From a virus, in the IMG/VR virus record IMGVR_UViG_3300044796_000014, positions 1 to 34,939 of that record: a DNA stretch of 34,939 bases. The stretch is one strand, 5' to 3'. Made by a program: the position numbers and the translations under genes. Below the pieces are notes generated by a model, which saw nothing but the letters and a program-made list of their open reading frames with translations, was not told the origin of the DNA and did no database searches. Shown one piece after another: positions 1-34,939 of this stretch; the first letter of the stretch is position 1, and each line of letters opens with the position of its first letter.

Positions 1-1
1 G

Positions 2-91
2 GCGAGAATATTAGATGCTGGAGGTACTGCATTTGTAATAAACGAAAAGAATCTTGATGTATTAGAGGCTTATCTTAATGAAACAAGTTGA
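2..91 (+). CDS. C-terminal end of an unknown phage protein (5' truncated by window edge)
   Basis: An open frame runs in from the left edge and ends at TGA 89-91, encoding 29 residues that end in LEAYLNETS. The stop overlaps the start region of the next gene (ATG at 78) by 14 bp, which is typical of tightly packed phage genes and supports real coding. Nothing in the short fragment identifies a family. Confidence 0.55.
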   Translation, partial: ARILDAGGTAFVINEKNLDVLEAYLNETS

Positions 92-347
92 TATAGCCAA
101 TGCAGAAGATGTAGAGAAGCACCACAAAAAACTGCTGGATGCTATTAACACTAGCTTTGATGCAGAGAACAGCACAACTAGGTGTGTTGTGCTGGTGTTG
201 GATTTAGCAACTAAGCAGCTTAAAACGTGGTCGGCTAATGCATCGCTGTATGATGCTGGCTTTATGTTGCGAACAGGGTGTGAGATTATTGAGCAGAGAA
301 TTTTAGAAGGTTCACCTGATAAAAACTTTACTAAGGAGTTACACTAG
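78..347 (+). CDS. Small hypothetical phage protein (89 aa)
   Basis: I do not recognise this protein. It is a small soluble polypeptide with an acidic/lysine-rich N-terminal helix (about residues 8-30), a hydrophobic strand (VVLVLDL, about 37-43) and a C-terminal segment with one cysteine. A GAGG element lies about 11 bases upstream of the ATG, and the start lies inside the end of the preceding partial gene. It is followed after one base by the next gene, whose ribosome-binding site (AAGGAG) is inside this gene's 3' end. The packing implies an operon with the downstream DNA polymerase. No signal peptide or membrane segment is visible. Confidence 0.7.
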   Translation: MKQVDIANAEDVEKHHKKLLDAINTSFDAENSTTRCVVLVLDLATKQLKTWSANASLYDAGFMLRTGCEIIEQRILEGSPDKNFTKELH

Positions 348-348
348 C

Positions 349-765
349 ATGGAACAACTAAGCTTGATACCTACAATAGAACAACACGAAATTACAACAC
401 TAGCTATAGAAGCGGCAATTAAAAAGCTCATTCAAACGAAGTGTAAATACTACGTAATATCTCCAAACGGAACGCGCTATGATGGTGGGCTAGTGTTGGT
501 GCCAGAAAAGGTAGTGAAAATAAGAAAGCATGCCCCATCGAAACACCCACATGGAGCTATCAAAAAGTACTATGACCTATTCATGAACTACGACATGAAG
601 TCAGGGGATGTGTGTGTAATTCCTGTAGGTGGCGAGACTGTAGGTGGCCCAATTACTGCCGATGATATACGTGGGGCTTTAACATCGCATTTAAGTAATA
701 TCTGGGGTAACAAATCCTACACGTCTCTTATTCACAAAAACAACGTTCAAATAATGAGGAACTAG
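349..765 (+). CDS. Hypothetical phage early protein (138 aa)
   Basis: I do not recognise this protein. It begins at an ATG preceded by AAGGAG with good spacing. The N-terminal 30 residues look helical (IEQHEITTLAIEAAIKKLIQ), followed by a mixed alpha/beta region containing SPNGTRYDGG and VCVIPVGGETVGGP, then a C-terminal basic segment. There are no cysteine clusters, membrane segments or recognisable nucleotide-binding loops. It lies between two other small unknowns directly upstream of DNA polymerase, so a role in early replication or host takeover is possible, but this rests on position only. Confidence 0.7.
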   Translation: MEQLSLIPTIEQHEITTLAIEAAIKKLIQTKCKYYVISPNGTRYDGGLVLVPEKVVKIRKHAPSKHPHGAIKKYYDLFMNYDMKSGDVCVIPVGGETVGGPITADDIRGALTSHLSNIWGNKSYTSLIHKNNVQIMRN

Positions 766-767
766 AA

Positions 768-1103
768 ATGCAAAACGAGAGAAATAAGTACGAACTGCAC
801 CCTGCGCTGCTGGCCTATATGTACCCGATAGCTCGCCCGGATGTGAAGGTTCCTGAGACGAGTCTTAAACCCTACGTAGTGTGTAAAGATGGTGTACTAC
901 AAACCCCCGCAGGTGCACCCATAGTACGCACACCGAAACCTGCAGCGCCTAAAGAAATAAATTATAAGGTTAAGCTTAATGGCCGACAGCTTGTAGGTGC
1001 TAAGGTAGATGTCTATGAAAAGCAAATAAACATTACCTCGGCTGGGTCTGAACGAGCTGTGAAACCTGTTGCGAAGTCACATAAAAAGGCGGTTAAAAAA
1101 TAA
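768..1103 (+). CDS. Hypothetical basic protein upstream of DNA polymerase (111 aa)
   Basis: I do not recognise this protein. It is rich in proline and lysine. The middle (about residues 45-70) is a Pro/Ala/Lys linker, followed by a strand-rich segment (INYKVKLNGRQLVGAKVDVY) and a strongly basic tail ending KSHKKAVKK, which suggests nucleic-acid contact. A GAGGA ribosome-binding site precedes the ATG at 768. Its TAA stop overlaps the polymerase ATG by one base (TAATG, 1101-1105), so the two are probably translationally coupled. The coupling hints at a replication accessory role, but this is inference from position and charge. Confidence 0.7.
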   Translation: MQNERNKYELHPALLAYMYPIARPDVKVPETSLKPYVVCKDGVLQTPAGAPIVRTPKPAAPKEINYKVKLNGRQLVGAKVDVYEKQINITSAGSERAVKPVAKSHKKAVKK

Positions 1104-3067
1104 TGGAAGCACCGTTTAAGCAGGTAATGGTTTTGGATTTTGAAACATATTGGGATAGTCAGAGCTACACGCTTTCTAAAATGACGACGGAAGAATATAT
1201 CCGAGACTCTAAGTTTAAAGCATGGGGCATGGCCTATAAGTTCTTAGGCGATGATAAGATTCGTTGGGTACACCGGTCTGACTTGCAGGCGTTCTTTGAT
1301 AAGGTGGACTGGACTGCTACAGCTGTTATAGCGCATAACAGCATGTTTGATGTGGCTATACTGGCGTGGGTGTATGGGCATGTGCCGTGTTTTATCTTTG
1401 ATACCTTGAGTATGGCACGAGCGCTGCATGGCGTAGAAGTAGGTAACAGCCTAGCTAAGCTAGCAGCACGATTTAACTTGCCTCCTAAAGGTAAAGCGCT
1501 GTACAGCACAGATGGCAAGACGGTATTAAGTCACGCAGTTGAAGATGAGTTATCAGAGTACTGTAAGCATGACGTGTTCTTATGCGCAGAGATATTTAAA
1601 GAGCTGATTAAAGATTTTCCTAAAGACGAGTTGCGCTTAATAGACATGACACAGCGTATGTTTATAAAGCCACGGCTTGTGCTGGATACTAAACTACTAG
1701 TGGAAGTGATAGAAGAAGAGAAACTAAAACGGGAAACACTCTTAACTACACTAGGAGTAACAGATGAAGACCTTGCAAGCAATGATAGGTTCGCAGAGAA
1801 ACTTTCCCAGATTGGGAATTTGGTACCGCCCAAAAAGATCAGCAAGCAAACAGGCAAAGAGGCGTGGGCGTTTGCGAAAACAGATGCCGTGTTTCAGTCA
1901 CTTCTAAACAGTGAGAACGAGGAGGTTGCTCTCCTGTGCGAAGCACGCCTTGCAGTTAAAAGCACGCTTGAAAGAACCCGCTCGCAGAGATTTTTGGATA
2001 TTTCAGCCAGAGGTACGCTCCCTGTGCCGCTATCTTATTATGGTGCGCATACGGGGCGCTGGGCAGCAGCACGCGGGGCTAGCATAAACCTGCAGAACTT
2101 GAAGCGTAACAGTAAACTACGCAAGGCTATTATGGCCCCAAAGGGCAGTGTGCTGGTAGTAGGTGACTTATCCCAGATAGAACCACGTGTGCTAGCGTAC
2201 TTGTCAGATAACACAGATTTGTTGGATATATTTAAGTCTGGAGCAGACCCCTATGCTGCGTTTGGGGCACGTATGTTTGGTGTACCGGGCATGACTAAGG
2301 AATCCCACCCGGCGCTTCGCCAGAGTGCAAAAAGCGCCCTTCTTGGGGCAGGCTTCGGGTTAGGGTGGGCGAGCTTTGCGCAACAGCTTCTAACAGGGTT
2401 CTTGGGTGCCCCGCCTGTAATGTACACTGTAGAGGATGCCAAGCTGTTAGGTGTGACTGAGGATGAAGTGGATGCATTTATACGCTATGAGCCATTTTAT
2501 AAACGGGCGCTGGAAATACCGCGCATATGTACAGACAGTGAAATACTGATACATTGCATTGCAGCAAAGAAGATTATTGATTTATACCGTGGATCTAGCC
2601 AGGAGACGGTAGCTTTTTGGAAGCTTTGTACAGCTGCACTTGAGGGTGTTCTAAGCGGGAATGGCAAGCCTTTTACTTACAAATGCCTTGAGTTTTCCCG
2701 TGAAAAAATACGCCTTCCCAACGGCATGTATTTGCGCTATCCTAATTTGGCGTGGGATGAAAAAGAAAAGGAATGGCAATACGGTGAGGGGGCTAATATC
2801 ACCCGCCTGTATGGTGGCAAGATGACTGAGAACATAGTCTCTGCCGTGGCTCGCATTGTAATGACTGATGCTATGCTGAAGATTGGTGATTGGGCTGATA
2901 TATCGCTTACTGTTCATGACGAGTTGGTAGTTATTGCTGATGCAAATGAAGCTGAAGATGTGGCTACATATGTGAAAGAAGCACTGATAGAAGACCCTAA
3001 GTTTATGCCGGGGATTCCATTGGCATGCGATGTAAGCTACGCAGAACGATATGGAGATGCAAAATAA
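1103..3067 (+). CDS. polA: Family A (PolI-type) DNA polymerase with 3'-5' exonuclease
   Basis: Replicative DNA polymerase of the phage, 654 aa, the usual size for phage PolA lacking the 5'-nuclease domain. The N-terminal proofreading exonuclease is intact: exo I LDFET (D12, E14), exo II AHNSMFD (N79, D83) and exo III EYCKHD (Y153, D157). The polymerase domain shows GRW...NLQNLKR (about 318-335), motif A GDLSQIEPR (D355), motif B RQSAKSALLGAGFG (K410) and motif C TVHDE (H605, D606, E607). Relative to E. coli Pol I, motif B aligns so that Phe762 is Leu (L414) and Tyr766 is Phe (F418), the Leu762 variant known from virioplankton polymerases. The start is fixed by a TAATG overlap with the upstream gene. 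The gene heads a replication block containing helicase, primase and nuclease genes. Confidence 0.96.
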   Translation: MEAPFKQVMVLDFETYWDSQSYTLSKMTTEEYIRDSKFKAWGMAYKFLGDDKIRWVHRSDLQAFFDKVDWTATAVIAHNSMFDVAILAWVYGHVPCFIFDTLSMARALHGVEVGNSLAKLAARFNLPPKGKALYSTDGKTVLSHAVEDELSEYCKHDVFLCAEIFKELIKDFPKDELRLIDMTQRMFIKPRLVLDTKLLVEVIEEEKLKRETLLTTLGVTDEDLASNDRFAEKLSQIGNLVPPKKISKQTGKEAWAFAKTDAVFQSLLNSENEEVALLCEARLAVKSTLERTRSQRFLDISARGTLPVPLSYYGAHTGRWAAARGASINLQNLKRNSKLRKAIMAPKGSVLVVGDLSQIEPRVLAYLSDNTDLLDIFKSGADPYAAFGARMFGVPGMTKESHPALRQSAKSALLGAGFGLGWASFAQQLLTGFLGAPPVMYTVEDAKLLGVTEDEVDAFIRYEPFYKRALEIPRICTDSEILIHCIAAKKIIDLYRGSSQETVAFWKLCTAALEGVLSGNGKPFTYKCLEFSREKIRLPNGMYLRYPNLAWDEKEKEWQYGEGANITRLYGGKMTENIVSAVARIVMTDAMLKIGDWADISLTVHDELVVIADANEAEDVATYVKEALIEDPKFMPGIPLACDVSYAERYGDAK

Positions 3068-3079
3068 AAAGGATAAAAC

Positions 3080-3373
3080 ATGAAGTTACCAAAAACTGTA
3101 CTGATAAACAGGAAACGATTCACGTTCAAGACGGTGAAATCCAAGTCGTACTTTGGTCAGATTCACTACCAGAGCCGAATAATAGCATTGTCCACATTGG
3201 ACCGAAAGTCAGGAAAAATGCCAAGCAAAAAACGAATGGATGAAACACTGGTGCATGAGTTAACACACGGTGTACTGTATGAAATGGGTCTTGAGCATAT
3301 GGCGTATGATGAAAAGTTTGTAACGCGGTTTGCAAAGTTGTTTAACAACGCAATTTATAGCTTAGAATACTAA
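3080..3373 (+). CDS. Small zinc metallopeptidase-like protein (HELTH motif)
   Basis: A 97-residue protein with a clear HExxH zinc-binding motif, ETLVHELTHGVLYEMG (H59, E60, H63), on a predicted helix as in minimal metallopeptidases of the SprT/ImmA/WSS1-like 'gluzincin' class. A third ligand is not certain; E73 or H74 in LEHMAYDEKF are candidates. The N-terminal half is basic and strand-rich (RKRFTFKTVKSKSYFGQIHY). An AAAGGA ribosome-binding site precedes the ATG. It lies 12 bases after the polymerase stop and 13 before the nuclease gene. Small HExxH proteins are common in phage replication regions, but their substrates are mostly unknown. Peptidase activity is inferred from the motif. Confidence 0.75.
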   Translation: MKLPKTVLINRKRFTFKTVKSKSYFGQIHYQSRIIALSTLDRKSGKMPSKKRMDETLVHELTHGVLYEMGLEHMAYDEKFVTRFAKLFNNAIYSLEY

Positions 3374-3386
3374 CCCAGAGGGCAGT

Positions 3387-4055
3387 ATGATTAAATCATG
3401 GTCGCACAGTGCTATTAAAGATTTTGAATCCTGCCCTCGCAAGTACCATGAAGTGCGAGTGTTAAAAAAGTATCCGTTTGAAGAAACTGACCAATCTATA
3501 TATGGCACTAACTTACACAAGGCCATCGAAGATTACATAGAACGTGGAATTTGTTTACCGCATGAGTTTATTTTTGTGCGGGATGTAGTTGATGCAGTAA
3601 TACACAGATCCGGTGAGAAGATGGCTGAAGTAAAGATGGCTTTTGATTCACACCTTGCAGCTGTAGATTGGTTTGACCCTACTGTATGGGTTCGCGGTAT
3701 TGCAGATTTGATAATTCTAGACCATGAAAATAATCATGCGTGGCTGGTAGACTGGAAAACAGGCAGCAATAGGTACCCAGATAAAGGCCAGCTAGAGTTA
3801 ATGAGCATAATGATTATGACCATGTTTCCTAATATTGATTTTGTTAGTTCTGCGCTGATATATTTGGTGAAGAATGACATGGTTAAAGGACGTATGGCAC
3901 GCAGTGAGATGCCCAAACACTGGCAGCAGTATAGAGAACGGTTTGATAATATACTATATGCTGATGAAGCAGGGCAATGGCAAGAGCAACAGTCTGGGCT
4001 TTGCAAAAAACACTGCCCTGTATTGGATTGTATGTTTAATGGTAGAGCTAACTGA
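3387..4055 (+). CDS. PD-(D/E)XK exonuclease, RecB/Cas4-like, with candidate Fe-S cysteines
   Basis: A 222-aa nuclease of the PDDEXK_1 (RecB/Cas4/AddB) family. The N-terminus has the family signature SHSAIKDFESCPRKY (C16), then GTNLHKAIEDY (H44), GIADLI (D107), VDWKTG (D122, K124) and a following Gln in GQLEL (Q135), which together make the metal-dependent active site. The C-terminus has C206-x3-C210-x4-C215 (CKKHCPVLDC). With C16 this gives the four cysteines that hold a 4Fe-4S cluster in Cas4 and AddB. It probably acts as a recombination or end-processing exonuclease in phage replication. No cas genes or CRISPR array are nearby, so adaptation is unlikely. The start at 3387 has a GAGGG ribosome-binding site. 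The HNH gene begins 10 bases after its stop. Confidence 0.9.
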   Translation: MIKSWSHSAIKDFESCPRKYHEVRVLKKYPFEETDQSIYGTNLHKAIEDYIERGICLPHEFIFVRDVVDAVIHRSGEKMAEVKMAFDSHLAAVDWFDPTVWVRGIADLIILDHENNHAWLVDWKTGSNRYPDKGQLELMSIMIMTMFPNIDFVSSALIYLVKNDMVKGRMARSEMPKHWQQYRERFDNILYADEAGQWQEQQSGLCKKHCPVLDCMFNGRAN

Positions 4056-4065
4056 GGAGTTTAAA

Positions 4066-4353
4066 ATGCCATACGTAAATAAGAAACGGCCGTACGTCAA
4101 AGAATGGGCACAGCAAGAAGCACGTGATGAAAAACCAGCGCGTGCTGAACGTGCGCGTGCTAGGTATAAGCTGGATAAAGAAGGGGTGGATAGAGCGGGT
4201 AAAGATATTGACCACAAGAAGCCTGTATCTAAAGGTGGCACTAATGCCGATAGTAACTTGCAGGTAGTAGCCCCTAGTAAGAATAGATCTTTTACAAGGA
4301 ACCCAGACCATACAGTAAAGATAAATAAACCTAAGAAGAAAAAGGAGAAGTGA
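4066..4353 (+). CDS. HNH endonuclease-like small protein
   Basis: A 95-residue basic protein. The core IDHKKPVSKGGTNADSNLQ, with D49-H50, N64 and N73, fits a compact HNH (His-Asn-Asn) beta-beta-alpha-metal nuclease fold: 'DH' on the first strand, GG turn, N in the loop and a final Asn on the helix. The N-terminal third is an Arg/Ala/Glu-rich helix and the tail is a run of lysines, both suited to DNA binding. The zinc-binding CxxC pairs seen in some HNH proteins are absent. I chose ATG 4066, which follows GAGGAG at good spacing, over longer in-frame extensions that would overlap the nuclease gene. It could act as a structure-specific nuclease or as a homing-type free-standing HNH. Confidence 0.85.
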   Translation: MPYVNKKRPYVKEWAQQEARDEKPARAERARARYKLDKEGVDRAGKDIDHKKPVSKGGTNADSNLQVVAPSKNRSFTRNPDHTVKINKPKKKKEK

Positions 4354-4354
4354 T

Positions 4355-4792
4355 ATGAGTTTTTTTACACAGGCATTTGGGCTGGTAGACCCACAAGCAG
4401 CACTAAATGGAAGTGGCAGCATACCGATAGGCGCATAACAATATACACATGCTATGAATAATGCAGCACAAAATAACCTTTCTAATGCATCACTAGGCGG
4501 CATTATTAATTCAACTAATGCAGCAAAAAACGTGTATGGACCGCAGCCTTCACAACAGAACATAAGTAAAATACTGACGGCACATATAACACAGGATATG
4601 TTAGATAGTGAGCCATTTAAAGTATCGCTACAAGTAGCAGAGGATTTATGGCGAGCAGCACATGGAGATTCATGGATTGAAGTTGGCAAACTTAATGACT
4701 TTCATTACGGCATAGCATGCCGATTACTTATGCGCAATAAGCTAGAGAAATTTGTAGTGGCGTATAACGAAGTAGTTAGAGTAGTAGACTAA
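4355..4792 (+). pseudogene. Small phage protein ORF interrupted by an in-frame TAA
   Basis: An AGGAG ribosome-binding site precedes ATG 4355, which opens a 27-codon frame ending at TAA 4436-4438. The same frame is then open without interruption to TAA 4790-4792. The second part contains an ATG at 4454 with no ribosome-binding site, giving 112 residues. Changing TAA to CAA would give GAQQYTHAMNNAAQNN, a natural-looking Gln/Asn-rich continuation, so a C-to-T nonsense mutation is the simplest reading. The restored protein would be 145 aa, with an N-terminal FGLVDPQAALNGSG segment and a C-terminal LWRAA...YGIACRLL domain. Alternatives are reinitiation at 4454, readthrough, or a sequencing/assembly error. 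The C-terminal half loosely resembles that of the next gene. Function unknown. Confidence 0.7.
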
Positions 4793-4802
4793 GGAGAAAA
4801 TA

Positions 4803-5228
4803 ATGACTTTAGATATTTTTCAGAAACCTTGGGTGGGGAGTGAGCAAAACTTTGATGGGCATACAGATGAAGATAGGGAATACCTAAGAATGAAAGAAAG
4901 ATATGAAAGGGCAAGGTGGGAGCATAAAAATTTGTACATACAACCTAAAAAACAACAAAGTTCAACCAACCACTTTAGTATCGGGCATATTTTAGATTAT
5001 GAAGTACATAAACTTTCAATAGAAACAATGAATGATTTATGGAAGGCTAGGTTTACTGAACCGTTTAGGGTGGCTACGGGAAGTTCGTCTGTGGATACAC
5101 TAGGGCATTTTATGTTCTCTATAGGAGTTGTGCTGTATCGCATCGGAATTATTAGAGCAGAGTACAATCCAAGCACTGATGAATGGGTATACGTACAGGG
5201 GAGTATTAATGGGAGAATTAATAAGTAA
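4803..5228 (+). CDS. Hypothetical phage protein (141 aa), possible paralogue of the preceding broken ORF
   Basis: Starts at ATG 4803 after an AAGGAG ribosome-binding site. The N-terminal half is highly charged and probably helical (DREYLRMKERYERARWEHKN). The C-terminal half contains NDLWKARFTEPFRVA and an aromatic strand-rich end with YNPSTDEWVYV. The spacing of DLW(K/R)A, the hydrophobic middle and the final YN..(V/W) segment parallels the end of the preceding interrupted ORF, so the two may derive from an old duplication, though identity is low. Its TAA stop overlaps the helicase ATG by one base (TAATG, 5226-5230), implying coupling with the helicase. No family is recognised. Confidence 0.75.
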   Translation: MTLDIFQKPWVGSEQNFDGHTDEDREYLRMKERYERARWEHKNLYIQPKKQQSSTNHFSIGHILDYEVHKLSIETMNDLWKARFTEPFRVATGSSSVDTLGHFMFSIGVVLYRIGIIRAEYNPSTDEWVYVQGSINGRINK

Positions 5229-6796
5229 TGGAAATTTTTGCAAACAAAGTTCTTGTATTAAAGACTAAAGACCCCCAGAAATTCAGCATCATACCTAAGA
5301 GTAAAGACCTTGGTATGGATAGTTCTGGCATGCATGAAATTGCTGTGCACTGGGGATTAGATGAAGCACGTGTGCTAAAAAATATGGGGTTCTTAAATAC
5401 ACCCTCGCCAATACAGAAAGAATATGATTGGCCGGGCAAGTACAAACCCATGCAGCACCAAATAGACACTGCGTCTTTTCTAACAATGAATCGCAAAGCT
5501 TTTGTGTTGAGTGAAGCTGGTACTGGTAAAACAGTTGCTGCACTATGGGCCGCTGATTATCTTATGGGTAAAGGTGAAGTTCGCCGTATTCTTGTTATCT
5601 GTCCATTGTCTATCATGCGTTCTGCGTGGATGGGGGATATTACGAAGAGTATAATTCATAGAAGTGCAGTAGTTGCGTATCACACAGATGGGAGTAAGCG
5701 TGTGGAACTGGTGAGAAAAAACTACGAAATAGTAATCACAAACTACGATGGCTTGAACATAATTAAAGACGAGATAATCCGCGATGGTACATTTGATTTA
5801 ATAATTGCAGATGAAGCATCGCACTACCAAAACACGGCTACTACTCGGTGGAAGAACCTGAATTTAATAATGAAAGCGCATCCACAGACTATGTTGTGGA
5901 TGATGACAGGTACACCTGCTGCGCAGTCGCCAGAGCAGGCATACGGACTTGCCAAACTTATAAACCCTACAGCAATTCCTAAGTTTGTTTCTGCATGGCG
6001 GGATATGGTTATGAATAAAATATCCATGTACAAGTGGGTGCCTAAGCCCGGTGCTAATCAGCGAGTGTTTGATGCACTGCAACCTGCTATACGCCACACT
6101 AAAGCAGAGTGCCTGGACTTACCGCCTGTGCTTACGGTAACGCGTGACATCGAAATGACGCCACAACAAAAGAAATATTACAGGTTATTAAAAGATAATA
6201 TGCTGGTGAATGCATCTGGTGAAACTATCACAGCTGTAAATGCTGCTGCAGGTGTTAATAAGTTACTGCAGATAAGTAGCGGTGGTGCTTATACAGACAC
6301 ACATGAAACGCTGCAGTTTGATTGTAAGCCGCGCCTTAACGTACTAATGGAAGTGATTGAAGAAACGAGCCGTAAGATTTTAATATTTGTTCCATATCGG
6401 CATAGCATAGCTTTCATTGAAGAGTTTTTAACTAAAGAAAAAATAAACTGTGCACTAATACACGGAGATGTTTCTGTAACTAAGCGTACTGATATATTTA
6501 AGCGGTTCCAAGAAGACGCAGATTTAAAAGTGCTGATTATTCAGCCACAGGCGGCATCGCATGGTGTTACTTTAACAGCTGCAGACACAGTTGTTTTTTG
6601 GGGCCCTGTTATGAGCTTGGAGACGTATATTCAATGTATAGCCCGCGCTGATAGATTTGGGCAAGATAGCGACAAAGTTACAGTAGTACACTTGCAGAGC
6701 AGTGACATTGAGCGCCGGATGTTCAGGCGTTTAGCAGATAGAGAAGTATTACATGAGGGCCTTGTGAAACTATATGAAGAAGAACTTCATGATTAG
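5228..6796 (+). CDS. SF2 DNA helicase, SNF2/DEAD-like
   Basis: A 522-aa two-domain superfamily 2 helicase/translocase. Domain 1 has the Q-like QHQIDTASFL, motif I EAGTGKT (K101, T102), motif II DEAS (D195, E196) with a following His, and motif III MMTGTPA (about 226-231). Domain 2 has motif IV-like LIFVPY (about 385-390), HGDV (412-415) and motif VI QCIARADRFGQ (469-479) with the arginine finger. The architecture is that of SNF2-type phage helicases, which translocate on duplex DNA, remodel forks or displace proteins. There is no accessory DNA-binding domain. It sits in one operon with PolA and the nuclease, so replication or recombination is the likely setting. Start fixed by TAATG coupling with the upstream gene. 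Confidence 0.93.
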   Translation: MEIFANKVLVLKTKDPQKFSIIPKSKDLGMDSSGMHEIAVHWGLDEARVLKNMGFLNTPSPIQKEYDWPGKYKPMQHQIDTASFLTMNRKAFVLSEAGTGKTVAALWAADYLMGKGEVRRILVICPLSIMRSAWMGDITKSIIHRSAVVAYHTDGSKRVELVRKNYEIVITNYDGLNIIKDEIIRDGTFDLIIADEASHYQNTATTRWKNLNLIMKAHPQTMLWMMTGTPAAQSPEQAYGLAKLINPTAIPKFVSAWRDMVMNKISMYKWVPKPGANQRVFDALQPAIRHTKAECLDLPPVLTVTRDIEMTPQQKKYYRLLKDNMLVNASGETITAVNAAAGVNKLLQISSGGAYTDTHETLQFDCKPRLNVLMEVIEETSRKILIFVPYRHSIAFIEEFLTKEKINCALIHGDVSVTKRTDIFKRFQEDADLKVLIIQPQAASHGVTLTAADTVVFWGPVMSLETYIQCIARADRFGQDSDKVTVVHLQSSDIERRMFRRLADREVLHEGLVKLYEEELHD

Positions 6797-6799
6797 TAG

Positions 6800-6828
6800 T
6801 TGCGCATTAATTAAAAGAAGTGTATAAA
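6800..6828 (+). promoter_or_regulatory. Possible sigma70-type promoter before the coiled-coil gene
   Basis: In the 63-base gap between the helicase and the next gene, TTGCGC (6800-6805) and TATAAA (6823-6828) are separated by 17 bases. The -10 matches consensus at 5 of 6 positions, but the -35 at only 3 of 6. This is one of the few gaps in the left arm large enough for a promoter. The assignment is by eye and weak. Confidence 0.3.
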
Positions 6829-6859
6829 GATAGACATAATACTTACAAGGAAAAACAAA

Positions 6860-7255
6860 ATGGACTCGGTTAAAATAGATGCGCTGGTACAGGCATACAG
6901 AAATATACGTGCAGCAAAAGAAGAATTGACCAAAGGTTTTGAAGCAGAACTAGGAAATCTTGAATCAGAACAAGATGTTGTTTCAAGTGCACTAAAAGGG
7001 TATATGCTTGAAGCCGGTTTGAAATCCCTAAAAACGGAACAGGGCACGGTATCTTTGCTGCAAAAGACGCGGTACTTCACTAATGATTGGGAAGAGTTTG
7101 ATAAGTTTGTATTAGAGCATAAGGCTACTTCGCTATTTGAACGCCGTATTGCTCAGACCAATCTAAAGACGTTTCTGGAAGACAACCCCGGAGTAATCCC
7201 ACCCGGACTGAATTCAGAATCCAAGTATGAAATATCTGTACGTAAACCTACTTAA
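6860..7255 (+). CDS. Coiled-coil early protein, possibly Gam-like (host nuclease inhibitor type)
   Basis: A 131-aa protein. Residues about 5-55 form a long amphipathic helix (YRNIRAAKEELTKGFEAELG and on), followed by a strand-rich segment KSLKTEQGTVSLLQKTRYF, a helix with DWEEFDKFVLEHKA, and a C-terminal PPGLN...YEISVRKPT strand. A long helical hairpin followed by a small beta region and a 'W..F..FV' helix is reminiscent of Mu Gam-like DNA-end-binding proteins and similar phage proteins next to exonucleases. I cannot confirm membership from the sequence alone. An AAGGA ribosome-binding site precedes the ATG. Codons 57-66 (7030-7058) are nearly identical to the start of the next gene. Confidence 0.75.
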   Translation: MDSVKIDALVQAYRNIRAAKEELTKGFEAELGNLESEQDVVSSALKGYMLEAGLKSLKTEQGTVSLLQKTRYFTNDWEEFDKFVLEHKATSLFERRIAQTNLKTFLEDNPGVIPPGLNSESKYEISVRKPT

Positions 7256-7264
7256 GGAAAGAAC

Positions 7265-7729
7265 ATGAGTGATTTAGAAAAAACGGAACAGGGCCCGGTA
7301 TCTTTGCAAGAACAACTAAACATTTTAGAAAAAGAAAATGCTAACTTACTAAAAGTAGTTGAATCACAGCGGCAGGAAAAAGATTTTATTGTTAACGACA
7401 CTGAGCGCTATTCCCGTGAAACAGCGCTAGATCAAGCTATTAAAGTTAATCTAGGCAACACCACACATAGTGCACCATCCGATTTTTTAAAAGGAACTAA
7501 GCAAGAACAACTAAACATTTTAGAAAAAGAAAATGCTAACTTACTAAAAGTAGTTGAATCACAGCGGCAGGAAAAAGATTTTATTGTTAACGACACTGAG
7601 CGCTATTCCCGTGAAACAGCGCTAGATCAAGCTATTAAAGTTAATCTAGGCAACACCACACATAGTGCACCATCCGTAGTAGTAGAAGATGCGCAAGTAT
7701 TCTACGATTTTTTAAAAGGAACTAAATAA
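7265..7729 (+). CDS. Coiled-coil protein with an exact internal tandem duplication
   Basis: A 154-aa protein of unknown function built of two nearly identical 65-codon units. Each has a leucine-heptad coiled coil (EQLNILEKENANLLKVVES), a charged segment (RQEKDFIVNDTERYSRE) and HSAPS...DFLKGTK. The first unit lacks ten residues (VVVEDAQVFY) before DFLKGTK. The N-terminal residues KTEQGPVSLQ copy a segment of the preceding gene. The original single-copy protein would be about 89 aa. An AAGGAAAG ribosome-binding site precedes ATG 7265, and the stop overlaps the next ATG (TAATG). Because both units stay in frame, the longer protein is probably made. It may be a scaffold or multimerisation protein working with the downstream candidate ssDNA-binding protein; this is inference. 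Confidence 0.8.
   Translation: MSDLEKTEQGPVSLQEQLNILEKENANLLKVVESQRQEKDFIVNDTERYSRETALDQAIKVNLGNTTHSAPSDFLKGTKQEQLNILEKENANLLKVVESQRQEKDFIVNDTERYSRETALDQAIKVNLGNTTHSAPSVVVEDAQVFYDFLKGTK
7306..7676 (+). repeat. Exact 176-bp direct repeat (7306-7481 and 7501-7676)
   Basis: Bases 7306-7481 and 7501-7676 read as identical, offset by 195 bp (65 codons). A further 19-20 bases (7482-7500, attttttaaaaggaactaa) recur after copy 2 at about 7706-7724, separated there by an extra 30 bases encoding VVVEDAQVFY. Absence of any substitution across 176 bp indicates a recent duplication, or an assembly artefact. Confidence 0.95.
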
Positions 7730-8724
7730 TGAACACTAATGTAATTCAATTTAACCCCAAAGCCAATGTACCAGACTTTGTTAAGAATAGAACTGCACCA
7801 TCTGAACTAGCCATTGCGCTAGGGGGTGGTGCTGGAAGTTTTGGGAAGCGTATTTCGATTAAGGGTGGTGTGTTTCGCTTAATCTCTAGCGGTAAAGAAG
7901 TGGCTGCTATTGATGAACGCTACTTGGATGTGGTGATTGTAGCCGCAGCACCGAAGATCAGCCGTGTATTTTATGAAGGTAAGTTTGATGAAGAGCACGT
8001 TGCTCCTCCAGTATGCTGGTCACAAGATGGCGATAAGCCTGATGCCTCATCCACAGCCGCACAAAGCAACGACTGCGCGAGCTGCCCTAAGAATATTGTA
8101 GGCTCTGGCACCGGGGATACCAAAGCATGCCGCTATCAAAAGCGCATGGCAGTAGTGCTTGCCAACGATATTGGTGGGGACGTACTTCAAATTGTGGCTC
8201 CTGCTAAATCAATCTTTGGTAAGGAAGATGGCGATAACCGCCCACTGCAAGCATATGCTTTATGGTTGGCTTCACACAATGTCGACCCTAATCAAGTCAT
8301 CACACGCATGCGCTTTGATACGAAAGAAGCAAGCCCTAAGTTATTCTTCAAGGCCATGGACTATGTTTCTGATGAAGAGTATGCGCAAGTGCTTAAGGCT
8401 GGGGCAAGTGCTGATGCTATAGCTGCTGTGGCTATGACTGTTGCTCAACGTGATGGTGTGAAAGAAACGGCCACTACCGACGCTGAGTTTTCATCGCCTA
8501 AACCTAAAGCGCCAGAAGTTAAAGAAGTAGCACCTGCTAAAGAAGAGCCTAAAGCAGAAGCAGCTGAACCACCTGTTAAGCCACGCCGTGGTCGCCCTGC
8601 TAAAGAAACTGCAGAAGAAGGCCCGATTGAAGAACCTGTAGTACGCAGAGCAGCGGCTGAGGCACCTATAGTACCTTCTAAAGAAGACGCCCTGAAAGAC
8701 GTTGTAGGTAAATGGAATAGGTAA
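7729..8724 (+). CDS. Candidate ssDNA-binding protein with Cys4 cluster and AT-hook tail
   Basis: A 331-aa protein. Residues about 40-80 are strand-rich (KRISIKGGVFRLIS...LDVVIVAAAPKISRVFY), suggestive of an OB-like or similar beta core. They are followed by a cysteine motif PPVCWSQDG (C96), CASCPKN (C116, C119) and ACR (C134), likely a zinc site, and a strand KRMAVVLAND. This arrangement is shared by abundant phage proteins in replication modules that are thought to bind single-stranded DNA. The C-terminal 80 residues are a Pro/Ala/Glu-rich disordered linker containing an AT-hook-like KPRRGRPAK (about 284-292). ATG 7729 overlaps the upstream TAA. It is the last gene before a terminator. The ssDNA-binding role is inferred from architecture and context. 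Confidence 0.75.
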   Translation: MNTNVIQFNPKANVPDFVKNRTAPSELAIALGGGAGSFGKRISIKGGVFRLISSGKEVAAIDERYLDVVIVAAAPKISRVFYEGKFDEEHVAPPVCWSQDGDKPDASSTAAQSNDCASCPKNIVGSGTGDTKACRYQKRMAVVLANDIGGDVLQIVAPAKSIFGKEDGDNRPLQAYALWLASHNVDPNQVITRMRFDTKEASPKLFFKAMDYVSDEEYAQVLKAGASADAIAAVAMTVAQRDGVKETATTDAEFSSPKPKAPEVKEVAPAKEEPKAEAAEPPVKPRRGRPAKETAEEGPIEEPVVRRAAAEAPIVPSKEDALKDVVGKWNR

Positions 8725-8732
8725 TAATCATA

Positions 8733-8760
8733 CGGGGGCGTAACTGCCCCCGGTTTTCTT
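8733..8760 (+). terminator. Rho-independent terminator
   Basis: A 7-bp perfect GC stem, CGGGGGC (8733-8739) pairing with GCCCCCG (8746-8752), with a 6-base loop gtaact and a following T-rich tail (gttttctt). It lies 9 bases after the stop of the candidate ssDNA-binding gene and just before the ribosome-binding site of the HTH gene, so it divides the left arm into two transcription units or attenuates readthrough. Confidence 0.85.
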
Positions 8761-8769
8761 GGAGCTTAT

Positions 8770-9042
8770 ATGGCCTATTCAAAAAAAACTAAACTGCGTG
8801 TTAAATATGCTGGCCAGAATTTAGGGGCTAAGCTTGGACGCTGGGCGATACATTTAGATTTGTCAATCATGCGGATAGCTGAATTATTAGGGGCAACGCG
8901 ACAAACAGTTTACAACTGGATGTTTGGTGGTACAGTTACTAACGCATACAGGGATCGAGTGAAAGAGCTTGTGGATATTATTATGAGTTCAGATTCCGCT
9001 GACGATGCGTACAATACCGCCAAAGAGCGGTTCTTCAACTAA
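8770..9042 (+). CDS. Small helix-turn-helix DNA-binding protein
   Basis: A 90-aa basic protein. Residues about 33-52 (IMRIAELLGATRQTVYNWM) match a helix-turn-helix: a first helix IAELL, a turn GAT, and a recognition helix RQTVYNW ending in the tryptophan common to Xre/transposase-type HTHs. A C-terminal helix RDRVKELVDII may pack or dimerise. Start ATG 8770 follows GGAG. It is the first gene after the terminator at 8733-8760 and directly precedes the primase-helicase, so it may regulate this second unit or bind an origin. The DNA-binding fold is visible; the target is not. Confidence 0.8.
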   Translation: MAYSKKTKLRVKYAGQNLGAKLGRWAIHLDLSIMRIAELLGATRQTVYNWMFGGTVTNAYRDRVKELVDIIMSSDSADDAYNTAKERFFN

Positions 9043-9056
9043 TTCAAAGGCTTTCC

Positions 9057-12023
9057 ATGGAACCAATCGAATTTTTGGCGGCAGTACTGCCGTCTACTGG
9101 CATCTATTGCGCCGTTGAATTAGACAATAGAGTCTCGCCAGCAAAGCCAAGGCATGCGTATAAGAACAGTGTGCCGGATATGTTAGACGCTACTTATACG
9201 TGGAAGCACGATATTTATTTCGCCTTAGCTACTTTTAAAGCAAATGGCAACCGAAAGAAACCAAACGTCTTAGCACTACGCTCGTTATTTTTAGATTTAG
9301 ACTGCGGCCAAGATAAGGCAGAGAATGGTAAGGGATACCTTAATAAGGCGGCTGCTGTTGCTGCACTGCACGAATTCTTAAAAGTTACCGGATTTGACTC
9401 ACTAGGATCGCCGTGGCTGAACGATTCAGGCGGCGGGGTACATGCGTACTGGCCTTTAACTGCAGGCGTGCCTGTGGAGCTGTGGCAGCCTGCAGCCGAT
9501 GCATTTAAAAAGCTCTGTATTGACCATGGGCTAATCATAGATGAAGCTGTCCCTGCTGACCCCGTGCGCATACTGCGCATACCGGGTACAACGAACTTCG
9601 GATTAAAGGGAGGTGTACAGTATCGGCCAGCTCATTCAGTAGATACCGTGGATGTGGGCAGTGTCTTTGATTTCAATAAAATCAAGGAGTTACTTAAACT
9701 AAGCGCACCCGCAGACATAGTGCCTGTAAGTACGCTAGGGCTAAAGGGTGTAAAACCTACCGCGCCTGGCACCCTAACAGGTGCAAAAATAGCACTAATG
9801 GACAACTCTGAAACGCGGTTTGAAGACATAATTAAAAGACCTGTAGCTACAGGGTGCGGTCAGATACAGTACTACTTGCTGCACGCTACAGAACAGAATA
9901 TGGAGCCACTATGGCGTGCCAACCTTTCATGGGCTGACAAGTGCATTGATGGCGTAAAGTCCTGTGAAATACTAACCGACATGCACCCCTACGACAGGGG
10001 TTTAATGCATAAGAAGCTGAATGATATAAAAGAAAACGGCGGCCCTTATTCATGTTCCGCTACAGATAAACTACACGCGGGTATATGCCCCAGTTGCCCA
10101 CACTGGGGGAAGATTACGAATCCTTTAGCACTGGGTCGCTCATTCACTACCTCGATAGAACCGAAGAAAATAGCCTTAGATACCTCTGCACTTACTATTA
10201 ATTCAAATATAGATATTAAAACAGGGGTAGGTACAGTTATACGGTCTTCGCCACCAAGAGGGTTTTCATATGGGGATAAGGGTGGCGTGTTTCGTAATGT
10301 AGGAACAACAGATCTAAAAACTAAAATTACGACGTATGAAGAAGTGATGGTTCTACCCTACGATTTATTCGCCATAGACTTGCTTAACCAAAACGGCACA
10401 CACTATGTTCACATGATCGCCATGCGCCCAGAAGGCAGCATAGAAATTACGATACCTCAGAGGCTACTGCTAAAAAAAGAAGAACTGCTAGGGTGGCTTG
10501 CTAACAATAATATAGTAGCACTGCATGCAGGTGTAGACCACCACCTTTACACTTTTGTCCGTGACTCCTGCCAAGAAATATCATCATCACGTGGAGCGCT
10601 CAAGATTCCAGACCATTGTGGTTGGCAAGAAGATAACTCTTTTGTAATTAACAGCAGGATATATACTACTAAGGGCATTACTAAGATGCCCATGCCAGAC
10701 CTAGAAAATATAAACCGTGCATGCGTGCCTCTAGGTGAGTTGGCTAAATGGCGCAAGCTTATGGACTTCCTGCAAAAACGGCAGATGTACGACCTTATGT
10801 GCTTTGGCCTAGCGGGTTTTGGTGCGCCACTGTACAGATTCACTAAGATGACTGAATGCGTTACATTCCACTTCGGGTCTACCTATAGTGGCACGGGCAA
10901 GAGTCTAGCACTAAATATGGTGTCTTCTATCTGGGGGAACCCTGCAAAATTTCGTATCCCTCCTGATACATCAGATACAACTATGTTTGGACGTGCAGGG
11001 CGCTTGCATAGTCTGCCGTTCGTGGTTGATGAAGCTACTACTAAAATACGTCGTGACCCTGAGTGGTATCCTGAATTTGCATTTAAATTCTCAAGCAGTG
11101 GCTGGAAACTAAAGACTGACCCGGCAGCAGATAAAGAACGGCTTAATACTTCGTTCTGGAGTTCTATTGCAGTCATGTCTTCAAACACGCATCCTACTGA
11201 GTATATGACAGGTGCCCGAAAACATTCTTCTTTGGGCGAGTTACAACGTACTCTGGCTATAAATGTGTGGAAGGAGTTAGAAAATTTCTCAGAAGACGAC
11301 ACTAAAGCCATGCATGCTATACACGAAAACTACGGGGTGGCTGGTGAGATTTTTGCGCAGTTCATGGTTGATAATTTTGATTTATGTGAACGCACTGTTA
11401 TGGAAGTTAAAAACGCTATTAAGCCCCACTTTAAGGATAACGAGCGTATGTGGCACAGCGCCGTGGCTGCGTGTATTGCTGGTGGAATACTAGCCGGTAA
11501 AGCAGGGATTGTGCAGCTTCCTATAGATAAACTACTAGAAAACTTTATTAAGATAGTGGAAGCTAACCGCGCTCTGGCTCTGACTAGTGTACGCACCGTA
11601 AACGATGTGGTAGTTGAATACCTGCGGGATAATGCCAAAGGGTTATTACTAGTACGTCCTGATGATGTTACCAAAATGAAGGTAGTAAGCATGTCAGGTT
11701 ATGGGCGCACCCTAGCAGATTCGATACGCGGTGAGATAACAGGCCGAGTAGAAGTGGGGGTTAAATCAGAGGGCTGGGTAGATATGTTTGTGGAAGAGAA
11801 CGTGATGAAGAAATGGTGCAGTGCTATGAGCTTTTCGTATCTAGACTTTAAATCCCGTGTATCAGAACTAGAGAATACCAAGGTTACGTTTGTTAAAAAG
11901 AACCTGCTGGCAGATACACACTTACCAGAGATGCGTGTTAATGTGATATGCATAAGCAAGCGCGAGAGCGATATGCACCTTGCAGAAATCATACCAGAAG
12001 AGGTACAAAATAATGTCGCTTGA
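9057..12023 (+). CDS. Primase-helicase: AEP/PrimPol-like domain fused to DUF927-type P-loop ATPase
   Basis: A 988-aa replication protein. The N-terminal domain has archaeo-eukaryotic primase signs: a metal-binding LFLDLDCG (D80, D82), a SGGGVHAYW strand (S124, H129) and a third acidic/basic element ADPVRILRIPGTTN (D168, R171, R174). A cysteine-rich linker (about 333-351, CSATDKLHAGICPSCPHW) may bind zinc. The C-terminal half resembles DUF927 ATPases: GGVFRNVGT (about 407), an unusual Walker A TYSGTGKSLAL (K615, S616), and Walker B PFVVDEATT (D658, E659). It probably lays primers and unwinds DNA for the PolA in the same region; no separate DnaB- or T7 gp4-like helicase is seen in the window. 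It follows the HTH gene by 14 bases, and its TGA overlaps the next start. Confidence 0.88.
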   Translation: MEPIEFLAAVLPSTGIYCAVELDNRVSPAKPRHAYKNSVPDMLDATYTWKHDIYFALATFKANGNRKKPNVLALRSLFLDLDCGQDKAENGKGYLNKAAAVAALHEFLKVTGFDSLGSPWLNDSGGGVHAYWPLTAGVPVELWQPAADAFKKLCIDHGLIIDEAVPADPVRILRIPGTTNFGLKGGVQYRPAHSVDTVDVGSVFDFNKIKELLKLSAPADIVPVSTLGLKGVKPTAPGTLTGAKIALMDNSETRFEDIIKRPVATGCGQIQYYLLHATEQNMEPLWRANLSWADKCIDGVKSCEILTDMHPYDRGLMHKKLNDIKENGGPYSCSATDKLHAGICPSCPHWGKITNPLALGRSFTTSIEPKKIALDTSALTINSNIDIKTGVGTVIRSSPPRGFSYGDKGGVFRNVGTTDLKTKITTYEEVMVLPYDLFAIDLLNQNGTHYVHMIAMRPEGSIEITIPQRLLLKKEELLGWLANNNIVALHAGVDHHLYTFVRDSCQEISSSRGALKIPDHCGWQEDNSFVINSRIYTTKGITKMPMPDLENINRACVPLGELAKWRKLMDFLQKRQMYDLMCFGLAGFGAPLYRFTKMTECVTFHFGSTYSGTGKSLALNMVSSIWGNPAKFRIPPDTSDTTMFGRAGRLHSLPFVVDEATTKIRRDPEWYPEFAFKFSSSGWKLKTDPAADKERLNTSFWSSIAVMSSNTHPTEYMTGARKHSSLGELQRTLAINVWKELENFSEDDTKAMHAIHENYGVAGEIFAQFMVDNFDLCERTVMEVKNAIKPHFKDNERMWHSAVAACIAGGILAGKAGIVQLPIDKLLENFIKIVEANRALALTSVRTVNDVVVEYLRDNAKGLLLVRPDDVTKMKVVSMSGYGRTLADSIRGEITGRVEVGVKSEGWVDMFVEENVMKKWCSAMSFSYLDFKSRVSELENTKVTFVKKNLLADTHLPEMRVNVICISKRESDMHLAEIIPEEVQNNVA

Positions 12024-12324
12024 AGATCATTTTGGCCTAGCGCCTATGAAAAAAGAAGGTCAACACATCGAGTACGATTATGACACAGACACCTTTTCAA
12101 TTAAGAACCCTCATAAAACTTTAGTTAAAGGGTGCGGAGAAGGATTCTACAGGATGAGTGGTGGTTCTATAAATATAGAACCCGCTGTTTCGCCACATGT
12201 GTTTAATATTAGAATACAGAACATGACTCCTGATATGTTTGCATGCCCTATAATAATTATAGACGACATTGAATCCTTAAAGATTTATCATGAATGCATC
12301 GCACCTGAACATACCTTGGGATAA
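12013..12324 (+). CDS. Hypothetical small acidic phage protein (103 aa)
   Basis: I do not recognise this protein. I chose ATG 12013, which has an AGAGGT ribosome-binding site and overlaps the primase-helicase stop by 11 bases, over an in-frame candidate at 11980 that would reach 44 bases into the primase gene without a clear site. The protein is mixed alpha/beta, with the acidic EYDYDTDTFSI and a hydrophobic strand CPIIIIDDIESL near the end. No catalytic or metal motif is evident. It is probably cotranscribed with the primase. Confidence 0.7.
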   Translation: MSLEDHFGLAPMKKEGQHIEYDYDTDTFSIKNPHKTLVKGCGEGFYRMSGGSINIEPAVSPHVFNIRIQNMTPDMFACPIIIIDDIESLKIYHECIAPEHTLG

Positions 12325-12481
12325 GGTGGAGAAGGGATGCGGTTTTTTCATACCGGCCGTAGACCCTATCACCATGAGAGAGCCTGTGCTTAAAAGCGCC
12401 GTACGCGCTAGAGTATGGGGGGTTGTTTTATATGGTGTTAAAAATGGGTGTATGGGGCTGCTATTTATTCGCACCAAGTGA
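12290..12481 (+). CDS. Small hypothetical phage protein (63 aa) at the convergent junction
   Basis: A short protein whose shape is common among phage early mini-proteins: an aromatic/acidic N-terminus IPWDKVEKGCGFFIP, a helix with LKSAVRARVWG, and a strand-rich end. That 'W-D-K-V-x-x-G-x-x-F-F-I-P' opening supports real coding despite a weak ribosome-binding site. It overlaps the preceding gene by 35 bases in another frame, so coupling is likely. Its 3' end overlaps the 3' end of the convergent giant gene by 21 bases (12461-12481). Function unknown. Confidence 0.6.
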   Translation: MNASHLNIPWDKVEKGCGFFIPAVDPITMREPVLKSAVRARVWGVVLYGVKNGCMGLLFIRTK

Positions 12482-15400
12482 GCTTATTGACTGCACAATT
12501 CCTGCTTTCTGTCTGTTGTAATTGTCTATCAGCACGCGTTTCTTTTCAGGCGTAATATTAGGATTGTCGGTAATCAAGCGCTCTACTTTATTCATCTCAC
12601 CGGCTGCTTTACTCACGGCTGCAGCTCCCGCGCCTTCGCCCAGCCATTCTGGGTACGCTTTCAACAGCGCATCGCCTTTAGCTGTTTGCCCTGATTCATA
12701 GTAGTGCGTTAGCGTATTCTTCATTGTGGATGCTTGCGCCGTACCGTCTAGGAAATCCCCTATTATGCCATTGCCAGACACATCTTGCCGTAGACCACCT
12801 AAGAACGGTACTTGATGTGGCAGCATAGTAGGCCGTGGTACGCCCATACCCACATGGTTAAATAGGGATACAAACGCGCTCCCCATGCCCCCAAGGTATT
12901 CTTTAGCGATGTAGTCTAGTTGTACAGGAGATAGCCCTTCTGTAAAGCCTAAGTGCTGTTTAATCCACGGATTGCCCGTGTACTGCCCCGCTGCTTTGGC
13001 AAGCTCGCTTGTATCTGGCAAAGAACGTGCAGGCTTTAATAAGTGCTGCAAGCGTGTGTTTTCTATTTCTTGCGAGCTCAAGGCGTTGGTGTGATTAAAC
13101 CCTAAGCTTACTAATGGTGCTATGGCTTCTGGTAAGCCGCCTGGCATGCTCTCTAATACTAAGTCACCTAGAGCCCTAGTCGCTGTCCCTACTTTGGTAT
13201 CTCCATGCATAATCGCTACCATGGCTTCTGGTATTGATTTAACCAATATGCCAGGTTCAAATGGCAGCGGTAGTTTGTACGGCTCTACGCCAGGAGTTTC
13301 GCTCAGTAATAACCAGTTCTTTAGTCTGTCTTCTTCTGAAATAATTTTATAGTTTGGGTTGTTGCGCACAGCCAAGGCGTACCCCACACTGGCTGCAGAT
13401 ATGAAAGCAGCACGCCGAAACAACTTGCCCTGTACATTCAGACGCTTATTAAAGGGCATCTGACCTCTAGCTGATCTGTAGAACACATCCAGACCTTGCA
13501 TTAAAGCATTCATAAAAGGTATTGTCTGTATGTATGAGTTCATGAACCCACTACCACCGCGCCGGGAGAAGTTCATGGATTCCAGCGATGCGTAAAAAGA
13601 CTCAACTGGAGACAAACCTTGTTTTATAAAATCGTTATACAGCGTTGCACGCGTGCCCATATCAGCACGCACCACATTCTTTTCAAAGAAACCTAGTGTT
13701 TTACCCATCACAGAGAAAGCCCCTCTGTCGCCCATTGAATACCGCATTACTGCAGCAGCATCAGGATCGCCGTAGTGCAGTGCGCCACCACCGCCTACAC
13801 CAGCTTTGCGTAGAAGTGAAGATGTAGGGTCTTTACCACCTATGTCCTTAAACACGTGCTTGAGAGCGCCTATGAAAGGTATCGCGTTAGATCCTGTAGT
13901 CAGCCATGAGAACGGTGAGTGCCTAAACAAAACACGAGGGGCGAACAGCGGGTTCATTTCTGTTAAGAACCGTGTAGCTTTCGCAGGGGCTCGCATCATC
14001 TTTATAAACATGGAGTTCATTTGGGGTGTGCCTTCCAACCCCTTAATCAGCATCTCTACAGGTATGTCGCTAAAATCTGAGTGTGCTGTAGAATTAAGCC
14101 TCATGGCCTCTGGCACCCCATTAACTCTAAAATGGAGAACATCTCTGCCAGCAGCACCTGCGCCTACTTTTTCCCCAATACCTAAATCACGCATGCTCTG
14201 CGCCGTCTGGGATGTTGCCAGGTTGTGCAGCATTGACGTAACCAACATGTGCGTATTGCGCATAGCATCTTCAGCAAAGCCGCCAATAGGGCGATTACCC
14301 CCAACTAACTCTTGGAGCCACGGCTGATTCTTTAAGTCCCCTATGGTTCGCACACCTTCGCCTTCAACAAACAGTTCTAGGTTGCCATCTTTCATGCGGT
14401 AGTATGGTACGTAATCTTTACGGCTAAGCCAATTATCAGCTTCTTCAGGTGTTAGCACACCTGCATCGCGTAAACCGTTTACTAGATTTTTATTGTACTT
14501 ATCATAGAGATCTCTGGCTTCTTGCATATGGGGGTTAGCATCCCACTTCGCCACAAACTCTGCGCGCCTAGCAGGGTCTACATCAGCACCTAACTTACCT
14601 TTCCACTCAGGGTTAGCATCTTCACGTTTGAAGGCCATATACGTCTTCATCAGGCCATCTAGCTGCATGGATGTGTAGCCCTTTATTTTTTTCAATGCTT
14701 TACCAATATCAGGTAGCCCAACATGCCCAGCGCCTTTTTCTATAGTAGGCCAGTACTGACCATACCCGCGCCCAGAATCAAACAGCTTGTTAAGCAGCTG
14801 ACCACCATGGGACATTACCTCAGTAACGAAGGCCATTGAGTTGTGGAAAGTGCGGGTACTAGCCAGCATCTGGAACGCTGCTTGGTATCTTTTATCCTGT
14901 GGATTATCCCCCACACGCTCTAGTATTTTTGCTTGCGCAGCAGCTTTATCCAGTGTTTTATAGCGTAGCCCTAGCCCAGCACGAAACATGGTAAGACCAA
15001 ACGCAGGCCTTTCACCATCTTTACCTGTAACTGCATTAACTAAATCAGAGTCTGCGTGCTTCTTAGAAAACAAAGGTTCTGCAGTACGCCCTTCATCATG
15101 CACACCCGCACCCATCTCCACCTTGGCAGCACCATGCGCCATGTCAACCAAGTCTTGCAAAGACATTTCTTTCTTAGGCAGTTCACCAAACCACTTTTCA
15201 AATGCTTTAGCAGCCCACTGCTTGATGCGCTGCAACATAGACCCTAGAGGCCCATCTGTAGGCTTAATGCCTGCTTTAACAGCTTCTTCGATCGTGTAGG
15301 CTATGGCTTCATCGTGTGCTTGATTGCCGGCTGTGCCTGCATCTTTAACTCGCTCCATAGCAGCTTTAGCTACAGTGCTTTCAACAGACCCATCATCTTT

Positions 15401-18400
15401 CTTTGCCCAATCCAGAATCTTGTTGGCAATCCCTTTGTACGCTTCTGGTGGCAGCATATTCTTCATGCCTATGTGTGCGCCTACCTCATGCAGGAACACA
15501 CCCTGTGCTTCGCCTTTACCAATATTTTCCCCAAACAAATGCGCTTGACCTTTGTGCACCATACCCTTGGTAGTGTCATCAATCTTGCCTTCATATTCAG
15601 GATGCGATTTTATGAAGTCAGCAACGGTTTCATGCACTAGCACTTTGTGCCCTTCAGCACCCACAGCCCCATAGCCTTTCAATTCATCTACGACACCTTG
15701 GCGGCCAATACCTTCTTCAGACTTAGCACCTTTAGATTCTAAAGGCAGTCCTGTTTCAACATTAAAATCGTGGTCTATATCGTACCCTGCAGCTTCAAGC
15801 ATTCCTTCGTGGTCAGGGTTAACATCCCGTAAAGGACGATCTTCTAAAGCTTTTTTAATATCAAACACGCCCCGTAGATTAGTACGTGCAGTTCTTTCAG
15901 GGTTATTACCACGCCGTTTAAGTACGCCTTTTGTATCAAGTATTTCTTTGTATTCAGCTAGTTCTCTTTTTTCTTCTACAGATAGGTTAGCGCCTTTTTT
16001 CTCCAATTCATTAACACGGTCAATAATTTGAGCTTCCGAAAGTCTAGTAGCTTCTTTACCTAAAGCGTCAAGTTTAGCTTGAGCCCCATCAGCCTCTTCC
16101 CGCAGAATAGAAGCAATAGCATCATTCCCTTTTTTCTCTGCAATATCAGCCTTCTCATTAAGTGTTTTAATCTTAGTCTTTAATTTAGCATCCTCTGTTT
16201 CTGCAGCTTTAATTATTGTAGTAGCTGCAGTTAAGCGCTTAGTAAGTCTTTTCACAGCATCTTCATGGCGTTTTATTTCAGCGCTAACAGCTTGATGTTC
16301 GGCAGTTCCTTCCTTACTCCCTTCTTTAACCAATCTTTCTCTGGCTTCTTTTACTGCACCTTGAGCTTCTTTTATTTGGGCAGGTAGTTGGTTGGCAGCA
16401 TCTTTAGCCACAGACACTCTTGATGCTTTTTTAATACCGGCCATTTGTGTAGCAGCTTCAGTGCTTTCCGCACGCATTTCTGCTGCAGTTTTTTCTTGGG
16501 CTCCTATAGGGTATTTAGTAGCCTGCATAACTTCTCGGCGTGTTCTGTCTTTAAATAACTCTAGTTGTTTTTTAAGGCTTTCTTTTTGTGAATCTGCGAT
16601 GTCTGGATTTGCAATAGCTTTGTTAAGCCGTGAAATTTCTGCTTTTTCTTCAGCAGTACGTGCATGTAGAACAGTACGCTCCGTAGTAGTTTCTCGCACA
16701 TTGCCCTGTGCATCTTTTGTGCGCTTAGTTTCTGTGCGAGTAAAAGGTTCGTTTTTATGTACAAACGCATTTACTACAGCGCCTTGGCCTTCTAAATGGG
16801 AAGGTAGCCCTGCGGCGCTAAACTGCTCCAGATTATGCTGCTCTTGCTTGCGCATTTCATCCCGGGTACTTGTATCAAGCCTTTCGTGAGCCTGCGAAGG
16901 CTCTGTATACGCAGCGTGCGCAGCTGCTATTTCTTCTCCTATCGGTGCCCAAGGAGTTCCTTTTTGTGCTGCTACTTCTTCTTGCGTGCGTGGGGCAGTA
17001 GCATTATCATTCTTATGTAGCTCATAGTGCAGCGCATCCAAGGTAGGCGCAGTTACTTTATTGTCACGTATACTCAGCGCAGTATTAATGCGCCCTATTT
17101 CTGGCTTAGACCTAGCTTCAATCGCATCCAGAGCATCTTTTACTTTGGCACTATAAGCTGCGGCTTCCGTTTTGGTTAAGGGTTCATTGCCATTACGCAG
17201 GCGTGTGTAGGTTGATTCACGCAGAGCGGCATCACGGTAGGCTTCTTTACTTTTCTCTACAGTATCAGCAAGACTACGGCGCTGGGCTCTCCTAGCTAAA
17301 ACATCTTCTTTAATTCCGGTCTTTTCTTCTGCTGTAAGTACAGACCCCTTATCCCCACGCGCTTTTGCAAAAGCTTCTTGCAGCGCTGTTCTAGTTGTTG
17401 GACCTTTTTTCGTGTACAGCTGTGGCGCAGCTGTATCTGGTGAACCATGCAGGCCATACAGACCAGTGTAAAGGTTATTCAACGCTGTGCGCTTGTCTGC
17501 AACTGCCTGCGCAATACGGGGCTCAATCTGCTGCTCTTGCGCGCCAGGTATAATATCGCGCCCCGTGTCCCGCACAGTTAAATTATTAAGGTACTTAACT
17601 TCATCACTTATCTTACCCAGCGCCATATCACGTACTGCAGCACCTTTACCAGTGAAGCCAGTCACATCTATGCCAAGGTTCTTAGCCACTTTACGCATTT
17701 CAGGCAAGCCTACGGCATTTTTAACAGTATCTTTTACTTCAGAATCTCCCGATGCTAGATCTGCACCGCGTACGAGCAAGTCTCTAGCAGCTACAGCAGC
17801 ATCACTATCAGGGTCAACATGCGTTTTAGCAGAGCCTTCAGGGGTAACTACATCTGAGGGTGTGTTTAAGTTAGCGGCATCCAGTGGAGCACGCGGTACT
17901 ACTGCAGGCGTTTGCTCTGTTCCCTGTTCCTGACCAATGGTTGTGGAGGGTGCGCTAGTTTCAGTAGTATCAGCATTACTAGTTTGCGCTTGACTATCAG
18001 CGTTTGCCGCAGTCTGTTTAGCTTTAAGGGCTTCAATAATGTCATTTGGTGTCGTCCCCTTAGTGACTTTAATGCCGTTATTCTTGGTGATCTTTCTTAA
18101 GTTGTTAGTCATCATCGCTGGTACACCGCCATCTTCTACCGACTGCAGTAGAGATTCTGCTTCTGGCGTAATAATACCTGTGATGTTTGGTGGATTAGTA
18201 ACTTTCTGGTTAAGTTCGTCTTTAAGAGTTTGCGCTTCAGTAGTTATAGGTGGCACTACATCTGCGCCAGGTTCAGCGTGCGCTTCTTTCAGTTTTTGTT
18301 GTAGCGCAGCAAGTTGCGTAGATAGGCTGGCTATACCCGCAGTATCTTCTTTTTTAATGGCTGCTTTAATTTTCGTGTTAAGTGCTGCTATCTGCGCAGT

Positions 18401-19726
18401 AAGAACGTCCTGGTTACTCTGCACTACACCACTTGCTGGTTTGGGTATATCTACAGTAGTGCCTTCTGGAGTGCCTGTCAGGGTACGGTATGTTTGCTCA
18501 GCCTTCGCTTTCGCAGCAGTATGCTCTTGTATGGCAGTTGTGGCTGCAGCTTGCCTAGCTTGAAAATCTTCAGGCGTTTCCCCTTCTTGCATCGGGGTAG
18601 TAAGTCCTTGGGCAGCATCCAGTATGTTAGCGTGCGCTTGGTGATAGTCTGCAGATGCGCCAGCTAAATCAGTTTGGTAGTTAGGTGCTGATTCACGTAA
18701 TTTTTTAGCATCAGCTACTTTGGCTGCATCAGCTTTATCTGCAGCAGTGTTTATATAATCTTCTTGCTTACCACGCTGGCCAATCGTGCTGAGGCCACCA
18801 AATATAAGAGCCGGTGCAATGCCCGTAGCTAGACCGTTAGTGTATTGGCTAAGCGCTTCAGGACTTGTAGTATCTTGCCCAGCCTGCCAGCGCTGCAGAG
18901 CTTCAGACCCCGCACCCATGGTTTCAAGGCCGACATAATTACTAGCGGCGTTCTTCATGTAGTTCTTGTAGGTGGTAGAGAGTTGACCCAACGCAGCCTC
19001 TCTAGATAAATCACCCTTGGCTATATCAGCGCTCATAGCTGCAATATCTTTTCCCAGCATGCCCTGCATGAGCTTTGGAAACACACCGAATGTAGGAATG
19101 CCAAAACCCAATAATGCTGATTGGCCTAAGTCAGCAGCAACAGCTTTTAACTTATCTGGAGGAACATCTGGATTTACATGCTGTTGGTAGTCCAGGTTTT
19201 CGCTTAACCCTGCAGGCATATTAGCGGCTGCCGTACCAAAAGCTCTAACTGCTGCACGTGTTCCTAGAGCACCTAGCGCTGCAATGCCTTCTTCAGGTGC
19301 GGCTAACGCTGCCAAAGCTCCTACTGCCAACTGGGGGCCTACTCCACCAACCAAACTACCAATAGGTTCAGTGCCATACTTACGAAAGCCAGCACCTAAG
19401 CCACTACCAAGACCAGTATTAAATCCTGCAGCCACATCTTCATCTGAAGTTGGGATATAATCTTTACCAGCTTCTGCACTGGTTTTTGTGCCGAGGTCTT
19501 CTAGGGGTTTGTAGCCAAGCCAAGATCCTGCTGTTTTTTCAGTACCACCTAAAACCCCACTTGCTGCAGCACCCATGGCAGGAAAAAACCCTTGCTTACT
19601 TGATTTTTCATCGGGGGTAAGCATTTCATTGGGGAATTGCTGTTGTGCGAGTGCAGCCGCTTGCGCGGCATCCATGCCTGCCGGTATTTCAAGATACTGC
19701 CCGCTAGGGAGTTGCAGATAGGCCAT
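12461..19726 (-). CDS. Giant polyvalent internal virion/ejection protein (2421 aa) with HExxxH motif
   Basis: The largest gene, 2421 codons. It opens with LQLPSGQYLEIPAGMDAAQAA, an N-terminal 'LP.G..lEiP.gm...qA' peptide seen on phage virion proteins. Residues about 50-330 are Gly/Ala-rich and hydrophobic, with stretches such as APALIFGGLSTIG that could insert in membrane. About 330-1330 is Ala/Lys/Glu-rich and probably a very long coiled coil. A putative metallopeptidase follows, with HEVGAHIGM (H1413, E1414, H1418). The C-terminal 850 residues (from about GLTMFRAGLGLRYKT) resemble the large polyvalent protein-associated regions of phage virions. Polyvalent proteins are packaged and injected with the DNA. 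Being next to the transglycosylase supports an ejection role. AAGGG precedes ATG 19726. Confidence 0.85.
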   Translation of the reverse strand: MAYLQLPSGQYLEIPAGMDAAQAAALAQQQFPNEMLTPDEKSSKQGFFPAMGAAASGVLGGTEKTAGSWLGYKPLEDLGTKTSAEAGKDYIPTSDEDVAAGFNTGLGSGLGAGFRKYGTEPIGSLVGGVGPQLAVGALAALAAPEEGIAALGALGTRAAVRAFGTAAANMPAGLSENLDYQQHVNPDVPPDKLKAVAADLGQSALLGFGIPTFGVFPKLMQGMLGKDIAAMSADIAKGDLSREAALGQLSTTYKNYMKNAASNYVGLETMGAGSEALQRWQAGQDTTSPEALSQYTNGLATGIAPALIFGGLSTIGQRGKQEDYINTAADKADAAKVADAKKLRESAPNYQTDLAGASADYHQAHANILDAAQGLTTPMQEGETPEDFQARQAAATTAIQEHTAAKAKAEQTYRTLTGTPEGTTVDIPKPASGVVQSNQDVLTAQIAALNTKIKAAIKKEDTAGIASLSTQLAALQQKLKEAHAEPGADVVPPITTEAQTLKDELNQKVTNPPNITGIITPEAESLLQSVEDGGVPAMMTNNLRKITKNNGIKVTKGTTPNDIIEALKAKQTAANADSQAQTSNADTTETSAPSTTIGQEQGTEQTPAVVPRAPLDAANLNTPSDVVTPEGSAKTHVDPDSDAAVAARDLLVRGADLASGDSEVKDTVKNAVGLPEMRKVAKNLGIDVTGFTGKGAAVRDMALGKISDEVKYLNNLTVRDTGRDIIPGAQEQQIEPRIAQAVADKRTALNNLYTGLYGLHGSPDTAAPQLYTKKGPTTRTALQEAFAKARGDKGSVLTAEEKTGIKEDVLARRAQRRSLADTVEKSKEAYRDAALRESTYTRLRNGNEPLTKTEAAAYSAKVKDALDAIEARSKPEIGRINTALSIRDNKVTAPTLDALHYELHKNDNATAPRTQEEVAAQKGTPWAPIGEEIAAAHAAYTEPSQAHERLDTSTRDEMRKQEQHNLEQFSAAGLPSHLEGQGAVVNAFVHKNEPFTRTETKRTKDAQGNVRETTTERTVLHARTAEEKAEISRLNKAIANPDIADSQKESLKKQLELFKDRTRREVMQATKYPIGAQEKTAAEMRAESTEAATQMAGIKKASRVSVAKDAANQLPAQIKEAQGAVKEARERLVKEGSKEGTAEHQAVSAEIKRHEDAVKRLTKRLTAATTIIKAAETEDAKLKTKIKTLNEKADIAEKKGNDAIASILREEADGAQAKLDALGKEATRLSEAQIIDRVNELEKKGANLSVEEKRELAEYKEILDTKGVLKRRGNNPERTARTNLRGVFDIKKALEDRPLRDVNPDHEGMLEAAGYDIDHDFNVETGLPLESKGAKSEEGIGRQGVVDELKGYGAVGAEGHKVLVHETVADFIKSHPEYEGKIDDTTKGMVHKGQAHLFGENIGKGEAQGVFLHEVGAHIGMKNMLPPEAYKGIANKILDWAKKDDGSVESTVAKAAMERVKDAGTAGNQAHDEAIAYTIEEAVKAGIKPTDGPLGSMLQRIKQWAAKAFEKWFGELPKKEMSLQDLVDMAHGAAKVEMGAGVHDEGRTAEPLFSKKHADSDLVNAVTGKDGERPAFGLTMFRAGLGLRYKTLDKAAAQAKILERVGDNPQDKRYQAAFQMLASTRTFHNSMAFVTEVMSHGGQLLNKLFDSGRGYGQYWPTIEKGAGHVGLPDIGKALKKIKGYTSMQLDGLMKTYMAFKREDANPEWKGKLGADVDPARRAEFVAKWDANPHMQEARDLYDKYNKNLVNGLRDAGVLTPEEADNWLSRKDYVPYYRMKDGNLELFVEGEGVRTIGDLKNQPWLQELVGGNRPIGGFAEDAMRNTHMLVTSMLHNLATSQTAQSMRDLGIGEKVGAGAAGRDVLHFRVNGVPEAMRLNSTAHSDFSDIPVEMLIKGLEGTPQMNSMFIKMMRAPAKATRFLTEMNPLFAPRVLFRHSPFSWLTTGSNAIPFIGALKHVFKDIGGKDPTSSLLRKAGVGGGGALHYGDPDAAAVMRYSMGDRGAFSVMGKTLGFFEKNVVRADMGTRATLYNDFIKQGLSPVESFYASLESMNFSRRGGSGFMNSYIQTIPFMNALMQGLDVFYRSARGQMPFNKRLNVQGKLFRRAAFISAASVGYALAVRNNPNYKIISEEDRLKNWLLLSETPGVEPYKLPLPFEPGILVKSIPEAMVAIMHGDTKVGTATRALGDLVLESMPGGLPEAIAPLVSLGFNHTNALSSQEIENTRLQHLLKPARSLPDTSELAKAAGQYTGNPWIKQHLGFTEGLSPVQLDYIAKEYLGGMGSAFVSLFNHVGMGVPRPTMLPHQVPFLGGLRQDVSGNGIIGDFLDGTAQASTMKNTLTHYYESGQTAKGDALLKAYPEWLGEGAGAAAVSKAAGEMNKVERLITDNPNITPEKKRVLIDNYNRQKAGIVQSISSLGANK

Positions 19727-19734
19727 ACAAACCC

Positions 19735-21600
19735 TTACTGAGGTTTAAGTTGCATTGGAGTAGCCCCTGGCGGCAAAGCACCTAGCGCATTAAAACCCGC
19801 AGGTAAAGGAGCTGCTTGACTCTCTGGCATAGATTGCCCAGTAATTGTTTGATACGCTTGAGCCACGTAATTATCATGCATAACTTTTTGCTGTGCTGGT
19901 TGTAGTGAGTAGTACTGTGTCGGATTTTTTGCAACCAAATCCTGGAACATTTTCTCCCCTTGAGATAGTGCCGCAGTATGCTGCGCTGTACTAAGCTTTT
20001 GCTGATTAATTCCCAGGGTCTTATCTCTGTACGCCATCATGCCTTGATTCTGCAGAGCGCCAAGACCCATAGCACCCATTTCTTTATCGCGCATGTATTG
20101 TTCTTGCGAAACTTGGCCAGCAACTTCTCCAGCAGCACCAGCCCCGCGTGCAAGACCGCTAAGCAAGCCCCCAGGTTGTCCTGGCTGTGATATGGCCGCA
20201 GCTGCTTTTAATGCCGCAATACCTTTACCTTGCTCCATAGCCTGCGCACGTGAATTTGCCTGGTCGCCTAGCCATTGGCGTATGTATTGGTCGTAGTATG
20301 CAGCTGCACCTGGTTGTTTTGCTTCAGTATTTTGTGGCGTAGTAGGAGCATTGGGGTCTACTACGGGCGGTTGAGGCTCCGCTGCAGCAGGCACAGTTGC
20401 TTGTGTTGAGGCAGGCGCTACGTTAGCGGGAGCTTGAGGAGATGATAGTGTTATAGGATTGTTTTGAGCTGCAAAATGCCCTTGTACTGCAGCTAGTTGT
20501 GCAGGTAACTCTGGGCGAGTTGTATTCATGCTCGCACCATCTATGGAAGCCATATTCCCAGTAACTTGGCGCAGGTAGTTACTATCTGCTGCTTTTTTAA
20601 ATAAATTAGAAATGCCTGTACCAAAGGAGTAAGGATTCTCATTAGTGTACTGGGACAAATCATCTGTAGCTGGTGTGGGAGCATTGGGTGTAGTTTGTGC
20701 TGGTGGTGTAGAACCTAAACCCTGTGTTTGTGGATTTTCTGCCGCCTGCGCTTCTGGAGCCAGCATAGATAAAGCCCGATCGCCAACTGTTCGTGCATAC
20801 TGAAGTGTGTTTGGAGCGTTGGGATTTTTAAGATCTGAATAAGCCATTCCATTTTGCGTTGCTGTTATAGCTTTAGGGCCGCCATAGTACCCTGCGGCAG
20901 TAGCGTACACATCGCCACCAGATTGTTTATGAAGGTCTGTTATGTATCGGATTCCAACACGCGCATTATCTATGGGGTTAGTTATATTCCAATTCTTATC
21001 TGCATACTGCCCAAAAGTAGCAGGCTCAATTTGCATGCCACCTACAGCACCGTGATTAGATGGGCGTGTATTAGCGCCACTAGTGCTTTCTTGGGAATAT
21101 ACGCTTTTAGCAAGAGCGGCTACCGTAGGGTTTGGTTTTTCTAACTGCATAGCTGCTGCTAAAGGATCTATGGTAGTGCTATCTCCATACGTAGTGTTTC
21201 CACCAGCATCAAAATGTGCAATGCCTCCATCAGCATACCCTAGTATCCCACCTTCAGCCCAACCAACAGAACCGCCCCTAGCATGCTGGGCAATACCCGA
21301 ATCTTCAGGCTGTTGTGGGGGTTCTGCTGCTTGCTGAGGCTGCTGCATTTGCGTTTGTGGCTGTTGTGGGGGCATAGCACCCAGCATGCGTTGCTTAACA
21401 GTGGGTTGCTGTGGTTGAGGTTTACCCTGTGCTGCAGTGCGCAATTTATTCTGCGCCATCAATGCAGACATGGCTACATCTTGTGGGAAGGCATTAGACT
21501 TACCTTGCATCACCGCCTGTAAAATAGAAGGGTCAGTGTGCATGGCCTGCTCCCAGAAATTACCTAGGCCTTGATCACCAGTTCTCTCAAGAGTATCCAT
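19735..21600 (-). CDS. Virion-associated lytic transglycosylase (SLT domain)
   Basis: A 621-aa structural protein carrying a soluble-lytic-transglycosylase domain at about residues 155-285: the catalytic-Glu motif VYSQESTSGANT (E171), GAVGGMQIEPATF (about 184-196), and AAGYYGGPKAI...QYARTVG (about 235-273), the usual three SLT motifs. It cleaves peptidoglycan glycan strands, most likely to open a local hole during DNA entry. The N-terminal part has a Gln/Pro-rich linker (about 60-100) and the glycine motif GWAEGGILGYADGGIAHFD (about 113-131), a signature seen on phage virion proteins. The C-terminal half is Pro/Ala/Gln-rich with helical segments. AGGAG precedes ATG 21600. It lies 8 bases upstream of the giant gene and probably works with it. 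Confidence 0.9.
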   Translation of the reverse strand: MDTLERTGDQGLGNFWEQAMHTDPSILQAVMQGKSNAFPQDVAMSALMAQNKLRTAAQGKPQPQQPTVKQRMLGAMPPQQPQTQMQQPQQAAEPPQQPEDSGIAQHARGGSVGWAEGGILGYADGGIAHFDAGGNTTYGDSTTIDPLAAAMQLEKPNPTVAALAKSVYSQESTSGANTRPSNHGAVGGMQIEPATFGQYADKNWNITNPIDNARVGIRYITDLHKQSGGDVYATAAGYYGGPKAITATQNGMAYSDLKNPNAPNTLQYARTVGDRALSMLAPEAQAAENPQTQGLGSTPPAQTTPNAPTPATDDLSQYTNENPYSFGTGISNLFKKAADSNYLRQVTGNMASIDGASMNTTRPELPAQLAAVQGHFAAQNNPITLSSPQAPANVAPASTQATVPAAAEPQPPVVDPNAPTTPQNTEAKQPGAAAYYDQYIRQWLGDQANSRAQAMEQGKGIAALKAAAAISQPGQPGGLLSGLARGAGAAGEVAGQVSQEQYMRDKEMGAMGLGALQNQGMMAYRDKTLGINQQKLSTAQHTAALSQGEKMFQDLVAKNPTQYYSLQPAQQKVMHDNYVAQAYQTITGQSMPESQAAPLPAGFNALGALPPGATPMQLKPQ

Positions 21601-21602
21601 AA

Positions 21603-22955
21603 CTAACTTCTCCTCGCCATGGCTTTCTGTAGCCCAAGTTTAGCCAGCCCTTCGCCCATATTCTTTTTACCTACTGAAGTACGTTTAACTTTACCACCCT
21701 TCTTACCGAACGCCTGTGTAATACCATAAGCGCCTAAACCTGCGCTAGCTACCTGACTCGCAGCAGTTGCCGGTGCTTGGTATACTTGAGAAGTTGCGCC
21801 ACCAGTAGGCACCCCAGATACTATATTAGACATGAAGCCAAGCTGATTATATGGTGCATTAAGTTGGTTCTGGTATGTGGAATAATCTGTAGATGCTATG
21901 TTCTGGTTAAGTGCCTGTTGCTGCGTGCCGGCTGTAAGTTGTGCCTGTGTAATACCGGCATTCTGCGTGTACTGATCCTGCCCTAAAGTGCCCAGCGTGT
22001 TAGCGCCGGACAAGGCTGTATTCTGCCCTTGAATACCTGTAGCAGCGCCTTGTAAGGCTGTGTTAACGCCCGCTAGACCTGTATTAGCTCCAGCGATGCC
22101 TGCTTGAGCACCAGCAATACCAGTGTTAGCACCGGCAATACCCGCTTGAGCCCCTGTAATACCTTGAGCAGTACCCTGCATGCCAAGACCAGCAGCCGTA
22201 TTCATCTGGTTCTGGGCGTTACTAAAGGCTGTGTTATATCCTGAAGATACCAGTTGGTTCATTGCAAGATCTTGATTCTGTTGATTTAATCCAGACATCA
22301 AAGCTTCACGACTACCACCAAAAGCGCCCGCACCCGTAGCTTGCCCTTGCTCCTGTTGCCCTTGAATACCATACTGTTGATTGAGCAACTGCTCTTGGGG
22401 GGCTAAAGACTGCTGCAAATATGGATTCATGTAGGAACCAACAGACCCAGGGCCTGTAGAAGAGTTTTGCGACTGTGCAGCCACACTCTGCCCTATATTT
22501 TGTCCGGTAAGCCCCGATTGCTGCCCTTGTGCTCCATACCCAGCGCCTTGGACACCCATATTCACACCCATACCGCCAGCCTGCGCACCTTGGGCACCAT
22601 AACCTAGGCCTCCTACTGTGCCTATTTGGGCTGCTGCATTACCCATATTGGAAGCGGTAGTAGAGGCGTTATTAGCTATGTTAGAGCCTTGGTTAATCTG
22701 CCCAGCCTGCTGCATATTTGCGATGTTACCGTAGGCTTGATTTTGAAGCGCTGTAGAGCCTGCTACCTGGCCATTAGCATAGGTCTGTGAGTTCTGCCCA
22801 GAAGCCCCTACATTAGAAGGGCCATTATATGGGTTTGGAGTCGTGCCAGTAAGTGCTGATGCCTTACCCAGCATTGACTGGACATAGGGAGTCCCATACT
22901 GTGAAATTAGGGTTTGACTGTTCGTTTGTGCTTGGGGTTGTGAGGGGCCGCTCAT
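21603..22955 (-). CDS. Gln/Gly-rich putative virion/ejection protein with heptapeptide repeats
   Basis: A 450-aa low-complexity protein very rich in Gln, Gly, Ala and Asn. Residues 265-320 are eight consecutive heptapeptides of the form G-I-A-G-A-x-x (GIAGANT, GIAGAQA and variants), flanked by further Gly/Gln-rich sequence (about 110-160). An ordered segment at 175-255 (YMNPYLQQSLAPQEQLLNQQ and on, then FGGSREALMSG) is typical of podovirus-type internal or DNA-transfer proteins. The end is basic (KKGGKVKRTSVGKKN). Its ATG overlaps the GNAT stop by 4 bases (ATGA, 22952-22955). Location between the transglycosylase and other virion genes suggests an ejection or tail component. A catalytic function is not apparent. 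Confidence 0.75.
   Translation of the reverse strand: MSGPSQPQAQTNSQTLISQYGTPYVQSMLGKASALTGTTPNPYNGPSNVGASGQNSQTYANGQVAGSTALQNQAYGNIANMQQAGQINQGSNIANNASTTASNMGNAAAQIGTVGGLGYGAQGAQAGGMGVNMGVQGAGYGAQGQQSGLTGQNIGQSVAAQSQNSSTGPGSVGSYMNPYLQQSLAPQEQLLNQQYGIQGQQEQGQATGAGAFGGSREALMSGLNQQNQDLAMNQLVSSGYNTAFSNAQNQMNTAAGLGMQGTAQGITGAQAGIAGANTGIAGAQAGIAGANTGLAGVNTALQGAATGIQGQNTALSGANTLGTLGQDQYTQNAGITQAQLTAGTQQQALNQNIASTDYSTYQNQLNAPYNQLGFMSNIVSGVPTGGATSQVYQAPATAASQVASAGLGAYGITQAFGKKGGKVKRTSVGKKNMGEGLAKLGLQKAMARRS
21996..22163 (-). repeat. Eight-copy heptapeptide (21-bp) coding repeat
   Basis: Eight successive 21-bp coding units (residues 265-320 of the Gln/Gly-rich protein) read GITGAQA, GIAGANT, GIAGAQA, GIAGANT, GLAGVNT, ALQGAAT, GIQGQNT, ALSGANT. 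The units diverge at DNA level, so this is an old selected repeat rather than a fresh slippage tract. Confidence 0.85.
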
Positions 22956-23791
22956 GGTTTCACCTTTGTATACACGCGCTCAATGGCACTATAGCCTAAG
23001 CGCTCGAATAAAACTCCAACATCCAATTTAAGTTTAGTTGGCATGTAGATTCTCTGCACGCCGCGCTGCCACAACGTATTCTCAGCATACTTAAACAAAT
23101 TCAAACCCACACGCCCTCTACGATATTCTGGATGAATAAAGAACAAATCTGTGTAAGCCGTTAAACTGTCCTTATAGTGCAGATGTGGTCTTATAAAGCT
23201 TAAGTGGTATCCGATTAAAATACCCTCTTTTCTACAAGTTACGATATGCAGGTTGTGTCTTTCTTCAGCTTCTTCATAAGAGTCCATATCTGGATTAAGC
23301 TTAATAACATCCTTATTAGCAGCTATTTCTTCAAAATGCATCTCTGTCAGTCTTTGGGCATCTGCGTAACTTGTGTGAAGATTCTCTATTGCGTATGTAC
23401 AGCCTCCAATAATCATACCCGCGTAATATTCATGCAGCTTTTTAGCTTGCGGGGTTTCTATGCCTACACACCTAGCATCTCTTTGAAAACTGCCCAGCAC
23501 CTCAAACGCTTCAGTAGCAGCTTCTGGCACATCTTTAGGTGTGTACATTACGTCTACGCATAACCGAGCACCACCAGGATATTCTTTTTGCGTAGTTACA
23601 AAAAAACCTACGAGCCTGGTTGTATTTGGCTCAAAAATACCCCATAAAACAGAGTGCCCTGTGAACACACGCTCAAACACTTCATCTATAGCGCTGCCCC
23701 TAAGAGGCGTAAAATGAATCAAAATGCTCAAATCCGCTATTATTTGGTGTACATATCCTTTTGGGATTGTAGATATTTGGAACTTGTTCAT
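22952..23791 (-). CDS. GNAT-type acetyltransferase-like protein within the virion operon
   Basis: A 279-aa protein. The C-terminal half has a GNAT fold outline: a strand with EGILIGYHLSF (about 189-199), TAYTDLFFIHPEYRRGRVGL (about 211-230) as the acetyl-CoA-binding motif A, and a final strand-helix-strand ending RLGYSAIERVYTK (about 264-276). The motif is RRGRVG rather than the canonical Q/R-x-x-G-x-G, so catalysis is uncertain. The N-terminal half (WGIFEPNTTRLVGFFVTTQ, ARLCVDVMYTPKDV) looks like a second, degenerate GNAT unit. It shares 4-base ATGA overlaps with both neighbours, so it is locked into the virion operon. It could modify a host or virion protein, or be a structural protein that kept the fold. 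Confidence 0.8.
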   Translation of the reverse strand: MNKFQISTIPKGYVHQIIADLSILIHFTPLRGSAIDEVFERVFTGHSVLWGIFEPNTTRLVGFFVTTQKEYPGGARLCVDVMYTPKDVPEAATEAFEVLGSFQRDARCVGIETPQAKKLHEYYAGMIIGGCTYAIENLHTSYADAQRLTEMHFEEIAANKDVIKLNPDMDSYEEAEERHNLHIVTCRKEGILIGYHLSFIRPHLHYKDSLTAYTDLFFIHPEYRRGRVGLNLFKYAENTLWQRGVQRIYMPTKLKLDVGVLFERLGYSAIERVYTKVKP

Positions 23792-25338
23792 GCCGGCAAG
23801 TGCTTATCTGCTTCTGAGTCTTCTGCAAATTTACCCTTACCTATTGATTTCTTACGCGCATTTTGAACCCGATCCATCATTGAATAGAGCCTTTTAGCAC
23901 CTGCTTCTGTAGACCCATTACCTATTTCAGACACGATTCTTGCGGGCACTACAAACTCACCAGAAGCTAGCCGCGCAGGTTGTTTACCATTAATAGAGGC
24001 TGGAATATCATCGGAAACCCCGTCACCTGGCCCGCTAAGTAAGTGGCCGCCATCGGAATAGTCACCTAACGCACCACCACCGGCTATCTTAGTAGTAGGA
24101 ATCATTTCACGGCGCAGTGTGCGCAATGGGTCTTGCCTAAGTTGGTTTATACCCCCTAGACCTCCATGAGCATACCCTTGAGGAGCTCCCATAGCCCAAG
24201 CTGCGTTTTGATTAGACTGCATGGTAGAGCCCATAAGGGCGTTGTAGTACTGCTGAGTCTGAGGGTCTACTGCATTTGCAGGAACAGCGCCCCCGCTATC
24301 AAGCCCCATAATACCGCCACTAGCCGCAGTTACTGCAGGCACGCCAACAGCGCCTGCTCCAGGTGTAGAGTTGTTGCCTATAAAAGAACCAGGGCCACTT
24401 AATGCGCCCGTATAGTTGTAAGGCGTGCCGGCTGTATATCCTTGATTTATAAAGTATGGTTGTCCTGGCTGACCAAATTTAGGGTTAGGAGTTTGGTTAA
24501 ATGAGTATGGGCGGATAGTTGCTGGGCCTACACCAGGCATTGAAGATGAACTAGCCATACTAGATAATCCTGGCGCTGCTGCTGCGAGGCCGTACTTCCA
24601 GTTATTCTTAGCAAAATCCATCGCGTTGCTACCACTATTTGTAATACTGTTAAATCCTGCTTTTAGTGTGTCTAGATTAGATGATCCTGCTTGTGTAGTA
24701 GCACTATTTACGGCGTTTGTGCCTGCAATAGTAGAAGGTGTTGTACCAGGAGTTACTGTAGCCCCGCTTGGAGATCCTGCCATTCCAGAAGTACCCGCAG
24801 CACCTGATCCAGCGCCGGCCATATTACTTGTTCCACCCAATGTAGGATCTACACCAGCACCTAAACTTGAAGCACTCCCAGGAGACATCCCCATTGAATC
24901 TGTTACTGCACTACCCCAACCACTAACACCAGCATCAGGTGCAGTACTAGCTAAATCAGCAGCAGAGCCTGCACCCATTACACCCCCTGCTAGACCCGCG
25001 CCGCCATAAGCTCCTACACCAGCCATAAGCCCTTGTTTCAAACTACCAGTCATGGCGTAATCAGCGGCTCCAGTACCACCAGCAACGAGTGCCATCTCCA
25101 TAGGTGTTAAAGCGCCCCCGGACATAACATCAGCAGCAGCACCAATAGCCATAGGCAAAAAACTGGATAAAAAGCCAGCTTCTGGAAGACCTGTTTGGGG
25201 GTTAATAGTGAGGGAACCGCCATGTTTTTGGGCTAGTGCTTGCAACCCTTGGAGTTCTTGGGGCTCCATATGCACCAGCATACGATCGTTACCGCGCCCT
25301 TGGGCAGCGATTTGGTGGGCTAGTTCAGGAAGTCCCAT
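23788..25338 (-). CDS. Glycine-rich putative virion/ejection protein (516 aa)
   Basis: A structural protein of unknown detail. The N-terminus is MGLPELAHQIAAQGRGNDR... followed by LVHMEPQELQGLQALAQ and LTINPQTGLPEAGF, a pattern I associate with podovirus virion proteins. Residues about 55-125 are hydrophobic Gly/Ala stretches (FLSSFLPMAIGAAADVM, GLMAGVGAYGGAGLAGG) that could be membrane-active. The middle is Ser/Thr/Gly-rich low complexity. The C-terminal 110 residues contain the conserved-looking GPGDGVSDDIPASINGKQPA, SGEFVVPARIVSEIGNGSTE and a helix with KRLYSMMDRVQ. It shares an ATGA overlap with the GNAT gene. Likely injected or capsid-internal; no enzyme motif. Confidence 0.75.
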   Translation of the reverse strand: MGLPELAHQIAAQGRGNDRMLVHMEPQELQGLQALAQKHGGSLTINPQTGLPEAGFLSSFLPMAIGAAADVMSGGALTPMEMALVAGGTGAADYAMTGSLKQGLMAGVGAYGGAGLAGGVMGAGSAADLASTAPDAGVSGWGSAVTDSMGMSPGSASSLGAGVDPTLGGTSNMAGAGSGAAGTSGMAGSPSGATVTPGTTPSTIAGTNAVNSATTQAGSSNLDTLKAGFNSITNSGSNAMDFAKNNWKYGLAAAAPGLSSMASSSSMPGVGPATIRPYSFNQTPNPKFGQPGQPYFINQGYTAGTPYNYTGALSGPGSFIGNNSTPGAGAVGVPAVTAASGGIMGLDSGGAVPANAVDPQTQQYYNALMGSTMQSNQNAAWAMGAPQGYAHGGLGGINQLRQDPLRTLRREMIPTTKIAGGGALGDYSDGGHLLSGPGDGVSDDIPASINGKQPARLASGEFVVPARIVSEIGNGSTEAGAKRLYSMMDRVQNARKKSIGKGKFAEDSEADKHLPA

Positions 25339-25374
25339 GGTGTAGTTCCTTGAAAGTTAAGCATACTGTACCAT

Positions 25375-25728
25375 CTAGCTACATTCTGCGCCACTAATAA
25401 TAACTGTAATTGTAGTGCCCGCAGAGGCTAAAACATACACCTGATCCCCTTGATTCATAATAGCTACGCCATTCCACTGATAAGGGGTGTATGCAGGTAC
25501 AGGCATTTGATAAAGCAACGCATTTCCTAACCCCACAACACCGCCATATGGCATTAAAAAAATATCAAAAGTAGCTGGGGATGCTGTAGTGTTAGAGGCG
25601 TTGATACTTTTAATGATAGTTCTTGTTTGGGCTGGAACTGTATATACAGAAACGGCTGCGGATAATGCCCCCGTAGGCAGCACGGAAATGGCAAGTCGCA
25701 CTGGCACTACTGATTGGTAATTAGACAT
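25375..25728 (-). CDS. Small beta-rich phage structural protein (117 aa)
   Basis: I do not recognise a family. The protein is strand-rich (VRLAISVLPTGALSAAVSVY, IIKSINASNTTASPATFDIF, AGTTITVIISGAECS), resembling small virion decoration or adaptor proteins. I chose ATG 25728, which overlaps the upstream TAA by one base (TAATG), over an in-frame TTG at 25743. It lies 36 bases before the Gly-rich virion gene. Confidence 0.7.
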   Translation of the reverse strand: MSNYQSVVPVRLAISVLPTGALSAAVSVYTVPAQTRTIIKSINASNTTASPATFDIFLMPYGGVVGLGNALLYQMPVPAYTPYQWNGVAIMNQGDQVYVLASAGTTITVIISGAECS

Positions 25729-25916
25729 TAAAGGCCCAGCCAAGCAGTAACATTTGTAGACTGTATGGCAGGTACTACTTGGCTTGTGAAGTTGTCTACG
25801 GTTACGAAATACAATCGAAGAGCGTTAGAAAACTGATGCTCAAATTGCTGCGAATAAACAGCAGGCGCAACTGGCAAGTTAGGTGCTACTGTGTTTATAA
25901 CATTTGTAGAGGCCAT
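25728..25916 (-). CDS. Small hypothetical phage structural protein (62 aa)
   Basis: A short protein (MASTNVINTVAPNLPVAP then FEHQFSNALRLYFVTVDNF) beginning at ATG 25916, 2 bases after the stop of the tail protein gene. The Gln/Phe/Asn/Leu helix with NALRLYF occurs in small podovirus head-tail gene products, but no function is assigned. Its stop overlaps the next start. Good packing supports real coding. Confidence 0.7.
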   Translation of the reverse strand: MASTNVINTVAPNLPVAPAVYSQQFEHQFSNALRLYFVTVDNFTSQVVPAIQSTNVTAWLGL

Positions 25917-25918
25917 TT

Positions 25919-28360
25919 CTATCTCCTGCCATCAGGTTTAATATCCATTCTAGGTACCCCTAGTTGCCACGCAACCCCCACTTGTCCGCTAGATTCAATC
26001 CTAAACATCATCTGACGCCCACGTAAACGTGTGTATACCTGCCCTGTATACCGTTCTACAGTATATTCTCTAGATGGTGGGCTATATGTATTTGCACTAG
26101 TGACTGTTGTTATATCTGCAGGTGAATACCCAGAACCAGAATTTTGAGCTGGCTGTATTACCATGGTTACAGACGGTGCATTTACTGTAGACCCGTTAAA
26201 GTTTATATCTGGAAGAATCCGCCATACAAAACTAAAGTGGTCCCCGCTACCTATATCAAAAGCTGAAGATTGTACGTAGGCATCTATTGGCGCAGGTGTT
26301 AACCCTGATACATCATCTACACCGTTTTCATGATATAGCAACATATTGTTGTAGTTAGCAGCTAGCGGGTATGGCTGTATGCCAGTATCGAACCATGCAG
26401 TTCTAGCCATGGACCCGTAAGACCATACGTGGTCAAGATAGTTGTAGATAACATACTTATCTATTGTAGTGCCTAGCGAACTGTTACTTACATAGAACCA
26501 CCAGACCTCATTATACCCTTCATTAGTACCAGCAAATACCTGATACGCTTGGTCTTGGTTTATATCGTCAAACACATACTGGCGTAGTGAGCAAGGGAGC
26601 GTTTGTACAACTCCGTTGTACATATAAAATTTATCTCTACCCATCCAGTAGGTCGTGTTATTTACAGTAATCATGCAGTTAGGGGATATGCATGTAATAT
26701 TATCCATAAGCACATTAAAACTAAAAATATATGGGTACCCTATGTACTGCATAGTGTATAAGCACGAGTCTGTCCAAATCAAGTTTTCTTGGCGAGTGAC
26801 CACACCACCCATAATCATAGAACCGTTAGTAAGTGCAAATTCACCAGAAGCATTTGTAGCTGTTGGAACCCAATTAAATTGATCCGCTTGGTCTGACCAC
26901 CGTACAAGCATGGGGTTAAATGGTGTTTCAGAATTAGAGGGATTGTATGAATTAGCCCCTAAAGCAATAATAAATTGTTGTATGGAAGAGGCTAATACTT
27001 GGAGAGTGGCATTAGGTACAAACTGAGAGTATGTTAATGATGTACCTGGTGCGTTGTAAGGATAGGCTTGAGCCGCCCAATAAGTTAATGGTTGCGCTCT
27101 ACTACCCGCACCAGACGCATCTGTCCAGTACGATATAATGCCCCCTCTAGGAGCTATCACTAAATCAGCGCCGTAACTATCATTAGTCCACAGTCTTAAC
27201 TGCAAGTCTATAGTAGTACTAAAACTAGTGCCCGTAGAAGCGGACATACCCCATTCTTCAGATAGAGGAGATACTTGATACATAACTACTACTGTTCCAC
27301 CCCCTGCAGTTGAAGATGTTGCATGAACTGATCCTGTGTTGCCGTTAGTTAAAATAGTGTATGTATTAGCATCTGTTACAGCGATCTCAAAGGTTGTGTT
27401 AAGTAGTGCTACAGGTATACCCCCTACAGCAGTAGCATTTGAAAAAGAAACCCATGGTACAGAAGCTGTGCCAGTTCCGCTACCTGCCCCTGTAGCATTA
27501 AATAAAAGCCCTACTGTATTAGAACTAGCGCCAATTAAAGTAAAATCTGTAGTGCCTACAGTCGTTATTCTGTACTCACCGCCTATAACAAAAGCCCCAG
27601 CAGTTGTAGTAAATCCGTGCGCTGTTTGTGCAACAGAAATAGTGCCACTACCAGAAGTTGTCGTAAAAGGGTTGGTAAGGATAGTAGTGAGTGAACCACC
27701 ACCCCATACTCCAGCTCCCCACCCAAAAGCTTGAGTGTAAATAGCAGCCCCCACAGGGTTTTCATACCCTATAGATACAGTGCCCCCACCTGCAGCAGTA
27801 CCTGAAGCTATAACCGTAGAAGATACTGTATACGTAGTAGGGGATTTAACTTGGGTAACAATATATTCATTTGTTCCTGCCCCTAATGAATTAATAATCC
27901 CCGCAGTTGCAAAGTTAATGCCGCCCACAGTAGCAGAAGCATTGATAATTATGTAATCTCCGATATTTGGGGAGTATGTTGAGTCTGTTATAGCTACTAC
28001 AGGGTCCCCTGTAGTAGTAGCTAAGGGGTTAGCCCCTAGAGTGTTTGGAGGAGGAAGAGCTGTTCCTGAAGTATTGATAACGGGTGTTATGTCATAATAA
28101 GTGCCCCCTTCTAGTATGTAGTATTTTAAGTTAGTTCCTAAACCTATATAAGAACCTAAACCATTTTCATCAGCCCAACTCAATAAACAACGGCAAACAC
28201 CTGCATAAGTTTCATTAGAAACACGTGTCCATCCGCCTATTTTTTCAGGAAATCCAGAACGAAACCGCACATTATCGCCGTCAAACCAACCCCCTTCATT
28301 AGAGTAGTCAGTACCCTCACGGTTTAAGCCAGCACGAAACTGCAATTTTTGTAGTGGCAT
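25919..28360 (-). CDS. Tail/stabilisation protein, beta-rich (813 aa)
   Basis: A large structural protein of a family frequent in podoviruses. It begins MPLQKLQFRAGLNREGTDYS, NEGGWFDGDNVRFRSGFPEK and IGGW, the usual opening of a tail-hub-like beta-propeller protein, possibly comparable to P22 gp10. The C-terminal third has many aromatic strands (VWWFYVSNSS, WSYGSMARTAWFDTG, VERYTGQVYTRLRGRQMMFR). Residues about 110-360 look like an insertion of low-complexity Ser/Thr/Gly sequence, including residues 255-299 with the recurrent phage motif GEYRITTVGTTDFTLIG... ending ATGAGSGTGTA. The exact virion position is inferred from family appearance. Confidence 0.8.
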   Translation of the reverse strand: MPLQKLQFRAGLNREGTDYSNEGGWFDGDNVRFRSGFPEKIGGWTRVSNETYAGVCRCLLSWADENGLGSYIGLGTNLKYYILEGGTYYDITPVINTSGTALPPPNTLGANPLATTTGDPVVAITDSTYSPNIGDYIIINASATVGGINFATAGIINSLGAGTNEYIVTQVKSPTTYTVSSTVIASGTAAGGGTVSIGYENPVGAAIYTQAFGWGAGVWGGGSLTTILTNPFTTTSGSGTISVAQTAHGFTTTAGAFVIGGEYRITTVGTTDFTLIGASSNTVGLLFNATGAGSGTGTASVPWVSFSNATAVGGIPVALLNTTFEIAVTDANTYTILTNGNTGSVHATSSTAGGGTVVVMYQVSPLSEEWGMSASTGTSFSTTIDLQLRLWTNDSYGADLVIAPRGGIISYWTDASGAGSRAQPLTYWAAQAYPYNAPGTSLTYSQFVPNATLQVLASSIQQFIIALGANSYNPSNSETPFNPMLVRWSDQADQFNWVPTATNASGEFALTNGSMIMGGVVTRQENLIWTDSCLYTMQYIGYPYIFSFNVLMDNITCISPNCMITVNNTTYWMGRDKFYMYNGVVQTLPCSLRQYVFDDINQDQAYQVFAGTNEGYNEVWWFYVSNSSLGTTIDKYVIYNYLDHVWSYGSMARTAWFDTGIQPYPLAANYNNMLLYHENGVDDVSGLTPAPIDAYVQSSAFDIGSGDHFSFVWRILPDINFNGSTVNAPSVTMVIQPAQNSGSGYSPADITTVTSANTYSPPSREYTVERYTGQVYTRLRGRQMMFRIESSGQVGVAWQLGVPRMDIKPDGRR

Positions 28361-28372
28361 GTCTTTATCCCA

Positions 28373-28489
28373 TCATTTCAAGGGCGTTAGTTTAATTTTA
28401 ATGGTTGCAGGAACATCAACACGCACTCTTGGCCTCTGACGCCAGCAACCGCGCCAGTAGGCCCAACAACACTTTAATCGTGCAAACAT
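28373..28489 (-). CDS. Mini-protein of 38 aa, Cys/Trp/Arg-rich
   Basis: A 38-codon frame starting ATG 28489, two bases after the TAG of the preceding mini-gene, and ending at TGA 28373-28375. It encodes MFARLKCCWAYWRGCWRQRP followed by a Val/Lys-rich strand end (VDVPATIKIKL). The position in an otherwise unexplained 300-bp gap and the stop/start spacing support coding, but there is no strong ribosome-binding site. The aromatic/basic N-terminus could be membrane-interactive. Function unknown. Confidence 0.45.
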   Translation of the reverse strand: MFARLKCCWAYWRGCWRQRPRVRVDVPATIKIKLTPLK

Positions 28490-28491
28490 AT

Positions 28492-28659
28492 CTATAACTT
28501 CGCTCTAAACTGCGCTATCAAGGCTTTAATTTCAATGGCGACATCTGATTCAAAGCCCTCAAGTTTTGCTTCAATCTGGTTAAGCCATGATTCAGTAGGT
28601 ACAGGTGCGGCTACAGGCGGTTGAGGTTCTGTTGCAGCTGGTATAGTTGTGTCAGTCAT
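28492..28659 (-). CDS. Small hypothetical phage protein (55 aa)
   Basis: A 55-residue frame from ATG 28659 to TAG 28492-28494 with a strong AAGGAGG ribosome-binding site 4 bases upstream. The N-terminus is a Pro/Ala/Thr-rich linker (TIPAATEPQPPVAAPVPTE) and the C-terminal half a helix (WLNQIEAKLEGFESDVAIEI then KALIAQFRAKL). The strong Shine-Dalgarno site makes it a convincing gene. Function unknown. Confidence 0.75.
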   Translation of the reverse strand: MTDTTIPAATEPQPPVAAPVPTESWLNQIEAKLEGFESDVAIEIKALIAQFRAKL

Positions 28660-28669
28660 GGAAGCCTCC

Positions 28670-28981
28670 TTAAGAAAGAGATACAGTTACAGAGGATGGG
28701 ACATCTACTGCAACATCTGAGGCAACGGTCACAGTGCTAGCTGCAGCAGCACCAAGAACATTATCAGAAGCATCCACAGCCTGCGCTGTTATATTATAAC
28801 TACCTGCGGGTACTGCGAGGAATGTAGTCGTGTAGGGACCAGGTTGGGCTACTATAACTGGTGCAATAGCTGGTTGAGTGGCGTCGGTATTAGCTAAAGT
28901 GATTTTCACGCCAGCGGGCACGGTTCCTACTGGGAACAGTTGGGAAGAAGTAGTTACGGCTACAATGACATTTTGTGACAT
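28670..28981 (-). CDS. Ig/fibronectin-like domain protein (103 aa)
   Basis: A single beta-sandwich-type domain with the alternating hydrophobic strands VGTVPAGVKITLANTDATQP, GPYTTTFLAVPAGSYNITAQ and STVTVASDVAVDVPSSVTVS. 'VPAGSYNITAQAVDASDNVLG' is the usual 'P.G.Y.l.a.a.D..g' pattern of Ig-like or carbohydrate-binding virion decoration domains. AGGAG precedes ATG 28981. It probably decorates the virion or aids surface adhesion. Size (103 aa) equals one domain, with no cysteine disulfides. Confidence 0.8.
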   Translation of the reverse strand: MSQNVIVAVTTSSQLFPVGTVPAGVKITLANTDATQPAIAPVIVAQPGPYTTTFLAVPAGSYNITAQAVDASDNVLGAAAASTVTVASDVAVDVPSSVTVSLS

Positions 28982-29025
28982 TTGAATCTCCTAAATTGTT
29001 GCGCTATTCAGGCCAGCGCGTTGCC

Positions 29026-29517
29026 TTATTTCAAACATTCCTCGGTAATCCATTTTTGCAGGCCTATCACTTGGAGGGTGCTGACGGTGCAATCGGCGGG
29101 GAGGTTGGCAACCCGTTCAGCAACCACAGGGTCGGGGGTTGGGCCATCAGTTCCGGTAGGGGTTTCGGCTTGGGTGGTAGTGGCGTTTCCACTGCTACTA
29201 GACTGTGGCACGCGCACCCGGCAAGTAATGCCGTTATTGCCGCGATGCTTAACAGCCGCAAGTTGTTTAGTGTAGTCATCTTTAATCTCCTTGTTGTCTG
29301 CTTCATAACGGGCTTTATCTGCTGTGTTTTCTGCTTCATGCTTTTTGATCAGTGCGGTGGACTGATCTTTGAGCGATTGTATCTCTGTCTGATCAACCTT
29401 GTATGCGCTTCGGTAGTGGTTGCGTTCTAGGATGACAGTGCCGAAGTAACCCGATACACCAAGCACAAGTGTCCATATCGCTATAGTTTTCCAGTAAGTA
29501 GTCAAAAATAGTATCAT
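29026..29517 (-). CDS. Rz: Rz-like i-spanin
   Basis: Inner-membrane spanin subunit (163 aa). One N-terminal transmembrane segment (LTTYWKTIAIWTLVLGVSGY, about residues 5-24) precedes a periplasmic coiled coil rich in Lys/Glu/Ala (SLKDQSTALIKKHEAENTAD, about 48-67 and on). A Ser/Thr/Pro-rich linker and C-terminal helix follow (about 100-163). Start chosen at ATG 29517 with a GGGGGT ribosome-binding site and an ATGA overlap with the endolysin stop, not the longer frame to 29532. With the nested o-spanin below, it bridges the inner and outer membranes at the final lysis step. Such pairs occur in Gram-negative phages. Confidence 0.85.
   Translation of the reverse strand: MILFLTTYWKTIAIWTLVLGVSGYFGTVILERNHYRSAYKVDQTEIQSLKDQSTALIKKHEAENTADKARYEADNKEIKDDYTKQLAAVKHRGNNGITCRVRVPQSSSSGNATTTQAETPTGTDGPTPDPVVAERVANLPADCTVSTLQVIGLQKWITEECLK
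29067..29279 (-). CDS. Rz1: Rz1-like o-spanin lipoprotein nested in Rz
   Basis: A 70-aa lipoprotein in another frame entirely inside the Rz gene. N-terminal basic residue R8, hydrophobic LLSIAAITALLAG and lipobox LLAGC place the lipid-modified cysteine at C22. The mature part is proline-rich (VETPLPPKPKPLPELMAQPP), the hallmark of o-spanins. I chose ATG 29279 because AAGGAG lies 7 bases upstream (29287-29292), not the longer in-frame candidate at 29339. It is expected to sort to the outer membrane and pair with Rz. Fully embedded organisation as in lambda. Confidence 0.9.
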   Translation of the reverse strand: MTTLNNLRLLSIAAITALLAGCACHSLVAVETPLPPKPKPLPELMAQPPTLWLLNGLPTSPPIAPSAPSK

Positions 29518-30002
29518 TTTACCCCCACACAAGTGTTGTAGTTTCTTTGCCTTCTTGCAGTCAGTGACGCTAACGTATGCCCATGAAAATGGTTAAAAGA
29601 CAGCAGCTCTAAACATCCGCCAGCATAGTCACCAGCGCGAAACTTTGTCACCAGCATCGTAGGGCCTTCATCCGGGTTGGCGTGGCGGTAGCAGACTGTG
29701 TTTGCCCCTTCGTTGTAGGCTAAATCTAATACCGCTTGTTCCTCGCCAAAAGATAATGGCATATCCATGCACTTTTTTACCAGTTCATGTTTAACCACAT
29801 CAACATCATTGTTAAGCATTATCAAAGCTCTAACAGGATCTATATGCTGGCCAGCCTTAACGCCGTGAGTCTCACCAAAACCAATAGTCGGAACATCACC
29901 CTTGACCGGAATGTATGTGTCTCCACGAAACCCTTCACTAGTAGCAAGTGATACTAGCATAATGGCTGGCACTACAAAAGCTGATAGTGGCCCGCGCTCC
30001 AC
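29514..30002 (-). CDS. Endolysin, GH24 phage lysozyme, probable SAR type
   Basis: A 162-aa muramidase-like endolysin. The start is GTG 30002 (TAGTG overlap with the holin stop). A weak hydrophobic N-terminal segment (PLSAFVVPAIMLVSLATSEG, about 5-24) runs up to the predicted catalytic Glu (E23), as in signal-arrest-release endolysins such as P1 Lyz and R21. SEGFRGDTYIPVKGDVPTIG and FGETHG match the GH24 active-site region, and AVLDLAYNEG (about residues 90-99) resembles the second conserved region. The canonical E-x8-D-x5-T is not perfect: position 32 is Pro, and the Thr (T39) is one residue further on. Four Cys residues after the N-terminal segment (one before, one at NTVC, one GGC, one CVGVK) may control activation. 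Confidence 0.85.
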   Translation of the reverse strand: MERGPLSAFVVPAIMLVSLATSEGFRGDTYIPVKGDVPTIGFGETHGVKAGQHIDPVRALIMLNNDVDVVKHELVKKCMDMPLSFGEEQAVLDLAYNEGANTVCYRHANPDEGPTMLVTKFRAGDYAGGCLELLSFNHFHGHTLASLTARRQRNYNTCVGVK

Positions 30003-30217
30003 TATTTATCTGCCATATCTTGCGTTGTACTGTAGCGTATAACCATATTCAGCGCCCCCATAATTATTATATAGGTAAATAAATGCCATACCTCTATTCT
30101 GGTGTTGGGAAGAACAGCAATGGCGGCTGTAGTTATGATACTCCCAGCATTCAGCATCATCGTGTGCGACTTGCCAAAATTACCCATCCGTGCTTTGAAT
30201 ACTTCCCACATAGTCAT
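30002..30217 (-). CDS. Probable holin/pinholin (71 aa)
   Basis: A small membrane protein directly upstream of the endolysin. Two hydrophobic segments (MLNAGSIITTAAIAVL, about 21-36; VWHLFTYIIIMGALNMVI, about 43-60) are separated by a short Asn/Arg turn. The N-terminus is amphipathic/basic (MWEVFKARMGNFGKSH) and the C-terminus polar. ATG 30217 lies 9 bases after AGGAGG; the longer frame to 30256 would overlap the tail-fibre gene without this support. Holin function is inferred from size, topology and placement before endolysin and spanins. Its TAG overlaps the endolysin GTG. Confidence 0.7.
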   Translation of the reverse strand: MTMWEVFKARMGNFGKSHTMMLNAGSIITTAAIAVLPNTRIEVWHLFTYIIIMGALNMVIRYSTTQDMADK

Positions 30218-30230
30218 TTGTTTTTTCCTC

Positions 30231-31445
30231 CTATCGGGCCCTTCGTGCATACACACTGCCGTATCCAGTTAATGTTCCTCCAGAGAAGCCTGAATATATA
30301 TACAAATACGCATTTGTTGAAGTACTTACACTAACCCTAACTGTAGGAGCTGTAAATGCCATTTGTACCCCTGTGCCACTCATCCCGAACGGACCCCCCA
30401 TAGAAGAAGTCATCCCCGTTGTCCCCATACCTATTGCAAGATACGATTGAACCGTTCCTGACCCGCATGTTGCAGAACCATTCCCAAACACATCCCAATC
30501 ACCTGCAGAAAGAGCCAGTGTTACCACCGTAATAGTTGAAGTGCTCACTAGTGCAGTTCCTACAGCGTTCGTAGCAGAAAGAACTTCTCCAATAACTCCT
30601 AAACCCGCATTTGACCCATTAGAAACGCCTGTAAAAGTGTTCGCTCCAGACCACGCGTTATTACCATTTACTGTTGGTAAATATGCTGCAGCAAAAGAAG
30701 ATGCGCCGATACCCCCATTACTTTGTGCTAAAGGTGTAGAAAATCCTAGAGTAACAGCGCCACCTGTATTCACTACTGATATAGCAGATGAATTGATTGT
30801 TGAAATGCCTGTTACTGCACCTGTAAACCCGTTGAATGATGTAACACCGCCTCCCCCTCCACCCCCAGAAACAGCAACTGAAGACGCAGCTGTAATCTGC
30901 CCCTGCGCATTTACAGTTATTACTGGAATGTATGTAGAAGACCCGTATGATCCTGCTGTAACTGCAGTATTCGTAACAGATACCGTAGATCCTACAACTG
31001 TAAGGCCTGTTCCTGCAGAGATGTTGCCTGAAGAATTAGCTACAAAATAAAAATTAGTACCGTCAGTGTATACAACAGAAGTTGTCCCACTAGCAATGCT
31101 AACTGTAGTGCCAGGAGTTCCTACTACACTCATCGTAATAGCAAACCCACCAACCGTATTGTTGGCGACAATGTATACTTTTTGTTGACCTGAAGGGGTA
31201 AATATGTTCTTTACAGCAGCATTAGTACCTAGTACTTCAAGAACAGCATTGCGTGCTTCATCTGCCGCACCGTTATAGTTAGATAACGTGTAGTCGGCAT
31301 TTGCCATAGTAATACCTCGAACACCTGTAATAGCTTGTTCTAGCAAAGTGCCTAAATTATTGTTTGTAGTAGCACCCCACGTACCGGCTTGATCGCCACT
31401 ACCCATTAATTCTAATTTTAGTGAAGGTGAATATGTTGAGGCCAT
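30231..31445 (-). CDS. Tail fibre protein (404 aa)
   Basis: N-terminal residues 1-60, [20 protein letters not shown] then [20 protein letters not shown], form a conserved attachment module found on many podovirus and siphovirus fibres. After that comes a beta-rich shaft with [14 protein letters not shown] (about 204-217) and a distal Ser/Thr/Gly region ending in [17 protein letters not shown] precedes ATG 31445. Likely mediates host receptor binding together with the tailspike upstream. No catalytic domain seen. Confidence 0.85.
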
Positions 31446-31458
31446 AATTACTCCTTAT

Positions 31459-33642
31459 TTAGCATTCGTACCACTGTGTACCATTATGAACTAGAGTCAT
31501 TGTACTACCTGCAGAAACTGCTCTAGTACCGCCTATAAGAAGTACAGAATAATAAGCGCCTGTAGATGACGTAAAAGTAAGACTACCCTGAAAAACAAGT
31601 GTAACTGTGCGCATAGGACTAGACTGAATAGCACTAATTCCTGTAGTACCCGTAATATTAAAAATGCTGCCTGAGTTGGGTAAATTAATGCCTGAAGCAG
31701 AAACAACAGCCTGCGGTACTATTGTAGTATCTGCAATAATGCTAGTGTAATCGCCGTAGTCATTATTAGCACCTATAAAAAATAGGGATGTAGTTACTGT
31801 TGCATGAAAAGGAATAGAGTATATTAGTGAAAGTCTGCAGTCATCCACAAAGATCCTAGATGTTGCTGATGTTGTTACTACTGCAGATTCTACTGCTCTA
31901 AACTGGCTGTTATGTATAGAACAATCTCCACTAACTACATAAACCCCATCTCCAGGGCCTCCCGGTGCACCTTCTAAAACATTTAACTCAGAAATAGTTA
32001 CAAAATTACTGGCTGTAACATTAATATAAACAGCACAGTAGTACATTGCTACAGACTGGCATCCTACTAGCCTAGTATCTACACTAGTTCCTATTACTTG
32101 AAACCCATACGTCCCTGAATATAGCGGTCCTGCAGAATATGCATTATCTGCGCTGCAGTTTAATAAAGTGCATGCATTTACACTGTTTAAGCAAAAACCT
32201 ATCAAATATCCGTATGCAAAACAATTTGTTATTTTTGCATTATCGGCGGTGTTATATAGGTAGTAGGCTGTACCTGTTCTTGTTAAAGTTGTGTATGTAC
32301 CGCCATAACTTACAGTAGCAAAAGGCCATGCGTGGCATCCAAAAATATGTGTTATATCTTGTGAATTTTGTATTGCTATTCCATTATTATCATGATATAG
32401 ATATTGTATGTGGTGCCTATCATACCCATTAGATATTACACCCTGGTTAAATCCTATAATCATACTATTTAAAATAAAAGTATCATCGCCTGCAATAGTG
32501 ACGGCAGTACCTGTCCAAGAAGAAGACGAAGTTTGTGGGAATGTCATTCCATAAGGGTATATAAGGCACCCTTGAATACCTGCACTATACCCAAGAGAAA
32601 TAGTGTGTGTAGTTGCTAAAATAATAGCAGACATTGCGGCGTAGTTTTGTGGAGAACTCTGTGTTGATGGGCTTCCAACAAAGCTATAAGGACCTTGTAT
32701 TGTTACGTTGTTAGGGACAGTTAAAGTAGCATTAACGTAGTATGAATAGCCTGAAGGAAGATATAAAGTACCTCCTTTAGTACCAAATGAATTTAATGCG
32801 TTTTGAAATGCTACATGATCATCAGTTGTGCCATTACCTACAGCACCAAAAGACATTATGTTTATAAAAGGACTGGCTACTGCCCAAGTACCATTACCGC
32901 ACAAAAAATTGCTTGATGAGGGAGTTCCGGTAACAGCACCTGCTAGAGCTGTTGAACTAGATATAAGGGTTCCTGATGTTGGAGCTGCAAGGCCTGTATT
33001 AAGCACTGTACCTGTTGTGCCACTCCATGTAGGTACGTACCCTGAAGTTGATGAGCCTGGCCCCGAAACATTACCCCCCCCAGTCGGAGTAGCCCAAGTT
33101 CCATCTCCTCGTAGAAATGTAGTAGAAGATGGTGTGCCTGTTATGGGGTTAGCTGTTGGCGCTACAGTGCTAGCAATAAGAACGCCGGAAGTTGGAGCCG
33201 CAAGCCCAGCAGCGAGTGTAGTACCCCCTGTACCACTCCATGTAGGCACATAACCTATTGTAGATGTACTAGGGCCTGTAACAGTGCCTCCTCCTGCAGG
33301 AGTAACCCAAGTTCCATCATTACGCAAAAATGAACTAGATGATCCTCCTGGAGCTGCTATGGTGTATGCACCCCAAGTCATAGACGATGTAATACTTGGG
33401 GTAGTTAAACTAGGAGAGTTCGCTAATACTAAAACGGTGCCGGTACCAGTAGTAGTGTATGAGACACCCCATGCCGAACCCGTTGAATTAGGAATGCCTA
33501 CACCTGGATACACCATACCACCACCAGTAGGGGGTGCGCTAGACCACGCAATACCCGTAGAAGTCAAAACATTACCAGAAGCACCGGGGTTTATTAGCCC
33601 TGTACCCCCATTACTTGTTGGCAGTGGTGATGTTGAAGACAC
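31459..33642 (-). CDS. Tailspike/tail fibre with pectate-lyase-like beta-helix
   Basis: A 727-aa receptor-binding protein. The N-terminus (SSTSPLPTSNGGTGLINPG) and the two 70-residue units at about 104-244 (each with FLR.DGTW and GYVPTWSGT..GLAAPTSG) are shaft repeats. A parallel beta-helix of the pectate lyase superfamily follows from about residue 259 (INIMSFGAVGNGTTDDHVAF, then TLYLPSG), with many GXXN/cyst-like coils to about 640. The C-terminus is small and strand-rich. Such spikes often bind or cleave capsular or O-antigen polysaccharide; I cannot locate catalytic residues by eye. The start is GTG 33642 with AAGGAT 4 bases upstream. It lies 8 bases after the repeat protein stop. Confidence 0.85.
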   Translation of the reverse strand: MSSTSPLPTSNGGTGLINPGASGNVLTSTGIAWSSAPPTGGGMVYPGVGIPNSTGSAWGVSYTTTGTGTVLVLANSPSLTTPSITSSMTWGAYTIAAPGGSSSSFLRNDGTWVTPAGGGTVTGPSTSTIGYVPTWSGTGGTTLAAGLAAPTSGVLIASTVAPTANPITGTPSSTTFLRGDGTWATPTGGGNVSGPGSSTSGYVPTWSGTTGTVLNTGLAAPTSGTLISSSTALAGAVTGTPSSSNFLCGNGTWAVASPFINIMSFGAVGNGTTDDHVAFQNALNSFGTKGGTLYLPSGYSYYVNATLTVPNNVTIQGPYSFVGSPSTQSSPQNYAAMSAIILATTHTISLGYSAGIQGCLIYPYGMTFPQTSSSSWTGTAVTIAGDDTFILNSMIIGFNQGVISNGYDRHHIQYLYHDNNGIAIQNSQDITHIFGCHAWPFATVSYGGTYTTLTRTGTAYYLYNTADNAKITNCFAYGYLIGFCLNSVNACTLLNCSADNAYSAGPLYSGTYGFQVIGTSVDTRLVGCQSVAMYYCAVYINVTASNFVTISELNVLEGAPGGPGDGVYVVSGDCSIHNSQFRAVESAVVTTSATSRIFVDDCRLSLIYSIPFHATVTTSLFFIGANNDYGDYTSIIADTTIVPQAVVSASGINLPNSGSIFNITGTTGISAIQSSPMRTVTLVFQGSLTFTSSTGAYYSVLLIGGTRAVSAGSTMTLVHNGTQWYEC
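32911..33333 (-). repeat. Two 70-residue shaft repeats in the tailspike
   Basis: Residues about 104-174 and 175-244 of the tailspike are related units starting FLRNDGTW and FLRGDGTW, followed by TGPSTSTIGYVPTWSGT or SGPGSSTSGYVPTWSGT, GLAAPTSGVLIAS or GLAAPTSGTLISS, and GTPSS. A third partial start (FLCGNGTWAV) follows at 245 just before the beta-helix. Confidence 0.85.
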
Positions 33643-33650
33643 TTTTATCC

Positions 33651-34244
33651 TTATGCATCATTTACTGGTACCCACAATACCCCTTGGGTATCGTTTATTT
33701 GCACCCATGTGGTGCTCTCATTGTTGTTTATAGCTCCCCAAGCAGGGCTTTCATTATCGTTTATTCTATACCACCCTGTAAATGTTAGGGTATCTATTAA
33801 AGCCGTTGTTTCTGATACAATACCTTTAAAATATACTTGTGGAGTTACAATATCTTGAGTATAGACAGTTTCATTTAAATACGTATTATAAGCTCCCGTA
33901 CTATTTTGCACAACTGAGTAAGTAACGGTCTCTACTACTGAGGCACCACCATTCCAAATAGCTGTTGATGCATCAGTGTAGGTAATAGTTTCTGTTATTG
34001 CTCCACTAGTACCCCAAACAACATTCTGGCTATCAGAAAATGTGCTTGCTTCCGTAATAGCTGCACTAAATAAAAGCCCCCCCACATAAGAATCAGTATA
34101 TATAATACTTTCCGTTATGCTGCTGTTTGTATTCCAGGCTCCCAAAATAGTATCTGTAAAAGTACTTGTTTCGGCTACAGTGGCGCCATACACAGTACCG
34201 AGTGCAGCAAAAGGCGTTTTGGCAAGTGGCGTAAAACCAAACAT
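33651..34244 (-). CDS. Repeat-based virion/fibre-associated protein (197 aa)
   Basis: A protein of near-perfect repeat design. After a 22-residue head come seven units, six of them 20 residues, each starting with a hydrophobic residue plus (x)ET/ES: V23-, I43-, I63-, I83-, V103-, L123-, V143-. Each has (T/S)-x-D or similar at mid-repeat. The C-terminal 37 residues are 11-residue units starting I161, I172, I183, V194 (INDNESPAWGA, INNNESTTWVQ, INDTQGVLWVP). Strand-turn repeats with ITE/D turns suggest a beta-solenoid or fibre-like shaft, comparable in style to virion adhesins. GAGGT lies before ATG 34244. It is adjacent to the tailspike. Function not known. Confidence 0.75.
   Translation of the reverse strand: MFGFTPLAKTPFAALGTVYGATVAETSTFTDTILGAWNTNSSITESIIYTDSYVGGLLFSAAITEASTFSDSQNVVWGTSGAITETITYTDASTAIWNGGASVVETVTYSVVQNSTGAYNTYLNETVYTQDIVTPQVYFKGIVSETTALIDTLTFTGWYRINDNESPAWGAINNNESTTWVQINDTQGVLWVPVNDA
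33654..34178 (-). repeat. 20-residue repeat array followed by 11-residue repeats
   Basis: Codons 23-160 (34178-33765) contain seven 20-residue-period units (consensus (I/V)-x-E-(T/S/A)-x-x-(F/Y)-x-D; last unit 18 residues), and codons 161-197 (33764-33654) contain units of period 11 (I-N-(D/N)-x-(E/Q)-x-x-x-W). The register is exact over almost the whole protein, and the DNA has diverged, so selection on protein structure maintains it. Confidence 0.85.
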
Positions 34245-34313
34245 TAGTTACCTCAAAACAATTTTAATACAGTACAACGTAATAAAAAACTACGATTTCC
34301 CCTAGTTCTGCCG

Positions 34314-34527
34314 TTAAAACATTATTAAAAAGTTACTTGAAGATGTTGATACTATATAGGTGATAACAACGATGCCTTGAGCGCCGGTTCCATTAGTTGT
34401 AGCACCACCACCACCGCCACCCCCAATTGCTTCAACCTGTATTGAGGTAACACCCGCAGGTACAGTCCAAGTCTGTGCGCCGGTAGTGGTATTTGACGAT
34501 AGTGTTATTGAGTAGTTTGGCGATCAT
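34314..34527 (-). pseudogene. Frameshifted/broken glycine-rich fibre-type ORF
   Basis: ATG 34527 has GAGG 7 bases upstream and forms ATGA with the preceding stop, but its frame stops after 31 codons. The adjacent frame is open to TAA 34314-34316 and encodes SITLSSNTTTGAQTWTVPAG, VTSIQVEAIGGGGGGG and a short end GAQGIVVITY, the typical glycine-rich fibre domain. Removing one base from the run AAACTAC (about 34510-34515) would give MIAKYSITLSSNTT..., a natural fusion of start and domain. It is also shorter than usual: a seven-glycine run goes straight to the end. Natural decay, a sequencing error or programmed frameshift remain possible. A 69-codon open frame also directly follows the upstream TGA in the same frame. 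Confidence 0.6.
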
Positions 34528-34939
34528 GGTTTTTCCTCATTCCGTTTTTTTATTGCCCGTTGTATTGCGGCTTCGTGCGCCACCTTATCTGTAATTTGTG
34601 CCAGCAATGCCGCATAGACATCCTCAACAGACTTCATTTGGAGGATTGTAGACGCTAGGCGCTGTTCGAGGTTCTTGCGATCTTCTCCTCTTGGCGTTGT
34701 TTGCAGCATATGCTCAAAGTTTTTCTTGTCAAAATCATAGTGGAAATGTTCTAGTTCACGTGCATAAAGAGCTTCTGCAATAACATCTTCTTTGTATGTT
34801 GAATCAAGTTGTCTGTATTTCATGCTTTCCTCATTAGGTAAACGCAACACCATACCCGGTGCTAGCAGGTAGCGTTCCGGGATTGGTGAATTTGGTGCCA
34901 AAGCCGCTCCCCGACCAAGGGTAAGCGGATACGTATGGG
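34524..34939 (-). CDS. C-terminal part of an unknown phage protein (5' end beyond the window)
   Basis: An open frame running in from the right edge to TGA 34524-34526. It begins within the window as HTYPLTLGRGAALAPNSPIP and includes LLAPGMVLRLPNEESMKYRQ, then helical charged sequence (EALYARELEHFHYDFDKKNF, RGEDRKNLEQRLASTILQMK) and ends in KRNEEKP. A TTG at 34901 is possible but the frame stays open to the edge, so I treat it as partial. No family recognised; it is upstream of fibre genes on the late strand and could be a head/tail or chaperone-type protein. Confidence 0.6.
   Translation of the reverse strand, partial: HTYPLTLGRGAALAPNSPIPERYLLAPGMVLRLPNEESMKYRQLDSTYKEDVIAEALYARELEHFHYDFDKKNFEHMLQTTPRGEDRKNLEQRLASTILQMKSVEDVYAALLAQITDKVAHEAAIQRAIKKRNEEKP

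Follow-up and report, generated by a model that had tools for sequence, protein, structure and literature searches.

A small gene in the replication cluster of a viral genome has probably been lengthened by a real and recent tandem duplication, which would have arisen by illegitimate recombination at a slot where genes are gained and lost and would have been followed by a 30-bp deletion. The DNA analyzed (the window) is the whole 34,939-nucleotide stretch of IMG/VR record IMGVR_UViG_3300044796_000014. A direct-repeat comparison within it found two 176-nt copies (7306-7481 and 7501-7676) that are 100% identical at a spacing of 195 bp, and Tandem Repeats Finder returned the same array (7306-7676, period 195, 1.9 copies, 100% matches, 0 indels). 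When the window was shuffled 100 times by mononucleotide, exact direct repeats reached at most 17 bp, compared with the 176 bp observed. The copies are adjacent and head to tail, and a single plus-strand ORF (7265-7729, 154 aa) stays open across both copies and their joint, confirming the exact 176-bp in-frame tandem duplication at a 195-bp offset that had been described in an earlier note and supporting its proposal that a protein was lengthened in this way. That the event was very recent, as also suggested there, is supported by the absence of substitutions across the 176 bp. The repeat and the gene that contains it comprise the following features.

7256-7264, plus strand: ribosome-binding region, AAGGAAAGAAC ahead of the ATG (sequence).
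7265-7729, plus strand: the lengthened gene, 154 aa (ORF list, phrog match, slot-family profile).
7306-7500, plus strand: copy 1 of a 225-bp unit, without 30 bp, domain truncated (repeat search, profile).
7501-7725, plus strand: copy 2, the complete 225-bp unit, domain intact (repeat search, profile).
7677-7706, plus strand: 30 bp found only in copy 2 (VVVEDAQVFY, second conserved helix; sequence, repeats, profile).
7707-7729, plus strand: gene end (DFLKGTK), which probably also provides the next gene with its ribosome-binding site (AAAAGGAAC).

A 21-bp tail follows each 176-bp copy (7480-7500 and 7705-7725), and the true repeat unit is therefore 225 bp (7501-7725), longer than 176 bp. Copy 1 (7306-7500) equals this unit minus 30 bp, which are present at 7677-7706; the tail shared with copy 2 bears out the earlier statement that copy 1 lacks the ten residues VVVEDAQVFY. 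These 30 bp are flanked by CG dinucleotides, which leave a 2-bp CG ambiguity at the ends, and by arms CGTAG and CTACG, surroundings that would provide a setting for a small deletion. At the duplication joint (ACTAA directly followed by GCAAG) exact microhomology is absent and imperfect similarity lies nearby (GAACAACTAA / GAACACTAA), so that plain slippage is not obvious. In this respect the joint is unlike phage T4 dmd-tifA, for which segmental amplification at microhomologies of 6-10 bp is described (PMC9391042). The T4 case resembles the window in that recombination placed copies of a small accessory gene in tandem, but there whole genes are amplified and the protein is not lengthened. Elsewhere in the window, short 21/42-bp imperfect tandem repeats occur at 22077-22163 within a 450-aa ORF on the minus strand (21603-22955).

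The lengthened gene lies in a slot between two other genes of the cluster.

6860-7255, plus strand: 131-aa gene upstream of the slot (phrog_13900, E 2e-22).
7729-8724, plus strand: 331-aa Cys-rich gene downstream of the slot (phrog_27714, function unknown).

The 131-aa gene is weakly similar to DUF7307 / Pam3 gp33-like proteins (PF23984, E 6.8e-5, which is under the cut-off of that family). A search of IMG/VR with the 331-aa gene identified four close relatives (L003-L006), each of which lacks the entire small ORF and has the 131-aa gene directly next to the 331-aa gene. A wider survey, based on an alignment search with the 331-aa protein and on 80 loci kept of 462 confirmed, found the slot empty (a gap of at most 60 bp between the flanking genes) in 74 of the 80 loci and wider in six: three with a small ORF (L020, L021, L022), one with an HNH-type ORF matching Pfam HNH_3 (L066, 5412-5978), one with a 118-aa ORF (L081, 5634-5990) and one with a 130-bp gap (L063). 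A homologue of the small gene was present in only three of the 80. Since other small ORFs occur at the slot or its edge (those of L066 and L081, and a 64-aa ORF at 3183-3377 in L117, between the small gene and the 331-aa-like gene), the slot may serve this group of phages as a general site for insertions.

Presence and absence of the small gene were mapped on a tree of 62 distinct 331-aa-like proteins (left from 88 after removal of identical and short rows). The gene is present in 10 rows, which requires at least seven changes, four of them forced by well-supported branches, and its presence is somewhat clustered (4 of 500 shuffles gave a value as low). The window groups with L004 and L006, both without the gene, with support 100/100. 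This distribution is patchy, and the tree does not separate gain from loss. Because the four closest relatives lack the gene and its occurrence is patchy, we regard it as accessory, or optional, within the replication cluster. Its description as a phage replisome gene in the earlier note is consequently not supported, and the 154-aa protein matched no replication-protein family above cut-off in phrog, Pfam or NCBIfam, all Pfam and NCBIfam matches being under their cut-offs. Its product may, tentatively, be an accessory protein of the replication operon.

The best explanation of the window ORF, as part of a reading that we consider probable as a whole, is that it belongs to a small optional family of phage proteins encoded between two conserved genes of the replication cluster. 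Similarity to the C-terminal portion of the window's repeat unit is seen in the slot ORFs of L020 (72 aa; phmmer E 0.015), L021 (73 aa; E 0.011) and L022 (64 aa; identified by position), and each ORF independently matches phrog_26515, a 55-position profile of unknown function, at E 2e-4 to 8e-3. The window protein matches most of this profile significantly (E 3.3e-12) in two stretches, the better of which aligns residues 109-152 with profile positions 3-43, and its inferred single-copy form matches the profile at E 6.6e-7. Alignment and single-sequence searches of IMG/VR extended the set to 12 loci on 12 contigs (L109-L120), including the contigs of L020-L022; L110 and L111 encode an identical protein. 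All 12 homologues are single-copy ORFs of 64-90 aa, none being doubled, which provides the single-copy version in related phages that had been asked for earlier. Both neighbors are visible in 11 of the 12 loci (the contig of L120 ends just after the gene), and wherever both flanks are visible the homologue sits in the slot.

In control searches, phrog_26515 gave matches in six of 14 unrelated genomes and phrog_993 in four of 14, so that weak matches to either mean little alone. The homology claim is instead based on synteny and on a slot-family profile, built from 11 homologues with the duplicate L111 omitted and the window excluded. Against this profile copy 2 scores 30.5 bits and copy 1 10.5 bits; among 2000 shuffled versions of copy 2 the highest score was 9.4. 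The position of the window gene and its overlap with the 331-aa gene (TAATG) also agree with the family. The homologues resemble the window gene in their slot, their C-terminal domain and the likely ribosome-binding site of the next gene, but they have one copy, are shorter, and have an acidic N-terminal part that lacks the helical arm of the window protein. The low identity of the window domain to its relatives (18-37% in alignments over about 46 residues) and the missing counterpart of the helical arm, for which the searches made also found no homologue, count against close kinship.

The homologues surfaced only through the search with the neighboring gene and then through the family alignment. 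With the 154-aa protein, tblastn found nothing in annotated phages and the search of IMG/VR gave 18 stretches matching a pattern, none of which was confirmed; a DNA search gave short matches only, a 38-aa C-terminal query only E values of 4 or more, and the L120 homologue as query nothing in annotated phages. A degenerate pattern for VESQRQEKDF had no match in IMG/VR, a 34-base pattern none in bacterial genomes, and the family alignment matched 39 stretches in bacterial genomes with no confirmed relative. A gene in the equivalent region of the wider phage group, represented by Pseudomonas phage Rollin, Rhizobium phage RHph_TM27A and Xanthomonas phage Xp15, was considered as a member of the family and rejected; phrog_26515 and phrog_993 matched none of seven genomes at E 1 (these three and the four IMG/VR records behind L003-L006). 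In the window, no Rfam match reaches the gathering score and tRNAs are absent.

The profile also qualifies the earlier view that the protein was doubled. The unit is indeed repeated, but copy 1 matches only positions 3-29 of phrog_26515 and aligns to the first half of the slot-family domain, its missing VVVEDAQVFY being the second conserved helix; the domain in copy 1 is therefore truncated, and one complete domain is left. An AlphaFold2 model made with the 154-aa protein and 10 homologues places helices at residues 14-64, 79-129 and 136-151 (mean pLDDT 74.7, pTM 0.34). These helices are plausible, although the model does not fix their packing, and the product would have the form long helix, long helix, short helix, with one intact C-terminal domain. 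The coiled coil of the earlier note is supported only in part: long helices are predicted, but heptad regularity is weak (best a/d hydrophobic share 0.43) and the helical arm is without a counterpart in relatives; a coiled coil is possible.

An AAGGAAA site of its own precedes the ATG of the window ORF, whose stop overlaps the start of the next gene (TAATG) and which ends in AAAAGGAACTAAATAATG. In the homologues the C-terminal FLKGE codons likewise form AAAGGAG-like sites ahead of the next start, and stop and start overlap or nearly do so. The last codons of the small gene thus likely serve as the ribosome-binding site of the next gene, and an ORF translated to its end would stay coupled to that gene. 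The frame is preserved at three joints, namely the 195-bp offset, the 30-bp deletion and a 29-bp copy described below, which by simple arithmetic would occur by luck in about 1 in 27 cases; coupling to the next gene would offer a reason for the persistence of three in-frame joints.

The preserved frame and the sequence of the joint also bear on whether the array could be an assembly artefact, in which strains with different single-copy versions were joined by the assembler into a false tandem. The source is a metagenome contig, the copies are identical, and copy 1 differs only by the 30-bp deletion, as a strain variant might. Assembler k-mers are commonly shorter than 176 bp, and the exact repeat exceeds those in common use. 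However, the joint at 7500/7501, where a unit end runs into a unit start, must come from some source molecule and is not produced simply by mixing single-copy strains; frame retention at all three joints further argues against random misassembly. We therefore consider an artefact unlikely and infer that the array did not arise during assembly. A mis-set copy number (two where there are at least three) would be a more plausible fault than a false tandem. No second contig with a doubled gene was found in IMG/VR, near-identical records possibly lying outside the scope of that search.

A further rearrangement, absent from the earlier note, lies at the start of the gene, next to a tract of recent exchange.

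6995-7261, strand not assigned: recent recombination tract shared with L003-L005 (mismatch counts).
7030-7058, plus strand: donor stretch in the 131-aa gene (KTEQGTVSL; repeat search, identity counts).
7279-7307, plus strand: 29-bp copy of 7030-7058, in frame (KTEQGPVSL), making the N-terminus of the ORF (repeat search).

The two 29-bp stretches are identical at 28 of 29 positions and in the same codon phase, compared with a best 29-mer match of 24 in 100 shuffles in which a 14-mer seed was required. The inserted piece is closest to the window's own 131-aa gene (28/29, against 27/29 for L003 and 23/29 for L006), and at position 7038, where L003-L006 differ, both the window and the insert have GAA; the 29-bp copy was therefore made within this lineage. 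It is missing from copy 2 and from the single-copy homologues, and its last 2 bp (GC), ending at 7307, are also the first two of copy 1, which begins at 7306.

Mismatches between the window and L003 amount to 7/267 in the tract (6995-7261), 17/135 upstream (6860-6994) and 34/171 downstream (7729-7899), or 2.6% divergence within the tract and 13-20% on either side. The difference is significant both upstream (Fisher p 1.7e-4, with the left boundary at 6995 picked after seeing the data) and downstream (p 2e-9). On a plain reading, a recent exchange with an L003-like phage involved the DNA immediately upstream of the slot and seems to end at the slot. As the 29-bp copy shares the window-specific GAA, it would postdate the exchange. 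Copy 1 and copy 2 show 0/176 differences, which by the rule of three gives a 95% upper bound on divergence of about 1.7%, placing the duplication at a similar time to the exchange or later. Among the same relatives, L003 (4980-7550), L004 (9-2435) and L005 (3146-5716) encode an SNF2-type helicase that is interrupted at the Walker A motif, between SEAG and TGKT, by some 330 additional residues. This block starts with Cys, ends with Asn and is absent from the helicase of the window (5228-6796) and from L006; it is intein-like in appearance but matched no Pfam intein family at E 1e-3. A fifth of the window is taken up by the gene for a 2421-aa protein (12461-19726, minus strand) that carries the large polyvalent protein domain LPD38.

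Identical copies could also result from an older duplication held uniform through gene conversion or through cycles in which the tandem array expands and contracts, since tandem repeats recombine readily. In the in-frame tandem duplication within a tail-fibre gene of Enterococcus phage EfV12-phi1, the reads of one isolate simultaneously contained between 0 and 4 extra copies (PMC6365445). The two cases are alike in that an in-frame tandem duplication lies inside a phage gene, the copy number in EfV12-phi1 being variable; EfV12-phi1 differs in its 1.8-kb unit, the tail-fibre gene affected, laboratory selection and confirmation by PCR and long reads (PMC6365445). In the window, however, the 30-bp difference has still not been homogenised, and the 29-bp copy that abuts copy 1 likewise matches its source almost exactly, pointing to recent events all round and making an older origin very unlikely.

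For the recent duplication that we favor, the order of events and the molecular mechanism would be the following. In the lineage of the window, a 225-bp segment comprising the helical arm and the C-terminal two-helix domain would have been duplicated head to tail, through illegitimate recombination or template switching, after which the first copy would have lost 30 bp between two CG dinucleotides. The N-terminus would have been rebuilt with 29 bp from the adjoining upstream gene, and a frame-preserving joint would keep translation running into the 331-aa gene. As a refinement, a single complex template-switching event may, tentatively, have produced both the 29-bp copy and the duplication: the two breakpoints fall at one place, with the 2-bp overlap at 7306-7307, and copy 2 is free of the 29 bp. 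The same sequence would nevertheless arise from independent events, both at a single fragile point, or from a duplication beginning inside an already chimeric gene, and no relative found carries an intermediate. It is rather less likely that one replication-linked template switch at the slot both took up a piece of the neighbor and duplicated the resident gene, leaving each joint in frame, with selection for coupling filtering the rearrangements.

If the contig were in error, the finding would matter only as a warning on repeats in metagenome contigs; provided that the assembly is right, this is a fairly ordinary example of phage protein growth. Its remodelling can be followed across related genomes, where the slot is seen empty, filled with a single-copy gene or filled with the lengthened version, and with the 29-bp source and its product still nearly identical, the order of the steps and the role of translational coupling are open to testing. 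Should selection for coupling act as outlined above, it would turn random rearrangements at the slot into longer, chimeric and translated proteins.

Follow-up and report, generated by a model that had tools for sequence, protein, structure and literature searches.

A three-module repeat protein, proposed as a tail-associated fibre, is common among uncultured phages

The fibres of adenovirus and of phage T4 carry shafts built as triple beta-spirals or similar beta-repeats, and in phage fibres generally the N-terminus is the virion-proximal end. Another repeat architecture is that of curli, in which each unit, some 20 residues long or longer, contributes two beta-strands. Here we describe a family of phage proteins that, like the viral repeat-shaft fibres, appears to combine short beta-strand repeats as a length-setting shaft with distinct N- and C-terminal modules. 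It differs from them in its own 20- or 22-residue periods, in an acidic pair at unit positions 4 and 10 (E4/D10) and in an 11-residue W/I/Q array at the C-terminus. The likeness to the curli protein CsgA and to FapC lies in the two predicted beta-strands of each unit; the structural match is not significant.

The closest described proteins are gp68 of Pelagibacter phage HTVC023P (QGZ17697.1) and WJZ48131.1 of phage DSL-LC04, the members that we found in cultured or complete phages, both annotated as hypothetical protein. Like the protein studied here, they consist of a head, a repeat shaft and C-terminal W-x-x-(I/V) 11-mers. The head reads LLGITAISQSPIASLGG in gp68, while WJZ48131.1 bears an alternative head rich in tryptophan and glycine. 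Both have shafts of a 22-residue TGVxAxGxVG type, whereas ours is of a 20-residue ETxTxTD type. The annotated repeat-containing tail fibre of the Natrialba phage PhiCh1 (QBJ01213.1) was also considered, as tblastn aligned it with one relative (L074) at 30% identity (E=3e-4). Its repeat is a different one (AMDAVSxSQT), it lacks the head and the W 11-mers of the family, and we rejected it as a homologue since the match is probably compositional. Literature searches turned up no relevant account of repeats of this kind in phage fibres.

Two repeat periods in a gene of the tail-fibre region

The window, by which we mean the whole analysed stretch of 34,939 nucleotides (IMG/VR record IMGVR_UViG_3300044796_000014), encodes a repeat protein composed of three modules (Table 1). 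Motifs of the form (I/V/L)xE(T/S/A) recur in it at a spacing of 20 throughout, beginning at residues 23 (VAET), 43 (ITES), 63 (ITEA), 83 (ITET), 103 (VVET), 123 (LNET) and 143 (VSET). Behind them, 11-mers of the form Wxx(I/V)N begin at W158, W169, W180 and W191. Identity autocorrelation peaked at lag 20 for residues 21-157, a value equalled at any lag by none of 5000 shuffles, and at lag 11 for residues 156-197, where 11 of 5000 shuffles equalled it. Both registers that a preliminary description had read from the sequence, the second from I161, I172, I183 and V194, are thus borne out. Its word 'exact' for the 20-residue repeats holds for the spacing and not for the sequence, the units being about 24% identical at lag 20.

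Table 1. Positions in the window of the repeat gene, its modules and two genes of the tail-fibre region
Feature	Position	Strand	Description
Whole repeat gene	33651..34244	(-)	197 aa, ATG start, three modules
Head module, residues 1-18 (MFGFTPLAKTPFAALGTV)	34191..34244	(-)	Family motif MFG(I/F)xxFAxxPFAxLxG; proposed virion-docking end
Shaft, residues 23-157	33774..34178	(-)	Seven 20-residue units, the last running into the tail; two beta-strands predicted per unit
Tail, residues 158-197 and stop codon	33651..33773	(-)	W..(I/V)N 11-residue array of three full units and a partial one, reaching the C-terminus
Tailspike, 727 aa, pectate-lyase-like	31459..33642	(-)	PF12708 E=1.4e-8; tail spike PHROGs; separates the repeat gene from its usual neighbour
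Tail-fibre-type protein, 404 aa, N-terminal 'GTWG' domain	30231..31445	(-)	phrog_31104 (N-terminus), phrog_11393 tail fiber (C-terminus)

The preliminary description was also right in placing the gene beside a tailspike. Along the direction of transcription the window runs from a 125-aa ORF through the repeat gene, the tailspike and the GTWG gene to a small ORF, followed by an endolysin (PF00959, E=2.5e-18) and by two ORFs with an Rz/Rz1-like look, judged by position and sequence. The tailspike additionally matches PF25692 (Phage_depo_C, E=0.0018) below the family cut-off.

Three other features of the window deserve mention. A glycine-rich frame of about 70 codons (TVPAGVTSIQVEAIGGGGGGG; 34311-34523, minus strand) immediately follows, without a shift in frame, the TGA of the 125-aa ORF (34524-34901). 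It has no canonical start codon; the gene may be disrupted, the assembly faulty or the start an unusual one. The virion-gene region contains an ORF of 2421 aa (12461-19726, minus strand) that has no PHROG match and is a candidate for a giant ejection or internal virion protein. A GNAT acetyltransferase domain (PF00583, E=4.5e-8) is encoded at 22952-23791 on the minus strand among the virion genes, where such a gene is also annotated in ct7L0027 and in JC1 (PMC9144972). The 'virion-associated phage protein' of Burkholderia phage Bcep22, a relative of JC1, came up as a BFVD fold match of our repeat protein (E=0.064) and was rejected; proteomics of JC1 gave no link to the family (PMC9144972).

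The repeat protein had no Pfam, PHROG or NCBIfam match at the family cut-off or at E<1e-5, and the weak matches of single relatives to these libraries were scattered and mutually inconsistent. A profile of 89 relatives matched no PDB chain at E<=1 and hence no solved fibre. The suggestion that the protein might be undescribed is correct as far as Pfam, PHROGs and NCBIfam are concerned; it needs tempering in that such proteins are common in uncultured phages and are annotated as hypothetical in two or more phages that are cultured or complete.

Relatives with constant ends and exchangeable shafts

Used alone as a query, the window protein gave no match by tblastn in annotated phages or in an IMG/VR peptide scan. 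We therefore sampled relatives with DNA patterns made from the 20-mer and the 11-mer repeats, in two IMG/VR scans of at least 120 stretches each, each scan being enriched for its own repeat. Among the matches listed, 237 ORFs passed either repeat test; the 20-mer pattern was present in 140 of them, and 120 of these 140 had the 11-mers too. As a control, we took the remaining ORFs of these contigs that reach 100 aa or more; of these 4,666, 12 had the 11-mer pattern and none the 20-mer pattern. The search for proteins with both periods thus returned relatives in which both are kept, the best by BLAST being L143 (E=2e-29, full length covered). With relatives of the same modules on hundreds of IMG/VR contigs, the ORF is not an oddity.

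Conservation across these relatives is a stronger test of the two periods than shuffling. A full-length alignment of 26 sequences (A1) has head, shaft and tail common to all. In a second alignment, made of 88 tail-anchored segments and the window protein, the glutamate is in register for all seven units: E25, E45, E65, E85, E105, E125 and E145 are each conserved in at least 90% of the 89 sequences, and W158 and W169 are invariant.

The family is virus-restricted, and bacterial genomes hardly contain it. The 11-mer pattern had no match among 84,980 genomes of bacteria and archaea (257 Gb). The 20-mer pattern had 55, of which a single one (L257) carried 11-mers too; the remainder were TETD-type low-complexity or other repeats. 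The bacterial genome collection yielded no family member besides L257 (2948-3388). Its contig belongs to a metagenome bin labelled Armatimonadetes and is probably either mis-binned phage DNA or a prophage.

Because these scans had selected on the repeats, a third IMG/VR scan was run with the head motif alone. Only five of its loci had already been returned by the two earlier scans, so the family is probably larger by far than our sample. Among the 116 head-bearing ORFs, 42 combined a TGV shaft with the tail and 30 a 20-mer shaft with the tail. The others were truncated, had other shafts (some with a tail in which Y replaces W) or were a different protein of about 120 aa; a single complete 20-mer protein fell outside the tail pattern, yet it ends in a near-perfect tail.

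The head, MFG(I/F)xxFAxxPFAxLxG, is found in 73 of the 237 repeat-selected ORFs among the matches listed, and an alternative head of the GGWGSGTWGQAGWG type in 22. In alignment A1 the window protein's head, MFGFTPLAKTPFAALG, aligns gap-free with those of the 25 relatives; G3 and F12 are invariant, and M1, F2, F7, A8 and P11 are conserved in at least 90%. The different protein of about 120 aa is charged (GGHFGFDEKKR...) and opens with an MFGxxxFAxxPFxxxG head (L329, L331, L348, L351, L359, L372, L387, L391). Otherwise unrelated, it has putative scaffold and capsid genes downstream of it and putative portal genes nearby. Since it begins with the same motif, the head is not fibre-specific.

The 20-mer shaft unit has the consensus S-(V/I)-S/T-E-T-A-T-G/A-T-D-A-(V/I)-S-A-x-A-T-F-x-x. 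In a profile of 1,044 distinct units, preselected for E/D at position 4, the most conserved positions are E4 (92%) and D10 (85%), with further preferences for V/I at 2, F/Y at 18 and S/T at 1, 3, 5, 7 and 9. Such a residue pattern is what would be expected of beta-strands with one Ser/Thr face. The second shaft type is a 22-residue TGVxAxGxVGxVxV repeat with the same head and tail around it; the shaft is thus exchangeable between constant ends. The tail follows the consensus W-x-x-(I/V)-(N/D)-(D/N)-x-Q-(T/S)-(P/A)-x and, in complete ORFs with both repeats, comprises 2-7 units with the last W 4-10 residues before the C-terminus.

Close relatives differ in length by whole units. Across 368 BLAST pairs, internal gaps cluster at 11, 20, 22, 40, 60, 80 and 100 residues. 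Of the 250 that are 10 residues or longer, 177 measure a multiple of 20 or 11, a descriptive statistic given that the pairs are non-independent and that the alignment of periodic proteins itself favours unit-sized gaps. Many members are small (140-250 aa). At the other extreme stand giant proteins of about 2,150-2,460 aa with the same 20-mers, most of them also with 11-mers (L029, L049, L058, L060, L086, L098, L100); the two named L049 and L100 had no Pfam match. Three loci (L124, L198, L239) contain two successive genes, each ending in a W..I 11-mer tail, which suggests tandem duplication.

Gene neighbourhood and a proposed role

We propose, with moderate confidence, that the gene product is a virion protein associated with the tail, a thin and probably oligomeric fibre of variable length made up of three modules that can be exchanged, and that the phage is probably a short-tailed one. 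Through its N-terminal head the protein would dock onto a conserved virion structure, probably close to the adaptor or nozzle, an orientation suggested by the general rule for phage fibres. In the shaft, beta-units of two strands each would be stacked, their count setting a length that changes by whole units, and the C-terminal 11-residue W/I/Q array would form the distal end, either a tip for registration and oligomerisation or a weak adhesive. The protein may act together with the neighbouring tail-fibre-type protein and, in the window phage, with the tailspike. Presence in the virion, orientation, oligomeric state and the docking and adhesive roles are what we infer here.

The gene neighbourhood speaks for this reading. 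Of 232 family loci among the matches listed, 153 contain a homologue of the GTWG gene, which is the next gene downstream (+1) in 132 and at +2 in 19; in the window phage it is at +2 on the same strand, with the tailspike intervening. GTWG homologues in cultured Roseobacter, Pelagibacter, Planktothrix and Synechococcus phages are mostly annotated as tail or tail-fibre protein, and in HTVC023P and DSL-LC04 the family member immediately precedes the GTWG gene. Upstream, a cluster matching SU10_adaptor (PF24175) is present in about half of the loci (118 of 232 among the matches listed), mostly three or four genes away, and further upstream clusters correspond to phrog_8123 and phrog_644, both of unknown role.

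An assembly partner, hinge or chaperone of the adjacent tail fibre or tailspike, not itself facing the host, would give much the same neighbourhood, and this weakens the fibre reading. In most 20-mer loci the gene lies directly upstream of the fibre-type gene (25 of 28 20-mer genes of the head-only sample adjoin it), and the small size of many members would suit such a helper. The TGV members fit it less well, as they are usually not adjacent to the fibre-type gene: only 6 of 41 adjoin it, although it lies within 6 kb in 29 of 41. This scarcity of direct neighbours weakens the fibre reading as well, and our searches yielded neither virion proteomics nor a structure of any member. What speaks more clearly for a length-setting shaft than for a helper is the wide range of unit numbers, up to proteins of 2,200-2,450 aa, and their variation by whole units. 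We regard this main rival as rather unlikely.

The head motif bears on where a fibre would attach. Its presence, in other phages, on the small protein whose gene immediately precedes putative scaffold and capsid genes would suit a head-proximal or capsid-surface (decoration) fibre instead of a tail fibre, as would upstream neighbours of the unknown roles of phrog_644 and phrog_8123. The repeat gene itself, however, sits between adaptor-type and tail-fibre-type genes, which makes a capsid location distinctly unlikely. The motif on a second, unrelated protein of a virion operon fits a general docking peptide, which the head may be, but it could equally mean something else. A bolder version, which we offer as speculation of low probability, is that the head, 14 residues long, is a docking code common to phages with short tails. 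Fibres of the 20-mer type, those of the 22-mer TGV type and the small charged protein near capsid genes, unrelated as they are, would then plug into one conserved virion socket while shafts and tips are freely swapped, and the acidic rows of E4 and D10 would stabilise a new beta-fibre, perhaps by binding cations.

Predicted structure and likeness to other repeat proteins

Two AlphaFold2 monomer models, computed from different alignments, predict at low confidence (mean pLDDT 54 and 62; pTM 0.46 and 0.44) two beta-strands per 20-mer, of about 8 and 6 residues, joined by 3-residue turns. The 11-mer end is the best-scoring part of the second model (about 75) and is without assigned secondary structure; it might find its partners in other chains. 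Foldseek comparison of both models with the PDB gave no match with E below 0.1. The best viral match (E=5e-3), an uncharacterised protein with a TM score of about 0.2, was uninformative. The solenoid envisaged in the preliminary description is not established by these models, given the low confidence of the strands, the lack of a significant fold match and an 11-mer region without secondary structure.

With two strands in every 20-22 residues or so, the units recall the layout of curli, and the top two PDB fold matches of the first model were the FapC and CsgA fibrils, at E-values of 0.11 and 0.42. Moreover, HTVC023P-type pelagiphages were reported with CsgA/B, CsgF and CsgG (PMC9599517). The protein could on these grounds be a curli-like functional amyloid, or an adhesin produced and secreted in the course of infection, belonging to a type VIII secretion set that the phage carries. 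We consider this very improbable: inspection of MFGFTPLAKTPFAALGTV reveals no secretion signal, no CsgF or CsgG family was found among the window proteins scanned (the window is possibly a fragment), and the conserved gene neighbours are virion-type. In addition, CsgA was no longer the top PDB match of the second, better model, and the profile of relatives gave no PDB sequence match. A beta-propeller or WD40-like protein, as raw phmmer against the PDB suggests (designed nvWRAP-T protein 7bie, E=2.1e-10), is ruled out for practical purposes, because that score sums repeat copies with i-Evalues of 0.25-1.4 each and the profile of relatives described above matches no PDB chain.

The repeat protein described here belongs to a family that is real, conserved, widespread and uncatalogued. 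It is ordinary in kind, a repeat-shaft protein and probably a fibre, and unusual in the exchange of its shaft under constant ends. A gene common in uncultured phages, situated in a receptor-binding neighbourhood and absent from the curated family libraries searched, thereby receives a testable name and a domain plan. As a cultured pelagiphage carries a member, the fibre question can be answered at the bench. If the protein is a virion fibre, its unit-wise length, two shaft types and constant head and tail would show how phages rebuild their host-contact parts by exchanging modules.
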